From NCBI GenBank assembly GCA_019637265.1, contig JAHBVY010000006.1:124001-188000 (forward strand): a stretch of DNA of 64,000 bases. The letters run 5' to 3'. The translations under genes were made by a program, and so were the position numbers. Source of the stretch: Polyangiaceae bacterium. GTDB lineage: Bacteria > Myxococcota_A > Polyangia > Polyangiales > Polyangiaceae. The notes below the pieces were generated by a model. It made no database searches. It was not told the origin of the DNA and worked only from the letters and a program-made list of their open reading frames with translations. Shown piece by piece: positions 1 through 64,000 of this stretch. The stretch's first letter is position 1. Every line of letters starts with the position of its first letter.

Positions 1-52
1 AGTGCGCCGAGTGTGCACCGTGAGCGTGGGGCCACCCGCTAGCTCCGTGAGC

Positions 53-74
53 GCCGCTCGAGGCAACGAGCGGC
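53..74 (-). terminator. Hairpin downstream of the HAD gene
   Basis: Perfect 8-bp inverted repeat (GCCGCTCG / CGAGCGGC) with a 6-base loop, about 80 bases past the stop of the minus-strand HAD gene. There is no T-tract, so termination is only a guess. Confidence 0.3.
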
Positions 75-155
75 CGCGGGGCGCCCGCGCGCGGTGAGTC
101 AATGAGCGGAGCTGACGGGCCTAGCGCGCTGAGTGTGTGAGCCAAACTGATTGGT

Positions 156-860
156 CTAGCCCGCGCTCAGGCGCGCGAGTAGCCACTGGCTGAGCCGCGC
201 GGTGTCCGTCAGGTCGCTCACGAGCAGGTCTGGCGCCGTCAGGCGCAGGCTCTCTTCCGTCTCCACGCCGGTGGCGGTGATGAGCACCGGCGCGCCCACG
301 TGGCGCGCGGCGCGCACGTCCGCCAGGGAGTCCCCGACGATCACCACCGGCGCGCCCAGAGCGCGCTCCACGGCGCGCGCCGCCATCTCCCCGCGGTCCT
401 CATCATCCTCCGCGAAGGCCGAGAGCCCCACGTCGAAGCGGCGCCACAGCCCCACGTGCTCCAGCTTGATCCGCGCGGAACCGCTCAGGTTCCCGGTGAG
501 CAGCCCGAGGCGCGCGCCCCCGCCTGTGAGCGCGTCGAGCAGCGCGGTCACCCCCGGCAGCGGCGCGCCGTGGCCAGGCGCGAGCGCCGAGAGGTAGGTG
601 AGGTAGCGGCGCCACACGCCGGCGCGCGGCCGGTCCCCACCCACGGCGCGCGCCAAGGCACCATCCGTCGAGCCGGAGAGTGAGACGCCGTCGAGCGGCG
701 CTTCGATGCCCCACTCCTCCGTCATGGCGCGCGCCAGCGCGCGCCGCCCGAGGCCACCCAGCGAGACCAGCGTGCCGTCGATGTCGAACAGCACCACCCC
801 CGCGCCGTTCCACTCTGAGGGCGCGCGTGTCGAGCCGCGCGGCTCTGCTCGATGCGTCAC
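156..860 (-). CDS. HAD-family phosphatase, phosphoglycolate phosphatase-like
   Basis: Predicted cytosolic HAD-superfamily phosphatase that would hydrolyse a phosphate monoester. The HAD motifs are visible in the 234 residues: DIDGT (nucleophile D26, acid/base D28), T122 in LLTGN, K132, and GDSLAD with D177 and D181. A helical cap lies between about residues 35 and 100, as in the Gph-like subfamily. The start is GTG at 860, giving a 4-base GTGA overlap with the SCO1-like gene upstream, so this is the last gene of a three-gene minus-strand operon. The operon partners (copper chaperone, ketopantoate reductase-like enzyme) do not reveal the substrate. The family call is firm; phosphoglycolate as substrate is only the commonest option. 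Confidence 0.85.
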   Translation of the reverse strand: MTHRAEPRGSTRAPSEWNGAGVVLFDIDGTLVSLGGLGRRALARAMTEEWGIEAPLDGVSLSGSTDGALARAVGGDRPRAGVWRRYLTYLSALAPGHGAPLPGVTALLDALTGGGARLGLLTGNLSGSARIKLEHVGLWRRFDVGLSAFAEDDEDRGEMAARAVERALGAPVVIVGDSLADVRAARHVGAPVLITATGVETEESLRLTAPDLLVSDLTDTARLSQWLLARLSAG

Positions 861-1588
861 TTCGACAGTCGCCCGATGTCGGTGAGCAGCTGCTCCATGG
901 AGCGCTCCTCTTCAGGTCGATAAAATCCGCGGATTTTCCCGCGGGTGTCCACCAGCACCAAGTGGGAGCCGTGCAAGATGCCGAAGTGATCGGCGCTCGC
1001 ATCGGCGCTGCCCTCCAGCGCCAGCTTGAAGCCCTCCACGCTGGTGCGCTTCACTACCTCGTAGTCGCCGGTCAAGAACGTCCAGCTCGAGAGATCCGCC
1101 TCATGCTTCTTGGCGTAGGCGGTGAGCTCCGCCGGGGTGTCATTGTCCGGATCCACGCTGAAGCTCACGAGCTGAAACGACAGGCCGCGCTGCTTGCCCT
1201 GCACCTGCACCTCGCGCGCCTTGCGGATCAGCCGCGGGCACACCACGGGGCAGCGCGTGAAGAAGAAGTTCGCCACCCAGACCTTCCCCTCCAAGGTCTG
1301 GCGGGTCACCTTCGCCCCGGCGTGACTGGTGAGCTCGAACTGGCCGATGTCGCCGAGCTCGGGCAGCTGCTCGGCGCCGGCGTCCACCCGCAGGTCCTTG
1401 GCGGCGGCCTTGGGGGTGTTGTCACAGGCAGTCAGGGCGACTGCGGATGACAGCAGCAGAGCTGATGAGAGCAGCGAAGCGGTGAGCAGCCCAGCGCGCG
1501 GCGCCTCGGCGCGGCGTACTTCAGCGCGCGGCGCCTCAGCGCGGCGCACAGTCAGTGAGCCTGATGAGCGCAGGGAACAGCGAATCAT
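857..1588 (-). CDS. SCO1/SenC-family copper chaperone lipoprotein
   Basis: Membrane-anchored thioredoxin-fold protein of the SCO1/SenC/PrrC family, which delivers copper to the CuA site of cytochrome c oxidase or acts as a thiol reductase. The copper-binding CxxxC is C113/C117 in TRCPVVCP, and the conserved histidine is probably H206. Residues 34-55 are a lipoprotein signal ending in LTAC (C55). The start at 1588 is chosen because it forms an ATGA overlap with the stop of the upstream reductase gene; it gives 243 residues, typical for the family. The N-terminal tail carries a duplicated 10-residue block (RRAEAPRAEV/RRAEAPRAGL) from a 30-bp tandem repeat. No oxidase genes are nearby. Confidence 0.9.
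   Translation of the reverse strand: MIRCSLRSSGSLTVRRAEAPRAEVRRAEAPRAGLLTASLLSSALLLSSAVALTACDNTPKAAAKDLRVDAGAEQLPELGDIGQFELTSHAGAKVTRQTLEGKVWVANFFFTRCPVVCPRLIRKAREVQVQGKQRGLSFQLVSFSVDPDNDTPAELTAYAKKHEADLSSWTFLTGDYEVVKRTSVEGFKLALEGSADASADHFGILHGSHLVLVDTRGKIRGFYRPEEERSMEQLLTDIGRLSK
1492..1551. repeat. 30-bp tandem duplication, 2 copies
   Basis: Units 1492-1521 and 1522-1551 differ at only a few positions. They encode a repeated 10-residue block in the N-terminal tail of the SCO1-like protein. Confidence 0.8.
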
Positions 1589-2625
1589 GGGCGGGTGCGG
1601 TCGTATAGCGCGCGCAGGGCGCCGTGCGTAGCGGGCGTTTCGCCGCGGGCGATCGCCCACACCATCGCCTGCGCCGCCTGGTTCACCGGGGTGGGCACCC
1701 CCACGCGCTGGCCGCGCTGCACGATTTCGCCGTTCAAGAAGTCGACCGCCGGCGGGCGCCCGCGTTCGATGGCGGAGAGCATCGACGAGCGCAGCCGCCG
1801 GTAGCGCGTGCCCACCGCCAAGAGCAGGCCGTGCTTGGCCACCAGGCTGGGGGAGCCGCTCATCGCCGCCTCGCTGTCGGTCAGCGCCAGCCACTCGAGA
1901 TCGAGCGTGCCGCTCACCTTCTCGAGCGTCACTTGGAGGCGGGTCGCGACGCGCACGGCCTCCGTCATCACCTCGAGCGCCAGGCGCCTCACGTGGCGGT
2001 AGCGCATGAGCGCGCCCAGGCGATCGCCGCCGATGGTGCCCAGGGTGCTGATGGCGGCGTTGATGGCGAGCTTGCTCCAGCGCACGCCGGTCAGGTTCCG
2101 GGTGAACGTCACCGGGCCGATGGCCTCCAGCGCGTGCCCGATGCGCGTCACCAGCGCGTCCGGATCGGCGTCCAGGCGGCCCAGGGTGAAGCCGCCGTCG
2201 CTGGTGCGGTCGTAGAGGCCGGGCTCTGGCATCGACGCGCCCCACGCCACCACCGCGCCGATCACGCTCGCCGGCCCCACGATGCGCGCGACGCGCTCCT
2301 CACACAGCCCGTTCTGGAAGCAGACCATCGCGCCCCCTGGCGCGAGGTGCGAGGCGGCCTCCTCCGCCGCCCGCTCCACTTGGGGAGGCTGAGTCGCCAG
2401 CAAGATGACGTCGAACGGCGCGACCTCGGGGCCGAGCGCCGTGTGCACCGGGCCCGCCGGCACCGCGGCCATGCTTGTTTCCGCAGTGAAACGAAACCCG
2501 CGCTCGCGGAGGCTCTCGGCGATGGCCTGGTTGGTGGTGAGCACGCTGACATCGAGGCCGAGGCCCGTGAGCGAGCCAGCGACCACGCCGCCGATGGCGC
2601 CCGTCCCGACGACTAAGATCCGCAT
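1585..2625 (-). CDS. panE: Ketopantoate reductase-like NAD(P)-dependent oxidoreductase (PanE/ApbA family)
   Basis: 346-residue member of the 2-dehydropantoate 2-reductase family; PanE reduces ketopantoate to pantoate with NADPH in pantothenate/CoA synthesis. A Rossmann nucleotide site GTGAIGG lies at residues 7-13, followed by the family's FQNG-type segment near residue 100 and a helical C-terminal domain containing the conserved RWSKLAINAAI block near 185. ATG at 2625 has no Shine-Dalgarno site but is preceded by TAAGCT six bases upstream. It is first in an operon with the sco and HAD genes (4-base overlaps). Many family members act on other 2-keto acids, so the exact substrate is not certain. 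Confidence 0.8.
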   Translation of the reverse strand: MRILVVGTGAIGGVVAGSLTGLGLDVSVLTTNQAIAESLRERGFRFTAETSMAAVPAGPVHTALGPEVAPFDVILLATQPPQVERAAEEAASHLAPGGAMVCFQNGLCEERVARIVGPASVIGAVVAWGASMPEPGLYDRTSDGGFTLGRLDADPDALVTRIGHALEAIGPVTFTRNLTGVRWSKLAINAAISTLGTIGGDRLGALMRYRHVRRLALEVMTEAVRVATRLQVTLEKVSGTLDLEWLALTDSEAAMSGSPSLVAKHGLLLAVGTRYRRLRSSMLSAIERGRPPAVDFLNGEIVQRGQRVGVPTPVNQAAQAMVWAIARGETPATHGALRALYDRTRP

Positions 2626-2631
2626 GCGGCG

Positions 2632-2637
2632 AGCTTA
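2632..2637 (-). promoter_or_regulatory. -10-like hexamer of the panE operon
   Basis: TAAGCT on the minus strand, six bases before the ATG at 2625. With no Shine-Dalgarno sequence, this fits transcription starting at or next to the start codon. Confidence 0.45.
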
Positions 2638-2695
2638 CATGAGAACCCGCGCCGCCAAGCAGCGTCGCCGGGCGCGCCCTCGTCTGCCGGCGACC

Positions 2696-2725
2696 TGATC
2701 GGCGCACCCATGATCGGCGCACCAA
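2696..2725. repeat. 15-bp tandem duplication, 2 copies
   Basis: TGATCGGCGCACC plus two variable bases, repeated directly at 2696 and 2711, in the divergent spacer between panE and the GT-C-like gene. Confidence 0.75.
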
Positions 2726-2903
2726 GAGGGCAGGGGGTTTGGCAGGTCAGTTCAAGGTGGTGCAAAGGCTCGCGCCCGTGGTTTGCTGCCGCGGCGTGAC
2801 GCAGCCAGGTGGAGCCTCCAACGCCTCGGGCGCCGCGCTCGGTCCGCCGGGCGGCGCGAAGCGGCTCGCGAGCGCGCGGGCTAGATCTTTTTTGGGCGCT
2901 CAC

Positions 2904-4880
2904 GTGGAGCCCATCGTGTGCCTCGGCGGCGCCACGCTGCTGGGCGCCCTGGTGAGCGCGCGCATCGTGCAGGCGGTGGGGGAGCCGGCGGTGCCGCTCG
3001 ATGACAGCTACATCCACTTCAACTACGCGCGCTCCTTCGCGCGCCTCGAGCCGTTCAGCTACGCGCCGGGTGCGCCGCCCAGCTCGGGCGCGACCAGCCT
3101 CGGGTGGGTGCTGGCGCTCAGCCTGGGGTGGCTGGTCGGCTTCCGTGAGCTGTCGATCATCTGGGTGGCGTGGGCACTCGGCTGGCTTTGCCTCGGGTTG
3201 CTCGCGTGGGACACGCTGCGGGTCGCGCGTCGCTTCGCGCGCCCAGCGATCGCGTGGACCGCCCCGCTGATGGTGCTGTGCTTCGCGCCTCACAGCTGGT
3301 TCGCGGCGAGCGCGATGGAGGTGATCCCGCTCGCGTGGCTCTTGATGCGGAGCGCGCGGCTGTGCCTCGACTACGCCGAGGCCGAGCCCGCCCTGCGGCG
3401 CGCGGCGCCCGCCTTGATCACCTGCACCGCCGCGGCGATCACGCGCCCCGAAGGGGTGCTGGCCGCGGGGTGGGTCTGCCTCACGCTCTCGATCTACGGC
3501 GGCCGCGCGCGCCGCCTGGCGCCGCTCGCGCTGGTAGGGCCGTTCGTCAGCCCAGCGGTCAATTGGCTGCTCACCGGCCAGGCGCTGAGCGCCACCGCGC
3601 AGGCGAAGCTCCTGAGCACCGGCCCCTACGCCACGAGCGACACCCTCTGGCAGGCGCAGCTCCACAACCTGAAAATCTTCTTCAATACCCTCCTGAACGG
3701 CGAGCTGTGGGCGCAGGGCGTGATCCCACCGGGGCACGCCTGGCTGCCGGTGGTGGCCGTGCTGGCGCTGCCGCTCGCGGCGCGGCGCCGTCCCCTGGCT
3801 TGGGTAGTCATACTGACGTTTGCGCTCGGCGCGCTCTTGCCCACCAGCTACTGGACCTTCCTCGTCAATCGGCTGCGCTACCTGTGGCCGTTCGCCGCGG
3901 CGTGGCTGATCGCGCTGGTGGGGTTGTGTGAGCTCGTGGCGCGCGGCCTCGCGTGGCTCGCGGCGCGTCCGCTCCTCGCGCGGCGGTTGCCTGGTTGGGT
4001 CGCGACGCGCGGGGCGGCGCTCACCGGCGTCGCGCTCGGGATCTGGCTCGCTTGGAGCCTCGCGCGCGGCTACCCGGACGCGCTGAGGGACTTGGTGGTC
4101 AGCGCTCGCGGTGTGCACGCGCAGCAGGTGAGCCTCGCGCGCTGGGCGAAGGCGACGCTCCCGCCGGGGGCCACCATCGGGGTGAACGACGCGGGCGCGA
4201 TCGCTTACTTGAGCGACCACCCCACCTTCGATTTGGTGGGGCTCACCACGCCGGGCGAAGCGCGCGCTTGGCGTGCGGGGCCGGGGCCGCGCTTCGAGCG
4301 CTACGAGCACGAGGTCGAGCTGCCGCCTTACCTCATCCTGTACCCGAGCTGGCTCCAAGTGGAGCCGGTCTTGGGGCGCGAGCTGACGCGTCGCTCGGTG
4401 TATTACGCGACCATCCTCGGCGCGCCCGAGATGGTGGCCTACGAGACGCGGCGCGACTTGCTGAGGAGTGGTGAGGCGCCGCCTGGCCCGGGCTCACTCT
4501 TGGATCGCCTCGACGTCGCCGATCTCACGAGTGAGGCGGCGCACGGCTACGAGCTGTTCTTCGCCCACGAGGGCACGAGTGACGTGCGGGTCCACGGGCA
4601 GCGAGCGGACGGCGCGCGCACCCACCGTCGTCAGGAGCGCTTCCAACTCGAGCTCGCGCCGGGGGGGCGGCTGTGGCTGCGGGCCGGGGCGGAGGCGCCG
4701 CTCGCGCTGTCGGTGCGCGTCGCCGGGCGCGAGGTGGGGCGCTTCGCCTTGAGCGGCGTGCCGTGGGAGGAGGTGCACCTCACCTTGCCGAGCGACCTGC
4801 CGCGGGGGCGGGCGGAGGTGGAGCTCACATCGGAGCCCGCGGCGTGGTTCGCGACGCTCCACTACTGGTCGCTCGAGTAG
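2904..4880 (+). CDS. Polytopic membrane protein resembling GT-C glycosyltransferases
   Basis: Large inner-membrane protein with about ten hydrophobic helices and a soluble C-terminal domain (from about residue 420). Just after the first helix it has VPLDDSYIHFNYAR, an acidic pair in the first outer loop like the catalytic site of GT-C polyprenyl-sugar glycosyltransferases. In those enzymes the pair is followed by a loop and a P-G segment, as seen here (YAPGAPPSSG). The frame is open back to a TTG at 2739. GTG at 2904 is preferred because the 55 residues before it are low complexity and because TAGATC lies upstream, but this is uncertain. The next gene starts 14 bases after the stop. A transfer of sugar to an envelope acceptor is inferred, not shown. 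Confidence 0.6.
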   Translation: MEPIVCLGGATLLGALVSARIVQAVGEPAVPLDDSYIHFNYARSFARLEPFSYAPGAPPSSGATSLGWVLALSLGWLVGFRELSIIWVAWALGWLCLGLLAWDTLRVARRFARPAIAWTAPLMVLCFAPHSWFAASAMEVIPLAWLLMRSARLCLDYAEAEPALRRAAPALITCTAAAITRPEGVLAAGWVCLTLSIYGGRARRLAPLALVGPFVSPAVNWLLTGQALSATAQAKLLSTGPYATSDTLWQAQLHNLKIFFNTLLNGELWAQGVIPPGHAWLPVVAVLALPLAARRRPLAWVVILTFALGALLPTSYWTFLVNRLRYLWPFAAAWLIALVGLCELVARGLAWLAARPLLARRLPGWVATRGAALTGVALGIWLAWSLARGYPDALRDLVVSARGVHAQQVSLARWAKATLPPGATIGVNDAGAIAYLSDHPTFDLVGLTTPGEARAWRAGPGPRFERYEHEVELPPYLILYPSWLQVEPVLGRELTRRSVYYATILGAPEMVAYETRRDLLRSGEAPPGPGSLLDRLDVADLTSEAAHGYELFFAHEGTSDVRVHGQRADGARTHRRQERFQLELAPGGRLWLRAGAEAPLALSVRVAGREVGRFALSGVPWEEVHLTLPSDLPRGRAEVELTSEPAAWFATLHYWSLE

Positions 4881-4894
4881 CTCAGGAGGTCGTG

Positions 4895-5419
4895 ATGGGT
4901 GGATCGATGAGGCGAGGTCGGGCAGCGTTCATCTCGGTGCGCGCGGCGCGTGACGACGACGGGCCTCAGCTGATGCGGCTGATCGGCGGGGTGTTCGCGG
5001 AGTACCCCGGGTGCGTGCTCGACGTGGACGGCGAGATGCCGGAGCTGCGCGCCATTCGGAGCACGATGCCTCGGGTGGGGGGCGCGTTCTGGGTCGCGGA
5101 GCAGGATCAGCGCGTGGTTGGCTGTGTCGGCTACGTGCCGACCGAGGCTGGAGTCGAGCTGAAGAAGCTGTACGTGGAGCTGTTCGCGCGCCGCGGCGGG
5201 CTCGCCTCCCGGCTGTGCGCGCTGGTGGAGGAGGCGGCGCGCGTCGCGAGAGCGCCCCGCATCGAGCTGTGGAGCGACACCCGCTTCATCCCTGCGCACC
5301 GCTTCTACGAGGCGCGCGGCTACGTGAAGACGGGCCAAACCCGCGAGCTGTTCGATCAGAGCGCCACCGTCGAGTACCATTTCTCGCGGGATTTGAGCGG
5401 CGCTGGCGTGATCCGCTGA
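4895..5419 (+). CDS. GNAT-family N-acetyltransferase
   Basis: 174-residue single-domain GCN5-related acetyltransferase; it would move acetyl from acetyl-CoA to an amine. The N-terminal strand SVRAARDDDGPQLMRLI, the central strand VGCVGYVPTEAGVELKKLYV, the acetyl-CoA loop after it (RRGGLASRLCALVEEAAR) and the C-terminal YEARGYVKTG block match the fold. A strong Shine-Dalgarno AGGAGGT at 4884-4890 sets the start at ATG 4895 (GTG at 4892 is possible). It follows the GT-C-like gene by 14 bases and is probably cotranscribed. The stop codon runs into a perfect 7-bp hairpin. The acceptor is unknown. Confidence 0.85.
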   Translation: MGGSMRRGRAAFISVRAARDDDGPQLMRLIGGVFAEYPGCVLDVDGEMPELRAIRSTMPRVGGAFWVAEQDQRVVGCVGYVPTEAGVELKKLYVELFARRGGLASRLCALVEEAARVARAPRIELWSDTRFIPAHRFYEARGYVKTGQTRELFDQSATVEYHFSRDLSGAGVIR

Positions 5420-5438
5420 GCTTCGGCTGAGCGAAGCT
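5419..5438 (+). terminator. Hairpin at the stop codon of the GNAT gene
   Basis: Perfect inverted repeat AGCTTCG / CGAAGCT with a 6-base loop, starting on the last base of the stop codon. No T-run follows. Confidence 0.4.
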
Positions 5439-5471
5439 GCGACCGTCGGGGGCGCGCCAGGGCAGGGGGTT

Positions 5472-5629
5472 CACTCCCTCCTGGTGCCCCACGTGAGCCT
5501 CAACGGACGCTGTTTTTGACCGTGGGTGGCGCTGTGGTCACGGTCCTCGACCTCACGAGAGCATCCATGCGTCCTTGAAGAGCGACCTTCAAGTCCGGGC
5601 GGCGTTGAACAGCCGGTTGGACGGCACCG
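5472..5629 (+). repeat. Dispersed ~158-bp intergenic element, copy 1
   Basis: Begins CACTCCCTCCT and ends GGTTGGACGGCACCG. Similar copies lie at 33106-33262 and, reversed, at 51037-51195. A 33-base core (5521-5553) is identical to 33154-33186. It lies 84 bases before the start of the Cys-rich lipoprotein gene and points toward it. Together with the GNAT hairpin it accounts for most of the 294-base spacer; no gene is seen there. Confidence 0.8.
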
Positions 5630-5713
5630 AGGCGCGAGGCCACTCGGTCCTTCAGCTTTCCATCATTCGCGTGTGACCTGGCGCCGGATGGGGTACCCTC
5701 CCGGGTGGTGTTT

Positions 5714-8700
5714 ATGAGGCGGCTGGCTTGGCTTTGGGTGGCGTTGCTTTGGGTCGTGGGGTGCTCCGGGAGCGAGGGGCACGAACCTCCCCTGGGGACC
5801 CAGTCAGCTGCGCTGGCCAATGGAACGGCCTGCGCTCTCCCAGCGGACTGTGACTCAGGGCACTGTGTCGATGGGGTGTGTTGTGAGAGCGCTTGCGACG
5901 CCGCGTGCCGCACCTGCGCCAACGCCACCGGGACGTGCGTGGCGATCACCTCGGGTCCAGACGTCGGGACCTGTGAGGGCACCAGCACCTGCAGCGCCGC
6001 CGGGAGCTGTTTGAGCGCCCAAGGGCAGACCTGTACTACCGCGGGCGACTGCGCATCAGGGCATTGCGTCGATGGCCGTTGTTGCGAGAGCGCCTGCAGC
6101 GGCACGTGTCGCTCGTGCGCGAATCCGAGCGGGACTTGTGATCCCGTCGCCTCGGGAACCGACCCAGGGACCTGCGAGGGCACGAGCACCTGCAGCGCTG
6201 GGATCTGCGTGAGTGGCCAGGGAGCGACCTGTACGGTCGCGGGTGATTGCGCATCAGGGCACTGCGTCGATGGTCGCTGTTGTGAGAGCGCTTGCGATGG
6301 CGCTTGTCGCTCGTGCGCGAATCCGAGCGGGACTTGTAACCCCATCACCTCGGGGACCGACCCAGGGACCTGTGAGGGTACGAGCACCTGCAGCGCCGCG
6401 GGCACTTGCTTGAGCGCTCAGGGTCAGACCTGCACCTCCAACGGTCAGTGTGCGTCGGGGTTCTGCGTCGATGGCCGCTGTTGTGAGAACGCTTGTGGCG
6501 GCGTGTGCCGCACCTGCAACAACGCGAGCGGGGCGTGCGTGGCTGTCACCTCGGGGCCCGACCCGGGGACCTGCGAGGGGGCGAATACCTGCAGCACGGC
6601 GGGGACCTGCCTGAAGATCCAGGGGGAAGCCTGTGGCGGCGCAGGTGAGTGTGCTTCGGGGCACTGCGTGGACGGGGTCTGCTGCGCCGACGATTGTGGC
6701 GGCGGGAACCCCAACGACTGCCGCGCGTGCAACGTGCCAGGGTCGCTCGGGACCTGTAGCGTGAGGCCCATCGACACCGTGTGCCGCCCCGCGGAGACCG
6801 GGCGGCTGTGTGACGTCGCTGAGCAGTGCGATGGGATCTCCACCGAGTGCCCAGTGGATGGCGTGCGCGACGCGACCTACGAGTGTCGTTCGCCAAGCTG
6901 CGCGGGAGCAACGGCGACCCTCGCGACGCTGTGTAACGGCTCGAGCAAGGACTGTCCCGCTCCCACGACGCAGCCTTGCAACCCGTACGTGTGTGGCCCC
7001 ACCGCCTGCAACACGACCTGCTCCGGCGATGCTCAGTGCGCGTCGACCGCTTGGTGCAACAACCTGAATCAGTGCACCCCGAAGTTCAATTTGGGGTTGG
7101 CTTGCTCGGAGAGCCGTCAGTGCAGCTCGGGTCAGTGCGTGGACGGGGTGTGCTGCAACGCGGCCTGCGGGGGTCAGTGTCAGGCCTGCAACCTGCCTGG
7201 TCAGTTGGGTCAGTGCGCGGTGGTGACCGGCGCTCCGCGCGGCGGGCGGCCCGCTTGCGCTGGTGATGGAGGCGCGTGCAGCGGCGCCTGCGACGGGACG
7301 AACCCCACGAGCTGCGCCATGCCCGCTGGGGAGACCGAGTGCCGCGCGTCGACGTGCTCCGCCGGCCAAGAGGTGACGGCGACCTTCTGCGACGGCAGCG
7401 GCAGCTGCCCAGCGGCGAGCAGCGTGGTGGACTGCGGCGCTTACCGCTGCGGCCCGATCGCGTGCCTGACCAGCTGCACGACGGATAGTCAGTGCATCAC
7501 CGGTTTCCGGTGCGCTGGGGGCGCGTGCGTGACGGGGGCGCCGAACGGCGCCGCGTGCAGCGCGGGCACGGAGTGCAGCAGCGGGGTGTGCGCCGACGGC
7601 GTGTGCTGCGACACCCCCTGCAACGGCCAGTGTGAGGCTTGCGCGAACCCCGGTTCGGTCGGCACCTGCAGCGCCGTCACCGGCGCGCCGGTGGGCGGGC
7701 GCCCCGCCTGCAGCGACGACGGCTCGGTGTGCGGCGGCTCCTGCAACGGCGTGCAGCGCACGGCCTGCGCTTACCCCAACGTGGCCACCGAGTGCCGCGC
7801 GGCGGCCTGCGCTGCGGGGGAGGCGACGTTCGCCGCGACCTGCAACGGAGCGGGCGCCTGCCCCGCCGAGGAGACCTTGACCTGCCCCACGGGCACCTGC
7901 GCCGGCGACCTGTGCGACGGCGACTGTCAGGTGGACGGACAATGCAGCGCGGGGGCCGAGTTCTGCGCGGCGGGCGTGTGCACCCCGCTGCGCTCGAACG
8001 GCGCGCAGTGCTCGCGGGACTCCATGTGCGTGAGCGGGCGCTGCGTCGACGGCACCTGCTGTAACCGCGCTTGTGGTGGTCAGTGCGAGGCCTGCAACGT
8101 CGCCGGGAGCGAGGGGATCTGCTCGCCCGTGAGCGGCGCCCCGCGCGGCGCGCGGCCCCCTTGCGCGGACGACGGCACGAGCTGCGGCGGCAGCTGTGAT
8201 GGGGTGGACGGCAGTCAGTGCAGCTACCCCACCGCGAGCACGGTGTGCCGCGGCGCCTCGTGCGTGGCGGACATCGCCACCTTGGAGGGCCGCTGCAGTG
8301 GTTCGGGGAGCTGCTCTTCGCAGCAGCAGGTCGCCTGCGCGCCGTACAGTTGCTCGGGGTCTGCCTGCGACCAGTGCACGAGCGACAGCGGCTGCGCCTC
8401 GGGGCAGTTCTGCGGCGGTGGGCGGTGCCTGGCGGTGCAGCCGGATGGCTCGGTGTGCAGCGGGGACGGGCAGTGCGCCAGCGGCCACTGCGTGGACGGC
8501 GTGTGCTGTGACACCGCGTGTGAGGGTCAGTGCGCGTCTTGCGCGGAGCCTGGCACCATCGGCGTGTGCTCGCCCATCGCGGGCTCGCCGCGCGGAGGCC
8601 GCGCCAGCTGCGGGGGCACCGGGGTGTGTGCCGGCAGCTGTGAGGGCACCAGCCAGAGCTGCGTGTTCCCAGGAGGCAGCGTGACCTGCGCGGCGGGCTC

Positions 8701-9196
8701 GTGTCAGGACGGCGTCGCGACGCCGAGCTCGGTGTGCAACGGCAGCGGCAGCTGCCTGAGCGGCTCCGCGCGCGCTTGCCATCCTTACGCGTGCAGCGGT
8801 GACCGCTGCGCCACCCAGTGCGCGGCGCCGAGCGACTGCGCCGAGGGCTTCGATTGCGTCGCGGGTGCGTGCGAGGCGCTCGGTGTGGGTGGCGCGGGTG
8901 GCGTGGGTGGCTCGGGCGGCGCTGGTGGTGTGGGCGGCTCCGGCGGCTCGTCAGTCGGCGCGAGCGGCGGCACGGGCGGCACCGCGCTGCCGGACGCTGG
9001 CCCCGTCGGGGGCGCCGCGGGCGCGCCTCGCATCGAGGCCATCGACACCGGCTCGGGTTGCTCGGTGGGTCCCGTCAGGGGGGCTGACCGCGCGCCCTGG
9101 GCCTTGCTGCTCGGCTTGGCGGGGCTCGCAGCGTACGGCGCGCGGGGGCGACGGCGCACGACGAACATCAGGCGCGGCGCGGACGGGGCGCGCTAG
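5714..9196 (+). CDS. Large Cys-rich modular surface lipoprotein with MYXO-CTERM-like tail
   Basis: 1160-residue secreted protein. It starts with a lipoprotein signal (ALLWVVGC, C17) and is then built of nine modules, each centred on a C-V/A-D-G-x-C-C segment followed by a C-x-x-C pair (for example CVDGRCCESACSGTCRSC). Modules 1-4 are about 55-60 residues apart and carry TDPGTCEGTSTCS-type linkers; the later ones are separated by about 130 residues with GAPRGGRP-type linkers. A Gly/Ser-rich stretch and a tail GSGCSVG-hydrophobic helix-RGRRR follow, resembling MYXO-CTERM sorting signals. Such Cys-rich repeat proteins are typical of myxobacterial cell surfaces; a disulphide-bonded adhesive or structural role is inferred. 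TACCCT at 5694-5699 could start a transcript near GTG 5705 or 5708, so the N-terminus may be 2-3 residues longer. Confidence 0.85.
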   Translation: MRRLAWLWVALLWVVGCSGSEGHEPPLGTQSAALANGTACALPADCDSGHCVDGVCCESACDAACRTCANATGTCVAITSGPDVGTCEGTSTCSAAGSCLSAQGQTCTTAGDCASGHCVDGRCCESACSGTCRSCANPSGTCDPVASGTDPGTCEGTSTCSAGICVSGQGATCTVAGDCASGHCVDGRCCESACDGACRSCANPSGTCNPITSGTDPGTCEGTSTCSAAGTCLSAQGQTCTSNGQCASGFCVDGRCCENACGGVCRTCNNASGACVAVTSGPDPGTCEGANTCSTAGTCLKIQGEACGGAGECASGHCVDGVCCADDCGGGNPNDCRACNVPGSLGTCSVRPIDTVCRPAETGRLCDVAEQCDGISTECPVDGVRDATYECRSPSCAGATATLATLCNGSSKDCPAPTTQPCNPYVCGPTACNTTCSGDAQCASTAWCNNLNQCTPKFNLGLACSESRQCSSGQCVDGVCCNAACGGQCQACNLPGQLGQCAVVTGAPRGGRPACAGDGGACSGACDGTNPTSCAMPAGETECRASTCSAGQEVTATFCDGSGSCPAASSVVDCGAYRCGPIACLTSCTTDSQCITGFRCAGGACVTGAPNGAACSAGTECSSGVCADGVCCDTPCNGQCEACANPGSVGTCSAVTGAPVGGRPACSDDGSVCGGSCNGVQRTACAYPNVATECRAAACAAGEATFAATCNGAGACPAEETLTCPTGTCAGDLCDGDCQVDGQCSAGAEFCAAGVCTPLRSNGAQCSRDSMCVSGRCVDGTCCNRACGGQCEACNVAGSEGICSPVSGAPRGARPPCADDGTSCGGSCDGVDGSQCSYPTASTVCRGASCVADIATLEGRCSGSGSCSSQQQVACAPYSCSGSACDQCTSDSGCASGQFCGGGRCLAVQPDGSVCSGDGQCASGHCVDGVCCDTACEGQCASCAEPGTIGVCSPIAGSPRGGRASCGGTGVCAGSCEGTSQSCVFPGGSVTCAAGSCQDGVATPSSVCNGSGSCLSGSARACHPYACSGDRCATQCAAPSDCAEGFDCVAGACEALGVGGAGGVGGSGGAGGVGGSGGSSVGASGGTGGTALPDAGPVGGAAGAPRIEAIDTGSGCSVGPVRGADRAPWALLLGLAGLAAYGARGRRRTTNIRRGADGAR

Positions 9197-9213
9197 GTCG
9201 GGGAGTAGCGAGC

Positions 9214-9235
9214 GGCTCCCCTCAGATGGGGAGCT
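9214..9235. terminator. Hairpin between convergent genes
   Basis: GCTCCCC / GGGGAGC (9215-9221 and 9228-9234) with a 6-base loop fills the 38-base gap between the Cys-rich lipoprotein gene and recX. It could serve both strands; there is no T-tract. Confidence 0.5.
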
Positions 9236-9963
9236 CAGCTCTCGAGGTCGCTCGTCTCGGCTTCCAAGGCGCGGCGAGCAACGTCGAAGCCAAAGCCGCG
9301 GCGGGCGAGCGCCGCGAGGGCGCGCTGACGCTGCACTTCCGTGGCGGAAGGAGCCCGCCGGCGCGTGGGGCTACGCTTCTTCCGCGCGTCGGGCTCGGTT
9401 GCTCGGGGCCAGGCCTCGGGCTGTGAGGTTTCAGGATCCGAAGCGCCTGGCTCTTCGGGCGCTTCGGGCCAAGGCGAGGCGGCGACTTCAGGGTCCGCGC
9501 GGCGCGGGATCAGCCGGCGGCGCCGCAGGTAGGCGCGCGCGGCCTCGAGCTCGGGCTCCCCTTGCTCCGCCGCGAGCAGCTCGGCGAGGAGCTCCCGCGC
9601 GACCCCGCGCTGAGCCAGGCGCTGCTCGGCGGCGCGCCGTGAGACGCCGCGCCGCCTCAGGCTCTCGAGCTGGTGCGTCGCGTAGCGGCGGTCATCGAGT
9701 AAGCCCGACTGCTGATAGCGCGCGAGCAGCGCCTCGATGTCCGCCTTCACCGCCTCGGCGTCGATGGGCTCCGCCGCCACGCGCCGCGCGCGCTTCAGCC
9801 GCTCGGTGAGCACCCGGCGCAGGTTCTGGACGCTCGAGTCGAAGCGCGTGAGGTAGGCGAGCGCCGCGCGCTCGAGGCCCACCCAAGAGACGTCCGGCGC
9901 GCGCTGCGAGCGCTTGCCCTTCGCGCGTGGCTCGCGCGCTCCCTGGGTACCCTCCGGCTTCAT
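9235..9963 (-). CDS. recX: RecX-family regulator of RecA
   Basis: 242-residue RecX homologue; RecX binds RecA filaments and limits recombination activity. The first half has the typical three-helix repeats with the GLLDDRRYA segment near residue 87 and RRGVSRRAAEQRL after it. A long low-complexity insert (about residues 160-205, rich in Pro, Glu and Arg) precedes the last helical repeat (QRQRALAALARRGFGFDVARRAL, shown here in part by RRGFGFDVARRAL). It is translationally coupled to recQ by an ATGA overlap at 9960-9963. recX next to recQ rather than recA is less usual. Confidence 0.85.
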   Translation of the reverse strand: MKPEGTQGAREPRAKGKRSQRAPDVSWVGLERAALAYLTRFDSSVQNLRRVLTERLKRARRVAAEPIDAEAVKADIEALLARYQQSGLLDDRRYATHQLESLRRRGVSRRAAEQRLAQRGVARELLAELLAAEQGEPELEAARAYLRRRRLIPRRADPEVAASPWPEAPEEPGASDPETSQPEAWPRATEPDARKKRSPTRRRAPSATEVQRQRALAALARRGFGFDVARRALEAETSDLES

Positions 9964-11930
9964 GAGTGCGCCGCCAGCGCCGTCAAGAAGGCGTCCCCGT
10001 AGCGCTCGACCTTCGCCGGACCGAACCCGAAGACCTCCTCGAGCTGCGCGTGATCCTGTGGGCGAAGCTCGATCATCTCACGCAGGCTGCGGTCACTGGC
10101 GACGACGTACGGGGGCACGCTCGCCTCCTCCGCCAGCGCGCGCCGCACGGCGCGCAGCGCCTCGAATAGCTCCCGAAGCCCGCTGTCCAGCTCCTCGTGC
10201 GCGCTCGGCCCGCCCCGCGTCGCTCCGGCGCGGCTGGAGGTACCAGAGCGCCGCGCACCGATACGTTCGGCTGACTTACCTTGTTCGCTCGCGGGGAGCC
10301 TGAGGCGCGGCGCGCGCTGCCCCATCATCACCTGGTGCCCCTCGCGCGTCAGCGTCACCAGCGGCCGCTCCGTCCCCACGAAGCTCACCCAACCCGCCGT
10401 CACGCAGCGACTGAGGAGCCGCGTGAGCCAGCGCTCCGAGTAGCTCTGGAGCACCCCGAAGGTGCTCACTTGGGTCAGGCCGGCGGAGGTGAGCCGGCGC
10501 TCCACCTTGCCGCGCAAGAGGTTCACCGCAGCGCCGAGCCCGAACTTGCCCTGCACCCGCGCCACGCCGCTCAGCGCCTTGCGCACCACGAGCGTCGTCT
10601 CCTCTTGGGTGACTTCGTCTTCCTCTTCGAGCCCGAGGCACACGTCGCAGCGCCCGCAACCCTCGAGGTCGTCATCCGCCGTGCCGAAGTAGCGAAGGAT
10701 CGCGTCGTGGCGGCACGAGCCGCCCTCGGCCCAGCGCATCAGCTCGAGGAACAGGCTCCACTTGTGCTCCACCACCCGCGGGTCGGGCGGCACGTCGTCC
10801 GTCGGGAGCTCGAGCAAGCGGCGGCGGAGCGGGAAATCTTGCGCGCTCGAGAGCATGAGCCCGAACGCGCTGTCCCCGTCGCGGCCGGCGCGGCCAACCT
10901 CCTGATAGTAAGCCTCGATCGAGCCGGGTGGTGAGAGGTGCACCACCGCGCGCACATCGGCGCGGTCGATGCCCATGCCGAAGGCGTTGGTCGCGGCGAC
11001 CACCTCCAGCGCCCCCTCCGAGAAGCGCCGGAGCACTCGGTCGCGCTCCTCCGCGCCCAAACCCGCGTGGTAACCCGCGGCGCGCCAGCCACGCTGGGCG
11101 AGCCGCGCGGCCTCCTCGTCCGTCGCGCGGCGGGTGGCGCAATAGACAATGGCGCTGCCTTTTCCGGCGTTCGGGCGCGCGAGCGCCTCGGCGAGCTGAG
11201 CGTCCACCGCCTCACCCAGCTCGCGCCGCGAGGTCGTCTCCCGGGCGCGCAGCGTGAGGTTGGGGCGCGCGAAGCCGCGCAGCAGCTGCGGCGTGTCCGT
11301 GGGGAGCCCGAGGCGGCTCAAGATCTCGTCGCGCACCACGGGGGTGGCGGTGGCGGTGCAGGCGAGCACCCGCGCGGAGCTCATGCGCCGCACCAGCTCA
11401 CCCACCCGCAAGTATTCCGGGCGGAAATCATGACCCCACTCGGAGATGCAGTGGGCCTCGTCGATGGCGAGCAGCGGGCACTCGATGCGACCGAGCAGCT
11501 GCTGGAAGCCAGCGAACACCAGGCGCTCGGGCGCCACGTAGATCAGCTTGTAGCGCCCCTCCGCGATCTCCGAGAGGCGCCGCCGCGCCTCGTCCGAGCT
11601 CAGCGTGGCGGCGAGGAAGGTCGCCGGGACGCCGCGGGCGGTGAGCGCCGCGACCTGGTCTTGCATCAGCGCGATGAGCGGCGACACCACCAGGGTGGTG
11701 CCGGGCAAGAGCAGCGCCGGCAGCTGGTAGATGAGGCTCTTGCCGCCGCCGGTGGGCGCCACCAAGAGGAGGCGCCGCGCCTCGAGCAAGGTGCGGATGG
11801 CCTCCTCTTGCCCCGGGCGGAACGCGTCGTGCCCCAGCCGCGCGAGGGCGGCGCCGAGCGCTTCACCGCTCGGCGCCGTCGGGTTCACGGGGGAGCCCGC
11901 TTCGCTCGAGCTGCTCGGCGCGTGAGGCAT
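9960..11930 (-). CDS. recQ: ATP-dependent DNA helicase RecQ
   Basis: 656-residue 3'-5' superfamily-2 helicase that unwinds recombination and replication intermediates. It has Walker A APTGGGKS (58-65), DEAH at 157-160 with CISEWGHDF after it, motif V-VI (FGMGIDRADVRAV and QEVGRAGRDG, 343-352), the RecQ zinc site (C406, C425, C428, C431), a winged-helix region, and a C-terminal HRDC domain (about 580-650). About 50 residues of Ser/Arg/Gly-rich linker separate the last two. A GATATA segment lies 7 bases before the ATG, possibly a -10 element of a leaderless transcript. It overlaps recX by four bases. Confidence 0.95.
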   Translation of the reverse strand: MPHAPSSSSEAGSPVNPTAPSGEALGAALARLGHDAFRPGQEEAIRTLLEARRLLLVAPTGGGKSLIYQLPALLLPGTTLVVSPLIALMQDQVAALTARGVPATFLAATLSSDEARRRLSEIAEGRYKLIYVAPERLVFAGFQQLLGRIECPLLAIDEAHCISEWGHDFRPEYLRVGELVRRMSSARVLACTATATPVVRDEILSRLGLPTDTPQLLRGFARPNLTLRARETTSRRELGEAVDAQLAEALARPNAGKGSAIVYCATRRATDEEAARLAQRGWRAAGYHAGLGAEERDRVLRRFSEGALEVVAATNAFGMGIDRADVRAVVHLSPPGSIEAYYQEVGRAGRDGDSAFGLMLSSAQDFPLRRRLLELPTDDVPPDPRVVEHKWSLFLELMRWAEGGSCRHDAILRYFGTADDDLEGCGRCDVCLGLEEEDEVTQEETTLVVRKALSGVARVQGKFGLGAAVNLLRGKVERRLTSAGLTQVSTFGVLQSYSERWLTRLLSRCVTAGWVSFVGTERPLVTLTREGHQVMMGQRAPRLRLPASEQGKSAERIGARRSGTSSRAGATRGGPSAHEELDSGLRELFEALRAVRRALAEEASVPPYVVASDRSLREMIELRPQDHAQLEEVFGFGPAKVERYGDAFLTALAAHS

Positions 11931-12016
11931 GCGGCGGTATATCCCACGCGCGGCGGCCTCACTACCTCTAGCGAGCTATCGGGCTGCCATCCCGTGTCAC
12001 AGCGTCGCCGCGCGAG

Positions 12017-13198
12017 CTACTCGGCTGCGGCCGCGTGCGCTGGCTCGTGGGGCCGCGCCGGCTGCTCGGCCCATGGGGCGCGCTGCGAGAGCCGCGCCAT
12101 GCGATCGAAGCTCGCCTCGTTCTTGTTCAGCACCACCTGGAAGCAGGCGGCGCTGCCTTGCTTGGCCACCAGGCTGCTCCAGGCGAGGAAGAAGCTCCAG
12201 ATGCGGAACCAGCGCTCGCCGAAGCGCGCCACGATGAGCTCCCGCTGGCGCTCCCAGTTCCGCGCCCAGGCGCTGATGGTGAGCGCGTAGTGCGGGCTGA
12301 GGTTCTCCATCAGCTGACACTCGAAGCCCGCCTTCTCGGTGGCCTTGAGCATCGAGCCCGGCGGTAGCGAGGCGTCCGCGCCGGGGAACACGTAGCGGTT
12401 CATGAACAGCCCCCAGATGAGATCTTCCGGCTGGAGCCCGCGCCGGAGGCCGGTCCACTGGAGCAGGAACAGGCCGTCGTCCGTGAGCAGCTCGCGCACG
12501 CGCTGGAGGAAGCTCGAGAGGTTCTTCACCCCCACGTGCTCGATCATCTCGAGGCAGGTGATGCGATCGTAGCGCTCACCCTCGAGGTCACGATAGTCAG
12601 CGCAGCGTACTTGGGCGCGCTCGCCGAGCCCCCAAGCGGCGATGCGCTCATTGGCGAGCTGGGCTTCGTTCTGCGCCAGGCTGATCCCGATGGCCTTCAC
12701 CTGGTGCTCGCGCGCGACGTAGGTGACCAGCGCCCCGAAGCCCGCGCCGATGTCGAGCAGGCGGTGCTCGGGGCGGAGCTCGAGCCGCAGCGCGACGCGC
12801 GCGAGCTTGGCGTCTTGCGCTGCCTCGAGGCTATCCCCAGGGTCCGTGAAGTGGGCGCAGGTGTAGGCCATGCGCGGCCCGAGGAAGCTCTCGAAGAACT
12901 CATTGCCTCGGTCGTAGTGCTCTCGCACCAGGCGCTGGTCGCTCGCGCGTGAGTGGAGGCTCACCTCTGGCACGAAGTTCTTCACCGCCCACTTGAGGTG
13001 ATCTTGCGTCAGCGAGTATTTGACGAACAGCTGACGCTTGGCGAGCAAATCAGCGATGGTGACGCCCGGCTTGAGATCGATCGCCCCGTCGAAGTAGGCC
13101 TCGTACAGCGTCGACATCGGGATCGGCTTGGCGCCGAAGCGCTGGGCGAGCTTCTCATCGTTGAAACAAACGAAGTCGGCGAGCGTCGGGTTCGGCAT
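12017..13198 (-). CDS. cfa: Cyclopropane-fatty-acyl-phospholipid synthase family methyltransferase
   Basis: 393-residue SAM-dependent enzyme of the Cfa family; such enzymes methylenate double bonds of membrane phospholipid acyl chains. The SAM site is LLDIGAGFGAL (near residue 150). ISLAQNEAQLANERI, the ITCLEMIEHVG block with its acidic active-site residues, and the C-terminal YFP-like segment (NRYVFPGADASLPPG) are typical. The N-terminal ~90 residues form the lipid-binding domain. The start at 13198 (MPNPTLADF) is chosen because the 19 residues before it are non-conserved. The last ~30 residues are Ala/Pro/Arg-rich. It stands alone between recQ and the thioredoxin-like gene. It could methylate another lipid. 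Confidence 0.85.
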   Translation of the reverse strand: MPNPTLADFVCFNDEKLAQRFGAKPIPMSTLYEAYFDGAIDLKPGVTIADLLAKRQLFVKYSLTQDHLKWAVKNFVPEVSLHSRASDQRLVREHYDRGNEFFESFLGPRMAYTCAHFTDPGDSLEAAQDAKLARVALRLELRPEHRLLDIGAGFGALVTYVAREHQVKAIGISLAQNEAQLANERIAAWGLGERAQVRCADYRDLEGERYDRITCLEMIEHVGVKNLSSFLQRVRELLTDDGLFLLQWTGLRRGLQPEDLIWGLFMNRYVFPGADASLPPGSMLKATEKAGFECQLMENLSPHYALTISAWARNWERQRELIVARFGERWFRIWSFFLAWSSLVAKQGSAACFQVVLNKNEASFDRMARLSQRAPWAEQPARPHEPAHAAAAE

Positions 13199-13378
13199 AA
13201 ACAGGGGTCCAGTGGGGCGGCCTGGGGCTAGCCTGAGGCACTCAGGGCGGCTCACGCAAGGCCACCCGCGCGGCGCAGCGCGTCACGGAGCGCGCGCCGC
13301 ATACACGCCTACGCGGGGTCGCCGAGCTGGCTCAACCAACGGGCCCCCGGGCCAAGCGGGCGGCCCAGCGACTGAGCA

Positions 13379-13405
13379 GCGCCGCTGACCCATGGGCAGC
13401 GGCGC
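13379..13405. terminator. 9-bp hairpin in the 13.2-13.5 kb spacer
   Basis: GCGCCGCTG / CAGCGGCGC with a 9-base loop, 64 bases past the stop of the thioredoxin-like lipoprotein gene. A second, weaker stem (ACTGA/TCAGT, 13420-13448) lies between. Apart from these hairpins I see nothing in 13199-13468. Confidence 0.35.
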
Positions 13406-13468
13406 CATGAGGCAGCTACACTGACGAATTGGGCCGCAGGGCCTCAGTCAAACCGTCAGCTAAACTGC

Positions 13469-14101
13469 TCACTCGCCCAGCGCGGCGCGCATCGACTTCT
13501 CGAGCGCTTCGGGCTGCTGCGCCGAGTAGAAGTAGGGGAAGCGCGGGTGAGGGCTCTTGAGCTCGGCGTTGAAGCTGCCGTCCTTCGAGAGGAAGAACAC
13601 GCGCGGCACGTAGCCACCCAGCTGCGAGAAGGGCGGCGCCTTGAGCCAGGCGTCGCCCGCGTCGGCGTCTTGACGCACCATGACAAAACGCTTCCCCAGC
13701 TCTTCGAAGCGCGGGGTGCGCATCATCTGATCGAGCTCGCGACAACGTGCGCACCACTCCGCGTACACCACTACGCAGAGCGGTTTTCCTGTCGCGCGGG
13801 CCTCCTTCAGGCCCTCCTCGTAGCCGAGCCAGCGCGCGCCCCCGCTGAACATCCCGCTGGGCGCGGCGGCTGGGGCGCCCGACGGGGCCTCGGCGCGGGG
13901 CGCGTCCGAGGTGGGGGCAGGGCGCGTCTCGGCAGAGTCGCAGCCGACCAGGAGCAGGAGGGCGGCCCCGGCTGCCCGAGCACCGGACGGACTGAGCAGC
14001 GCGCGGCGGAATAATCCACGTGGAAATACTGCTCCACCCTCCGCACGGCCCGCGAGCGACGCTGTGCGATCCTGGCGCAGCCCCTCATGACGGTGTCTCA
14101 T
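13469..14101 (-). CDS. Thioredoxin-fold lipoprotein
   Basis: 210-residue predicted periplasmic or outer-membrane lipoprotein. It has a long Arg-rich N-region, a hydrophobic segment ending LLLLVGC (lipid-attachment C54), a Pro/Ala/Ser linker, then a thioredoxin-like domain from about residue 88 with redox motif AEWCARC (C117, C120) and a cis-Pro region (GGYVPRVFFLSKDG). It resembles the thioredoxin_7/DsbD C-terminal-like group, which reduces or oxidises envelope cysteines. The ~35 residues before the hydrophobic segment are long for a lipoprotein signal, so the true start may lie further in. It sits downstream of the radical SAM gene with a 213-base spacer. Confidence 0.75.
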   Translation of the reverse strand: MRHRHEGLRQDRTASLAGRAEGGAVFPRGLFRRALLSPSGARAAGAALLLLVGCDSAETRPAPTSDAPRAEAPSGAPAAAPSGMFSGGARWLGYEEGLKEARATGKPLCVVVYAEWCARCRELDQMMRTPRFEELGKRFVMVRQDADAGDAWLKAPPFSQLGGYVPRVFFLSKDGSFNAELKSPHPRFPYFYSAQQPEALEKSMRAALGE

Positions 14102-14117
14102 CGAAGTCGCCTCACGT

Positions 14118-14318
14118 TCACCGAGATCCTGCGTTCATTCCAGCCTCGGATAGCAGCAGCTCCGAGCTTCCTGGCGCGCCGCGGACGGAGCCTCTGGTGG
14201 CGGCGCCACGGTGCTCTGCGCCACGGTGCTCTGCGTCGCGGTGCCGTCCAACCCCCCCCAAAAAAACAGGGGTGCTGAGCTCTGTCGTAGCGGCGGCCGC
14301 GCCTGGCGGCGCCGTCAT
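14118..14318 (-). CDS. Candidate 66-residue ORF coupled to the radical SAM gene
   Basis: Small open frame whose ATG forms an ATGA overlap with the stop of the radical SAM gene, the same arrangement as other coupled genes here. It contains His-Arg pentads (HRDAE, HRGAE, HRGAA) encoded by a 15-bp tandem repeat, an Ala-rich start and a GSSELLLSEAG segment. Position, size and repeats would suit a precursor peptide for the upstream enzyme. Against this, the frame crosses a T/G-tract motif seen elsewhere in non-coding spacers, short frames are common in GC-rich DNA, and no family is recognised. Treat as hypothetical. Confidence 0.25.
   Translation of the reverse strand: MTAPPGAAAATTELSTPVFLGGVGRHRDAEHRGAEHRGAATRGSVRGAPGSSELLLSEAGMNAGSR
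14205..14249. repeat. 15-bp tandem repeat, 2 exact plus 1 degenerate copy
   Basis: GCCACGGTGCTCTGC at 14205-14219 and 14220-14234, followed by a diverged third copy 14235-14249 that runs into the T/G-tract motif. Confidence 0.8.
14248..14267 (-). repeat. T/G-tract intergenic motif, site A
   Basis: On the minus strand it reads T7 G8 TTGG followed by ACGGCACCG. It lies 48 bases after the stop of the radical SAM gene and shares the 15-mer GGTTGGACGGCACCG with 5615-5629 and 39279-39293. Confidence 0.6.
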
Positions 14319-15811
14319 GAGGCGGTGCCGGTTTGCAGGAAGTGTGAGCGCTCGCGCACCGTCGTCCAGCGCCGGAAGATCTCGATGGTGGTGGGGTCGT
14401 CCTCCGCCAGCTTGCTGAACAGGTAGTCCTGGATCCCCTTGTGGACCTGGCAAATCGCGTTCTCCCGCGTGCGGCCCTGGATGGACCCATGGGAGGTGTA
14501 GTTGTTCTCCGGCTTGATGCCGCAGTACGGGTTGTAAGTGCAGTTGACGCAGTCCGTCTGGGCGTCGAGGTTGCTCGCGACCAGCGCGGCGCGCACCGTC
14601 TCGTGAGTCATCAGCTCGCGGTACTTGGCGGTGTCCACGTGGCCGAGCAGGAAGGTGTCGTCCCCCATCTCGTGGAGCATGCGCCCCTCGTCGCTGATGA
14701 AGATGTTCCCGTCGTAGTTGTAGGCGATGCCGCCGACGCCGGCGCCCGAGGGGTTACGGATGTCGAGGAAGTTGGGGTCGTCCCCCGTGAGGATCTTGGT
14801 GAGGAAGATCGACGCGAAGCGCTCGAGCACCTGGGTGCCGCCCTTGTTCAGCTCGATGATGTAGTCCACCGCGGCGCGGTAGAACTCCTCGTACCGCCGG
14901 CGCTCGTACTCGATCACCTTGTGGGTCTTCTCCGCGAAGCCGAAGGGATCCACCGGGCGCAGGAAGATGGAGCGGCAGCCGAGCTCCACGTAGGTGTCGA
15001 CGATTTGCTTCGGCATGTCGAGCGCCGCGCGCGTCGTCGTGAGCAGCGCTTCCACATGGTAAAGCACTGGGTCCAGCCCGAGCTCGATGTAGCGCTCGTT
15101 GATGCGGCGGATCCAGGTGGAGGCCTGCTGGTAGGCGTTGCCGCTGGGGAGGACGCGCTGCTTGTTGTGGAGCTTCTCCGGGCCGTCGATGCTGGTGCAG
15201 ATCTGCACCTTGTGCTTGATGAGGTAGTCGAGCTTCTCGTCCGTCATCAGCGCCAAGTTGCTCACCATCGTGAACTCGAGCTCCTTGCCGTAGGCGCGGT
15301 TCTTCTCGATGGCGTACTCGATGATGTGCTTCACGATGGGGAAGTTCGCGAGCGGCTCCCCGCCTTGAAATTCGATGGTGATGCGCGGCGCCGTGCTCTG
15401 CAGCGAGAGGTCGACGGAGCGCTCGGCCGTCTCCCGGCTCATGTCCGTCTCCACCTGATCCATGTTGGCGCGGCTGGCGTGGCAGTAGACGCAGGTCTCG
15501 TTGCAGCGCAGCGTGACCACCATCATGTGCAAGATGGGGCCGTAGTTCAGGAAGCGGCGCCGGGTGAGCACCCGATCGCGGATCTTCGCGACGTCCACCT
15601 GGTCACGGATGAAGTTGCGAGCGGTGAGCCGCGCCTCGAGCTCCGGGCTGAGCTCCCCCTGGTACAGCCCCCGGAACTCCTCCTCGCTCACGAACGTCCA
15701 GTCCCCAAAGTAGCTGGTGAGGAGCACCTTCCCGGCGACCGGCCGAAACCGTAGCGGGACCAGCTTGCCGGGGCTCTTGGGCTTCGTGAGATCGTTCAAG
15801 CGCACATTCAT
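14315..15811 (-). CDS. Radical SAM/SPASM-type peptide maturase, HxsB-like
   Basis: 498-residue radical SAM protein. The [4Fe-4S] SAM cluster motif is C103-x3-C107-x2-C110 (LRCNETCVYC). The body has EFQGGEPLANF, the CTSIDGP segment, a FLRPVDPFGFA block and YNYDGNIFISDEGRMLHEMG, which closely match what I know of the HxsB maturase of His-Xaa-Ser systems. A C-terminal Cys set (CVNCTYNPYCG and a later ICQVH) would bind auxiliary clusters. HxsB modifies HxsA peptides with HxsC/HxsD, none of which is visible here. GAGGA four bases before ATG 15811 supports this start; the frame extends to 15838. It is flanked by pgpA-like and thioredoxin-like genes and may have a 66-codon partner overlapping its stop. 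Confidence 0.8.
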   Translation of the reverse strand: MNVRLNDLTKPKSPGKLVPLRFRPVAGKVLLTSYFGDWTFVSEEEFRGLYQGELSPELEARLTARNFIRDQVDVAKIRDRVLTRRRFLNYGPILHMMVVTLRCNETCVYCHASRANMDQVETDMSRETAERSVDLSLQSTAPRITIEFQGGEPLANFPIVKHIIEYAIEKNRAYGKELEFTMVSNLALMTDEKLDYLIKHKVQICTSIDGPEKLHNKQRVLPSGNAYQQASTWIRRINERYIELGLDPVLYHVEALLTTTRAALDMPKQIVDTYVELGCRSIFLRPVDPFGFAEKTHKVIEYERRRYEEFYRAAVDYIIELNKGGTQVLERFASIFLTKILTGDDPNFLDIRNPSGAGVGGIAYNYDGNIFISDEGRMLHEMGDDTFLLGHVDTAKYRELMTHETVRAALVASNLDAQTDCVNCTYNPYCGIKPENNYTSHGSIQGRTRENAICQVHKGIQDYLFSKLAEDDPTTIEIFRRWTTVRERSHFLQTGTAS

Positions 15812-15894
15812 AAAGTCCTCAGACCCGCTCTTTAGCATGCCGGGCGCGAGTTCGGGATGGGTGGACGCTCCGTGACGAGGGCCGCCCCGATCCG

Positions 15895-16344
15895 CTACGC
15901 GAGCCAGCGGGCGGCGAGCCCCGCCAGCACCCCGGCGACGACGTCGTCCGCCATGATGCCGACGCCCTCCGGCGAGAGGTCCTCCGCCGCGTGCACGGGC
16001 CCCGGCTTGAGGATGTCGAAGGCGCGAAACAGCACCCAGGCCATGGCCTGCGTCTTCAGCGAGCTCCGGCGCACCAGGCCCAGCGCGATCAGCACGCCCG
16101 CCACCTCGTCGATCACCACGCGCTGTGGATCCGTCTCACCGCGCCGCGTCGCCACGCGCTGAGCCGCCCACACCCCGAGCCCAGTGACGCCCACCGTCGC
16201 CGCAACGTGCAGCGGGAGCGGCAGCCGCCGGAGCAGCAGGTGGAGCGGCACCGCGCCTAGCGAGCCGACGGTGCCCGGCGCCTTGGGGGAGAGCCCACAG
16301 CCAAACCAGGTCGCGATGAGCTCCGCCGCGCGGTCGCTATCCAT
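15895..16344 (-). CDS. pgpA: Phosphatidylglycerophosphatase A-like protein
   Basis: 149-residue membrane protein of the PgpA/YutG family, which dephosphorylates phosphatidylglycerophosphate to phosphatidylglycerol. It has the N-terminal FGCGLSPKAPGTVGSL block, a central DEVAGVLIAL segment near residue 85 with acidic residues thought to be catalytic, and FDILKPGPVHAAE near 115. There are about three membrane helices. ATG 16344 is chosen over the upstream ATG because TAGGGT lies eight bases before it and the extra six residues are not conserved. It is separated from the radical SAM gene by 83 bases. Confidence 0.85.
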   Translation of the reverse strand: MDSDRAAELIATWFGCGLSPKAPGTVGSLGAVPLHLLLRRLPLPLHVAATVGVTGLGVWAAQRVATRRGETDPQRVVIDEVAGVLIALGLVRRSSLKTQAMAWVLFRAFDILKPGPVHAAEDLSPEGVGIMADDVVAGVLAGLAARWLA

Positions 16345-16352
16345 GAGGCGGC

Positions 16353-16358
16353 ACCCTA
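16353..16358 (-). promoter_or_regulatory. -10-like hexamer of pgpA
   Basis: TAGGGT on the minus strand, eight bases before ATG 16344; no Shine-Dalgarno sequence is present. Confidence 0.4.
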
Positions 16359-16452
16359 GCACGAACCATCAGGTCCACTGCTTGGCCTCCTGCTGAGAGC
16401 CCGTGCTGAGGTCATGGACGCCGCCGCGTGGCAGGCGCTATGGTCTCGCGCC

Positions 16453-17979
16453 ATGAGGATGCGCGGGCTGACGTGGGGTTTGTTGGGGTTTGGCGTGTCG
16501 CTGCTGGGCGCTTGCAAGCAGGGTAAGCCGGACGTCCAGGGCGACCCCGCGAACGCGGCGAGCGGAGCTGAGCCGGTCGCCACGGCGGTACCCACCCAGC
16601 CGCCCACCGCCAGCGCTCCCACGGAGGAGGCGCGCGAGCCCGCCGAGAGCCCCACCAGCGTGTGCCAGGTGGAGAAGGAGAAGGTGTGGGGGAAGTGGGT
16701 GACCGAGCGCACCGGTCTCACCGTGACCGAGCTGCCGAACTCGAAGTACGCGGTGGGCGTGGCGTTCAGCAATCGACCCGCGGTGCTCACCGTCAAGCCC
16801 GATGGCGACGCCACCCTGCTGCGGCTCGAAGGCGTGGCCGGCGCCAAGGTGTCCAAAGACCTGACGGCCCAGGTGGGCTCGCGCGATTTCCAGCGCGTGA
16901 CCCCGTTCGTCAGGGACGGGAAGACCGAGGCCTTCGCGGACTATCGCGACCGCTTGAAGGACGGCCATCGGCGCATCGCGTGTGGCTCCGCGACCTCCGA
17001 TGAGACGCTGCTCGCGTTCGATGGCGTCCCGGTGATGGATCAGCTCGAGAAGGACAGGAAGGCTGCTGAGAGCGCGGCGCCCGCCAAGAGCGCGGCGCCT
17101 GAAGCCACGGACGCGGGCGCGGTGGCTGACGATGGGGGCAAGGCGCTGCGGCGGATCGATCCGCGCGCCCTGCGGCGGCTGCGCGGCGCGGGCGAGGGCG
17201 CGCGGCGGGAGCCCAAGAAGCTGACCGAGGTGCGGGATTGTCGCACCTTCGTCGATCAACGCCGCGATCGCGTGTGGGCGGTGGGCTCCGAGCTGGTGGG
17301 GACCCCGCAGGGCGACGACTACGAGTGGGAGATGCAGCTGTTCGTCAGGCCACCGAACGGTGGCCGCGTGGCGCTGCACAGCGCCAAGCTGGGGAAGAAC
17401 CCCAAGACGCTGCACACCTTGGAGTCGCCTTCGGCGGCGCGGCTCGGCGACGGCTACGTGCTGGCGGGGCGCTATCAGGGCGGCGCGCTGGTGTGGCAGC
17501 TGAACGCCGACTTCAAGCTCCAGGGCGCGATGCGGCGCTACTCGAAGCACCCCAGCCTGTTCCGCTTCACGCCCGACGGGTCCGATCTTCGCGTGATCAC
17601 CTCACAGCAGGTGACGAATGACCGCTGGCAGATCGCGAGTCAGCGCCTCACCTCGGGGTGGGCAGCCAGCCTGCCCATCATCGACTTCGGCGCCGGCTCC
17701 CAATCCGAGCCCACCCTGGCGCGCGCCGGGAGCCAGCGCTGGCTCAGCTACCACACGGGGGATCGCCGCAAGGCGGGCCTCATGCTGCAAGCGGTGGACG
17801 GCGACCTGAATCCGCAGGGAAACCCCTACGTAGCCACCCAAGGCGATCAGCAGATCTACGAGAGCGTGCTGCTCCCCCTGGAAGGCGGCCGGCTGTACCT
17901 CGTGGCCATGCGCCGCGACAACGCGAGCGCCGCGCCGGAGCTGGTGAGCCAAGTGCTGCGCTGCAAGGCGCCGGGGTGA
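16453..17979 (+). CDS. Lipoprotein of unknown function
   Basis: 508-residue predicted lipoprotein: signal MRMRGLTWGLLGFGVSLLGAC with the attachment Cys about 21 residues in, then a Pro/Ala/Thr-rich linker and two globular parts joined by an Ala/Lys/Asp-rich spacer (about residues 195-245). The C-terminal half contains beta-propeller-like repeats in which strands end in segments such as LADGYVLAGRYQGG-type turns and ITSQQVTNDRW. The start at 16453 is supported by TATGGT eight bases upstream (16439-16444). I do not recognise a family. The Cys-rich lipoprotein gene follows 20 bases after the stop, so the two are probably cotranscribed. Confidence 0.75.
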   Translation: MRMRGLTWGLLGFGVSLLGACKQGKPDVQGDPANAASGAEPVATAVPTQPPTASAPTEEAREPAESPTSVCQVEKEKVWGKWVTERTGLTVTELPNSKYAVGVAFSNRPAVLTVKPDGDATLLRLEGVAGAKVSKDLTAQVGSRDFQRVTPFVRDGKTEAFADYRDRLKDGHRRIACGSATSDETLLAFDGVPVMDQLEKDRKAAESAAPAKSAAPEATDAGAVADDGGKALRRIDPRALRRLRGAGEGARREPKKLTEVRDCRTFVDQRRDRVWAVGSELVGTPQGDDYEWEMQLFVRPPNGGRVALHSAKLGKNPKTLHTLESPSAARLGDGYVLAGRYQGGALVWQLNADFKLQGAMRRYSKHPSLFRFTPDGSDLRVITSQQVTNDRWQIASQRLTSGWAASLPIIDFGAGSQSEPTLARAGSQRWLSYHTGDRRKAGLMLQAVDGDLNPQGNPYVATQGDQQIYESVLLPLEGGRLYLVAMRRDNASAAPELVSQVLRCKAPG

Positions 17980-17999
17980 GGATTGTGAGGAGCAGCGCG

Positions 18000-18374
18000 A
18001 TGAGGAATCAGCTTTGGGGATGTGTGGTCCTCGCGTGGGCTCTCGTGGTGGGCTGTGAGGGTGGTGATTCTGGGGCGAGCGGGGAGCGCTGTGGGCAGCG
18101 TGTGTGCCGTGCGGGCACGGTGTGTTGTGACGTGAGCTGCGGGGTCTGTCGCGCAGCTGGACATCACTCGGTTTGCGAGGAGATGTGCATCCTAGGTCGC
18201 TGCACGGCGCAGCGCGCTCGTGGTGTCGGCGACTGTGATGAGTCGCTGGGCGTGCGCTGGAACGGCGCGGGCTGTGAGGAGCTGCGCGGCTGTGAGTGCG
18301 AGGGGGAGGAGTGTGACTCCCTCTACGCGAGCGTCGCGTCGTGTGAGACGCTGAACGAGGAGTGCGTACCGTAG
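18000..18374 (+). CDS. Small Cys-rich lipoprotein
   Basis: 124 residues with a lipoprotein signal (LAWALVVGC) and 17 further cysteines in pairs such as TVCCDVSCGVC, CEEMC and CECEGEEC. It must be heavily disulphide-bonded outside the cytoplasm. The start is fixed by GAGGAG at 17987-17992, seven bases before the ATG. It is 20 bases downstream of the larger lipoprotein gene on the same strand. The cysteine spacing recalls, in miniature, the modules of the large protein at 5714-9196 but no family is assigned. Confidence 0.75.
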   Translation: MRNQLWGCVVLAWALVVGCEGGDSGASGERCGQRVCRAGTVCCDVSCGVCRAAGHHSVCEEMCILGRCTAQRARGVGDCDESLGVRWNGAGCEELRGCECEGEECDSLYASVASCETLNEECVP

Positions 18375-18464
18375 GTCGCGAGTGCACAGGTTGGTGATGG
18401 GGCACCCGCGCGCACGCCGAGGCGGCGCTCGCCGCTGAACGTCAGCTTGCCAGACTAGACCCGG

Positions 18465-19154
18465 CTACTCGACCTTGCAGCGCTCGGCGAGGGCGACGGG
18501 TACGCCGCCTTTGGTGTGATCGCCGTCGGGGTCCAGCCACTGGCCGGCGGTGTCCCAGCGCACCTTCACGTTCTTGGCGGCGCCGATGAACTTGAGCTCA
18601 CAGTCGACGACGAAGCGCGCCAGGCGGTCCCGCGGGCGGCTGTGCGGGGGCTCCTCGTGCAGGCGCATGGCGACGCGGGGCTCTGCCCACAGCCCGCCGA
18701 TCAAGAGCAGCTCGCCGTTCACGGTGCGGTAGGGCTGGAGCAACATGCGGTTGTTGTCGTCGAGCGCGCCGGAGAGGCCCGGCCAGGCCTTGTTGATCTC
18801 GTTGAACCCGCAGTGGCGGCCCTCGAAGGACTCCTCCGATGCGCACCACAAGCTGCCGACGTCCGCCGTCACCAAGGTGATGCGCACGGGCACCGTCTTG
18901 CCGATGCCCCACTCGGCGGCGGGGGTGGTGGGGGCGTTCTCGCGCGGCGGGTTCGCCTCGAACACCTGGCGCACGATGGAGTAGAGCACGTCCGCGAAGC
19001 CCTTCCCGACGGGGCTCCCGTTCACGACGATCAAGAGCACCACGCCGAGGCCGAGCACCCACTTGAAGACGGGGCCCCCGAGCGGATCGAGCTCGACGGG
19101 CTCCTCGGCGCGTGCGGCGGGCTTCCTGGCTCTCTTGGCGGTGGTGGCGGACAT
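18465..19154 (-). CDS. Single-pass membrane protein of unknown function
   Basis: 229 residues: a basic N-terminus, one membrane helix at about residues 28-46 (VFKWVLGLGVVLLIVVNG) and a periplasmic domain with three cysteines (LWCASEESFEGRHCGF and two near the C-terminus, including ERCKVE). The last part, ARFVVDCELKFIGAAKNVKV, looks like beta-strands. Convergent with the Cys-rich lipoprotein gene and divergent from the next membrane protein gene. TATGAC lies nine bases before the ATG. No family recognised. Confidence 0.65.
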   Translation of the reverse strand: MSATTAKRARKPAARAEEPVELDPLGGPVFKWVLGLGVVLLIVVNGSPVGKGFADVLYSIVRQVFEANPPRENAPTTPAAEWGIGKTVPVRITLVTADVGSLWCASEESFEGRHCGFNEINKAWPGLSGALDDNNRMLLQPYRTVNGELLLIGGLWAEPRVAMRLHEEPPHSRPRDRLARFVVDCELKFIGAAKNVKVRWDTAGQWLDPDGDHTKGGVPVALAERCKVE

Positions 19155-19297
19155 CGGGGGCTCGTCATAACCGAAGCCGCGGCGGATCCCAACGGCGGTT
19201 TTTCCAACGCGAGCCGTGGGTTACACCGGGCGCGTTGGCTTGCGCTGGGCTCGCCCCGTAGGTTGCGTCGGAGCCGCCCGGGCCGTATGAGCCAGCG

Positions 19298-20185
19298 GTG
19301 GCTCAGTGGGGCGCGCAGGCAAATGAGGCTTACTCCGAGCCAAACGGTGAGCCCAGTTTGGAGCCGCTCGGCGTGGAGCCCAGGCCAGGGCGTGAGGCTG
19401 AGGGGGAGTCGCTGCTTCGCTACGTGCTCCGGGGCTACACCCTGAAGAGCCTGATCGCGCTCCTGCTGCTGGTGGGGGTGGGGAGCAGCGTGGGTTACAG
19501 CTGGAGCGACTTGGTGGACGCCAATGGGGTCGACGCGCTCCTGCTCGGCACCTGGCTGTGGATGGCGGCGATGTGGTGCTGGCGGGTGACACCGCGCTGG
19601 GACCTCCTGCTGGTGGGCACGGGGCTTGCGGGCGGCGGGGTGATCGAGTGGTGGGGGACCAACACCGGGCTGTGGACCTACTTCACCCGAGAGCGCCCCC
19701 CACTGTGGATCCTCCCCGCGTGGCCGATCGCCGCGGTCAGCATCGACCGCATGGGGCTCTTCTATGCCGCGGTGTTCGAGCGCATCGAGCGCCGGACGGG
19801 GCCGGTGCCCGAGCGCGCGTTCCGCGTCGCCTATTGGATCCTGATCCCTGCCTTCGTGGTCGGGATGACTTACTTCTTATGGCCCTCGCGCGGCGAGCCC
19901 GCCTCCTGGGTGGTGATGCTCATCATGCTCGCCACCACCCTCACGCCGCGTGACACGCGCGCCGACGTGCTGCTGTTCCTGGCGGGCTCGAGCCTGGGGG
20001 TGTTCCTCGAATACTGGGGCACCAGCCGCCAATGCTGGACCTACTACACCTACCAGGTGCCGCCGCCGATCGCGGTGTTCGCTCACGGTTTCGCGGCGCT
20101 GGCCTTCAACCGCGTGGCGATGGCGATCGCATCGCGGCTCGAGTTGCCTACGCCCCACGCGCTCAAGGTGGCGGCTTCACGCTGA
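19298..20185 (+). CDS. Polytopic membrane protein with internal duplication
   Basis: 295 residues with about eight predicted membrane helices after a 45-residue acidic N-terminus. Two segments repeat: EWWGTNTGLWTYF...PAWPIAAVSIDRM (about 112-150) and EYWGTSRQCWTYY...AHGFAALAFNRV (about 230-265). The paired E-x-W-G-T and W-T-Y signatures suggest an ancient duplication of a helix bundle, with the acidic residue possibly in an active site inside the membrane. The pattern vaguely recalls carotenoid-cyclase-type membrane enzymes, but I cannot assign a family. GTG start at 19298. It ends two bases from the convergent phosphatidyltransferase gene. Confidence 0.65.
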   Translation: MAQWGAQANEAYSEPNGEPSLEPLGVEPRPGREAEGESLLRYVLRGYTLKSLIALLLLVGVGSSVGYSWSDLVDANGVDALLLGTWLWMAAMWCWRVTPRWDLLLVGTGLAGGGVIEWWGTNTGLWTYFTRERPPLWILPAWPIAAVSIDRMGLFYAAVFERIERRTGPVPERAFRVAYWILIPAFVVGMTYFLWPSRGEPASWVVMLIMLATTLTPRDTRADVLLFLAGSSLGVFLEYWGTSRQCWTYYTYQVPPPIAVFAHGFAALAFNRVAMAIASRLELPTPHALKVAASR

Positions 20186-20187
20186 AC

Positions 20188-20931
20188 CTAAGCTCGCTCG
20201 AACCGTCCGAAGCGGAGCGCGACCCAGGCGAGCGACTTCAGGGCGTACAGCGCGTTCACTGCGAGGTAGGGGTAGAAGTAGATCTCGACGCGGCCGGTCA
20301 CCGCGGCGAGCCAGATGTAGGACGGGTAGTGGACCAGCAGCTTGGCTACGGCGAGCGGGAGGCGCAGGAGTAAGGGTGCCTTACGAGCGGGCGCGGCGCT
20401 GGGCGTTGCGGGGCCGGCGATCTCCTCGCGCCTTTGGAAGGTGGTGATGGAGACGCCCGTCGCGAGCACCACGAGGCCCCCCACCCCCAGCAAGAGGGGG
20501 GTGGCTTCGCCCGTCTCGAGGTGTAGGCGCACACTCACCGCGCCCAGGATGAGGAGCGCCTTGATCTCATCCATCAAGAAGTCGAGCAGGTGACCTGACT
20601 TGGACGCCACGCCGCGCCAGCGCGCGAGCATCCCATCGGCGCAGTCGAGCACGTAGCTCAGCTCGTACAGGAGCACGCCGATCACGAGCCCCCAGGTGCC
20701 GGGCCAGGCGGCGAGCAGCGCCGCGGCCACCACCGCCAGCGCGAAGGCGAGGAGCGTGACCTGGTTCGGGGTGACGCGCGTGGAAATCAAACCGCGCACC
20801 ACGACGGCCGCGAGCGGCCGGCACACCCAGCGGTTCCAAGGGAGATCGGGCAGCTTCTTCGTGCGCTGATAGATCTCCACCACGCTGGGCATCACGGTGG
20901 GTTCTACCACCTCACGCTGCGGCGCGACCAT
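20188..20931 (-). CDS. CDP-alcohol phosphatidyltransferase
   Basis: 247-residue integral membrane enzyme that would transfer a phosphatidyl or related phospho-alcohol group from a CDP-alcohol. The full family signature is present: D96-x2-D99-G-x2-A-R104-x8-G113-x3-D117-x3-D121. About six helices surround it. The frame start (20931) overlaps the MFS gene by 20 bases; ATG 20892 (MPSVVEIYQ) would avoid the overlap and is an equally good start. The neighbour transporter on the same strand could share a substrate pathway, but nothing in the sequence says which alcohol is used. Confidence 0.85.
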   Translation of the reverse strand: MVAPQREVVEPTVMPSVVEIYQRTKKLPDLPWNRWVCRPLAAVVVRGLISTRVTPNQVTLLAFALAVVAAALLAAWPGTWGLVIGVLLYELSYVLDCADGMLARWRGVASKSGHLLDFLMDEIKALLILGAVSVRLHLETGEATPLLLGVGGLVVLATGVSITTFQRREEIAGPATPSAAPARKAPLLLRLPLAVAKLLVHYPSYIWLAAVTGRVEIYFYPYLAVNALYALKSLAWVALRFGRFERA

Positions 20932-22126
20932 CCGCGGGCGGCTTCGCCGCCAAGGCGCGCGTCTCCTCTCGACCCATGCGGTGCAGCCAGCGCGCGCTGA
21001 GCGCGAGCCAAATCACGAGGCTCATCCCCGCCAGGGTGAACACCGCGCGGTAACCACGGGCGACGTCCTCCGGATCCTTGAGCCAGGTGGAGACCACCCC
21101 CGCGGCGATGGGCCCGAGCAGCATCCCGAGGCTGCCGGCGGCGTTCACCCACGCCATCGCCGTGCCTTGCAGCGCCTCCCGCGACGCGGCGGCGTAGCCG
21201 AGGATGGTGGAGAACAAGAGGGCGGAGGTGAGGCCCGCCACGAACATCCACAGCGCGAGCAGCGGCCGCGGGGCGTAAGCCAAGGTGAGCAGGGCCACGG
21301 CGTACACCGCCCCCGCGCCACCGAGCAGGCGCGCCGGCGCCACCCGCTCCGAGAGGCGCCCGGCGGGGTACATCGCACAAGCGAACGTCAAGGTCAGGAT
21401 GCTGAACAAGAGCCCGATGTGGGTGTCGCTCAGGTGATGCACGCGGTGCGAGAACAGCGCGAACGTCACGATCAAACAGCCCACGGTGAACCGCGCGATG
21501 AAGGCCGCGCCCACCGGCACCAAGAACTCACGCCGCTCGAGCAGCTGCCCCACCACCAGCGCCACGCGCTCGCGCTTGACCACCTGTGGCGCGCTCTTCG
21601 CGCTCACCGCCGCGACCCCGAACGCGAGCAGCGCACCGAACCAGAGCGGCGCGCGTGAATCCAACTTGAGCAGCAGCGCGCCCACCGCGCTCCCGAGCGC
21701 GATGGCGAAGATGATGCCAGCGCCAGCCAGACCCATCAGCCGCTGGCGCCCCGTCTCGCGACCGAGCTGCGCCATCTCCGCCATCAGCACGGTCGCCGCG
21801 CCCACGTGCGCGCCGCCCTCCAGCGCGCGCAAGATGAGCACCTGCGTGGTGGGGAGCGGTAGAGAGACGGCAGCGAGCAACAGGCCGTCGCACACGGCCA
21901 GCACCATCAAGATGCGCCGCGAGCTCCAGCCGCGGTCCATCAGCGCGCCGACGATCGGCGCCACGAGCGCCGCGCCCAACATGTTCACGCCGCTGAAGGC
22001 GTGCATCGCGCTCTCATTCCCATCATGAAACGCCGCGAACAGCGGCCGGATGGCTGGCACCACGAGGGTCGCCGGCAACATCTGAAAGAAGATGAGGAGC
22101 GCCAGGGAGCGAGCGCGGGGCGGCAT
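20912..22126 (-). CDS. MFS transporter
   Basis: 404-residue major facilitator protein with about 12 membrane helices. The loop between helices 2 and 3 carries GALMDRGWSSRR, the usual G-x-x-x-D-R-x-G-R-type motif A in altered form; a second copy AGRLSERVAPARLLG sits between helices 8 and 9. The substrate is unknown; the shape fits a proton-coupled efflux carrier. No Shine-Dalgarno precedes the ATG, but TATAGC lies exactly six bases upstream. Followed by, and overlapping, the phosphatidyltransferase gene. Confidence 0.85.
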   Translation of the reverse strand: MPPRARSLALLIFFQMLPATLVVPAIRPLFAAFHDGNESAMHAFSGVNMLGAALVAPIVGALMDRGWSSRRILMVLAVCDGLLLAAVSLPLPTTQVLILRALEGGAHVGAATVLMAEMAQLGRETGRQRLMGLAGAGIIFAIALGSAVGALLLKLDSRAPLWFGALLAFGVAAVSAKSAPQVVKRERVALVVGQLLERREFLVPVGAAFIARFTVGCLIVTFALFSHRVHHLSDTHIGLLFSILTLTFACAMYPAGRLSERVAPARLLGGAGAVYAVALLTLAYAPRPLLALWMFVAGLTSALLFSTILGYAAASREALQGTAMAWVNAAGSLGMLLGPIAAGVVSTWLKDPEDVARGYRAVFTLAGMSLVIWLALSARWLHRMGREETRALAAKPPADGRAAA

Positions 22127-22132
22127 GGGAAC

Positions 22133-22138
22133 GCTATA
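22133..22138 (-). promoter_or_regulatory. -10-like hexamer of the MFS gene
   Basis: TATAGC on the minus strand, six bases before ATG 22126, within TTTGCTATAGCGTTCCC. Confidence 0.45.
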
Positions 22139-22263
22139 GCAAACCTCGTGCCGCGCACCGCTTCCAGGCTGTCGCAGGCGAACCCTGGAGAGACGGCTCT
22201 CGGGAGGTGACGGCCGCTCTCACTGGCTCACACCGAAACGGCGAAGCCTGGGGATGGGGCGCG

Positions 22264-22281
22264 TTTTATTTTGGGGGTTGG
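22264..22281 (+). repeat. T/G-tract intergenic motif, site B
   Basis: TTTTATTTTGGGGGTTGG in the divergent spacer between the MFS gene and the Pro-rich lipoprotein gene. This is the only site of the six that does not follow a stop codon on its own strand. Confidence 0.45.
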
Positions 22282-22355
22282 TACAGCCGTGACGGCCGCG
22301 CGCGGTCACGCAGTCATCGAGAGCCACCGTGAGGGGTGAAGGCACCAAAGTGCGC

Positions 22356-22361
22356 TAGAGT
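22356..22361 (+). promoter_or_regulatory. -10-like hexamer of the Pro-rich lipoprotein gene
   Basis: TAGAGT followed by CCCGGC and then ATG 22368: six bases between hexamer and start, no Shine-Dalgarno. Confidence 0.5.
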
Positions 22362-22367
22362 CCCGGC

Positions 22368-22808
22368 ATGCGGCTCGACTCGAGTCACGCGCGCACCCCA
22401 TCGCGAGCAGCGCCAGCGCGGCGCTCGGTCTGGCGCTCACTGCTGCTCGCCGGCGCGCTCGGGTGCACATCCGTCGCCTGCGGCGCCCCACGCGCGAGCG
22501 CACCTCCACCGGCGGCACCCGAGGACACCCCCGCCGCGCCTCCAGTAGACACGGCGGAGCCCACGGAGTCACCCGCCGATCCGCCCGAGGCGCCACCTCC
22601 CGACTCCGAGGCGCCCAGGCCCTTACCACCCAAGCCTCAGGGCCCGCCGCCGCTGCCGCAAGGCCCGCCGCCGCGCGACCGCGCGGAACCGAGCGACGGC
22701 CCGGAGGTCTCCGCGCGGCGCCTCGTTAGGAAGCCTGACGGCACCTGCGTGCTGGTGCGCGACTGCGCGGGTTGCTCAGGTGAGGTACCCGTCAGCTGCC
22801 CCGACTGA
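22368..22808 (+). CDS. Pro-rich lipoprotein
   Basis: 146 residues: an Arg-rich N-region, hydrophobic segment LLLAGALGCTSVAC with candidate attachment Cys, then about 70 residues dominated by Pro, Ala and Glu that would stretch across the periplasm, and a short C-terminal part with four cysteines (GTCVLVRDCAGCSGEVPVSC). No enzyme domain. A secreted SGNH hydrolase gene begins 18 bases after the stop; the two may be cotranscribed. Function unknown. Confidence 0.7.
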   Translation: MRLDSSHARTPSRAAPARRSVWRSLLLAGALGCTSVACGAPRASAPPPAAPEDTPAAPPVDTAEPTESPADPPEAPPPDSEAPRPLPPKPQGPPPLPQGPPPRDRAEPSDGPEVSARRLVRKPDGTCVLVRDCAGCSGEVPVSCPD

Positions 22809-22826
22809 CACGCGCTCGGAGTAGAC

Positions 22827-23705
22827 ATGAACGCACGACTCGGGAGCTACCTCGCGCTCGCGGCGCTCGCCGCGACGGGCGTCGTCGCCTCGTGCATGGC
22901 AACCCGTGGTCAGGCGCCCTCGGAGTCAGCTTCTATCACGACTGGGAGCGGTGAGGCGCTGCGCGTCGAACAGCCGGATGACGCGACGACGCGCGCGGCG
23001 GAGCAACCCGCCGCGCCCGATGCCGGCACAGACAGCGCGGCTGATCAAACGGCGGCAGCCGACGCCGCGGCCTTCTACACCGCCACGGAGCCACCCAAAG
23101 CGCCCCAGGTGTACACCGTCGCTGCCATCGGCGACTCCCTCACCGACGAGCGCTCCTACCCGAAGACCTACGTCGCCGCGCTGCGCGCCGCCTGCCCCAA
23201 GAGCCGCTTCGACAACTACGGCGTGGGCGGCAACATGGTGAACCAAATGCGGCGGCGCTTCGTGCGCGAGGTGTTCGCGCCGGGGCGCCCCGCCTACACC
23301 CATGTCATCGTGTTCGGCGGCATCAACGACATCTACAGTGACGAGACCGCGAAGCGCACCCCAGCGAAGATCACCGCCGACCTCAGCGAGATGTACCGTG
23401 AGGCGTCGGCGCGCGGCGCGCGCGTGGTGGCCCTCACCATTGCGCCTTGGGCGGGCTTCAAGCGCTGGTACAACCCGAGCCGCGCCGCGGCCACCCATGA
23501 GGTGAACCGCTTCATCCGCGAGGCGCTCCCGAACGGTCAGGTGGACGCCGTCATAGACACCGGCGTCCTCCTCAGCTGTGGGGATCCAGAGCGGCTGTGC
23601 GACGACCTCAGCGCGCCGTTCAAAGACGGCCTCCACTTCGGCGCAGCAGGACACGCGCGGCTGGCGGAAACGCTGAAAACAGCGGTGTTCTCGGGCTGCG
23701 AGTGA
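22827..23705 (+). CDS. SGNH/GDSL-family hydrolase lipoprotein
   Basis: 292 residues with a lipoprotein signal (TGVVASC, C23), an Ala/Asp/Thr linker to about residue 90, and an SGNH hydrolase domain: block I IGDSLTDE (nucleophile S104), block II near NYGVGGNM, block III GGINDI (oxyanion Asn) and block V DGLHFGAAGH with the catalytic Asp and His. Family members are esterases, lipases or carbohydrate deacetylases; the exact substrate is unknown. It lies outside the cytoplasm. It ends two bases from the convergent glutathione peroxidase gene. Confidence 0.85.
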   Translation: MNARLGSYLALAALAATGVVASCMATRGQAPSESASITTGSGEALRVEQPDDATTRAAEQPAAPDAGTDSAADQTAAADAAAFYTATEPPKAPQVYTVAAIGDSLTDERSYPKTYVAALRAACPKSRFDNYGVGGNMVNQMRRRFVREVFAPGRPAYTHVIVFGGINDIYSDETAKRTPAKITADLSEMYREASARGARVVALTIAPWAGFKRWYNPSRAAATHEVNRFIREALPNGQVDAVIDTGVLLSCGDPERLCDDLSAPFKDGLHFGAAGHARLAETLKTAVFSGCE

Positions 23706-23707
23706 GC

Positions 23708-24259
23708 TCAGCGTGACAGCTCGCGCTCGATCGCTTCAGTGAGGAGCTCGGCGTCTGGTGCGACGTCGGGGGCGAAGCGCTGGACCACCTCGCCTTGGCG
23801 GCTCACGAGGAACTTCTCGAAGTTCCACAGGACCTCATCGGGAGCGCCCGGGTCCACGCCGTAGCCTATCAGCTTGGCGCGGAAGTCGGTGCCGGGCAGC
23901 TGCTGCGCTTCGGGCTGGGCGGTGGTCAGGGTGGCGTACAGTGGGTGTTGGCCCTCGCCCTTGACGACGATCTTCGAGAACATCGGGAAGGTGACGCCGT
24001 AGCTCGTGGAGCAGAACGCCTGGATCTCCTCGTCGGTGCCGGGCTCTTGCGCGCCGAACTCGTTGGCGGGGAAGCCCAGGACCTCGAAGCCGCGGTCCTT
24101 GTACTTCTGATACAGCGCCTCGAGGCCCGCGTACTGCGGCGTGAGCCCGCACTTCGACGCGACGTTCACCACCAAGCGCACCTTGCCGCCGTACTCGGCT
24201 AGTGAGGATGGCTTACCGTCGAGGGTGTTCACTGGGATCTGTTCGAGCTCGTTCGTCAT
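23708..24259 (-). CDS. Glutathione peroxidase-family thiol peroxidase
   Basis: 183 residues, normal for bacterial Cys-type glutathione peroxidases, which reduce peroxides using thioredoxin or glutathione. The catalytic set is visible: C37 in NVASKCGLT, Q71 in FGAQEP, and W145/N146 in LWNFEKFLV. The classic second motif reads GFPANEFGAQEP. ATG 24259 (MTNELEQ) is chosen since upstream residues lack family similarity; TACGTT lies 11 bases before it. It follows the aminopropyltransferase-like gene by 31 bases on the same strand, suggesting cotranscription. Confidence 0.9.
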   Translation of the reverse strand: MTNELEQIPVNTLDGKPSSLAEYGGKVRLVVNVASKCGLTPQYAGLEALYQKYKDRGFEVLGFPANEFGAQEPGTDEEIQAFCSTSYGVTFPMFSKIVVKGEGQHPLYATLTTAQPEAQQLPGTDFRAKLIGYGVDPGAPDEVLWNFEKFLVSRQGEVVQRFAPDVAPDAELLTEAIERELSR

Positions 24260-24290
24260 GCCCCGCTCGTAACGTAGGATGGCGGCGGCG

Positions 24291-26000
24291 TCACGGGCTG
24301 GGGCGCTGCCCTTCATCACCCGCCGCGTCGTCCTCCTCCGCTTCGCTCGCGCCGCCGGTTGGCTGCAGACCGAGCTCCGAGCGGTACAGCTCCACCAGGG
24401 GCTGGTGGTGGAGCAGGTTGACCTCGCCGGGGGGGGAGCGGGTGTCCGGCGGCCGCGTGAACAGCTTTGGTAACGTCTCTTCCGTGAGGAAAGCGTGACC
24501 GCTGCCGCGCAGCTGCTCCGGCGGGTGCAGCTCGCGGCGCCCGGCGAGCACCAAGCTGAGCTCGCCGAGCAGCGGCACGCCGACCTGATACTCGAGGGTG
24601 TTCAGCCCGCTCGTACGCAGCGTGGCCACGACGCTGCCGTGGCTCTCGGGCGTCATGAAGCCGGAGGTGGCGCTCACGGTGAGGGTGCCGCCCTCCGTGA
24701 GCAGCTCCGCCAGGCGCTCGAACACGTAGCGTGTGTAGTGCTTGCCGTGCTCGTAGCTGAGCGGGCGTGGGAGGTCAGCCAGGATGACGTCATACTGGCC
24801 GTGAGCCGTGCTGACGAAGGCCGCGGGCTCGTCCTCCACCATCACCACGCGCGGATCATCCAACGCGCCCTGGCTGGCTCGCGCGAGCCACACCGAGCGT
24901 CGCGCCAGCTCGGGGAGGGCGCGCGAGGGGACCACCACCACCAGCTCCTCCACGCTGGGGTGGCGCAGCACGGCGCGCTCGAGCAGGCCGTCCCCACCGC
25001 CGAGCACCAGCACGCGCCGCGGCTCCTCGCTGAGCGCCATCGCCGGCTCCACCAGGCTCTCCACGTAGCGGTAGCCATCGAGCTGCGCGCGGCGCAGCTG
25101 ACCTCCGACGAACAGCAGGTAGGCGCGCTGAGAGCTCGTGATCACGATCTCTTCGTCGGCCCTATTGCTGCTGTAGATGAGCTCGCCGGGGTAGTAGCCG
25201 AGGCGTGATACGGGGAGCTGACGTTCGGCGGCGAACAGGCTCAGGGCGGCGAGCGCGCCCACCCCGTAGGTCGCCGCCAAGAGCGCCTGGCCTCGCCGCG
25301 GGCGGCGCGCGTCGAGGTACAGGTGCCGGTAGAGGGTTGGGGTCCAGGCGGCCGCGGCGGCGAGCAGCATGCCCAGGAAGGCGCCGGTGCGCTGATGACC
25401 GATGACGGCGGCGCCCGCGGCGGCGGCGCCGAGGATCGCGGTGAGCGCGAGCAGACGGAAGGGGTCGAGCAGCCAGCCGAAGGAGCCGAGCTGACGGGCG
25501 GGGGTGCTGAACTGCTGATGGGCTGCGAACGCGACGACGGTGCCGGCGAAGCCGAGGGTGAAGGGCGCGCTCAGGGCGAGGGCGGTCATGAGCGCGCGGC
25601 TGAGGAACGCCTCCCGCAGCAGGAGCGGGGCGGCGCTGGCGATCAGCGACGAAACGATGAGCGCGAGCACCAAGCGCTCGGGCGCGGGCAGCCGGATGCG
25701 CCGGTTCAGGAGCAGCGCCAGGCTGACGCCGGCGGCGGCGGACCACAGCGGCGTGTGGGGGTGCGGACCGAAGCCTGGGCTGAACGCCAGCTCGGCCTGG
25801 CGCACCACCAGCTCATGGAAGGTGGCGAGCAGGGCGGTGCTGAGGAGCAGCCAGTAGTAGAGGAGCGTCAGCGCGTGAGGCGGCGCGCCCCTCCCGGCGC
25901 TTCCCTTCGTACCCCGATCAGGTGCGCTGCCTATCCCCGCCTCATCGTACTGAGCCTGAAGCGGGTGTCGAGCGGCGTCACTTGCCGCCGACGAAGACAC
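24291..26000 (-). CDS. Membrane-bound spermidine synthase-like protein
   Basis: 569 residues: about six membrane helices (residues ~40-260), then a spermidine/spermine synthase fold. The nucleotide-binding GGGDGLLERAVLRHPSVEEL matches the decarboxylated-SAM site, and ILADLPRPLSYEHGKHYTRY matches the catalytic aspartate region in the altered form seen in membrane-anchored homologues. Aminopropyl transfer is therefore plausible but unproven. The start is probably GTG 26000: GGAGG lies eight bases upstream, and it overlaps the DUF4178 gene end by 23 bases, indicating coupling. The frame is open to 26120. Membrane aminopropyltransferase-like genes are often found with DUF4178 and DUF350 genes. 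Confidence 0.75.
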   Translation of the reverse strand: MSSSAASDAARHPLQAQYDEAGIGSAPDRGTKGSAGRGAPPHALTLLYYWLLLSTALLATFHELVVRQAELAFSPGFGPHPHTPLWSAAAGVSLALLLNRRIRLPAPERLVLALIVSSLIASAAPLLLREAFLSRALMTALALSAPFTLGFAGTVVAFAAHQQFSTPARQLGSFGWLLDPFRLLALTAILGAAAAGAAVIGHQRTGAFLGMLLAAAAAWTPTLYRHLYLDARRPRRGQALLAATYGVGALAALSLFAAERQLPVSRLGYYPGELIYSSNRADEEIVITSSQRAYLLFVGGQLRRAQLDGYRYVESLVEPAMALSEEPRRVLVLGGGDGLLERAVLRHPSVEELVVVVPSRALPELARRSVWLARASQGALDDPRVVMVEDEPAAFVSTAHGQYDVILADLPRPLSYEHGKHYTRYVFERLAELLTEGGTLTVSATSGFMTPESHGSVVATLRTSGLNTLEYQVGVPLLGELSLVLAGRRELHPPEQLRGSGHAFLTEETLPKLFTRPPDTRSPPGEVNLLHHQPLVELYRSELGLQPTGGASEAEEDDAAGDEGQRPSP

Positions 26001-27423
26001 CGCCGCCGCCTCCACCGCCCGCGCCGCCGCAGGTGCCCGCGACGCAGAAGAACAGCAGGAACCCGATGATGAACAGCCACCCGAGCGCTTTGCTGCAGCC
26101 GCTCGCGGGCGCGCCGCCACCGCCGTAGCCGCCGCCCCCTTGGAACTGCGCGCCGGGGCCGTCGGCAGGCAACCCGAAGCCCTGCGCCACCACCGGCCAG
26201 GCGATGGGCTGACAGTAGCTCCACTGCACCTCGGTGTCCGTCATCTCGCGGCTGAGCACGTCGTTGCCGTCGACGAAATCGTCAGCTCGAGTGACCTCAC
26301 CGATCTCGCACTTCCAGTACACCTCGCCGAGCACGTACTCGACGCCGGCCGAGCCCCAGTCGCGGTTCCGGAAGTAGCGCCCGCCCCAGATCACCCCGTT
26401 CGGGAGCTGGGTGATGTCCAGATCCGCGATGTTCACCGGGGTGATCCACTGCCACCCCTTCTCAGGGTCCTTGAGGAGCCAGCGGAAGCCGATGCCTTGG
26501 CTCCAAAGCAGGTACTCCTCCCAAGAGAAGTGCTCGTTGTCGTAATAGGTGCCGCGCCTGAGGTAGGCGATGCAGGTGTACTGCACGCCCTCGAAGTTGC
26601 CGACCGCCCCGATGGGGATGTCGGGTTGCTTCATCGCGGCCTCTTGCTGCGCCACGATTTGCCGCGAGGCAATGTCCGTTACCGCATGGCAATACGGGCA
26701 GCCCATGCGCTCCGCGCGCCCGCCCGCGAGCTTCGGCACGTTGCCGCCGCAGTTCGGGCACTGCATGTAGTCCGTCTGGACCTCACGCGCGTGCCGCTCC
26801 CCCAGCTGCTGCACCTGCATCTGGGACTCGCCGAACACGTAGCCGATGAACACCGTGTAGGCGCCGCGGCCGTCGCCGTAGTCGATGGTCGCGAACCCGT
26901 TGCCTTGGGCGTACAGGTCCACGTAGTGGCGCTCGAAGCCGACCGGGAAGGCCTCCGGCAGCTCACCCTCCGCCGAGCGGATGGTCCCCTCCTTGATCTC
27001 CGCGACGCGGAACATCTGACCGCCGAGGGGGACATCCTGCTCGAGCTGCAGCATCGAGCGCGGCGGCACCGAGACCCCGGGGACCTGCTGGGTGACGTAC
27101 CACTGCCCCTGCGCGAACGCGAGCCAGCCCCAAGCCTGACCGTAGTCGAAGGCGACGTAGAACTCATCCCAGGGGCCGGCGCCGTGATCGAGCTGGACGC
27201 GCCCGAGCACCTCGAACGGCCGCGTCGCCAGCGTGCCCCGATCGCCCACGGCGATGAGGCACGGCGTGTCCGCCATGTCGGCGACCTTGCCCAGGTTCTC
27301 CAGCCCGCGGTCCGAGCGAACGACGGTCGCCTGACAGTAGGGGCACACCTTGGCGATGGAGGAGCCGAGCCCGAACTCGATGGGGGCTCCGCAGCTCGGA
27401 CACTGACCTTGCGCTACTGCCAT
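25978..27423 (-). CDS. DUF4178-domain protein with zinc ribbons
   Basis: 481 residues. An N-terminal zinc ribbon (C8/C11, C27/C30) is followed by a DUF4178 domain; a second ribbon (CPNCGG... and GCPYCHA, about 220-250) precedes another DUF4178 domain containing FSWEEYLLWSQGIGFRWL and WQWITPV. The C-terminus has a Gly-rich stretch, one membrane helix (LGWLFIIGFLLFFCVAG) and a Gly-rich tail, so the zinc domains face the cytosol or are tail-anchored. DUF4178 has no known activity; it co-occurs with membrane aminopropyltransferases and DUF350, as in the gene that overlaps it downstream. TAGAGT lies 14 bases before the ATG. Confidence 0.8.
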   Translation of the reverse strand: MAVAQGQCPSCGAPIEFGLGSSIAKVCPYCQATVVRSDRGLENLGKVADMADTPCLIAVGDRGTLATRPFEVLGRVQLDHGAGPWDEFYVAFDYGQAWGWLAFAQGQWYVTQQVPGVSVPPRSMLQLEQDVPLGGQMFRVAEIKEGTIRSAEGELPEAFPVGFERHYVDLYAQGNGFATIDYGDGRGAYTVFIGYVFGESQMQVQQLGERHAREVQTDYMQCPNCGGNVPKLAGGRAERMGCPYCHAVTDIASRQIVAQQEAAMKQPDIPIGAVGNFEGVQYTCIAYLRRGTYYDNEHFSWEEYLLWSQGIGFRWLLKDPEKGWQWITPVNIADLDITQLPNGVIWGGRYFRNRDWGSAGVEYVLGEVYWKCEIGEVTRADDFVDGNDVLSREMTDTEVQWSYCQPIAWPVVAQGFGLPADGPGAQFQGGGGYGGGGAPASGCSKALGWLFIIGFLLFFCVAGTCGGAGGGGGGGVFVGGK

Positions 27424-27437
27424 GGGACTGCCGCGGG

Positions 27438-27443
27438 ACTCTA
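27438..27443 (-). promoter_or_regulatory. -10-like hexamer of the DUF4178 gene
   Basis: TAGAGT on the minus strand, 14 bases before ATG 27423. The 294-base spacer 27424-27717 otherwise holds GC-rich inverted repeats and no gene I can support. Confidence 0.35.
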
Positions 27444-27717
27444 ACAGCTTTCGCTAGCGTCGAGGGAGGAGACAGACGCAGGCGCTGCCGGGCGGTATTC
27501 TGCGCTGTGGGGCGCGCCAGGTCGTGCAGGGAGAGGGGGATCAGGGGGTTGGTAGCGCTTCGGTCCGCCGCGCGGCGCCGCAGTCGCCGGGCGGCGCCAC
27601 ACGCCCGCGCCGCCGTCGACACGGCCTCCACGTCGCCGATGGACCAGCGCCTCCCACGATGCCCCAGCCCCGCAGCCCAAGGCCGTGCGCTCACCAGGGA
27701 GGATCGCGTCGTCGCCG

Positions 27718-28713
27718 CTACGCCTCTTCGCGCAGCGCCTCCTCCACCAACGCTCGCAGGTCGTCTGGTGGGGCGCGCCGCGCGGTTTGTTTCTTCGTAG
27801 AAACAGCCGTGGAGGCAGCCCGCGCGGATCCGCGCGGCCCCGCCGCCATCACGAGCGCCTCCATCTCCTCGAGCGTCTCCGGTTCGCTGTGGCGCCGCCG
27901 GGCGAGCACGCGCGCGAGCCAGGGCCTGGCGTCTTCCAGCTGGAAGTCGCCGCGCACCAGCGCCTCCGGCGCGCTCCGGAGCAGCTCCGTGACGCGCGGG
28001 TTCGAGGTGAGCAGCTCGCTCGCTTGCTTCAAGGTGGCGCGCTGGGTGGTGGAGAGCTCGCCGAGCGCAGCGCGCAGGCGGTGACCCTGGAGGTCCGCGA
28101 ACAGCGCCGTCGCGACCGCGAGCTCACCGCAGCTCAGCCGCGTGAGCTGGGTGACGCGCGGGCCGCCGCAGCTCTTCGAGTAGATGTAAGACGCCTCGAG
28201 CAAGAGCACGCCGAACCCGAGCCCCACGGCGGAGAGCTCTGAAGCGGCGTCCAACGCGGGCGCTGGCTCGTCCTCCTCCGCGGTCTCGAGCAGGAAGATG
28301 GCGCCGAGCGCGACGGCGATGGCGGAGGTGAGCTGAATCGGGTGGCTCAGCTCCCCCGCCGCCAGCGTGATGAGCCAGCCGTCACCGTCCGGCGCGACGC
28401 GAGTGAGCTCGCCGGTGGTGGGGGTGGCGCAGCTGGTGCCGCAACCGCCGCTGCTGCAGCTGCCGCCGCTCGCGGCCTCCTCCGCGTCGAACACGGCGAG
28501 CCGGATCGGCACGTCGGTCAGCCCGGCGTGCTCCTGCGCTCTCCGGAGCACGCGCGTCGCGCCCTTCGAGTCGGAGGAGAACTCGTCAGGGAAGTAGCGC
28601 CCCGTGGGCAGCACCAGCGGGCGCTCGCCCAGCTCGTCGCCGCGCTCACTCGTCAGCGCCGCGAACCGAGCGATCACCGCGCGGAGCACCCCGAAGTCCG
28701 GCAAGAGTTCCAT
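27718..28713 (-). CDS. Uncharacterised protein with Cys-rich insert
   Basis: 331 residues. The N-terminal third has a short Cys cluster (GGSCSSGGCGTSC) that could bind metal. The middle contains small hydrophobic segments and SKSCGGPRVT near residue 185, and the C-terminal part is helical with Arg-rich ends. There is no signal peptide. The cluster and the segment ELAVATALFADLQGH suggest a cytosolic protein. It is upstream of, and on the same strand as, the DUF4178/aminopropyltransferase pair but separated by 294 bases. I do not recognise a family. Confidence 0.65.
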   Translation of the reverse strand: MELLPDFGVLRAVIARFAALTSERGDELGERPLVLPTGRYFPDEFSSDSKGATRVLRRAQEHAGLTDVPIRLAVFDAEEAASGGSCSSGGCGTSCATPTTGELTRVAPDGDGWLITLAAGELSHPIQLTSAIAVALGAIFLLETAEEDEPAPALDAASELSAVGLGFGVLLLEASYIYSKSCGGPRVTQLTRLSCGELAVATALFADLQGHRLRAALGELSTTQRATLKQASELLTSNPRVTELLRSAPEALVRGDFQLEDARPWLARVLARRRHSEPETLEEMEALVMAAGPRGSARAASTAVSTKKQTARRAPPDDLRALVEEALREEA

Positions 28714-28881
28714 GCCTTAGCTTGCCAGAATCCAGCGTCAGGGCACGAGCGGTTTGCCGCAGGTGCCCGCGTGGCCCTGAATCAGCCTCGGGTCCCTCGT
28801 GCGCGGCGCGGCGAGTGATGCCGCGAGCGTGCACTGACTCGTGCCCCGCGCGGCGCTAGCTCGGCTCGTCGCAGCGCGATG

Positions 28882-28899
28882 CCAAACCCCCAAAAAACC
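28882..28899 (-). repeat. T/G-tract intergenic motif, site C
   Basis: On the minus strand GGTTTTTTGGGGGTTTGG, 8 bases after the stop of the gene ending at 28908. The 14-mer CCGCGCGGCGCTAG at 28846-28859 is also found next to site D (36235-36248). Confidence 0.5.
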
Positions 28900-28907
28900 A
28901 AGGCTCG

Positions 28908-29414
28908 TCAGTTGTAGCCGCGGCGCTCGCGCTCGAGCTCGGCCAGGCGCGCCACCACGCCGCGCGCGACGATCTCGAGCACCCGCCGCACCACCTCCGA
29001 GCGCTTGTTGGCCGGCCCCCCGAAGCTCAGGTGGCTCTTCGCCACCTTCCCCTTGGGGAGTCGCCCGGTGGCGCTGCACACCACCTTCACCACGTCCCCC
29101 TGCTGCTCGATGGTCAGGCGCGTCACCGTGAAGCGGTAGGTGATTCGGTTCCCTGTCCCGGCGCCCCAAGTGACGCGCCGGACCTCCCGCTTCAAGATCT
29201 CCCGGAGCTGCTTGCGGATTTGAGCGGCGCGCTCGAGGTCGTCGGGCAGGTCCAGCCGATCGAGGATCACGTCGGGGCGGCCCTTGGGTAGCTCGCGCTT
29301 CGACGCCAAGGCGGCGGGCTCGGCGCGCGCGGGCATCGCGAGCCCAGCGGCGCCCAAGAAGAGCAGCGCGAGCAGGGAGCGGCGAGGGACGGCGCGGTGA
29401 TGGAGGGGCTCCAC
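28908..29414 (-). CDS. Secreted protein of unknown function
   Basis: 168 residues with a Sec-type signal (RRSLLALLFLGAAGLAMPARA, cleaved about residue 31). The mature part has a basic helical region (AAQIRKQLREILKREVRRV) and beta-strand-rich GNRITYRFTVTRLTIEQQ-type sequence ending in a coiled Arg/Glu-rich tail. A periplasmic domain of about 135 residues with no cysteines except one. It is first on the minus strand and divergent from the glycerol-3-phosphate dehydrogenase genes. No family recognised. Confidence 0.65.
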   Translation of the reverse strand: MEPLHHRAVPRRSLLALLFLGAAGLAMPARAEPAALASKRELPKGRPDVILDRLDLPDDLERAAQIRKQLREILKREVRRVTWGAGTGNRITYRFTVTRLTIEQQGDVVKVVCSATGRLPKGKVAKSHLSFGGPANKRSEVVRRVLEIVARGVVARLAELERERRGYN

Positions 29415-29601
29415 GGCCCGGGCCTAGCGGAGCGCGTCGCCGAGGGCCAAGTAGCTGGGGGCGATCCTCGCGCGGCGCCCGCGCGCCCGCCGCCGAGCGC
29501 TGGCCGCGGCGTTGCGAGCGTCGGGCAACGCAGCTATAGCCGCCGGGCGGCGCACCCCGATCTGGGTGAGGGTGAGGTCCGCGCGCCGAAGGGCCTCGCG
29601 C

Positions 29602-31260
29602 ATGAGGGTGGAGTCGTCAGAGCCAGCGACCGACGTCGACGTGGTCGTCATCGGCGGCGGCGTGAACGGGACGGGGGTGGCGCGCGACGCGGCCTTGCGC
29701 GGCCTGCGCGTCGCGCTGTTCGAGAAGAACGACTTGGCGTTCGGGGCCAGCGGCAACTCGAGCGGGATGATCCACGGTGGCCCGCGCTACCTCACTTACG
29801 ATCCGGACGTCACCTACAGCTCGTGCCTGGACTCCGGGCACATCCAGGCGATCGCGCCGCACCTGTTGTTCCGCGTCCCGTTCTTGATGCCGGTGCACGC
29901 TGGCCCGCTCGCGGGGCCCACGCTCGAGGGTTACGACGCCTTCTTCACGCTGTACGACCGGTATCAGCCGCTCAAGCGTGGTAAGCCTCACGTACGACTG
30001 ACGGGGACGGACCTGGCGCGGCTGGAGCCCGGGCTCAAAGGCGACTTGGCCGGCGGGGTGGCCTTCGACGAGTGGGGGATCGACGGCGCGCGGCTGTGCG
30101 TGGGGAACGCGCTGGACGCGATGCGCCACGGCGCTTCCGTGCGGATCCACACCAGCGTGACCGAGGTCCTCCGGCGAGACGACGGCGCGGTGCGCGGCGT
30201 GGCTTACCGCGACGAGCTGACGGGGGAGGTGGGGGCGCTCCGCGCCAAGCTGGTGGTCAACGCGAGCGGCGCCTGGGCGCCGATCACCGCGACCCTCGGC
30301 GGGCTCAGCCCCAAGGCCGCGCGGCTGCGCCCAGGTAAGGGCGTGCACGTGGTGTTCGATCGGCGGCTCACCAACTACGCGCTGGTGGCGCAGGCCATCG
30401 ACGGGCGTCAGGTGTTCCTCGAGCCGTGGCAGAACGTGAGCATCATCGGCACGACGGACGACGACTTCTACGGCGACCTCGATCAGGTGGTCGCGACGGC
30501 TGACGAAGTGCGCTACTTGATCCAGGCCATCGCGCGGGTGTTCCCGGCGATCCGCGGCGCGCGCGCCATCGGCACTTACGCCGGGGTGAGGCCCACGCTG
30601 TACGCCTGGGGGCCGAATGAAGATCGGTTGAGCCGTGAGCACGTCATCGTGGACCACGCGCGTGATGGCGCCGCGGGGCTCTTCTCGATGCTGGGCGGCA
30701 AGCTCGCGAGCTACCGTTTGTTCGCCGAGGAGATGACCGACGTCATCGCTCGGCGCCTCCGCTGCGGCGTCGCCTGCAAGACGCACACGGCGAAGCTCCC
30801 CGGTGGAGAGGAGGCGGTCGATCCAGTGGCGCTCGCGCGGCGCTTCGAGGTGGAGCCGGTCACCGCCAGTCGGCTCGTGTATCGCCACGGCGCGCGCAGC
30901 GTGGAGGTGCTGGAGCGAGCGCGCCGTGCGCCGCGGGAGGCGCGCGTGGTGTGCCCCTGCGAGCCGGTGACGGAGGCTGAGATCCGCTACGTGGTGGAGC
31001 ATGAGCTCGCGACCAGCGTGGACGACGTGTCGCGGCGCACGCGGCTCGGGCTCGGGGCTTGCGGTGGGATGCGCTGCGCGGCGCCGTGCGGGGCTTTGGT
31101 CGCGGAGCTGACGGGTCGCTCACCGGAGGTGGGCCGCGGGTTGGCGGTGGGCTTCTTGGAGCGCGCCGCGCGGCGGCGGCTGAGTGTGTTGGGCCCGGAG
31201 CAGCTCAGGCAGGAGGGGCTCGCCCTGGCGGCGCAGCGCGCGCAGCTGGGGGTCTCGTGA
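29602..31260 (+). CDS. glpA: FAD-dependent glycerol-3-phosphate dehydrogenase, GlpA-like
   Basis: 552-residue flavoprotein that oxidises sn-glycerol-3-phosphate to dihydroxyacetone phosphate and passes electrons to the quinone pool. An FAD-binding Rossmann site VVVIGGGVNGTG lies at about residues 15-26. FGASGNSSGMIHGG, RLCVGNALDA and IGTYAGVRPT are conserved substrate/FAD segments. The C-terminal region has Cys residues VVCPCEPVTEAE...LGACGGMRC like the BFD-type iron-sulphur domain of anaerobic GlpA, absent from GlpD. ATG 29602 is used; the frame opens at 29512. It overlaps the glpB-like gene by four bases (GTGA). No glpC, glpF or glpK is adjacent. Confidence 0.85.
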   Translation: MRVESSEPATDVDVVVIGGGVNGTGVARDAALRGLRVALFEKNDLAFGASGNSSGMIHGGPRYLTYDPDVTYSSCLDSGHIQAIAPHLLFRVPFLMPVHAGPLAGPTLEGYDAFFTLYDRYQPLKRGKPHVRLTGTDLARLEPGLKGDLAGGVAFDEWGIDGARLCVGNALDAMRHGASVRIHTSVTEVLRRDDGAVRGVAYRDELTGEVGALRAKLVVNASGAWAPITATLGGLSPKAARLRPGKGVHVVFDRRLTNYALVAQAIDGRQVFLEPWQNVSIIGTTDDDFYGDLDQVVATADEVRYLIQAIARVFPAIRGARAIGTYAGVRPTLYAWGPNEDRLSREHVIVDHARDGAAGLFSMLGGKLASYRLFAEEMTDVIARRLRCGVACKTHTAKLPGGEEAVDPVALARRFEVEPVTASRLVYRHGARSVEVLERARRAPREARVVCPCEPVTEAEIRYVVEHELATSVDDVSRRTRLGLGACGGMRCAAPCGALVAELTGRSPEVGRGLAVGFLERAARRRLSVLGPEQLRQEGLALAAQRAQLGVS

Positions 31261-32426
31261 GCGGCCCACGGGGCGACGGCTTCCCCGAGCTCCTCGTGAT
31301 CGGCGGTGGGGTGGCGGGCGTCGCGGCGGCGTTCGCCGCGGAGCAGCGCGGCGCGCGGGTGACCCTGGTGCACGACCGCGCGGGGGCGACCGAGCTCGGC
31401 TCCGGCGCGCTCGATTGGCTCGGGTGGGAGCGCGACGCGGAGGCGCCGGCCGCGGTGTTGCCCGAGGCGCTCTTGCGCTTCAGTGACGCGCTCGGGGCGT
31501 GGCAGCTCACGGACGCGCCTGCTCGCGTGGTGACCGCCTTGGGGCTCACGCGGCCGGCGCGGGGGGTGCAGCGCGGCGTGCTGGACGTGAGCCTGCTCGC
31601 GGGGCGTCGGGTGGCGGTGCCGCTCTTGCCCCGCGGCGACTGGGACGGGGCGGCGCTGTGCCGCGCGCTCGCGCGAGACGCGGCGCTCTCGCGGCTCGGC
31701 GTGCGCTTCGATCCGGTGGAGGTGAGCGTGCTGCGTTTCCGTGCGGAAGAGGTGGCGCCCAGCCGTGATCTCGCGGCGGCGCACGACGCCGAGGAGCGCG
31801 CCCGATGGCTCGCGGAGCGGCTCCGGCCCCGCGCCGCGGAGGCGTGGCTGTTCGGGCCGTGGCTCGGCCTCGACACCCCGGCGAGCGAGGTGCTCAGCGA
31901 GGCCCTCGGCGTCCCGGTGGGGGAGACGCTCAGCGACGTCGGTCAAGCGGCCGGAGCGCGCTTGGGTGCGGCGTTGGCGCGCCTCGCGCGCCGTCATGCT
32001 CACGTCGTCGAAGCGCGAGTGACCGCGCTCGAGCGAGACGGTGCGCGCTGGCTCGCGCGCTGCGAGGCGCCGGATGGCTCGCCCGAGGTGCTCTCGGCGG
32101 CGCGCGTGGTGCTGGCTTCGGGCGGGCTCGGCGCGGGTGGGTTGACGCTCACGCCCGCGCGCGCTGGCGTGAGCGGCGGCGCGCGGCTCGAGCTGAGCTT
32201 CGCGCCAGGGCTGGGCCTCGAGCTCGATGGAGCGCCGCTCGGCGCCGCCTCCAGCCTGCACGGTTTCGAGCTCGAGCAGCGGGGGCGATTCGCGCTCGAG
32301 CGCTTGGGGCTCGCGCCCTCGCCGGCGCCGGGCTTGGTCGCCGCGGGGGACGCGCTCGCGGGCGAGGCGCGGACGGTGCTGCGGAGCGCTCACACGGGGC
32401 TCTTGGCGGGGGCGCTCGGCGCGTAG
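31257..32426 (+). CDS. glpB: Glycerol-3-phosphate dehydrogenase subunit B-like flavoprotein
   Basis: 389-residue FAD-binding protein matching GlpB of anaerobic glycerol-3-phosphate dehydrogenase. The N-terminal nucleotide site is LLVIGGGVAGVAAAFAA, and the C-terminal FAD segment is GLVAAGDALAGE with VLRSAHTGLLAG. GlpB takes part in electron transfer from GlpA. GTG start at 31257 in a GTGA overlap with the GlpA stop gives translational coupling. The third subunit, GlpC (membrane Fe-S anchor), is not next to it. A hairpin follows the stop (32446-32476). Confidence 0.75.
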   Translation: MSGPRGDGFPELLVIGGGVAGVAAAFAAEQRGARVTLVHDRAGATELGSGALDWLGWERDAEAPAAVLPEALLRFSDALGAWQLTDAPARVVTALGLTRPARGVQRGVLDVSLLAGRRVAVPLLPRGDWDGAALCRALARDAALSRLGVRFDPVEVSVLRFRAEEVAPSRDLAAAHDAEERARWLAERLRPRAAEAWLFGPWLGLDTPASEVLSEALGVPVGETLSDVGQAAGARLGAALARLARRHAHVVEARVTALERDGARWLARCEAPDGSPEVLSAARVVLASGGLGAGGLTLTPARAGVSGGARLELSFAPGLGLELDGAPLGAASSLHGFELEQRGRFALERLGLAPSPAPGLVAAGDALAGEARTVLRSAHTGLLAGALGA

Positions 32427-32445
32427 CCCGAGTAGCACCGCTCAT

Positions 32446-32476
32446 CCTCCGAAACCCCTGAGAAACAGGGAGGAGG
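32446..32476 (+). terminator. Hairpin after glpB
   Basis: CCTCC...CCCTG loop CAGGG...GGAGG with a small internal loop, 20 bases past the glpB stop. It is a plausible end of the glpAB transcript; there is no T-tract. Confidence 0.35.
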
Positions 32477-32515
32477 TTGAACCCGCGGGGTGTTGTTGGC
32501 TAGGCTCGTGCTGCC

Positions 32516-33085
32516 GTGGGTCACAGCGACGAAGAGCCGATGATCAAGGGGCTCGCGTTCTCGTCCGTCGTGGGGACGCTGGAGAAGCTCAGGGGCTCTG
32601 GTGCAGTCCAAGAGCTGATGGATGGCTTGCCCCCGGAGCTCGCGGTTCGGATCCGGCAGCAGCAGATCTTGGTGGCGGGTTGGTACCCCGTGGCTGACTA
32701 TCGAGAGCTCTTGGCGGGGCTGCGCGGGCTCGGCGGGGACGCGCTCTTGCGTGAGGTGGGCGCGGAGTCGATCCGCTCGGATCTCAACTCGATCCATCGG
32801 ATGCTGCTCCGCATGCTCTCGCCCAGCACTTTGGTGATGATCTCCCAGCGCATGTTCTCGCGTTACTTCACCCGCGGCTGCATCGTGGCCACCGAGCGCG
32901 GCGACAACTACCTGCACGCTCACTACACCGACTGCCAGGGCTGGAGCCGGGACATCTGGGTGGAGCAGTTCGCCGGCGCGGAGACGTTCCTTCAGCTCGC
33001 GGGGGTGCGCTCGATCAGCGTGCGGCGGCTCCAAGGCGGTCGAGAAGGCGACACCGAGGCGCTGCTCGAGGTGCGCTGGACATAG
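32516..33085 (+). CDS. DUF2378-like myxobacterial protein
   Basis: 189 residues, soluble, no signal. The sequence begins with an MIKGLAFSSVVGTLEKL block and has a WYPVADYRELLAGLRGLGG segment in its middle. This resembles proteins that I recall as DUF2378 (TIGR02265), a family restricted to myxobacteria and without known function. The C-terminal half has beta-strands (RGCIVATERGDNYLHAHYTD). GTG 32516 is preceded nine bases upstream by TAGGCT; ATG 32540 is a second option. Its end is followed by two copies of GACATAGGGGGG. Confidence 0.6.
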   Translation: MGHSDEEPMIKGLAFSSVVGTLEKLRGSGAVQELMDGLPPELAVRIRQQQILVAGWYPVADYRELLAGLRGLGGDALLREVGAESIRSDLNSIHRMLLRMLSPSTLVMISQRMFSRYFTRGCIVATERGDNYLHAHYTDCQGWSRDIWVEQFAGAETFLQLAGVRSISVRRLQGGREGDTEALLEVRWT

Positions 33086-33102
33086 GGGGGGACATAGGGG
33101 GG
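33079..33102. repeat. 12-bp tandem duplication, 2 copies
   Basis: GACATAGGGGGG repeated exactly at 33079-33090 and 33091-33102, overlapping the stop codon of the DUF2378-like gene. Confidence 0.85.
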
Positions 33103-33105
33103 GTG

Positions 33106-33262
33106 CACTCCCTCCTGATGCCCCTTGTAAGCCTTCCATGGGCGCCGTTTTCCCGTGGGTGGCGCTGTGGTCACGGTCCTCGACCTGACGAGAGGATCCG
33201 TGCGTCCTTGAAGAGCGCCTCTAGTTTTCGGGCTGCATTGAAGAGCCGGTTAGACGGCACCG
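33106..33262 (+). repeat. Dispersed ~158-bp intergenic element, copy 2
   Basis: Same element as at 5472-5629, same orientation. The 33 bases at 33154-33186 are identical to copy 1. It ends 204 bases before the acnA start and points toward it. The 381-base spacer 33086-33466 holds this copy and then GC-rich DNA with no convincing gene. Confidence 0.8.
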
Positions 33263-33466
33263 CGCTGCGAATCGCTGCGAGCGAGGTCGCCGAGCGGCGT
33301 TGCGCTGCCTTAGGGGATCGAGTAACTCGCCTCTCCGAGTCGCTCTGGCCCGCGGCGCTTGCTGGGCCGCGTTGGGCCAGAGCGCGCCGCTCCCGTGAGC
33401 GGCTGCTCCGCTCGCGCGCCGCCCACAGCCGGCGGCCGCCCCCGACCGATCGAAGGAAGAACCGCT

Positions 33467-36157
<2,691 letters not shown>

Positions 36158-36194
36158 CGCACGGCGGCTCGGCCTCACGGCGCCGCACAGCACC

Positions 36195-36272
36195 AAGCAG
36201 TGACGCTGACCGCACGCAGCGCGCCCATCGGGCGCCGCGCGGCGCTAGGCAATGACACTGACTGTGCGCAGC
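36195..36272. repeat. 26-bp imperfect direct repeat in acnA 3' spacer
   Basis: 36195-36220 and 36247-36272 match at 20 of 26 positions (core TGACnCTGAC and GCAGC), separated by 26 bases that include GGGCGCCGCGCGGCGCTAG. Confidence 0.5.
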
Positions 36273-36278
36273 TTGGGC

Positions 36279-36293
36279 GAACCCCCAAAACCC
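36279..36293 (-). repeat. T/G-tract intergenic motif, site D (weak)
   Basis: GAACCCCCAAAACCC, i.e. GGGTTTTGGGGGTTC on the minus strand, 27 bases after the stop of the S41 protease gene. Confidence 0.35.
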
Positions 36294-36319
36294 ACGAACG
36301 AGCGCGAATCCGGCGTGAT

Positions 36320-37774
36320 CTAGCGGCCTTTGAGGACGCCCGTCACGATTTGGTAGCCGATGGAGAGCGCCACGTCGGGGCCACCCGTGGGGTCCTTCGG
36401 GACCTCGCGCGCCACGCCCAGGTAGGTGCCGGGTGCGTCCTCCGAGGGAGCAGCGGGCTTGGCCGCGGGTTGGCTGCCCGGCGCGCCCTCCGCCGGGAGG
36501 TGGTTGGGCAAGTCAGCTTCACGGACGATGCCCGGGGTCTCGCTGGCGCGCAGCGCCTGGACCAGCACGTCGGGCTTCACGCCGCGCGCCTGGATCGCCT
36601 GACCATTCGGCGTGTAGTAGCGCATGGTGGTGAGCCGCAGCCCGGCGCCGCCCGGCAGGCTCAAGATGCTTTGGACGCTGCCCTTACCAAACGTGGGCGC
36701 CCCGACGATCGTGGCGCGCCGTTGATCTTGCAGCGCGCCCGCGACCAGCTCGGCGGCGCTGGCCGAATACTCGTTCACCAGCACCACCATCGCGCCCGAG
36801 CGCAGCGCGCCCCCGGCGTTCGCGCGCACCTCGCTCACCACCTTGCCGCGGTGCCGCACGGAGTAAATCGCCCCGCCGCCCAGGAACTCGTCGGCGACCG
36901 CGCTCGACTCGTCCACCAGGCCACCGGGGTTGTTGCGAAGGTCCAAGATCACCTTGGAGATCGGGCCGCCCGCCTCGCTCCGCAGCGCGGCGATGGCGCG
37001 GAGCAGCTCGCTGTGCGTCCCTGACTGGAAGGCCTTCACTCTTAGGTAAGCTACCTGACCATCGAGCCAGGCGTGGCTCACGCTGGTGACTTGGATCACC
37101 TCACGCGTCAGCTCGAAGCTGAGCGGCGCCGCGCGACCCTCACGCCGCACCCCGAGCCGGACCTTGGTGCCCGGCGCGCCGCGCATCTGCTTCACCAGCT
37201 CGTCCGTCGAGCGGCCACGGACCTCGCGCCCGTCGATGCTGACGATGCGATCCCCCGGGCGGATCCCAGCGCGCTCCGCGGGTGAGCCTTCGATCGGCGC
37301 GAGCACCAGCAGCTGATCGTCCCGGAACTCGATCTCCACCCCCACGCCACCGAAGCGCCCTTCGGTGTCCGACTGGAACTGACGGTAGTCTTGCGCCGGG
37401 AGGTACGCCGAGTGCGGGTCCAGCTCCGCGACCATGCCCTTGATGCCGCCCTGCAGCAGCCGCGCGCGATCCACCGGCTCCACGTACTGGTTCTCGATCA
37501 AGACCAGCACGCGCGCGAGCTGGCCGAGCAGCGCGTAGGGGCTGTCTTGCTCACCGCTCGCGTGGGCGAGGCCCACTTGGGTGCTCAGGCCGCCGAGGTA
37601 AGCGACGGCCGCGACCACCCCCATGCGGAGCCACGAGCCACGCCGCGCCCGACGCGCGCTGGTGGGCTGTGCGGTCGTAGGCACGGTGCGAGGCTCGACG
37701 GTGTGCGGCTCGACGGTGCGAGGCTCGGCGGTGCGAGGCTCGGCGCAACTCTGCGGCGGGCGTTCAGGGGACAT
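36320..37774 (-). CDS. ctpA: C-terminal processing peptidase (S41 family) with PDZ domain
   Basis: 484-residue periplasmic protease of the CtpA/Prc type, which removes C-terminal tails of envelope proteins. After a basic tail, an uncleaved signal anchor (about 48-68) is followed by the N-terminal cap, a PDZ domain (about 140-215; FGGVGVEIEF, GIRPGDRIVSIDG) and the catalytic core with nucleophile S339 (NEYSASAAE) and general base K364 (FGKGS). A Pro/Ala/Ser-rich stretch splits off a last conserved strand. The N-terminal tail has four 5-residue units (EPRTV-like) from a 15-bp tandem repeat. ATG 37774 is chosen because TATAGT lies exactly six bases upstream. Confidence 0.9.
   Translation of the reverse strand: MSPERPPQSCAEPRTAEPRTVEPHTVEPRTVPTTAQPTSARRARRGSWLRMGVVAAVAYLGGLSTQVGLAHASGEQDSPYALLGQLARVLVLIENQYVEPVDRARLLQGGIKGMVAELDPHSAYLPAQDYRQFQSDTEGRFGGVGVEIEFRDDQLLVLAPIEGSPAERAGIRPGDRIVSIDGREVRGRSTDELVKQMRGAPGTKVRLGVRREGRAAPLSFELTREVIQVTSVSHAWLDGQVAYLRVKAFQSGTHSELLRAIAALRSEAGGPISKVILDLRNNPGGLVDESSAVADEFLGGGAIYSVRHRGKVVSEVRANAGGALRSGAMVVLVNEYSASAAELVAGALQDQRRATIVGAPTFGKGSVQSILSLPGGAGLRLTTMRYYTPNGQAIQARGVKPDVLVQALRASETPGIVREADLPNHLPAEGAPGSQPAAKPAAPSEDAPGTYLGVAREVPKDPTGGPDVALSIGYQIVTGVLKGR
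37685..37744. repeat. 15-bp tandem repeat, 4 copies
   Basis: GGTGCGAGGCTCGAC and close variants at 37685, 37700, 37715 and 37730, encoding the repeated EPRTA/EPRTV/EPHTV units of the CtpA N-terminus. Confidence 0.85.
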
Positions 37775-37780
37775 GGCCGC

Positions 37781-37786
37781 ACTATA
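37781..37786 (-). promoter_or_regulatory. -10-like hexamer of ctpA
   Basis: TATAGT on the minus strand, six bases before ATG 37774; no Shine-Dalgarno. Confidence 0.5.
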
Positions 37787-38010
37787 GCGAACGTGCGCTG
37801 GAGCGCCGCAGCGCGGCATTCGCGCCAGGCGTCACGCTGGGTGGCCTCATGACGGTCGCGTTGGGTCGTCCATGGGGTTCGCGCCGTTCACTCGTGGCTG
37901 ACGATCTCGAGCCTGCTGGATCCCAGCCCCATTGATCCCACGAGCTGCAGGGTGGTAGTCAAGCAGGTGGCCGTCGCCTCGCGGCAGCACGGGCGTGATC
38001 GCGGCTGTGG

Positions 38011-38016
38011 TAGGGT
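38011..38016 (+). promoter_or_regulatory. -10-like hexamer of the TIGR04563-like gene
   Basis: TAGGGT seven bases before ATG 38024. Confidence 0.4.
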
Positions 38017-38023
38017 CGAGAGG

Positions 38024-38227
38024 ATGAGCGAGAACATCAAGGGCGGCGACAAGCGCAAGCAGAGCCTCTACTTCCCTGAGGCGATGCTGCAGGAGATCAA
38101 GGATGAGGCTGCTCGGCTCGATCGGTCGCTCTCGTGGATCGTTCAGCGGGCCTGGAAGCTCGCGCGCGTGGACATCAAGAAGATCCCCAGCGTGAACGAC
38201 ATCGGCGATGACGATCCCGATGATTGA
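38024..38227 (+). CDS. Small RHH-like protein, TIGR04563 family
   Basis: 67 residues. KRKQSLYFPEAMLQEIKDEA is a strand-helix pattern like the ribbon-helix-helix fold, followed by RLDRSLSWIVQRAWKLAR and an acidic tail ending in DDDPDD. It matches my recollection of TIGR04563, a small family conserved in myxobacteria. DNA binding is a reasonable guess from the fold but is unproven. The start at 38024 excludes a non-conserved 24-residue extension and has TAGGGT seven bases upstream. It stands alone between ctpA (divergent) and an alpha/beta hydrolase. Confidence 0.7.
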   Translation: MSENIKGGDKRKQSLYFPEAMLQEIKDEAARLDRSLSWIVQRAWKLARVDIKKIPSVNDIGDDDPDD

Positions 38228-38367
38228 GGCGTGCTGCTGACGAGTCGCGTGGGCTCGAGTCGCTGGTCGATGTGGGGCTCGGTGGCTGGCCGAGGGGAGT
38301 GAGGGGTTGGTCTTTCGGGGGAGGCAGCGGCGACTCGGCGCCGCGCTCGTGTTAGCTGGGGTGCTTG

Positions 38368-39234
38368 GTGGAAGAGTCATTCGCGACAGCATCGGACGGC
38401 ACTCGGCTGTACGTCCGCCGGCGCCAGGGGGCGTCGCCCACCCACGCCATCCTGTGCGATGGCATCGTGTGCGATGGCTTCATCTACAAGTACCTGTGGG
38501 ACGATCTCGCGCACCCGTTCAGCGTCGGGCATTGGCACTACCGCGGGCACGGGCGCAGCGGGTTACCGCGGGACCCGGAGCAGATTGGGGTGCCGGACGT
38601 GGCGCGCGATTTGGGGGTGGTGCGGGAGACGTTGGGCAACCCCCCGGCGATCTTGATCGGGCACTCCTACGGCACTCAGGTGTGCTTGGAGAGCTACCGC
38701 ATGCAGCCGGAGAACGTGCGCGCGATGGTGCTCATGTGCGGGACGTTCGGTCGCGTGACGCACACCTTCCGCGGCACGGATTTGCTCGCCACGGTGCTGC
38801 CTCGGCTGATCGACTTCGTCACCACGCACCCGCGCCTGGCGCGCGCGCTGTGGAGCCGGGTGCCGCCGCGGGTGGCGCTCAAGGTGGCGGTGATGACGGG
38901 CGACATCGACGGTGACTCGATCCGCCTGGAGGACATCGAGCCGTACTTCGCCCACGTGGCGCACATGGATTTCCCCATGTTTTTGCAGATGCTACGGCTC
39001 GCGGGGGAGCACTCCGCGGAGGATCTGTTGCCGCGCATCGAGGTCCCCACGCTGATCGTCGCTGGGGATCGCGACACCTTCACCCCGTCCGAGCTCTCGG
39101 AGTCGATGGCCGAGCTGATCCCCGGCGCGGAGCTGCTCGTCATCCCCGGCGGCACTCACGTGGCCCCGCTGGAGCATCACGAGCTGGTGAACATGCGGAT
39201 CATGAAGTTCCTGGAAGACCACGGCGTCACGTAG
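38368..39234 (+). CDS. Alpha/beta-fold hydrolase
   Basis: 288-residue alpha/beta hydrolase without signal peptide. It has the nucleophile elbow IGHSYGTQ (near residue 95), an oxyanion region HYRGHGRSG near 58, an acid in VAGDRDTFTP near 233 and the catalytic His in GGTHVAPLEHH near 262. It resembles esterases and haloperoxidase-like enzymes; the substrate is unknown. GTG 38368 is chosen, with TTG directly before it as alternative. The end of the gene is followed by a 16-base palindrome and an intrinsic terminator. Confidence 0.85.
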   Translation: MEESFATASDGTRLYVRRRQGASPTHAILCDGIVCDGFIYKYLWDDLAHPFSVGHWHYRGHGRSGLPRDPEQIGVPDVARDLGVVRETLGNPPAILIGHSYGTQVCLESYRMQPENVRAMVLMCGTFGRVTHTFRGTDLLATVLPRLIDFVTTHPRLARALWSRVPPRVALKVAVMTGDIDGDSIRLEDIEPYFAHVAHMDFPMFLQMLRLAGEHSAEDLLPRIEVPTLIVAGDRDTFTPSELSESMAELIPGAELLVIPGGTHVAPLEHHELVNMRIMKFLEDHGVT

Positions 39235-39236
39235 GG

Positions 39237-39252
39237 GCGCAGCATGCTGCGC
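39237..39252. repeat. 16-bp perfect palindrome after the hydrolase gene
   Basis: GCGCAGCATGCTGCGC, three bases past the stop. The longer GGGGCGCAGCATGCT (39234-39248) recurs at 56826-56840, also just past a gene end. Confidence 0.7.
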
Positions 39253-39275
39253 TCTCTGAGCGCCTTTGTTTTTTT
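39249..39275 (+). terminator. Rho-independent terminator of the hydrolase gene
   Basis: Stem GCGCTC / GAGCGC with a 3-base loop, then CTTTGTTTTTTT. This is the clearest intrinsic terminator in the window. Confidence 0.75.
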
Positions 39276-39284
39276 GGGGGTTGG
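39269..39284 (+). repeat. T/G-tract intergenic motif, site E
   Basis: T7 G5 TTGG followed by ACGGCACCGC. The T-tract is also the tail of the terminator. Confidence 0.6.
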
Positions 39285-39351
39285 ACGGCACCGCACCGCA
39301 CGCTGCACCTCATCATGCTCCCTGACGATACACGCACCCCGTCATGCGAGC

Positions 39352-40542
39352 TCACGGCTGCAAGATCACCACCTCGTCCGGCTTGCGATACAGCACCTTG
39401 CCGGTCTCTCCGGGGCAGCCCCAGCAGCTCGAGAAGTGCAGCCGAGGACGGATGGACTCGGAGTAAGCGAACGCGACCGGCCCCGGCTCGCGGCGCATCA
39501 GGTAACTGGCGGCGAGCTCATACTCGTCCTCCTGGATCAGCCGGTAGGCGAGCACGAAGCTCGAGTCCTTGCCGCTGCGCGCCGTCACCATCAGGTAGTC
39601 GACGCCGGGCGCCGGGTTCCAGCGCAGCGCCTGCACGGTGAACAAGAAGCCCTTGCGGTCGCCAGGGCCGCGGCTCACCACGGTGTTCGCCGCCTCGGGC
39701 TCGCTGAAGAACACCAGGTCATTCGCGAGCGCTTGGGTGCGCGCGTCTTGTTTCAATAATGCGGTCAGTCGGTCGCCCTTGAGCTCCAGCTTCTGAAACG
39801 CCGCGCCTAGCGTCGGCTCCGGCACCGTGGCGGCGTTGGGCGCGCCGCGGCAGCATCGGAAGCCGACGTCGTTGCTCGCCGCGCCGGTCGCCGCGGAGGT
39901 TCGCGCGGCGCAGCGGTGGGCGCTCGCCTCCGCGTCTTTCCTGGCGCCCCGCAGCACCCCGAGCGGCGCCGCTTCGGGCCCGGTGGTGCTCGCCGTCCAC
40001 TCCTGCATCGCCGCGCCGAGGCCGAGCACCCCGTACGCTCCGGCGCAGGCTTGGGGGCGCTCCGCGCAGCTCGGGTCCCAGCTGGGCCCGGTGGGGAAGC
40101 GCCGCCCGTCGTCCCCCTGGCAGGCGCGCTCCCACTCGAGCTCGGTGCACAGGCGCGCGCCCGCTTGCCCGCACAGCTTGGCCGCCTCCTCGCGCGTCAC
40201 CCCCGTCCGCACCGGCTGAGTCGGATCGTTGGGGTAGGGGAGGCGGTCGATGGAGAAGCCGCCGAGCTCCACGCTGAACGGCCTGGGCTCGAGGCTCGGG
40301 TCGCGCCCCGGCTCGCCGGGCCGGCTGCCCGCGGTGAAGCTGCCGGCGGGGATCTCCACCACCTCACCCGAAAGCGGCGCGGGCGGCGGCGGCGCGGGGC
40401 TGCTGGCGCTGGTCGAGGCGGCGCCCGGCGGCGTCCCGGGCTCTGGCTCCTCACGGCAGCCGAGCAGGCTCATCGCACACAGCGTCCAGATCAGGGCTCG
40501 CGGCACCCGCGGACCTTGACAGGGTGCGCGGTGGGTTTTCAA
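39352..40542 (-). CDS. FGE/sulfatase-modifying-factor-like lipoprotein
   Basis: 396 residues: lipoprotein signal MSLLGC (C29), Pro/Ala/Ser linker, then a formylglycine-generating-enzyme-like domain (about 60-235) with EIPAGSFTAGS, the EEAAKLCGQAGARLCTELEWERAC block, and a final DVGFRCCRG. The domain is common in secreted myxobacterial proteins, where it often binds ligands rather than modifying sulfatases. The copper-binding cysteine pair of true FGE is not evident. A second, unrecognised domain (about 240-396) follows, with an SSCWGCPG motif. Convergent with the hydrolase gene. Confidence 0.75.
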   Translation of the reverse strand: MKTHRAPCQGPRVPRALIWTLCAMSLLGCREEPEPGTPPGAASTSASSPAPPPPAPLSGEVVEIPAGSFTAGSRPGEPGRDPSLEPRPFSVELGGFSIDRLPYPNDPTQPVRTGVTREEAAKLCGQAGARLCTELEWERACQGDDGRRFPTGPSWDPSCAERPQACAGAYGVLGLGAAMQEWTASTTGPEAAPLGVLRGARKDAEASAHRCAARTSAATGAASNDVGFRCCRGAPNAATVPEPTLGAAFQKLELKGDRLTALLKQDARTQALANDLVFFSEPEAANTVVSRGPGDRKGFLFTVQALRWNPAPGVDYLMVTARSGKDSSFVLAYRLIQEDEYELAASYLMRREPGPVAFAYSESIRPRLHFSSCWGCPGETGKVLYRKPDEVVILQP

Positions 40543-40634
40543 CCCCTGGTAGCGCCGCGACAGCGAGGGGGGTGGCCGGGCCTTTTCATTCCCTGCTAGC
40601 GTGACCTCCCGGACTCACCCGGCCCCCCCGACCG

Positions 40635-42593
40635 ATGACTCAAACAAGCATCCGCATCACCGGGAAGATCTTGCAGCTCACGGAAGATCCGGAGCTCTTG
40701 CAGCGCCAGCTGGCTGGCGAAGAGCTCGATCTCGATCCGAGCCGCAAGCTGATCGACAACATTTCCACGGATGAAATCACCCCCGGCTGGGTCTGCTACT
40801 ACTTCGACGAGACGCTCGCGCGTTACTCCCTGGTGGGACTCCGGGGCGGCCTGGTGGAGAAGGACTCGATCAAGGACGGCGGTTTTGGGGTGATCGTCAG
40901 CGGGCGCTCGAAGGGCTGCGGCAGCTCACGGGAGACGGCGCCTTACTCGGAGCTGAAGGCGGGCGTGCAGCTCGTGGTGGCGGAGAGCATCGAGAAGATC
41001 TACGGCCAGAATTGTCAGAACATCGGCCTACTCACCTCGACGGACTTCGGTCTGCTCGAGCGCATCGCGCGCGGCGAGGAGATCCCCATCAGTGAGTTCA
41101 CGCGCGGGCTCGATCCCATCAGCGCGCAGATCGTCGAGGCAGGCGGGCTGTTCGCCTACAACCGCGCGCGCATGGCGGGGGAGATCGCCCCGCCACCGGT
41201 GACCACCGCCGCGCGCCCGATGACGCTGTGCGAGAAGATCATCGCGCGCCACGCCATCGCCGACGCGAAAACAGGCCGGCTCGGGATCCCCGCGGTGAAG
41301 CCGGGGGACGCGCTGTTCGTGCGCACGGACGTGCGCTTCAGTCACGAGTACGTCACCCCGATGGCGGACTCGCTGTTCCGCGCGGGCTTCGGTGAGGACG
41401 CGGAGGTGGCGGAGCCGAGCTCGGTGTTCGCGTTCCGCGATCACCTGACGTTCCTCGAGCTGGTGATGCCGGAGCAGCACAAGCGGATGGGGCTCTCGGA
41501 GCAGGCCGCGTCGCTCAAGACAGTCCAAGAGACCTTCTCCAAGCGCCACGGCATCCGCCTCTACGGTGAGGTGGAGCGCGGCGGGAAGACGGTGGGCAGT
41601 GAGGCCATCTGTCACAACAAGGTGATCGAGGAGCTCGCGCTCCCAGGGGATTTGGTGGCGGGTACGGACTCTCACACCTGCATGGCGGGCGCGCTCGGCT
41701 GCTTCGCGTTCGGGGTCGGCAGCACGGACATGGCCAACGCCTGGTACACGCGGGACGTCCGGGTGCGCGTGCCGGAGACGGTGCGCTTCGAGCTGGTGGG
41801 GCGGCTCCAGCCCGGGGTGTGCGCGAAGGACGTGATGCTCCACATCCTGAGCCTCGAGCACTTCAAGTCCGGGCGCGGCATCGGGCAGGTGCTGGAGTTC
41901 GGTGGTGACGGGGTCCGGGGGCTGAGCCTGGATGAGCGAGCCACCCTGACCAACATGGCGGTGGAGGCGGGGAGCTTCACGGGCGTCATCGCGGCTGACG
42001 ACGTGGTGCTAGACTACCTGGTGGCGATGCGCGGCGCCGATCGCGCGGCGCTCGAGGCGCGCCTCGTCGCGCCGGATGAGGGCGCCGAGTACGCCGCCAC
42101 CTTCACGGTGGATCTGAGCGCCATCCCGGTGATGGTCGCCACCCCGGGGGATCCGCGTAACGGCATCCCGCTGAGCGAGCTCGCGGAGGACGTGCGGGTG
42201 GACATCGCCTATGGCGGCTCGTGCACCGGCGGCAAGAAGGCGGACATGGACATGTACGCTTCGGTGTTGAAGGCGGCGCTCGAGCGCGGCGAGAAGGTGG
42301 CCAGCGGGGTCCAGCTGTACATCCAGTTCGGCTCTCAGCACATCCGCGCTTACGCCGAAGAGCGCGGCTACATCGACGTGTTCGAGCGCGCGGGGGCCAC
42401 CTTGGTCGATCCCTCGTGTGGCGCCTGCATCCGGGCGGGTCCCGGGGTCTCCTTCGACCCGGAGCAGGTGACGGTGAGCGCCATCAACCGGAACTTCCCG
42501 GGGCGGAGCGGCCCCGGCAAGGTGTACCTCGCCAGCCCGCTGGTGGTCGCGGCGAGCGCCGTGGCTGGGCGGATCGCCGCACCCAAGGCCTGA
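40635..42593 (+). CDS. Aconitase-family hydro-lyase with swivel domain first
   Basis: 652 residues. A LeuD/AcnB-like swivel domain (about 1-180; SGRSKGCGSSRETAP near residue 92) comes first, and the LeuC-like catalytic domains follow (about 195-652). The Fe-S ligands appear as DSHTC near 347 and SCGACIRAG near 594. AcnB has the same swivel-first order but also a HEAT-like N-terminus, which is missing here. The enzyme is therefore an AcnB-like or isopropylmalate/homoaconitate-type hydratase in one chain; its substrate is not clear. TAGCGT at 40597 may be its -10 element. It is not linked to leuB or citrate synthase genes here. Confidence 0.85.
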   Translation: MTQTSIRITGKILQLTEDPELLQRQLAGEELDLDPSRKLIDNISTDEITPGWVCYYFDETLARYSLVGLRGGLVEKDSIKDGGFGVIVSGRSKGCGSSRETAPYSELKAGVQLVVAESIEKIYGQNCQNIGLLTSTDFGLLERIARGEEIPISEFTRGLDPISAQIVEAGGLFAYNRARMAGEIAPPPVTTAARPMTLCEKIIARHAIADAKTGRLGIPAVKPGDALFVRTDVRFSHEYVTPMADSLFRAGFGEDAEVAEPSSVFAFRDHLTFLELVMPEQHKRMGLSEQAASLKTVQETFSKRHGIRLYGEVERGGKTVGSEAICHNKVIEELALPGDLVAGTDSHTCMAGALGCFAFGVGSTDMANAWYTRDVRVRVPETVRFELVGRLQPGVCAKDVMLHILSLEHFKSGRGIGQVLEFGGDGVRGLSLDERATLTNMAVEAGSFTGVIAADDVVLDYLVAMRGADRAALEARLVAPDEGAEYAATFTVDLSAIPVMVATPGDPRNGIPLSELAEDVRVDIAYGGSCTGGKKADMDMYASVLKAALERGEKVASGVQLYIQFGSQHIRAYAEERGYIDVFERAGATLVDPSCGACIRAGPGVSFDPEQVTVSAINRNFPGRSGPGKVYLASPLVVAASAVAGRIAAPKA

Positions 42594-42704
42594 CGTAGCG
42601 GTGAGGGGCGCCGGATCCACGGCGTCCCTGGTCCTTGCAACTCACCCTGGGATCGATCATGGTTCGCGCCCCCGGTGTCGCGCGAGGCGGCGTTCGCGGG
42701 CTCC

Positions 42705-42723
42705 AGCGGCGGCCGTCGCCGCT
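42705..42723 (+). terminator. Hairpin after the aconitase-family gene
   Basis: AGCGGCG / CGCCGCT with a 5-base loop, in the 197-base spacer before the Ala/Pro-rich protein gene. No T-tract follows. Confidence 0.3.
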
Positions 42724-42790
42724 GCCAGCCGCGAGTGGACGTCGTGCCTGACGGAGCGTCACTGGGTCTCGTGATTGGAGTCCTCCGAAG

Positions 42791-43336
42791 ATGACCGACA
42801 TCGACACGCTCAAGCTCGACACTCGGGTGCGCGAGCGCCTGCTCCGTAAGGGGCTACTGACCACCGCCGAGGTGGAGGCACAGCTCGCCGCGCTGACTGA
42901 CACCGCCGATCAACACGACGTGGTGAGCCTCGCGCAGCCCGCGCTGGCGCCGCGCGATGACGAGGAGCGGGCGGCGGAGCGCGAGCGAGCTGCGCAGCAG
43001 GTCGCGGAGGCGCAGGCCGCCGCCACGGCGCAGGCCGCGGAGAGCACCACCGCGGTGGAGGCGCCCAGTGTGCCCGCCGCGGAGGCCGCGCCCAGTGCGC
43101 CCGCCGCGGCTGCCGCGCCGGTGGCGGAGGCCGCGCCGCCGGTCGAGGCTGCGCCGGCTGAAGTGGCGCCCGCCGTCGAGGCGGCGCCCGTAGCCGAGCC
43201 TGTCGCAGCGGCGCCCGCGCCCGAAGCTGCCCGCGAGCCCGCGGCCGAAGCGAGCGAGCCCGCGGCTGCTGCACAGGCGAGCTCCGTCGCCGAGGAAGAC
43301 GCGACGGACGCAGGCTGGGGCGACGAGGAGTCGTGA
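42791..43336 (+). CDS. Ala/Pro-rich low-complexity protein
   Basis: 181 residues. The first ~40 form a short helical region (IDTLKLDTRVRERLLRKGLL, T-x-E-V-E), followed by about 130 residues of Ala, Pro, Glu and Val in imperfect 9-residue repeats and an acidic end. It contains no cysteine or membrane segment. It is translationally coupled (GTGA overlap, 43333-43336) to the DUF1844 gene, which is in turn coupled to an HtrA-like protease gene. The low-complexity tail may be a flexible linker. No family recognised. Confidence 0.6.
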   Translation: MTDIDTLKLDTRVRERLLRKGLLTTAEVEAQLAALTDTADQHDVVSLAQPALAPRDDEERAAERERAAQQVAEAQAAATAQAAESTTAVEAPSVPAAEAAPSAPAAAAAPVAEAAPPVEAAPAEVAPAVEAAPVAEPVAAAPAPEAAREPAAEASEPAAAAQASSVAEEDATDAGWGDEES

Positions 43337-43608
43337 GCGCGGTGGACGACAGCGAGCTACCGGCGATCGACTTCGCCACCTTCGTGCTGTCGTTGAGCCA
43401 CTCGGTGCTGGTGCACCTGGGGGACGCTGAAGATCCATCCACCCACACGCGCTCTCGCGATCTCCCCATGGCGCGCCAAACGCTCCACCTCCTGGGGCTG
43501 CTCCAAGAGAAGACGCGCGGTAACCTGACGGGGGATGAGGAGCGCGTCCTCGATCAGGCGCTCATCGACCTCAAGCTGCGGTTGGCCGAGGTCGAGCAGG
43601 CGGAGTGA
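43333..43608 (+). CDS. DUF1844-domain protein
   Basis: 91 residues, essentially one DUF1844 domain: IDFATFVLSLSHSVLVHLG, the ARQTLHLLGLLQEKTRGNL block and an acidic helical end. The function of DUF1844 is unknown; it is common in delta-proteobacterial lineages and often adjacent to translation or protease genes. GTG start inside the upstream stop, and its own stop overlaps the GTG of the HtrA-like gene, so all three are coupled. Confidence 0.8.
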   Translation: MSAVDDSELPAIDFATFVLSLSHSVLVHLGDAEDPSTHTRSRDLPMARQTLHLLGLLQEKTRGNLTGDEERVLDQALIDLKLRLAEVEQAE

Positions 43609-44780
43609 CTAGGTCGTTCGTTGCCTTGACGGGTGCGCTGGGCTTCTGGATCAGCGCGGGGCTGGCCTTGGCGCCGCTCGGGTGTGATCGCGCCACGGCT
43701 TCTCCCGCCCCTAGCGCGAGCGCCACCCAGAGCGCTCCGGTGCTAGCCAACCCCCCCCAAAACCCGACGCCGCAGGTGGTGTTGCCGTCGGGTGTCGCCG
43801 CTCCGGCGAGCTTCGCGGACATCGCCGCGAAGGCGGATCCGGCGGTGGTGTTCGTGAAGACGCTGCAGGAGTCGCGGTCGCGCGGCGGCGGTCGTCGGAT
43901 GGTGGGGCAGGGGCTGGGGTCGGCGTTCGTCTACGACCCTGACGGGCTCATCCTCACGAACAACCACGTGATCGCCGGCGCGGCGGACATCCAGGTCACG
44001 TTCGCGCAAGACGGCCGCGAGATGCGGGCGGAGGTGGTGGGGCGCGATCCGCCGACGGACATCGCCATCCTGCGGGTGGACGCGAAGGGGCTGCCCTTCC
44101 TGCCGCTGGGCGACTCGGACACGACGCGGGTGGGGGATTGGGTGCTCGCGATCGGCAACCCGTTCGGGCTGTCGCACACGGTGTCGGCCGGCATCGTCTC
44201 GGCCAAGGGGCGCACGCGAGACGACGTGAAGGGGCTCGACTCGTCAGGGTACTATAACTTCCTCCAGACGGACGCCTCCATCAACCCGGGCAACTCCGGC
44301 GGCCCGCTGCTCGACACCGCGGGCCAGGTGGTGGGCATCAACACGGCGATTCGAGCGCGCGCCAACAACATCGGCTTCGCCATCCCCATCAACATGGTGA
44401 AGGAGCTGGTGCCGCGGCTGATCAAGGACGGGCGGCTCAAGCGCTCGGCGATCGGCATCGTGGTGGCGGGGGTGACGCCGGAGGACATCACGCGCTTGGG
44501 GCTCTCGGAGCGCGGCGGGGCGCTGGTGCGTGAGGTGAAGCCGGGCAGCGCTGGGGACCGCGCCGGGCTCGGGGAGGACGACGTCATCCTCCAGTTCGAC
44601 GGTCAGCCCATCTCCGGGCCGGAGCGCTTGCGGTGGCTCGCGAGCGTCGCTGGGGTGGGGCGTGAGGTGTCACTGAAGGTGGCGCGTGGGAAGCGGACCT
44701 TCGATTTGAAGCTCACCCTGGGCGAGCTGGCGGAGGCCGCGGAGCCCGCGCCTGAGCCCGATTTCTTCGATATGCCGTGA
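43605..44780 (+). CDS. HtrA/DegP-like serine protease lipoprotein
   Basis: 391 residues with a lipoprotein signal (LALAPLGC, C27), a Pro/Ser linker and a trypsin-like HtrA domain with catalytic triad H121 (LTNNHVI), D152 (PTDIAILR) and S231 (NPGNSGGPL). One PDZ domain follows (about 290-375; ALVREVKPGSAGDRAGL). HtrA proteases degrade or refold damaged envelope proteins. Having one PDZ makes it DegS-like in layout, but lipid anchoring replaces the membrane helix. It is the last gene of the operon with DUF1844. The sequence PVLANPPQNPTPQ contains a CCAACCCCCCCC stretch similar to the T/G-tract motif. Confidence 0.9.
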   Translation: MTRSFVALTGALGFWISAGLALAPLGCDRATASPAPSASATQSAPVLANPPQNPTPQVVLPSGVAAPASFADIAAKADPAVVFVKTLQESRSRGGGRRMVGQGLGSAFVYDPDGLILTNNHVIAGAADIQVTFAQDGREMRAEVVGRDPPTDIAILRVDAKGLPFLPLGDSDTTRVGDWVLAIGNPFGLSHTVSAGIVSAKGRTRDDVKGLDSSGYYNFLQTDASINPGNSGGPLLDTAGQVVGINTAIRARANNIGFAIPINMVKELVPRLIKDGRLKRSAIGIVVAGVTPEDITRLGLSERGGALVREVKPGSAGDRAGLGEDDVILQFDGQPISGPERLRWLASVAGVGREVSLKVARGKRTFDLKLTLGELAEAAEPAPEPDFFDMP

Positions 44781-45128
44781 GCCGAGCGCCGGGTTTGGCT
44801 AGGCTCGGGAGCTGAGCCAGGGCAGCCTGCTCCGGCTCGGCACGTAAGCCCATGGGTGATGACCTCCCCCCGCGTCACGCGCCCCCACGCTGGTCGGGCC
44901 GCCCCTCCAGCGAGCGCGCCCAGGACCCAGCCGCCCGCCTGGTCGCCTGCGCGTCCGTCCCGCCAGGAAGAGGCTGTACGGCGAGGGGTAGCCGCAAGCA
45001 CGCCGCGGGTCCCGGCGAGCGGCAGCGGCTCCCCTGGCGCTCCAACTCGGCCTTTGGGGCCAGCGCTCGGGCCGGTGCCTGGCGCTGGGCGCCTGAGCTC
45101 ACCACTCCAAGAGGCTGATCCGGATGTC
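44781..45128. other. Spacer before the ECF sigma gene
   Basis: 348 bases holding the hairpin above and then Pro/Arg/Ser-coding GC-rich DNA in frame with the sigma factor (open from 44856). I see no separate gene. The sigma factor could be longer at its N-terminus. Confidence 0.4.
44782..44808 (+). terminator. Hairpin after the HtrA-like gene
   Basis: CCGAGC...GCC loop GGC...GCTCGG with a 3-base bulge, starting two bases past the stop. It overlaps TAGGCT (44800-44805), a possible -10 element for the sigma-factor operon. Confidence 0.35.
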
Positions 45129-45806
45129 ATGGTGGTGAATAGGGCCCAGGCGAAAGCGTCCAACCGCGAGGCTCGTCGTGCCGAGGCGGAATATGACGGA
45201 GGACTCATCGTGCGCGCCCAGGCTGGGGATCGGGGGGCGTTCCATGAGCTGGTGCAGCGCCACGAGCGGCGCGCGTTCGCGATCGCGATGGGGCTCGTCC
45301 GTGACCCCAACGACGCGCGCGAGGTGGTTCAGGAGGCGTTCCTGCGCGTCCACCGCAGCCTCGAAGGGTTCCAGGGCGGCTCGAGCTTCTTCACCTGGCT
45401 CTACCGCATCGTCACGAACCTCTCCATCGACTTCATGCGCAAGCCGGCGCGTCGCGAGCTGGAGCTCAGTGAGCACCACGATCTCAGCGACGAACAGCCG
45501 AGCCCCTTCCTATCGAAGATTGACGGCTCCGATCCGCTGGATGTCGTGCGGCGCCGAGAAATCGCGCAGCGCATCGGCGCGGCGCTGGAGGCGTTGCCGC
45601 CCTACCACCGGAACGTCATCTTGATGCGTGAGGTCGAGGGCATGAGCTACGAGGAAATGGCCGAGGCCATGGAAGTATCCAAAGGGACGATCATGAGTCG
45701 CTTGTTCCACGCGCGTCAGAAGCTCCAGCGTGCCCTCGCCGATTGTTACCAGGAGCAAATCGGTAAGCCGCCCGTGAAGGCGCGCGACTCGGGGGAGGAC
45801 GCATGA
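45129..45806 (+). CDS. ECF-type RNA polymerase sigma factor
   Basis: 225-residue extracytoplasmic-function sigma factor that directs RNA polymerase to stress or envelope genes. Sigma-2 spans about 25-105 ([39 protein letters not shown]) and sigma-4 about 142-205 ([26 protein letters not shown], quoted here as [14 protein letters not shown], then [17 protein letters not shown]). It resembles the RpoE/SigW group. ATG 45129 is chosen over the upstream frame because the 91 extra residues are Pro/Arg/Ser-rich. The stop overlaps the next gene's ATG (ATGA), and that gene encodes a membrane anti-sigma candidate. Confidence 0.9.
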
Positions 45807-46600
45807 CCACGCCCCGCTCCATCAAGGCGCTGGGTCCACCCGAGGCGCTGAGCCCGGCCGAGGCGCTGAGCCCGGCCGAGGCGCCAGGCTCGATCGAGGC
45901 GCCAGGCTCGATCGAGGCGCACGGTGACGCTGCATCCCCTGTTGCCGCTGCAGCCGCCGTGGAGGCTGAGCACCTCATGCGGGTGATGGCGGCGTTCGAT
46001 GGCGAGCTCAGCCCTGAGGAGGAGGCCGAGCTCACGCGCCTGATGGAGGACCCAGCGCTGCGCGCCGACGTGGAGGCGCAGTTCGCGGGCCTCACCGATC
46101 TGGGGGACACGGTGCGCCTGTACGCGGAGGAGACCACGGAGGGTTACCCGTCGTTGGCGCAGTCCGTGATGGAGCGGTTGGGTGAGGCTCCCTCGGTGTC
46201 CGAGAGCGAAGCGCCGCCGGTCGACGGCGCGGCCCAGCGTGGCGGAGGGGATTCGTCCAACGTGCGGCGGCTGCCAGGACCGTCTGTGCGGGGGCGCGGT
46301 GAGCGCGCTCGGGTGGTGGGGGTCGGTTTGTTCTTGGCGGCCGCGGCGGCGCTGCTCGTGTGGGCGATGCAGCCCACGGTGCCCGCCGTCTCGCCGCCAG
46401 CGCCGCAGGCCTCCGTGGTGGAGCCAGCGCCCAGCGCTTCGGTGGCGGTGGTCAGCGCAGAGGAAGATCCAGTCGCCATCGTGTCGGTGGATTTCGGTAG
46501 CAGTGATGGCACCATCTTCGTGCTGGATGAGACCACGCCGGTGGTGTGGCTCGCGGAGGAGCCCGCCGCGGGGCAGGGCTCCCAAGGTGGATCTTTATGA
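45803..46600 (+). CDS. Membrane anti-sigma factor candidate
   Basis: 265 residues: an N-terminal helical domain (MRVMAAFDGELSPEEEAELTRL near residue 55) that resembles anti-sigma N-terminal domains but lacks the H-x3-C-x2-C zinc motif, a Ser/Arg linker, one membrane helix (about 170-190) and a periplasmic tail. Position directly after the ECF sigma gene with an ATGA overlap suggests it restrains that factor. The first 45 residues contain two EALSPA and two EAPGSI units encoded by an 18-bp tandem repeat. The stop overlaps the ATG of the next gene. Confidence 0.6.
   Translation: MTTPRSIKALGPPEALSPAEALSPAEAPGSIEAPGSIEAHGDAASPVAAAAAVEAEHLMRVMAAFDGELSPEEEAELTRLMEDPALRADVEAQFAGLTDLGDTVRLYAEETTEGYPSLAQSVMERLGEAPSVSESEAPPVDGAAQRGGGDSSNVRRLPGPSVRGRGERARVVGVGLFLAAAAALLVWAMQPTVPAVSPPAPQASVVEPAPSASVAVVSAEEDPVAIVSVDFGSSDGTIFVLDETTPVVWLAEEPAAGQGSQGGSL
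45842..45913. repeat. 18-bp tandem repeat, 2+2 copies
   Basis: GAGGCGCTGAGCCCGGCC at 45842 and 45860, then GAGGCGCCAGGCTCGATC at 45878 and 45896, in the start of the anti-sigma candidate gene. Confidence 0.85.
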
Positions 46601-47331
46601 GCAGCCGATTGTTGAGCCGCGGTGTGAGCGGGTGGTGGGCGTTGGCTGCCTTGGCGTCAGCCGTGGTGCTCTCGGTCGTCCCGGCCGCGCGCGGAGCCAG
46701 CGCGGAGCCTCGTCGGGCTGCGGTGCCGCTGGAGTCAGGTAACCTGACGATGCCCCAGGCTCAGGCGTCGAGCGCGCTGCCGTCAGGTGAGCTGGCTATG
46801 GGCGCTCTGCCCGCGAGCGCTCTACCCCAGGGCGCTCTACCCCAGGGCGCTCTGTCCGCGAGCGCGCTGCCCCTGGGCGTGACGGCGCTGGACGACAAGG
46901 ACAAGAAGGAGGAGCCGGCCGTCGCCAAGTTCTCGGCGGAGGTGCTGGTGCTCCACGCGACCAACGCGGGCAAGGGCATCGACAAGCGCATCGGCGAGAT
47001 GCCCCAGCTGAAGAAGCCGCCGTTCAGCTCCTACGACAGCTACGAGCTGCTCATCAAAGAGACGCTCCCGCTCATCAAGAGCAAGCCCGCCAAGCTCACG
47101 CTGCCGAACAAGCGCGTGCTCCAGACGGAGCTCCTGGCGGAGCTGCCGAAGGACTACGTGAAGCTGAGCGCCTCCATCAACCAGCCAGGTGGTAAGGATT
47201 TCTTACCGCTCCTGGAGGTGAAGGCCAAGGCGGGCCAGTCGTTCATCGTGGCCGGCCAGAGCTACCAGGGCGGCATCTTGGTGCTCGTGATCCGGGTGCT
47301 GCTCACGCCCAAGGACGACAAGGGCAAGTAG
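46597..47331 (+). CDS. Secreted protein of the sigma-factor operon
   Basis: 244 residues with a signal segment (about 12-35; ALAALASAVVLSVVPAARG), an Ala/Leu/Pro-rich stretch of five GALPQ/SALPA-type pentads, and a C-terminal domain (about 115-244) with KFSAEVLVLHATNAGKGID, the SSYDSYELLIKETLPL segment and GQSYQGGILVLVIRVLL. No cysteine. It is the third gene of the ECF operon (ATGA overlap), so it may be the envelope sensor or main target of the circuit. No family recognised. A terminator follows at 47396-47419. Confidence 0.65.
   Translation: MSSRLLSRGVSGWWALAALASAVVLSVVPAARGASAEPRRAAVPLESGNLTMPQAQASSALPSGELAMGALPASALPQGALPQGALSASALPLGVTALDDKDKKEEPAVAKFSAEVLVLHATNAGKGIDKRIGEMPQLKKPPFSSYDSYELLIKETLPLIKSKPAKLTLPNKRVLQTELLAELPKDYVKLSASINQPGGKDFLPLLEVKAKAGQSFIVAGQSYQGGILVLVIRVLLTPKDDKGK
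46801..46875. repeat. 15-bp tandem repeat, 5 units
   Basis: Units beginning at 46801, 46816, 46831, 46846 and 46861 encode the GALPA, SALPQ, GALPQ, GALSA and SALPL pentads. Confidence 0.85.
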
Positions 47332-47395
47332 GCGCCTCGCCGCGCCCCACGCCGTGAGGGTGCCCGCGGCCGGTGCCCGTGAGCTTTGGGGTGAC

Positions 47396-47419
47396 GGCGG
47401 GTGAGCCGCTCGTTTTTTT
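47396..47419 (+). terminator. Intrinsic terminator after the sigma-factor operon
   Basis: Short stem GGCGG / CCGCT (G-T closing pair) with a 5-base loop, then CG and T7. It is located 65 bases past the stop. Confidence 0.5.
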
Positions 47420-47430
47420 GGGGGGGTTGG
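47413..47430 (+). repeat. T/G-tract intergenic motif, site G
   Basis: T7 G7 TTGG, then TCGCGCCGTGGCG. It partly overlaps the terminator tail and lies 82 bases after the stop of the secreted protein gene. Confidence 0.6.
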
Positions 47431-47497
47431 TCGCGCCGTGGCGTGACGCGCGGCGCTGCAGTCGCTGGCTGTCACGTGCGGCTGAGGTGCTGCGCCC

Positions 47498-49501
47498 CTA
47501 CCGGTCGCGGTCGTCGCTCGATTTATCGAGGTCGAGGATGCGGGTGCCGCCCACGTAGCTCTTGGTCTCGTAGCGGGTGATCTTGCCGATTTTGCGGACA
47601 ATCTCCGCCATGCGCTCGGCCTCGGTCACGATCACGCTGGCGGCGCCGAACAGCTGCGAGGAGCGATCCAGGTGGCGGCGCAAGAGCTCGGCGTAGCCGA
47701 TGACGCTGGTGAGGGGCTGGTTCAGCTCGTGGGCGGCGGTGCCCGCCAGCTCGGCCACGATGGCCTGGCGCTCCCTGAGGCGGAGCTCCTCTTGCGCTTG
47801 GCCGAGCTTGGTCTCCATGCGCAGGCGGTCGCGCAGATCAGTGAACACCCCCACGCTCCCGACGGGCTCGCCGTTCTCCAGCAAGAGCGCCGCCGAGAGC
47901 TTGACCTGGATCAGCTCGCCGCTGCTGCTCACCATATCCACGCGGTAATTTTCTAGGCGTCCCACGTCGTCGCGGTCGGCGCTGCGGATCTGGCGCATCA
48001 CCTCGCGCGCCACGCCGGGCGGGTAGAAGATCTCCACGGAGGCCTTGCCGATGATGTCCTCCGCTGGGTAGCCGAACACGCGCGAGGCGGCGCGGTTGAA
48101 GATCAGCACGCGGCCGCTCAAGTCGGCCGAGACGATGGCGTCCACCGAGCTGTCGATCACGCGCTCCAGGAACTCCTTCGTCTGACGCAGCTCGCGCTCG
48201 GTGCGGCGCTCGCTCGTGACGTCGCGGAAGCTGAACAGCACCGCGTCGTCCTCATGCAGCACCGAGCTGAAGTTGACGCTCAGCGTGATGACCTCGCCCG
48301 TTTGGGTGACGGCGTCGAGGTCTTGGCTCAGCGGGTAGGCGCCCTCACGGAAGCCCGCCATCAGGCGCTCGACGCGCGCGTGCTCGTTCGGCGCCGTGAG
48401 GCTCATCAGGCTCCGCGCTTTGAACTCGCGCTCGGAGTAGGCGAGGATGGCGCGCGCCTGGGAGTTGGCAAATAGTACCTTGCCCTGACCATCGATGACC
48501 ACCATGCCATCGGCGGCGCTCTCGAAGAAGTCAGCGTAGCGCTGGAATTGCTGGACTCGCTGCTCCGCCTCCACCCGCGCGTGGGTGCTCTGCTCGGTCT
48601 CGTCTCGCAGCGACTTCAGCACCCGGGCGTTCTGGAGCGACAGCGCCGTGGCGTTGGCGAGGGTGCGCACCGTCTCCAGCTCCTGCTCGAAGGCGGCGCC
48701 GGGGATCTTGGAGCGGAGGAACAGCACCCCGAGCGCGCGCCCCTCGTGCGTCAGCGGCACTAACGTCAGGGAGGCGAACGTGATCGGGGTGTCCTCGCGC
48801 CGCACCACCTCGAGCAGCGGGTGGCTCGTGGCGTCTTGAATCACGAGCGGCTTCCCGGTGGCGAGCACCTCGCGGATCTCCGGGTAGCGATCGAGCTCGA
48901 TGGGCAGGTCACGGACGGCGCGGTCGTCACTGGTCGCGACCACGTAGCCCAGGCGGTCGTCGCTCGAGAGCACGATCGAGCAGCGGTCCACCTTGGCTAC
49001 CTGCGCCAGGCGATCGACCACCTGAAACAGGATGTCGTGGATGTCCTCACTCGAGCCGAGGGCATAGGTCAGCTCCAGCACCAGCTCGGCGCGCTGCTCG
49101 CGGCGGCGCAGCTCCTCGACGTAGCGCTGCATCCGGAGCTGCCCGCGGATCCGCGCGATCAGCTCGGCGGCGCGGAACGGCTTGTGGATGTAGTCGTCGG
49201 CGCCGGAGGCGAAGATGCGGCGGATGTCCTCGTCGGTGTCGAGGCCCGTCAGCACCACCACCGGGAGATCGGGCAGCGCGAGCTCGTCGCGGATCACGCG
49301 CAGCACCTCGTAGCCGTCGGGCTCGGGCATCAGCAGATCGAGCAGCACCAGGGCGGGGCGCTCCTGCTTCAGCCAACGGATGGCCTCGCGCCCGCAGCCC
49401 AGCGCGACCACCTCGAGCTGGGCGCGCTCGAGCGCCTGGGTGAGGACATGACGACTGACCGCATCGTCATCCACCACGAGGATCACGCCCGGTGAGGACA
49501 T
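47498..49501 (-). CDS. REC-GAF-PAS-PAS-HisKA sensor protein without ATPase domain
   Basis: 667 residues: receiver domain (1-125; phosphoacceptor D55, K107), GAF (about 135-310), two PAS domains (about 330-440 and 455-575) and a HisKA dimerisation helix pair with H591 in TAAHELNQP. Only 76 residues follow the histidine and no HATPase_c motifs (N, G1, F, G2 boxes) are present, so it cannot phosphorylate itself. It may receive phosphate from another kinase, or act as a dimerising receptor. The ending KSYVGGTRILDLDKSS looks natural, not a truncation. TAGAGT lies exactly six bases before the ATG. Confidence 0.85.
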   Translation of the reverse strand: MSSPGVILVVDDDAVSRHVLTQALERAQLEVVALGCGREAIRWLKQERPALVLLDLLMPEPDGYEVLRVIRDELALPDLPVVVLTGLDTDEDIRRIFASGADDYIHKPFRAAELIARIRGQLRMQRYVEELRRREQRAELVLELTYALGSSEDIHDILFQVVDRLAQVAKVDRCSIVLSSDDRLGYVVATSDDRAVRDLPIELDRYPEIREVLATGKPLVIQDATSHPLLEVVRREDTPITFASLTLVPLTHEGRALGVLFLRSKIPGAAFEQELETVRTLANATALSLQNARVLKSLRDETEQSTHARVEAEQRVQQFQRYADFFESAADGMVVIDGQGKVLFANSQARAILAYSEREFKARSLMSLTAPNEHARVERLMAGFREGAYPLSQDLDAVTQTGEVITLSVNFSSVLHEDDAVLFSFRDVTSERRTERELRQTKEFLERVIDSSVDAIVSADLSGRVLIFNRAASRVFGYPAEDIIGKASVEIFYPPGVAREVMRQIRSADRDDVGRLENYRVDMVSSSGELIQVKLSAALLLENGEPVGSVGVFTDLRDRLRMETKLGQAQEELRLRERQAIVAELAGTAAHELNQPLTSVIGYAELLRRHLDRSSQLFGAASVIVTEAERMAEIVRKIGKITRYETKSYVGGTRILDLDKSSDDRDR

Positions 49502-49507
49502 TCGGGC

Positions 49508-49513
49508 ACTCTA
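49508..49513 (-). promoter_or_regulatory. -10-like hexamer of the sensor gene
   Basis: TAGAGT on the minus strand, six bases before ATG 49501; no Shine-Dalgarno. Confidence 0.5.
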
Positions 49514-49663
49514 GAGCGGCGCTCGGCTCGCCACCAGAGGGGCTGAGGTGCTCGCTTCCTCCAGGAAATGCGAGGCTCGCCTCGACTCGCGCGATACGCG
49601 CGCGCGTTGGCTCGCGCCGCCGCTGCGAGAGCATGGGCCTGGCGTAGAGAACGGGAGTCGGCG

Positions 49664-50956
49664 CTAGCGCTCGCGTGGGCCGCGCCCGACGGCGGGGTTC
49701 AGGGCGTCGAAGGTCATGCGGATCGGCAGCGGGGTACCGAACCCCTTCGGGGGCGCGCCGAAGGGCGCCGCGCGACGGATGGCGTCGAGCACGCCCGCGT
49801 CGAACTCGGGCACGCCGCTCGGGCGACTGACGGCGAGCGCCAACAGCTCACCGCGCGCGCCGAGGGTGAAGCTGACGATCGCCACGCCGCTCCTTCCTTC
49901 GGCGATGGCCCACGCCGGGAACGCGCCCTGCCAGTCGATGCTGCGCTCGAGCGCGCTGAAGTAGCTCGTGAGCCCCCGCGGCCGCCCGCCCGCGTAGTGC
50001 CCACCGGCGCCTGCCTGACGCGAGCTCGCCCCGGGACCCGACGGGCCCCCGGCGCCTGGCTCTGGGTTGGGCGCGGGCGTGCCGCCGCGCCCCGAGCCTG
50101 CGAGCCCGCCCGCCTGGCTCGCCTGGATCAACGAGCGCACCGCCTGCGCCACCTCTTGGCTGCTGTCTTGGGTGTCCTCCGGGCGGCCGACGTGGCGCGA
50201 AGGCACCGCGGCGCGGGCGCGCGGCACCCGAGGCCGCGCCAGCTCCACCGCGGCGCTCAGGCGATAGCCGCGCGCCGTGGCCTCGGCGGCGCCCAAGGCC
50301 TGCTTCGGGGTGCCTCCGGCGATGGGGGCGCCGCGCGCCGCGAGCTCACCATCAGGTGAGCTGTCTGAATCAAAAGCGGTCAGATGACCTGCTGGTCCGC
50401 CGCGTCGCGTGGGCGCCTGGCCGTGGCGACTCCCGCGCGCCGGATCGTGTGAGGCGGGCGGGCGCCGCTCCGCGAGCCGGCCGCGCCCGGTGGCCAGGAA
50501 GCTGAGCTCCATGGGGCTCGGCGTGGCGCGGCGGTCATCCTCGGAGCGCCGCTGGGTGGAGGTCGCCACCCGCTGCACCTGGGTGCGGTCAGGGTGATTG
50601 ACGGTGTCGCGTTCGAGCAGGATGTCATCGACGCTGTCCGAGAGGTTCACCGCGGCGCCCAGCGCCTCACCTCCTCGACCGCGCCGCGCCTGATCGGGGC
50701 GCGCCAGCTCCGCGCCACGGGCGCTCGGATCGAGCTCCTCGGGTGGCTCGGCGCTTCGATCTTGCCCGAGCAAGCTCTTCACCTCGGGCGGCCACACGCG
50801 GCCCTCGAGCTCTTCGAGCTGCACCTCGAGCTCGCGCGCGTGAGGCTCGGGGGGCGCGCCGCGTCGTTGCCAAGCGCCGAAGGCGAGCAGGCCACCGTGG
50901 AGCGCCAGCGAGAACAGGGCCGCGAAGCCGGCGCTCTGTTTCACCCCACGAGCCAT
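49664..50956 (-). CDS. TonB-like energy-transducing protein
   Basis: 430 residues: a short cytoplasmic tail, one N-terminal membrane helix (about 10-27; AGFAALFSLALHGGLLAFG with the typical S-x3-H), a long low-complexity periplasmic span rich in Pro, Arg and Gly, and a TonB C-terminal domain (about 350-415; GVAIVSFTLGARGEL, SRPSGVPEFDAGVLDAIRRA, PLPIRMTFD). TonB transfers inner-membrane proton-motive force to outer-membrane receptors; such a long variant may serve gliding or secretion-related machines. ATG 50956 is used; the frame opens at 51019. No ExbB/ExbD is adjacent. Confidence 0.8.
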   Translation of the reverse strand: MARGVKQSAGFAALFSLALHGGLLAFGAWQRRGAPPEPHARELEVQLEELEGRVWPPEVKSLLGQDRSAEPPEELDPSARGAELARPDQARRGRGGEALGAAVNLSDSVDDILLERDTVNHPDRTQVQRVATSTQRRSEDDRRATPSPMELSFLATGRGRLAERRPPASHDPARGSRHGQAPTRRGGPAGHLTAFDSDSSPDGELAARGAPIAGGTPKQALGAAEATARGYRLSAAVELARPRVPRARAAVPSRHVGRPEDTQDSSQEVAQAVRSLIQASQAGGLAGSGRGGTPAPNPEPGAGGPSGPGASSRQAGAGGHYAGGRPRGLTSYFSALERSIDWQGAFPAWAIAEGRSGVAIVSFTLGARGELLALAVSRPSGVPEFDAGVLDAIRRAAPFGAPPKGFGTPLPIRMTFDALNPAVGRGPRER

Positions 50957-51322
50957 CCCGAAGCCTACCTTGCGCGCCCCGCCAGCGCACGTGGCGGCAG
51001 GCTCGTGCGCACCACGCACCGCGCACCGACGACTACCCGTCCAACCAGCTCTTCAACGTCTCGAGGCTCAGCAAAAACGCTCCTTCAAGGCCGCACGAAG
51101 ACGCCCATGAGGTCGACGACCGTGATCCAAGCGGTGCGCGGCGCGTGAACAGCATCTCTCTAATGACCACAGCACGTATAGGAGGGAGTGAACCCGCGAT
51201 CGAGCCCCTCCCAATGAGGGCGTGATACCTGCCGTGTGTGGACAGCTTGGCGCTCCGACGCGAGGCCATCAGCTCGAGCGGCGCTGTGAACGCGACGTTC
51301 GGGCAACCGAGTTGACGCGAGA
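50957..51322. other. Spacer between tatD and the TonB-like gene
   Basis: 366 bases. Copy 3 of the dispersed element occupies 51037-51195. The rest (51196-51322) has no gene or structure I can support. Confidence 0.5.
51037..51195 (-). repeat. Dispersed ~158-bp intergenic element, copy 3
   Basis: Read on the minus strand it begins GGGTTCACTCCCTCCT, contains TCACGGTCGTCGACCTCA, CCTTGAAGGAGCG and GTTGAAGAGC, and ends GGTTGGACGG, in the same order and at almost the same spacing as copies 1 and 2. It points toward the TonB-like gene, ending 80 bases before its start. Confidence 0.7.
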
Positions 51323-52123
51323 TCAGCTGGGCTGGGCAGCGAGGGCCGCTGAGAGCGCGGGGCCAAAGCGCCTGCACGCGTTCTCGGTGGTGAGCTCGGA
51401 CACCACCTCGAGCGGCTGACCGCGGAGCTCCGCGAGGCGCCGCGCGGTGTGCACCACGAAGGCCGGCTCACAGCGCTTACCCCGGAGCGGCACCGGAGCG
51501 AGGTAAGGGCTGTCCGTCTCCACCAGGATCCGATCGGGCGGCGCCCAGGCGGCGACCTCTTGAATCGCGGTGGCGCTCTTGAAGGTCAGGATCCCTGAAA
51601 AGGACAGATCGAAGCCCAAGTCGAGCGCGCGGCGCGCGAAGGCGATGTCCTCACTGAAGCAGTGGATCACCCCGCCGACCTCACGCGCGCCCTCCTCCTC
51701 GAGCACACGAAGCGTCTCCTCCGCCGCGGTGCGCGTGTGGATGACGAGCGGCTTCTTCACGCGGCGCGCGAGCTGGACGAAGCGCCGAAACACCTGCTCT
51801 TGAACGTCGCGCGGCGAGTGATCGTAGTGAAAATCGAGGCCCACCTCACCGATCGCCACCACCTCATGGCTGGCTGCCTGGGCCTCCAGCTCCTGCTCGA
51901 GCGTGAGGCTGCTCTCCGCCGCGTCGTGCGGGTGAACCCCAAGCGTCGCCACCACGTCCGGCTGCTCCCGCGAGAGGCGCAGCGCATCGGCGCGCGCCGC
52001 GTCCGAGCCCACCCCAATCACGATGAAGGCGCCCACCCCCGCGCTCCGCGCGCGACTCAAGAGCTCCTGAGCCTGCGCCCCCGAGTGGTGGTCATCCAAA
52101 TGGCAGTGAGTGTCGATCAGCAA
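51323..52123 (-). CDS. tatD: TatD-family metal-dependent hydrolase
   Basis: 266 residues, the usual size for TatD deoxyribonucleases. Metal ligands are in DTHCHLD (4-10), GEVGLDFHYD near 93, HTR near 128, HCFSED near 155 and ETDSPYLAP near 204. Family enzymes remove 3' nucleotides from damaged DNA or act as D-aminoacyl-tRNA-like hydrolases. TTG at 52123 is the start: GGAGG lies four bases upstream and the residue after it begins the conserved LIDTHCH. It is 37 bases downstream of the APC transporter gene. Confidence 0.9.
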   Translation of the reverse strand: MLIDTHCHLDDHHSGAQAQELLSRARSAGVGAFIVIGVGSDAARADALRLSREQPDVVATLGVHPHDAAESSLTLEQELEAQAASHEVVAIGEVGLDFHYDHSPRDVQEQVFRRFVQLARRVKKPLVIHTRTAAEETLRVLEEEGAREVGGVIHCFSEDIAFARRALDLGFDLSFSGILTFKSATAIQEVAAWAPPDRILVETDSPYLAPVPLRGKRCEPAFVVHTARRLAELRGQPLEVVSELTTENACRRFGPALSAALAAQPS

Positions 52124-52160
52124 GGTTCCTCCAAGAGCGCGTTGGCCTGCGACGCGGCGC

Positions 52161-53459
52161 TCAGCTCGGTGCGCGGCGGGCGAGCAGGCGGTGGAGCCAG
52201 CGCAGCGCGAAGCCGAGGGCGATGCAGCCTGCCAGGGTGATGAGCTCCTTGGCCTCGGAGCCCAGGCCCACCAGCACCAGGGTGACGAGCGCTAGCACCG
52301 CCAGGCCCAGGTGACGCCGCGTGAGGCCGTGCTCTTCGCGCCAGGCCAGCGCCGCGAGGGCGAACACGCTCACCGCGAACTGCGCCAGCACCGCCATCGC
52401 GGCGAGCACGAACAGGCTGCCGAGCTCACCCACCAGCACCAGCGCCAGCGTGAGCACGGTGCAGATCCCGAGCGCGGCGAGCGGGACGTTGCGCGGTGAG
52501 CGGCGCCCGAGCCAGGTGCCGAACGAGTCGTCCCCGCCGAGCGCTGCGAGGTAGCGCGGCGTGGTGGCGATCATGCCGAAGCTGATGCCGATGGCCGAGA
52601 TTTGGGTGCCTAGACTGACGACTTGGTGCAGCGTGGGGCCGCCCAGGGCGGTGGCGGCGGCGGAGAGCGGCGCCTTGGCGGAGGCGAGCTGAGGCACGGC
52701 CATCACCGCGCTGTAGTGCAGCGCGAGGTAGAGCAGCGCCACCACGGCGAGGGAGAGGCCGATGGCGAACGGCATGCTGCGCGCGCGGTTCCTCACGCTG
52801 CTCGACACCAGCGGCAGCACCTCGAAGCCTTGCAGCGCGAACACCGCGATGAGCACCGCGCGGAACCAGCTGGAGGCCGTGGCGCTACCCATGACGTCTG
52901 CTTCACTGACGAGTGGTGCCCTGGAGGTGAAGTGCCAGGCGGTGGCGAGCCCCACGCCGAGCAAGGCCACGAGCGGCACCAGCTTCGCGATGGTGAGGCC
53001 GTTCCACACCCAGGCGCTGAAGCGCAGCCCCACGGCGGCGATCGCCGACAACACGAGCACGCACGCGGCCGCGACGTGCCCCGCCGAGCTCGCCGCGAAG
53101 CCCAGGTAGAGCGCCAGGTACTCACCGAGGCCGCTCAGCACCGCCGCGGTGCTGAGCAGCGCGCTGACGTAAGTGATCCACCCCACGGTGAACCCGATCA
53201 GCTTGCCGAAGGCGGCTTCGGCCCACACCAATGGCCCGCCGTCGCGGCTGAAGCGCGCGCCGAGCACCGCGTAGCAAGCGCCCACCGGGGCGACCAAGAG
53301 CGCGGTGAGCGGGTACACCCAAGCGCCCGCGGCGCCCGGCACTTGCCCCGCGATCTCGCTCGGCGCGAAGAAGATCCCGACGCCGACCATGCCGTTCACC
53401 CCGAGCGCCAGCAGGCTGATGGCGCCGAGCTCCGGGGTCCGCCGATCGTCTGATCCCAT
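52161..53459 (-). CDS. APC-superfamily amino acid transporter
   Basis: 432-residue integral membrane protein with about 12 helices. The first helix GVNGMVGVGIFFAPSEIAG has the broken-helix G-x-G-I-F motif that binds the amino group of the substrate. FSRDGGPLVWAEAAFG marks helix 3 and SVRNRARSMPFAIG helix 7. It is an amino acid/polyamine permease; which amino acid cannot be told. TAGAGA lies eight bases before the ATG. Followed by tatD. Confidence 0.85.
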   Translation of the reverse strand: MGSDDRRTPELGAISLLALGVNGMVGVGIFFAPSEIAGQVPGAAGAWVYPLTALLVAPVGACYAVLGARFSRDGGPLVWAEAAFGKLIGFTVGWITYVSALLSTAAVLSGLGEYLALYLGFAASSAGHVAAACVLVLSAIAAVGLRFSAWVWNGLTIAKLVPLVALLGVGLATAWHFTSRAPLVSEADVMGSATASSWFRAVLIAVFALQGFEVLPLVSSSVRNRARSMPFAIGLSLAVVALLYLALHYSAVMAVPQLASAKAPLSAAATALGGPTLHQVVSLGTQISAIGISFGMIATTPRYLAALGGDDSFGTWLGRRSPRNVPLAALGICTVLTLALVLVGELGSLFVLAAMAVLAQFAVSVFALAALAWREEHGLTRRHLGLAVLALVTLVLVGLGSEAKELITLAGCIALGFALRWLHRLLARRAPS

Positions 53460-53467
53460 CCGCGCGC

Positions 53468-53473
53468 TCTCTA
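53468..53473 (-). promoter_or_regulatory. -10-like hexamer of the APC transporter gene
   Basis: TAGAGA on the minus strand, eight bases before ATG 53459. Confidence 0.35.
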
Positions 53474-53607
53474 GCAGAGACGTTGCCGCGCGGATAGGCG
53501 CTCGGCTCCGCGTGGCTCGCCGGGAGCGCTGTTCAGCCGATGAGCGCCGCTCGCGCCAACCTGGATCAGACGCGCGCGCAGGGTAACCAAAGAGGCGCTG
53601 CCTTGCG

Positions 53608-55848
53608 CTACACCGGCTCGGCGAAATACTCGCGCTCGAGCAGCGCGCAGGCGACCAGCGCCGAGCTGTCCGTGTAGCCGAAGCGGCTCTTCAGCACCTC
53701 GAGCGCCCGGGCGGCGTCGCTCTGGCGGGCCGCGGTGAGGCCGGCGCCACCGTCCTTCAGGTAGCGGAGGAGGTCGCCGTTCAAGCGGGCGAGGGCGGCG
53801 CGCCGCTCTTCGAAGGACGCGTCCTCCAGCTGACGCAGCTCCTCGCGGAAGATCTGCTGGTGGTCCACCGGCGCTCCGGGGTGATCGATGGCGAACGCCG
53901 CCACCCGGCTGATGAAGGTGTGGCGCAGCGCCTCGCGGTCCTCCGGCGCCCCGAGCAGGCGCTCCACCTCTTGCATCAGCCGCTCGTCAGGCGCCGCGAG
54001 CTCACCGGTGCCGGGGGCGCGCGGGCGCTCTCCCTTCACCCAGTAGCTCACCTGGTTGATGTAGCGATCGAACAGCTCGACGTACTGACGCTGATCGACG
54101 AGGCCGCTCGCGGCGCGGAGCTCCTCGTAGCAGAGCTCCAGCAGCACGCTGCGGACGGTGCGCCGAGCGAGCTCGTGATCGTGGTAGCCGAGCGGCGTGG
54201 GGCTCAGCCCGAGCCAACCGAACTCGCTCGTGCGCCGACACAGGGCGTCCAGACCATCCAGCACCGCCAGCGGCGAGAGATGATCGTAACGCGGATCTTG
54301 CGCGGCGCCTTGGAGCACCGCGCGAAGCTCGCGCGGGCTCGCGCCGAAGCTGCCCTCGTAGTCCACCTCGCCCGCCGTCTCCTGAAACAGCTCGGCGATG
54401 GCGCCCCTCAAGAGCCGCGCGTCGTCGGCGTCCAATCGTTCGGGAGCCTGACCCCCTTCGTAGAGCGCGAGCTTCTCGGTGACGGTCAGGGAACCGACCA
54501 GCTCCACGAGGCGACCTTCGTAGCGCGCGGGGCTCGGCGCCGCGAGCCGCGTGAGGACCGCGAACAGCGCCGCCACGCGCGTCGCGTGGGGCGCCACGTG
54601 CACGCTCAATCGAGCGGCGACCTGACGATCGTAGATCGTCTGCTCGTCGCGCCAGCTGAGCAAGTAAGGTGCGCTGATGAGCTCGAGGCGCCCGCGGAAG
54701 CTCTCGAACTCGGGGTGCTCACGGAAGGCCGCCAGGTGCAGCTCGTTGCCGCTCGCCATCAGCACGCAGTTCAGCGCGACGTTCTGGCTGCCGAGCGCCA
54801 CCTCGCCCGTCTCCGCGGTGATTTGCAGGTACTTGAAGGCGTCCAGCGGGCGCTTCAACAGATCCGAGAACTCGAGCAGGCCACCGGTGGCGTCGACCAG
54901 CTCACCGTGCACCTGATAGAGCGGGATCGACTGCAGCGAGGGCGGCAGCGCGGCGATGGAGCGATCCGCCGTGAGCTGGCGCTCCCCAGCGTCCACCGAG
55001 AGCTCGGGCCCGAGCGTCACGGCGCCGGTGCGGTAGCGACGCGAGATGAAGTAGCGCTCCACTTGCACGTGGCGCAGCACCTGGCTGAGGTCGCCGTCGT
55101 AGCTGGCGAGCAGCGCCTCGAACACCTGACGCGCCTTGTGCGAAGCGCTGCCGGTGAGCAGCCAGCGCGGCGGACGACCGCGCCCGGCGAAGGCCGCCTC
55201 GAGCAAGCGCCGGCGCGGCTCCTGCGGGAGCAAGAGCAGTGGGTGATCGCGCTGCTCCAAGTACAGCCGCGCGTCGAGCTGGTCGTCTCCCAGCTGCGCG
55301 TAGCTGCCACCCTCTGCGAGGGCGCCTCCCGCGCGCCCGCTGAACCCGATGGATCCTTTGAGCTCGCGCTGGGTAGGGAACACGAAATGGAAGCGGTAGA
55401 GCGCGCCCTCGTCGAGCGTGGAGTAGTGCTCGAGCGCGCGCATGATGCAGGCGGCGACGGTGCTCTTGGCGGAGCCGTTCGGACCGTGGAGCAGCAGCAC
55501 GCGGTTCGGGCGCTCTTGCTGCACGAAGCTCGTGAGCGCGCGGTACACCGCGAGCTGGACGTCTTCCTGACCAATCAGCGCCTCACGTCGCTCTTCCTCC
55601 TCTTCCAAGAACTCGAGGTCGAAGAGCCCGAAGCGGGTGGCGGTGCCCCACGGCCGCACCACCTCCCGGCGCCCGTAGTGGTCGAACAAATCATGCAGGT
55701 AGCGGACGGCGCTCTTGCTGTGGCGCTCCGGCGCGCTCGCGAACAGCTCCAGGTAGCCCTCGAACGAGAGCACCCGCCGCCCCTCTTTGAAGCCGCTCGT
55801 GACCTCGTCACACACCGCCTTCAGCGCGTCGCGGATAGGGTCAGTCAT
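53608..55848 (-). CDS. prkA: PrkA-family serine protein kinase / AAA ATPase
   Basis: 746 residues of the PrkA/YeaG family: an N-terminal domain (SFEGYLELFASAP, AVRYLHDLFDHYG), an AAA core with Walker A HGPNGSAKST (121-130) and a C-terminal kinase-like region (YINQVSYWVKGE near 600). PrkA enzymes act in stationary-phase stress and sporulation; some members have ATP-dependent protease activity. The usual partners YeaH (vWA) and SpoVR are not adjacent. It is about 100 residues longer than E. coli YeaG (about 644), mainly by inserts. ATG 55848 is the first conserved start. Confidence 0.85.
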   Translation of the reverse strand: MTDPIRDALKAVCDEVTSGFKEGRRVLSFEGYLELFASAPERHSKSAVRYLHDLFDHYGRREVVRPWGTATRFGLFDLEFLEEEEERREALIGQEDVQLAVYRALTSFVQQERPNRVLLLHGPNGSAKSTVAACIMRALEHYSTLDEGALYRFHFVFPTQRELKGSIGFSGRAGGALAEGGSYAQLGDDQLDARLYLEQRDHPLLLLPQEPRRRLLEAAFAGRGRPPRWLLTGSASHKARQVFEALLASYDGDLSQVLRHVQVERYFISRRYRTGAVTLGPELSVDAGERQLTADRSIAALPPSLQSIPLYQVHGELVDATGGLLEFSDLLKRPLDAFKYLQITAETGEVALGSQNVALNCVLMASGNELHLAAFREHPEFESFRGRLELISAPYLLSWRDEQTIYDRQVAARLSVHVAPHATRVAALFAVLTRLAAPSPARYEGRLVELVGSLTVTEKLALYEGGQAPERLDADDARLLRGAIAELFQETAGEVDYEGSFGASPRELRAVLQGAAQDPRYDHLSPLAVLDGLDALCRRTSEFGWLGLSPTPLGYHDHELARRTVRSVLLELCYEELRAASGLVDQRQYVELFDRYINQVSYWVKGERPRAPGTGELAAPDERLMQEVERLLGAPEDREALRHTFISRVAAFAIDHPGAPVDHQQIFREELRQLEDASFEERRAALARLNGDLLRYLKDGGAGLTAARQSDAARALEVLKSRFGYTDSSALVACALLEREYFAEPV

Positions 55849-55960
55849 GCTGCCCAGCTCCCGCGGCTCCGTCGCTGAGCTGCGCAGGTGCCCTCGCAGT
55901 GACGAGGGTGGGTGGGGGTTGGCTCGAAGTGAGCGGCGGCGAGCGGCGATCGCAGGGTAA

Positions 55961-56093
55961 GCCGAGCGTCGCCGAGAGTGTGTGGCGCGAAGCGCGGCAC
56001 CGTGTCGAGCGTCGCCGCGAGTGTGTGGCGCGGAGCGAGGCGGCACGCGCCGAGCGTCGCCGCGAGTGTGTGGTGCGGAGCGAGGCGGCGCGC
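55961..56093. repeat. 45-bp tandem repeat, 3 copies
   Basis: Units at 55961-56003, 56004-56048 and 56049-56093 share CGAGCGTCGCCG and GAGTGTGTGG. They sit in the 295-base spacer 55849-56143 between prkA and a lipoprotein gene; the rest of the spacer shows no gene. Confidence 0.8.
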
Positions 56094-56143
56094 TCTGGCG
56101 TGAGGCGCCTTACGAGCCGAGCGCCGCTGAGAGCGCGCGGCGC

Positions 56144-56668
56144 TCACTGGACGCGCACCACGGCGCTCAGCTCACGTCGCTCGATCAGGCACCTGTCCGC
56201 CGTGCAGACGGAGAACGAGACCTGCCCTGAGAGCCGATGATCGCCTGGCTGAGTGGGGGTGAAGGGCACCTGGAGCCGCACCTCCTCCGCGCTCACCACG
56301 GTGCCTTCGCCGAGCGGGGCACCGTCAGGGAAGCTGAGCGCGGGGGAGGCCTGGGGCTTGAAGCGGTAAGGGTACTTGTCATTGCACTTGTACGGCGCCT
56401 TGCCCAAGAGCACCACGGTGGCGTTCGTCGGCTCACCGACCTTGGCCGAGGGCACCTCCAAGCTGAGCTCGAAGGTGTCGCTCTGGTGCGCCTGTGGTGC
56501 GGCGGCGCCCGGCGCGCCTTCGGTGGGGGGCGCCGCTTGGGGCTGCTCCCCGGCAGCCACGGCGCCGCGCGGGGCCTCCCCGGCGCAACCCAACCCCCAA
56601 AACCCGATCCCCCAGAGTCCTATGAATGCCCTCGGGAGCCATGTGACGTGAGCGCCCAGCTTCGCCAT
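56144..56668 (-). CDS. Lipoprotein of unknown function
   Basis: 174 residues: a signal ending FWGLGCAG (attachment Cys about residue 28), a Gly/Ala/Pro linker, and a beta-rich domain (about 65-174; FELSLEVPSAKVGEPTNATV, cut here to SAKVGEPTNATVVLLGK, and LSGQVSFSVCTADRCLIERR). The final part resembles thiol-disulphide-interchange-associated N-terminal domains (VCTADRCLIE with its Cys pair). Start supported by TATGCT exactly six bases upstream of ATG 56668. Downstream of the subtilase gene on the same strand. No firm family. Confidence 0.7.
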   Translation of the reverse strand: MAKLGAHVTWLPRAFIGLWGIGFWGLGCAGEAPRGAVAAGEQPQAAPPTEGAPGAAAPQAHQSDTFELSLEVPSAKVGEPTNATVVLLGKAPYKCNDKYPYRFKPQASPALSFPDGAPLGEGTVVSAEEVRLQVPFTPTQPGDHRLSGQVSFSVCTADRCLIERRELSAVVRVQ

Positions 56669-56674
56669 GCGCCC

Positions 56675-56680
56675 AGCATA
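56675..56680 (-). promoter_or_regulatory. -10-like hexamer of the lipoprotein gene
   Basis: TATGCT on the minus strand, six bases before ATG 56668. Confidence 0.45.
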
Positions 56681-56730
56681 GCGCCGTTCGGCTGAGCACG
56701 CTGGCGCGTGTGTTCACGCACCGAGTGTGA

Positions 56731-56751
56731 GGGCGGGTTTGAAACCCGCCC
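56731..56751. repeat. REP-like 21-bp palindrome
   Basis: GGGCGGGTTTGAAACCCGCCC: two perfect 10-base arms around one G, followed by CTACAT. Very similar palindromes are scattered in many bacterial genomes. It lies between the subtilase gene and the lipoprotein gene. Confidence 0.8.
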
Positions 56752-56823
56752 CTACATCAGTAGGTCAGCTGGGGAGGCGTGACATCGGCAAGTCGAGACG
56801 CGCGGCGGCGCACGACGTCTGTG

Positions 56824-56849
56824 ATGGGGCGCAGCATGCTACGCCCCAT
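56824..56849. repeat. 26-bp near-perfect palindrome after the subtilase gene
   Basis: ATGGGGCG-C-AGCATGCT-A-CGCCCCAT, one mismatch pair, ten bases past the stop of the subtilase gene. It shares GGGGCGCAGCATGCT with 39234-39248. It may act in termination or RNA stability. Confidence 0.75.
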
Positions 56850-56859
56850 GCGCTGGTGG

Positions 56860-59800
56860 TCAGCGCGCTGCGCGGCGACGGCGCAGCCACATCAGGCCGG
56901 CGAGCAAGCCGAGCGCCCAGGGCGTCGCGGAGCGCTCCTGACTGACGGTGCAGCCACAGCCGCCGCCCTCGGGCCCGCCTGGTGCGAGGCCTGACGAGCT
57001 GCCGCCTTCACCGCCGTCCACCCCGCCATCGCCGGGCGGCGTCACGGAGAGCACGCACTTGCCTTCGGCGTCGAGCTCGAGCGGCTTCTCCGCGCCGAGC
57101 ATCTTACCCTGCTCGAGCGGGGTGTTCAGGTTGCCGGTGTTGCGGTTGTCGTGGTGGAAGCTCTCCCACTGGATCACGCCGTCCGTCGTGCCCTCGGTCT
57201 CCCACACGTAGAGCCAACCCTCGCGGGTGGTGATGGCAACCTCGAGGCGATCATCACCCGTCAGGTCCGCGACCATGGGGGTCGACAGGATCCACTGACC
57301 CGTGAACTTGGGCCAGCCCTCGGGTGAGCGACCGCAGGCGTCCACCGCGTGCAGGAAGTAGCCCGCCGTGCCGGTGATCACCTCCGGGTAGCCATCCCCC
57401 GAGAGATCCACGATCGCCTGGTTGTTGAAGAACGTGAAGTCCTCCAGCACGATCGGGCTCGCGGGGAGCATCTTGCCCGTCTTGCCGTCCCACATGGCGA
57501 GCAGCTGCTGCGCCTTGGCGCCGCGCGGCTGCGGCGAGAGCAGCGTCTGCGCCAGGCTGAGCGAGCCACCGCTCGCGACGATGTCCGGCACCCCATCCTG
57601 GTTCAGATCGCCGAGCGACGGCTGAGCGAACAGCGGGAACATGGTGTCGGGCGTCAGGGCCTTGCTGTCTGGCCCAAAGACGCTGGTGGGGGCGAGGCCG
57701 CGGCGCGGCTCACCGGTGACGTCGTCGACGCGCTCGGGCATCGCGTTGATGGGCGCGTCGCCGATGGTGTCCTGACCACCGGGGTTGGTGGGGAGGATCA
57801 GCGGCGCGCTGGCGTTGCCGTGCATCACCGCCTCCGGCACCCCGTCCCCGTCGAAGTCGCCCACCACCGGTGAGTTGGTGGCGCCCTCGGCGATCACCGG
57901 GAACAGGTTGAAGGAGGTCATGGTGACTGGCCAGTTCGTCAGCCATGGCTCCGCGCCCACTTGGGTGCCGCGCCCGTCGATCAGGTAGAAGTTGCCGGCG
58001 TTGCTGCCGTTGCCGATGCGCTCGTTCGAGCCGGTGAGGACGTCGGGGATGCCGTCGCCGTTGAAGTCGCCGACGGCGGGGGTCGTGAAGATGCGGTTGT
58101 ACTCCGGGGAGCGCGGGTCGTGCACTGCCACCGGCCAGCCAGGCAGCAGCGTGCCGTCCGCGCGGAAGATGTAGATCTTCCCGTCGAAGGCGGTCTGAAT
58201 GACGTCGAGCCGACCATCCTGATCCATGTCCTCGAGCACCGGGGCGCCGAACGCGCCGCGCGCGATGCGCGTGACGGTGTCCATGCAGGGGCCGCCCGGA
58301 TCGCTGCCATCCAACGGGCAGGAGGGGACATCAGGGAGCCTGACGGGCCAGCCGGGCAGGGCGCTGCCATCCGCGCGGAAAATGAAGATGGTGCCTGACC
58401 AAGTGGTCACCACGATCTCCGGTGTGCCGTCGCCGTCGAGATCCGCGATCGCCGGGCTCGCCACGATCGCCTCGCGGGCGAGGTCGGTGCGCACCACCGA
58501 GCTCGGGTCGGAGTAGGCGGGCGCGCTCAGGTAGCTGGTGCGGCCCGCGTCACCGTCGAGGCCGTCCAGCATCTTCACGCTGACGGGGAAGCCGGGGAGC
58601 AGCGTCGGGGAAGCGCCGGAGAGGTCATAGGCGCGAACCAAGCCGTCCGAGGTCGCGACCACCAGATCGCGGACGCCGTCGCCGTTCAGGTCGGCGGCCT
58701 TCGGGCTCGCCTCGCCACCGGCCCCCAAGTAGATGGGGAAGCCCGGCAGGAGCCCTGGATCTCGATGGATTTGGTAGGCGCGGCGCAGCTCACCGTGCAC
58801 GTCGCCGATGCTGCCGCCGTAGTGCGCCGTGGCGCGGATGCGCACGGTGATGGTGCGGTCGTTCTCTCCGAGCGGGCTGTCGATGTCGCGCTCGTGGGTC
58901 AGATCGAGCCCGCGGATGTCGAGCTCGGCGAGCGGGCTGTCGTCGGTGGGGAAGCTGGGGCCCGCGACGTTCTCCACCTCGGCGAACACGGTGAACGCGT
59001 CGTCGAGCGGCTGCACGCCAGGCGCCCACTCCGCCACGTAGGAGAAGCTCGGCGCGCGCGTCTTGATGGAGCCCACGATCGGCACCGGGCGCGTCACCTG
59101 ATCTTCGTAGAGCGTCTCGAACCAGTAGGGCCGCACGATGTCGACGTTCGGCGGGATCCGTTGGTCCTTGATCATCTCCACCGCGGCGTTGACGTTGATG
59201 CGCCCGTAGCCGAAGCGCTGATCGAAGCCGGGCTGTGACCAGAAGTGGCGCGACTCGTCGCTGCGCGACTCGGGGATGTCGATGTCGTCGGCCGTGGCGA
59301 ACAAGATCTGCGCGACCTCACCGCCAGACAGGTCGTGGATGCCGACGTCGCGCGCCATCGAGTACATCAGCCCGGCGACGCCCGAGGTGCGCCCGGTGGC
59401 CTCGCTGGAGCACCCGGTGCCCGACGCCGAGAGGAAGTTCTGCGCGCCGAAGTTGGTGCAGGTGTTGAACGCGAGGAAGCTCTCCGCGGCGGTGCTCTGA
59501 CCACCGGGGCCGAGCATCGTGATCGCGTGCACCGGCATCGTGTGGTTGGCGGTGGCGGGCATGTTGTGGTGACGTGAGTTCTCGTCGGCCATCGAGGCCA
59601 CCACCACCACGTTCTTCTCCCACGCGTAGTCGAGCGCGCTCTGGGCGAAGGTGCTCATGTTGATGGTGCCGAGCGCCTCCTGCACGACGGACGCGCCGTT
59701 GTCCGCCGCGTAGATCACCGCCTTGGCGAAGTCTTGGGCGTCGGCGATGAAGCTGTCGGCGACGCGCATGGGGATGAAGCGGCACAACGGGCAGACGCCG

Positions 59801-60597
59801 ATGGTGCCCATGCCGTTGTTCCCGGCGGCGGTGGAGTCGCGAGCCTCCCCAGTGCCGTGCCCGTAGCGCGTGTCGTCGTACGGGTCGTTGTCGTTCTTCA
59901 TGAAGTCCCAGCCGGAGATGTCGTCGACGTAGCCATTGCCGTCGTCGTCGACGCCGTCCGAGAAGTTCAAGATCAGGTCGCCCGCGTCGAGCACCCCATT
60001 GCGGTTGGCGTCGCCTTTGGGGCGACCATCGGTCGCCTCGGGCAAGAGCCCAGGGTGATCCGCGTAGTCCGCGACCGACAGCACGCCGTCGCCATTGCAG
60101 TCGAAGCCGGCGAGGGCGCCGGCGCCGCCACAGGCGGTGCCATCCGCGTGGAGGGGCCGGTGATTCGCGAGCTCACCGGGGTTCAGGTAAGCCTTCTCGA
60201 TCAGGTCCGCTTCGTCCCACTTGATGCCGGAGTCGAGCACCGCGATGAGCACGTCGTGCCGCCCGATGGTGTGACGCCAGGCGAGGTCCACGCTCATGCC
60301 GCTGGCCGTCTCCTCCGGGCGGATGGGCGGCGCGCCGGGCGAGCGGTCAGGGATGAAGGAGTAGTATTGCCACAGCCCACTCCGGCGCTCGCTCGGACGC
60401 TCGGAGGCGACGTAGCCATAGCCCGGATCGTTGGGCCAGTTCGACGGGTCCTTCATGTCAGCGGCCGTCGCGTCGAGCGGGGGCGGCCAGGCGGCCGTGG
60501 CCTCCTCCGTCCCTTGGATGAGGAGCAGGAGCGTGACGCCACCGATGAGCGACCAGGGGCTGCGGAGCCGGCGCCGAGCAGCAAAGGGAGTGCGCAT
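56860..60597 (-). CDS. Secreted subtilisin-like protease with FG-GAP repeats and MYXO-CTERM-like tail
   Basis: 1245 residues: a signal peptide (about 1-35), an S8 peptidase domain with D122 (VLDSGIKW), H247 (RYGHGTGE) and S398 (CSSEATGRTSG), then from about residue 610 eight FG-GAP/VCBS-type repeats (ADLNGDGVRDLVVA, ADLDGDGTPEIVVT, GDFNGDGIPDVLTG and others) that bind calcium and form a beta-propeller, and a C-terminal sorting-like tail (GCGCTVSQERSATPWALG, helix, RRRR). The serine motif is unusual, lacking GTS-x-A-x-P, and the oxyanion position reads Asp (ASMADEN) instead of Asn. EF-hand-like NGDGVLSVAD and NRNGVLDAGD lie in the insert before H247. CGAGGT supports ATG 60597. Confidence 0.85.
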   Translation of the reverse strand: MRTPFAARRRLRSPWSLIGGVTLLLLIQGTEEATAAWPPPLDATAADMKDPSNWPNDPGYGYVASERPSERRSGLWQYYSFIPDRSPGAPPIRPEETASGMSVDLAWRHTIGRHDVLIAVLDSGIKWDEADLIEKAYLNPGELANHRPLHADGTACGGAGALAGFDCNGDGVLSVADYADHPGLLPEATDGRPKGDANRNGVLDAGDLILNFSDGVDDDGNGYVDDISGWDFMKNDNDPYDDTRYGHGTGEARDSTAAGNNGMGTIGVCPLCRFIPMRVADSFIADAQDFAKAVIYAADNGASVVQEALGTINMSTFAQSALDYAWEKNVVVVASMADENSRHHNMPATANHTMPVHAITMLGPGGQSTAAESFLAFNTCTNFGAQNFLSASGTGCSSEATGRTSGVAGLMYSMARDVGIHDLSGGEVAQILFATADDIDIPESRSDESRHFWSQPGFDQRFGYGRINVNAAVEMIKDQRIPPNVDIVRPYWFETLYEDQVTRPVPIVGSIKTRAPSFSYVAEWAPGVQPLDDAFTVFAEVENVAGPSFPTDDSPLAELDIRGLDLTHERDIDSPLGENDRTITVRIRATAHYGGSIGDVHGELRRAYQIHRDPGLLPGFPIYLGAGGEASPKAADLNGDGVRDLVVATSDGLVRAYDLSGASPTLLPGFPVSVKMLDGLDGDAGRTSYLSAPAYSDPSSVVRTDLAREAIVASPAIADLDGDGTPEIVVTTWSGTIFIFRADGSALPGWPVRLPDVPSCPLDGSDPGGPCMDTVTRIARGAFGAPVLEDMDQDGRLDVIQTAFDGKIYIFRADGTLLPGWPVAVHDPRSPEYNRIFTTPAVGDFNGDGIPDVLTGSNERIGNGSNAGNFYLIDGRGTQVGAEPWLTNWPVTMTSFNLFPVIAEGATNSPVVGDFDGDGVPEAVMHGNASAPLILPTNPGGQDTIGDAPINAMPERVDDVTGEPRRGLAPTSVFGPDSKALTPDTMFPLFAQPSLGDLNQDGVPDIVASGGSLSLAQTLLSPQPRGAKAQQLLAMWDGKTGKMLPASPIVLEDFTFFNNQAIVDLSGDGYPEVITGTAGYFLHAVDACGRSPEGWPKFTGQWILSTPMVADLTGDDRLEVAITTREGWLYVWETEGTTDGVIQWESFHHDNRNTGNLNTPLEQGKMLGAEKPLELDAEGKCVLSVTPPGDGGVDGGEGGSSSGLAPGGPEGGGCGCTVSQERSATPWALGLLAGLMWLRRRRAAR

Positions 60598-60664
60598 GAG
60601 ACCTCGTGAGGGTAAGAGCCGCCGGCCGGACCGTGGGCCGGCAGGGCGAGGATAGCTCCCTATA

Positions 60665-60683
60665 TCACGGCCGGGCGCCGTGA
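60665..60683 (-). terminator. Hairpin between the regulator and subtilase genes
   Basis: TCACGGC / GCCGTGA with a 5-base loop, 57 bases past the stop of the REC-HTH regulator gene. It may instead be an operator for the subtilase gene, whose start is 68 bases away. Confidence 0.35.
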
Positions 60684-60739
60684 CCTGGGGGAAAAACCTG
60701 GGTGCCCAGCGTGTGAAGCGTAGTCAGCTCAGCTAACGC

Positions 60740-61348
60740 TCAATACTGGCCGAACAGGTCCTGGATGCGGGTGTCGAGGGCGATCGCGATTTTGTAGAGG
60801 CTGGAGATGGAGGGGCTCGACTCGGCGCGCTCGATTTGGCTGAGGAGCGAGATGCTGAGGCCGGTGCGGCGGCTCATCTGTTTCAGGGTGAGCGTCTTCT
60901 CCTTGCGCATCCCGCGGATGGTGTCGCCGATGATGCGGTGCAGGTGCTCCTCTGGGGTGCGCGCGAGGCCTTTCTTGCGCATCACGCGCGCTAGCACCTC
61001 GCGGAACTCTTCAGGGTTGAAGGGCTTCTTGATGTAGTCCAGCGCGTCGAGCTTCATCGAAGCGACCGCGGTGTCGAAGTCCGGGTGCGCGGTGAACATG
61101 ACGACGGCGATGTCCTTGTCGCTCTCCCGGATCCGCCGCAGCACCTCGATGCCGTCCAGCTTGGGCATCATCAAGTCGAGGATGATCACGTGGTACTCGC
61201 CCTGGCGCACCTCGTCTTCCACCAGGGTCGGGTCGCTGCAGGTCTTGACGCTGAAGCCCTCCTTCTCCAGCAGCGTCTGCATGTACTCACAGATGGAGCG
61301 GTCATCATCCACGATGAGGATGCGCACGGCGGGGACTTCTATCGGCAC
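60740..61348 (-). CDS. Response regulator with XRE-type DNA-binding domain
   Basis: 202 residues: an N-terminal receiver domain (about 8-120; ILIVDDD, phosphoacceptor D58 in LDLMMPKLDG, T86, K107/K108) fused to a Cro/C1-type helix-turn-helix (about 140-200; KTLTLKQMSRRTGLSISLLS, QIERAESSPS). This REC-XRE pairing is uncommon compared with OmpR, NarL or NtrC types. The start is GTG 61348: GAGGAG (61356-61361 on the other strand) precedes it by seven bases. No kinase gene is adjacent; the TldD-like protease gene lies upstream on the same strand, 102 bases away. Confidence 0.9.
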   Translation of the reverse strand: MPIEVPAVRILIVDDDRSICEYMQTLLEKEGFSVKTCSDPTLVEDEVRQGEYHVIILDLMMPKLDGIEVLRRIRESDKDIAVVMFTAHPDFDTAVASMKLDALDYIKKPFNPEEFREVLARVMRKKGLARTPEEHLHRIIGDTIRGMRKEKTLTLKQMSRRTGLSISLLSQIERAESSPSISSLYKIAIALDTRIQDLFGQY

Positions 61349-61379
61349 GACTCGACTCCTCGGTGGGGGAAGCTGCCAC

Positions 61380-61407
61380 GCAACCGGGGCTGGATGAGCC
61401 CGGTTGC
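61380..61407 (-). promoter_or_regulatory. Inverted repeat upstream of the regulator gene
   Basis: GCAACCGGG / CCCGGTTGC around an 10-base centre, 31 bases before the GTG start. A second small stem GAAAC/GTTTC lies at about 61421-61433. They may be an operator or leader structure. Confidence 0.45.
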
Positions 61408-61450
61408 AGTGAGAGTACAACGAAACGAGGTTTCAGTGGTACTAGATTGT

Positions 61451-63094
61451 TCACCCGGTGGAGCGGGGATCGGCCCAGGGGATGGGGTAGGTGTACGGCG
61501 TGTAGGGGTGCTCCGCCTTGCTCTGGAGCTCCAGGTGCGCGACCAAGAGCGCCGGGCTCACCGTGGTGACTGGCAGGTAGCCTGACTCTGCGCCGCACTG
61601 GGCGTTGTCCACGTGGTACTCGCCGCCCGCGGCGATGATGGAGCGGATCGCGTTGAGCGGCGTCCCCACGAAGTTCACGCCTCGGATCAGCGCCTCGCTG
61701 CCGTCGGGAAACACGCGGGTGGCGAGGTTGATGTCGCCGAGGAAGGCCTGGAAATTGTAGCCCTCGGTGGCGGTCTCGCCGCCGTCGGCGCGCACGATGC
61801 GGATGCCGTAGGGCACCCCCTGACGGCGGATCTCCTCCACCAGCTTTCGCCGCAGCGCCTCGCGGCTGTGCGCCTGGTGGCTCTCGAGCACGGTGACCGC
61901 CATGCGGCTCATCGCCCGCTGGTGCATTCGACTGCGCCCATGACCATTCGAGCGGTGCCGGGCGCTGATGCCTGCGCGTGAGGTGAGGAAACCTGTCAAT
62001 ACCCCGCGGTCGATCAGCGAGGCGCGCGTCGCGCCCACGCCCTCGTCATCGTAGCGGTAGTGGCCCACCAGTGAGCGCCCCTCGAAGTGGCTGAGCGACG
62101 CGTCGTCGTACATCGACAGGAACTCGGGCAGCACGCGCTCGCCCACGGTGTCGCGGAAGGTCTGACCCTCCCCCGGCGACAGCAGCCGGTTGCCCTCCAG
62201 GCGATGCCCCAGCGCCTCGTGCACCAAGAGCCCCGCTGGGCCTGGCTCGAGCAGCACGGGGCCGGAGAACGAGCGCACCACCGGGGCCTTGCTGAGGGAG
62301 CGCAGCAGCTCGACGGCGTCTTGGATCTCACGGGTGAGGGCGGCGAGGGTCGGCAGCTCGCTGGGGTCCGCCACGTAGTGGGTGAGCGTCCAGGGGAAGG
62401 CGTCCCCCGTCGGGCCGAGCAGCCACAGGTAGGCGTCGATGGACCAGTATGCCTGACGTTGGATGAGCTGGGTGCCCTCGCTGCTCACGAACACCTTGAG
62501 CGAGTCGCGGCACTGGAACTCGACGTGGCTGGTCGAGATGTCGGGGTACGCGCGGATCTTCGCTGACGCTCGCTGGACCAGGCGCGTGAAGGCCGCCGTG
62601 TCCACCTCGGCGCGAGGGCGCCACGCGAGGTCTCGCGCCGGCGCGCGCCGCTCGAAGGCGGGCAAGTGCCGTGAGGTGTTGACGTACGTGAGCTCGTCCG
62701 CCTGCTTGCGGAGGTAGCCCTCCATCGCCTCGCGGTAGCGCGCGTCGGTGAGGCGCCACAGCGCGTGGCGCACTCCAGCGAGGTCATCGCCGAACGGCAG
62801 CTCCACGTAGCCATAAGACTCCTCGTCTGTGGCGTTGTCGTTCAGGCCACCCTCCTGCACCTGGTCGTAGCGGCGGGTGCCGACGCGCACGTCGGTGAGG
62901 CAGTCTCGCCGACGGTAACCGCCGCTCGCGTGGAGCGCGCCGTAGCGTGCCTGGATCCGCCACACGTGCTCGTCCCGCACCAGGTAGGAGAGGTAGTAGG
63001 GTTTCGGCTGGGGGCGCCGCCGGAGGTGCGTCAGAGCCCGCTCCACCTCCTGGGTCATCATCTCGCACAGCCTGAGGGTCTCGCGGCGCTTCAT
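61451..63094 (-). CDS. TldD/PmbA-family metalloprotease
   Basis: 547 residues of the TldD/PmbA family: an N-terminal helical domain, a beta-rich middle, and a metal site HEALGHRLE (H292, E293, H297) of the HExxxH type. TldD enzymes process modified peptides (microcin B17) and some toxins. The C-terminal Cys in DNAQCGAESGYLP would be the third ligand region. A partner PmbA/TldE gene is not adjacent. Its presence with an unusual regulator, rather than its usual partner, suggests a separate role. ATG 63094 has no clear Shine-Dalgarno. Confidence 0.85.
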   Translation of the reverse strand: MKRRETLRLCEMMTQEVERALTHLRRRPQPKPYYLSYLVRDEHVWRIQARYGALHASGGYRRRDCLTDVRVGTRRYDQVQEGGLNDNATDEESYGYVELPFGDDLAGVRHALWRLTDARYREAMEGYLRKQADELTYVNTSRHLPAFERRAPARDLAWRPRAEVDTAAFTRLVQRASAKIRAYPDISTSHVEFQCRDSLKVFVSSEGTQLIQRQAYWSIDAYLWLLGPTGDAFPWTLTHYVADPSELPTLAALTREIQDAVELLRSLSKAPVVRSFSGPVLLEPGPAGLLVHEALGHRLEGNRLLSPGEGQTFRDTVGERVLPEFLSMYDDASLSHFEGRSLVGHYRYDDEGVGATRASLIDRGVLTGFLTSRAGISARHRSNGHGRSRMHQRAMSRMAVTVLESHQAHSREALRRKLVEEIRRQGVPYGIRIVRADGGETATEGYNFQAFLGDINLATRVFPDGSEALIRGVNFVGTPLNAIRSIIAAGGEYHVDNAQCGAESGYLPVTTVSPALLVAHLELQSKAEHPYTPYTYPIPWADPRSTG

Positions 63095-63160
63095 GTCATT
63101 GGGGGCTCCCCGGCGGGAGTCGGCGCGGTTCTAGAGCAGCGATCGGTTTGCCGCCAGACG

Positions 63161-63203
63161 GACCAGGGAAACCGTCCCCATGCGGGGCCCGGTTTCCCTG
63201 GTC
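63161..63203. repeat. 13-bp perfect inverted repeat
   Basis: GACCAGGGAAACC (63161-63173) and GGTTTCCCTGGTC (63191-63203); the 17-base centre itself contains CCCC-ATGC-GGGG. It lies 67 bases before the start of the TldD-like gene. Confidence 0.8.
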
Positions 63204-63321
63204 CTCCGCTGGGTGTTGCTTCCCTTCGCGCCGCTCTAGCCGTCGGATTCGAGGACGACCCACGGTAAACCGTTCGTCGTCCTGGAGCAGCGCACGGCTG
63301 CCCGCCAGCGGGGCGGGTGCA

Positions 63322-63335
63322 CCAGAAAGTTCTGG
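63322..63335. promoter_or_regulatory. Operator-like palindrome
   Basis: CCAGAAAGTTCTGG: two 6-base arms around AG, in the spacer upstream of the TldD-like gene. A regulator-binding site is a guess. Confidence 0.35.
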
Positions 63336-63758
63336 CGGTGTTGAAACGGGGTCACCGCTGCGCTGCGGGGCGCTGAGCGGCGGCTCCTCGGGGCTCCGGT
63401 GTTTGGCTCGGTTCAGCGCCGATTCAGGTGGCGCCGGGCGTCCGGTGGTACACACTCCGCTCCCCACCCCCGATCCGGCTTGGGTCCATGTTTGGGGGAG
63501 GGCGGGGTGAGAGGGTGCCTGGCCCCTCGTCGCCGGCTGCGCGCCCCGCACCACCGTTCGTGTTGCCCCTCATGATCTCTGACTCCACCCAGCTCCGCTC
63601 CCCTCGTCACCGCGCGTACGCGCGGGCAGGCGGGGGTTCGGGGCGGCGAAGTGGGGTCGAAGTCACAGCGAGCGCTCTGGGTTGGCGGCGCTCCACGGAG
63701 CGGGCTGAGGCGCTGCGGTGCGGGGCGGTCTCCAGCGCGGGGCTGTCTGGAGCAGCGG

Positions 63759-63825
63759 GGCTCCGCAGCGCTGTAGGGCTCCGCAGCGCTGTAGGGCTCC
63801 GCAGCGCTGTAGGGCTCCGCAGCGC
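63759..63825. repeat. 18-bp tandem repeat, 3.7 copies
   Basis: GGCTCCGCAGCGCTGTAG at 63759, 63777 and 63795, then a partial fourth copy. It lies 90 bases before the partial gene at 63915. Confidence 0.9.
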
Positions 63826-63914
63826 CGCGGCGGTGGCGTCGCGCTAGCTTTTGTTTTTGCGTGTGGGAACGTCCCCCTGCACCGCACACCTTCCAACGAG
63901 AACGAGGTTCGCAC

Positions 63915-64000
63915 GTGGCAAGCAAGAGCACTTCGACCCAGGGCAAGTCGCCGAGCAAGGACACCAAGTCGAAGTCGGCTGTCTCGAACAGCGTGAAGGC
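63915..64000 (+). CDS. 5' end of a gene cut by the window edge
   Basis: GTG 63915 is preceded by GAGG seven bases upstream. The 28 residues that fit are rich in Ser, Lys and Thr (ASKSTSTQGKSPSKDTKSK then SAVSNSVK). Such a basic, flexible start could belong to a nucleic-acid-binding protein, but the family cannot be told. The remainder lies beyond the window. Confidence 0.6.
   Translation, partial: MASKSTSTQGKSPSKDTKSKSAVSNSVK

Follow-up and report, generated by a model that had tools for sequence, protein, structure and literature searches.

The window analyzed here, a 64,000-nucleotide stretch of a Polyangiaceae-like (Myxococcota) genome, encodes on its minus strand a 498-residue radical SAM/SPASM maturase, HxsB (15811..14315; an alternative in-frame ATG is possible upstream at 15838). 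The assignment draws on a family match, a selection estimate, and orthologues in relatives. The protein scores 548.7 bits against the NCBIfam equivalog TIGR03978, for which the cut-off is 370, and covers positions 1–466 of the 466-position profile, i.e., its full length; the preliminary description of an HxsB-like maturase was therefore right, and the signatures it listed (LRCNETCVYC, EFQGGEPL, and YNYDGNIFISDE) are all found in this frame. Upstream lies pgpA (15895..16362, minus strand; Pfam PF04608, E 8e-41) and downstream a gene for a thioredoxin-like lipoprotein (13469..14101, minus strand; PF13899, E 3e-12). The pgpA gene neighbors hxsB in a congener (G001) and in genome G007 as well, and in G001 the thioredoxin-like gene directly follows hxsB. 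The classical cassette of the His-Xaa-Ser system consists of four genes, HxsA, HxsB, HxsC, and HxsD. No genes for HxsA, HxsC, or HxsD were seen around the hxsB locus in the window.

HxsB orthologues in relatives are 55–87% identical to the protein, the upper value being that of the congener. For the latter pair, we obtained a dN of 0.089, a dS of 0.864, and a dN/dS of about 0.10; judged by this comparison, HxsB is under strong purifying selection. In an alignment of 32 orthologues, the three cysteines C103, C107, and C110 of the CxxxCxxC motif, which sit in the radical SAM 4Fe-4S cluster motif CNETCVYC (residues 103–110; 15482..15505, minus strand), are nearly invariant, and the SPASM-type cysteines C421, C424, C430, and C454 (14450..14551, minus strand) are invariant. 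An AlphaFold2 model (pLDDT 86 overall) displays an N-terminal unit of three strands and three helices (residues 20–84; 15560..15754, minus strand), predicted to be RRE-like and presumably leader-binding. This assignment is suggested by the order of strands and helices and by the enzymes matched, the closest solved structures by sequence profile and fold being PDB entries 5wgg and 5why, a sactipeptide thioether maturase. As modeled, HxsB is a peptide-modifying maturase of RRE/radical SAM/SPASM architecture.

A frame of 66 codons (14318..14118, minus strand) opens within the hxsB stop codon (ATGA) and contains the pentads HRDAE-HRGAE-HRGAA, exactly as had been described. The same description had cautioned that this frame crosses repetitive DNA, and correctly so: the pentads stem from 2.8 tandem copies of a 15-bp unit (14203..14244), and the frame overlaps a C8A7 tract (14252..14266, plus strand), here preceded by GCGGTGCCGTCCAA, that occurs 26 times in the genome versus 0 times for a reversed control. 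With the local composition, an ATG opens at least 66 codons with a probability of about 0.24, and 413 of the 1046 ATGs within the window do so; the length of the frame is therefore not unusual. Its GC contents at the three codon positions are 0.74, 0.68, and 0.68, compared with 0.59, 0.39, and 0.95 for hxsB. In the congener, the frame is absent next to hxsB despite the 87% identity of HxsB; when the two genomes were compared with blastn, hxsB, pgpA, and the thioredoxin region aligned, but the stretch between hxsB and the thioredoxin domain did not. When 59 genomes were searched for the 66-residue product, the hits beyond the locus itself were weak and scattered (E 3e-4 or worse), and no HxsB locus was among those listed; the best weak match within its own genome sits on another C8A7 tract. 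We also compared stop-to-stop frames of at least 20 residues around hxsB with G001 and G007; among the best 25 matches per genome, no separate small gene was conserved, the matches being recognized genes and frames overlapping them. Because the frame is absent in the congener, has a GC profile like that of noncoding DNA, lacks a homologue at HxsB loci, and overlaps both the C8A7 tract and the tandem repeat, it is most likely, on sequence grounds, a chance ORF rather than a gene.

The C8A7 tracts display a strand polarity on contig C1 of this genome, where all 17 follow one pattern, with 7 in forward orientation up to 696 kb and 10 in reverse from 915 kb (17/17). The GC skew of this contig changes sign near 770 kb, being positive before that point and negative after it, as would be seen at a terminus. 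Looser C5A5 tracts on the same contig are found on mixed strands.

The genome contains one full-length HxsB, that of the window (contig C18), and its partners are encoded on two other contigs. HxsD is found on contig C12 (543483-543740; TIGR03976, 65.1 bits, cut-off 50), adjoined by an HxsD-like protein (NF038315, 70.9 bits, cut-off 41). A precursor of the HxsA4 family is encoded on contig C19 (32579-32875; NF038313, 113.7 bits, cut-off 55); the frame starts with GTG, and its 98-residue product contains the HGS motif 14 times and ends in Trp. DNA encoding (HGS)n occurs in this genome only at C19:32589-32710. In this genome as in G001 and G007, hxsA4 lies between hemL and glyS, as named from their translations. 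No HxsC exceeded the cut-off anywhere in the genome, the best scores being 88.9 of the required 267.9 bits for HxsC and 115.9 of 500 for HxsC4. For HxsD, neither a fold search with a structure model (E ≤ 0.001) nor a profile comparison with sequences of solved structure returned a match. The C12 locus further encodes a methyltransferase-domain protein, a radical SAM protein that resembles HxsC but stays below the cut-off, a lipoprotein with MopE motifs, and a ClpB-like ATPase. The Hxs genes are thus not gathered in one cassette but spread over three contigs, and HxsB is orphaned only locally. The reported absence of HxsA, HxsC, and HxsD holds at the locus; genome-wide, it does not extend to HxsD and HxsA4, and for HxsC there are only relatives below the cut-off.

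In many relatives the genes form one tight cluster in the order HxsD, HxsD-like protein, HxsB, and an (HGS)nW precursor, HxsA4. A separate scan of named genomes recovered the same order, with the group falling in Polyangiaceae and other Myxococcota. We surveyed 59 genomes, setting presence calls by hand from search tables and counting HxsB as present at 47% identity or more and a precursor at five or more matches to the HGS pattern. HxsB of this type is accompanied by HxsD and HxsA4 in all 28 genomes that carry it (28/28; Fisher tests across the 59 genomes, with kinship ignored, give about 5e-16 for HxsD and about 8e-15 for HxsA4). The distinct repeat proteins end in Trp in 53 of 54 cases, and a leader motif around LPTFTKSARGML is common to the precursors of split and linked systems. 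In a tree of HxsB, which implies four changes of linkage overall, the protein of the window belongs to a clade of eight, the deepest branch of which has moderate support (84). No HxsD or HxsA4 was found in the available flanks of any member, although two members lie close to contig ends and have very short flanks on one side (1.1 kb in G014 and 0.15 kb for the second copy of G018). A search for repeat-rich small ORFs downstream of unlinked HxsB genes returned compositional noise only. Some genomes carry two HxsB copies, one linked and one unlinked in G018, G030, and G054, and both unlinked in G033.

The closest counterpart is the HxsA4/HxsB/HxsD/HxsD-like system of Myxococcota (NF038313, TIGR03978, TIGR03976, and NF038315), and for each of these four families the genome has a member scoring above the curated cut-off. 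Like its counterparts in linked relatives, the precursor combines HGS repeats with a final Trp; in contrast to those relatives, the genes occupy three contigs instead of one cluster, and hxsB stands alone between pgpA and the thioredoxin-like gene. The classical cassette shares the HxsB and HxsD families and a His-Xaa-Ser repeat substrate, but here no HxsC passes the cut-off and the genes are not co-located. In the relatives G020 and G041, cassette-like loci combine HxsB with a radical SAM protein, a small protein (c11), and a repeat protein in which the HxS units vary. Their HxsB is only 36–38% identical to that of the window, and the present precursor, a plain HGS repeat, lacks their C-terminal extension. 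The triceptide enzymes, which form three-residue cyclophanes (e.g., HaaB and MscB), are SPASM radical SAM maturases as well, and the i/i+2 motifs that they modify include His and Ser positions (PMC11002830), but they belong to other NCBIfam families, and a cyclophane product of HxsB would be proposed by analogy alone. The sactipeptide maturase 5wgg/5why, although the nearest solved structure, is about 21% identical to HxsB and makes Cys thioethers, whereas the HGS repeats contain no Cys apart from one at their boundary.

These observations offer an explanation that we consider probable: the gene in the window encodes the HxsB component of an HxsA4-type His-Xaa-Ser system whose genes are scattered across at least three loci, and this HxsB acts in trans on HxsA4. 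The data show the family memberships, the dispersal, the co-occurrence, and the selection; that HxsB acts in trans, binds the leader through its RRE, and modifies the HGS repeats is inferred. The lack of an HxsC at the cut-off speaks against it, as does the unlinked HxsB present besides the linked one in G018, G030, and G054. Since the extra copy of G018 falls in the clade of the window, the members of that clade could be paralogues that serve a different, unlinked substrate; maturation of HxsA4 might then fall to the C12 locus's own radical SAM protein, the HxsC-like one. We regard this as unlikely: genomes whose sole HxsB is unlinked all retain HxsD and HxsA4, none of the 59 genomes has HxsB of this type without both, split genomes preserve the leader motif of the precursor, and among the best 25 matches per genome no separate small gene beside this HxsB was conserved in G001 or G007. 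That the stand-alone HxsB enzymes of Polyangiaceae-like Myxococcota form a lineage recruited to a new substrate, distinct from HxsA4 and with its gene at another place, likewise seems unlikely.

Still less can be said for a two-gene locus in which the pentad peptide is the substrate of HxsB, as first proposed. The ATGA overlap and the His-containing pentads in register are in keeping with it, but these His residues are spaced five residues apart and form no HxS triplets, and the frame's absence in the same genus, its weak and scattered matches, none of those listed lying at an HxsB locus, its codon-position GC unlike that of genes, and the dispersed intergenic DNA elements that it crosses leave this peptide-modification locus with a new precursor unsupported and make it very improbable. 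The preliminary description had named two outcomes that would speak against its proposal, and both are largely what we find: the frame is not conserved at the protein level beside HxsB genes in relatives, and HxsA4 and HxsD, with relatives of HxsC below the cut-off, are encoded elsewhere in the genome. That hxsB is a decaying leftover of a system since lost, as its position away from its partners might suggest, is hardly credible and was rejected on the dN/dS of about 0.10, which would fit only if selection had ceased very recently; the frame is also open, every cluster cysteine is present, and the partners exist in the genome.

In the dispersed HxsA4-type system, HxsB would act in trans on the precursor encoded on C19, its RRE-like N-terminal domain presumably binding the leader of HxsA4 in the region of LPTFTKSARGML; HxsD and the HxsD-like protein would be its partners. 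Radical chemistry derived from SAM would then modify the (HGS)n repeats. Because other radical SAM enzymes make i/i+2 cyclophanes, including His-Ala and Phe-Ser cross-links (reviewed in PMC11002830), a plausible guess for the product is a cross-link from His(i) to the Cβ of Ser(i+2), as in three-residue cyclophanes. This pathway would not involve the 66-codon frame.

The system is thus a known one with dispersed genes, and this locus holds no new precursor; HxsB, HxsA4, HxsD, and the HxsD-like protein are already curated families, and the sole new point is their arrangement. It indicates that a maturation pathway for a repeat peptide can spread over a genome while staying intact across several genera. 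Searches limited to the surroundings of the enzyme will therefore miss the substrate and may offer a chance ORF instead. The arrangement also singles out the HGS-repeat peptide as a candidate substrate that is testable and apparently undescribed, no paper on such repeats having been found in the literature searched.

Several features of the C12 locus (L042) deserve mention. The HxsD cluster there includes a 314-residue radical SAM-like protein (L042:12777-13718) that aligns with the radical SAM model of Pfam only from its middle and from which CxxxCxxC is apparently missing. The lipoprotein beside HxsD (L042:10969-12747) carries MopE copper-binding motifs (PF11617), and proteins of its similarity cluster (c3) are found at the equivalent position in several relatives; HGS peptides may thus have some connection with metal. 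Finally, the called HxsD-like ORF (L042:9931-10332) begins with short tandem repeats of QCSDEA units, which probably represent sequence upstream of the real start.
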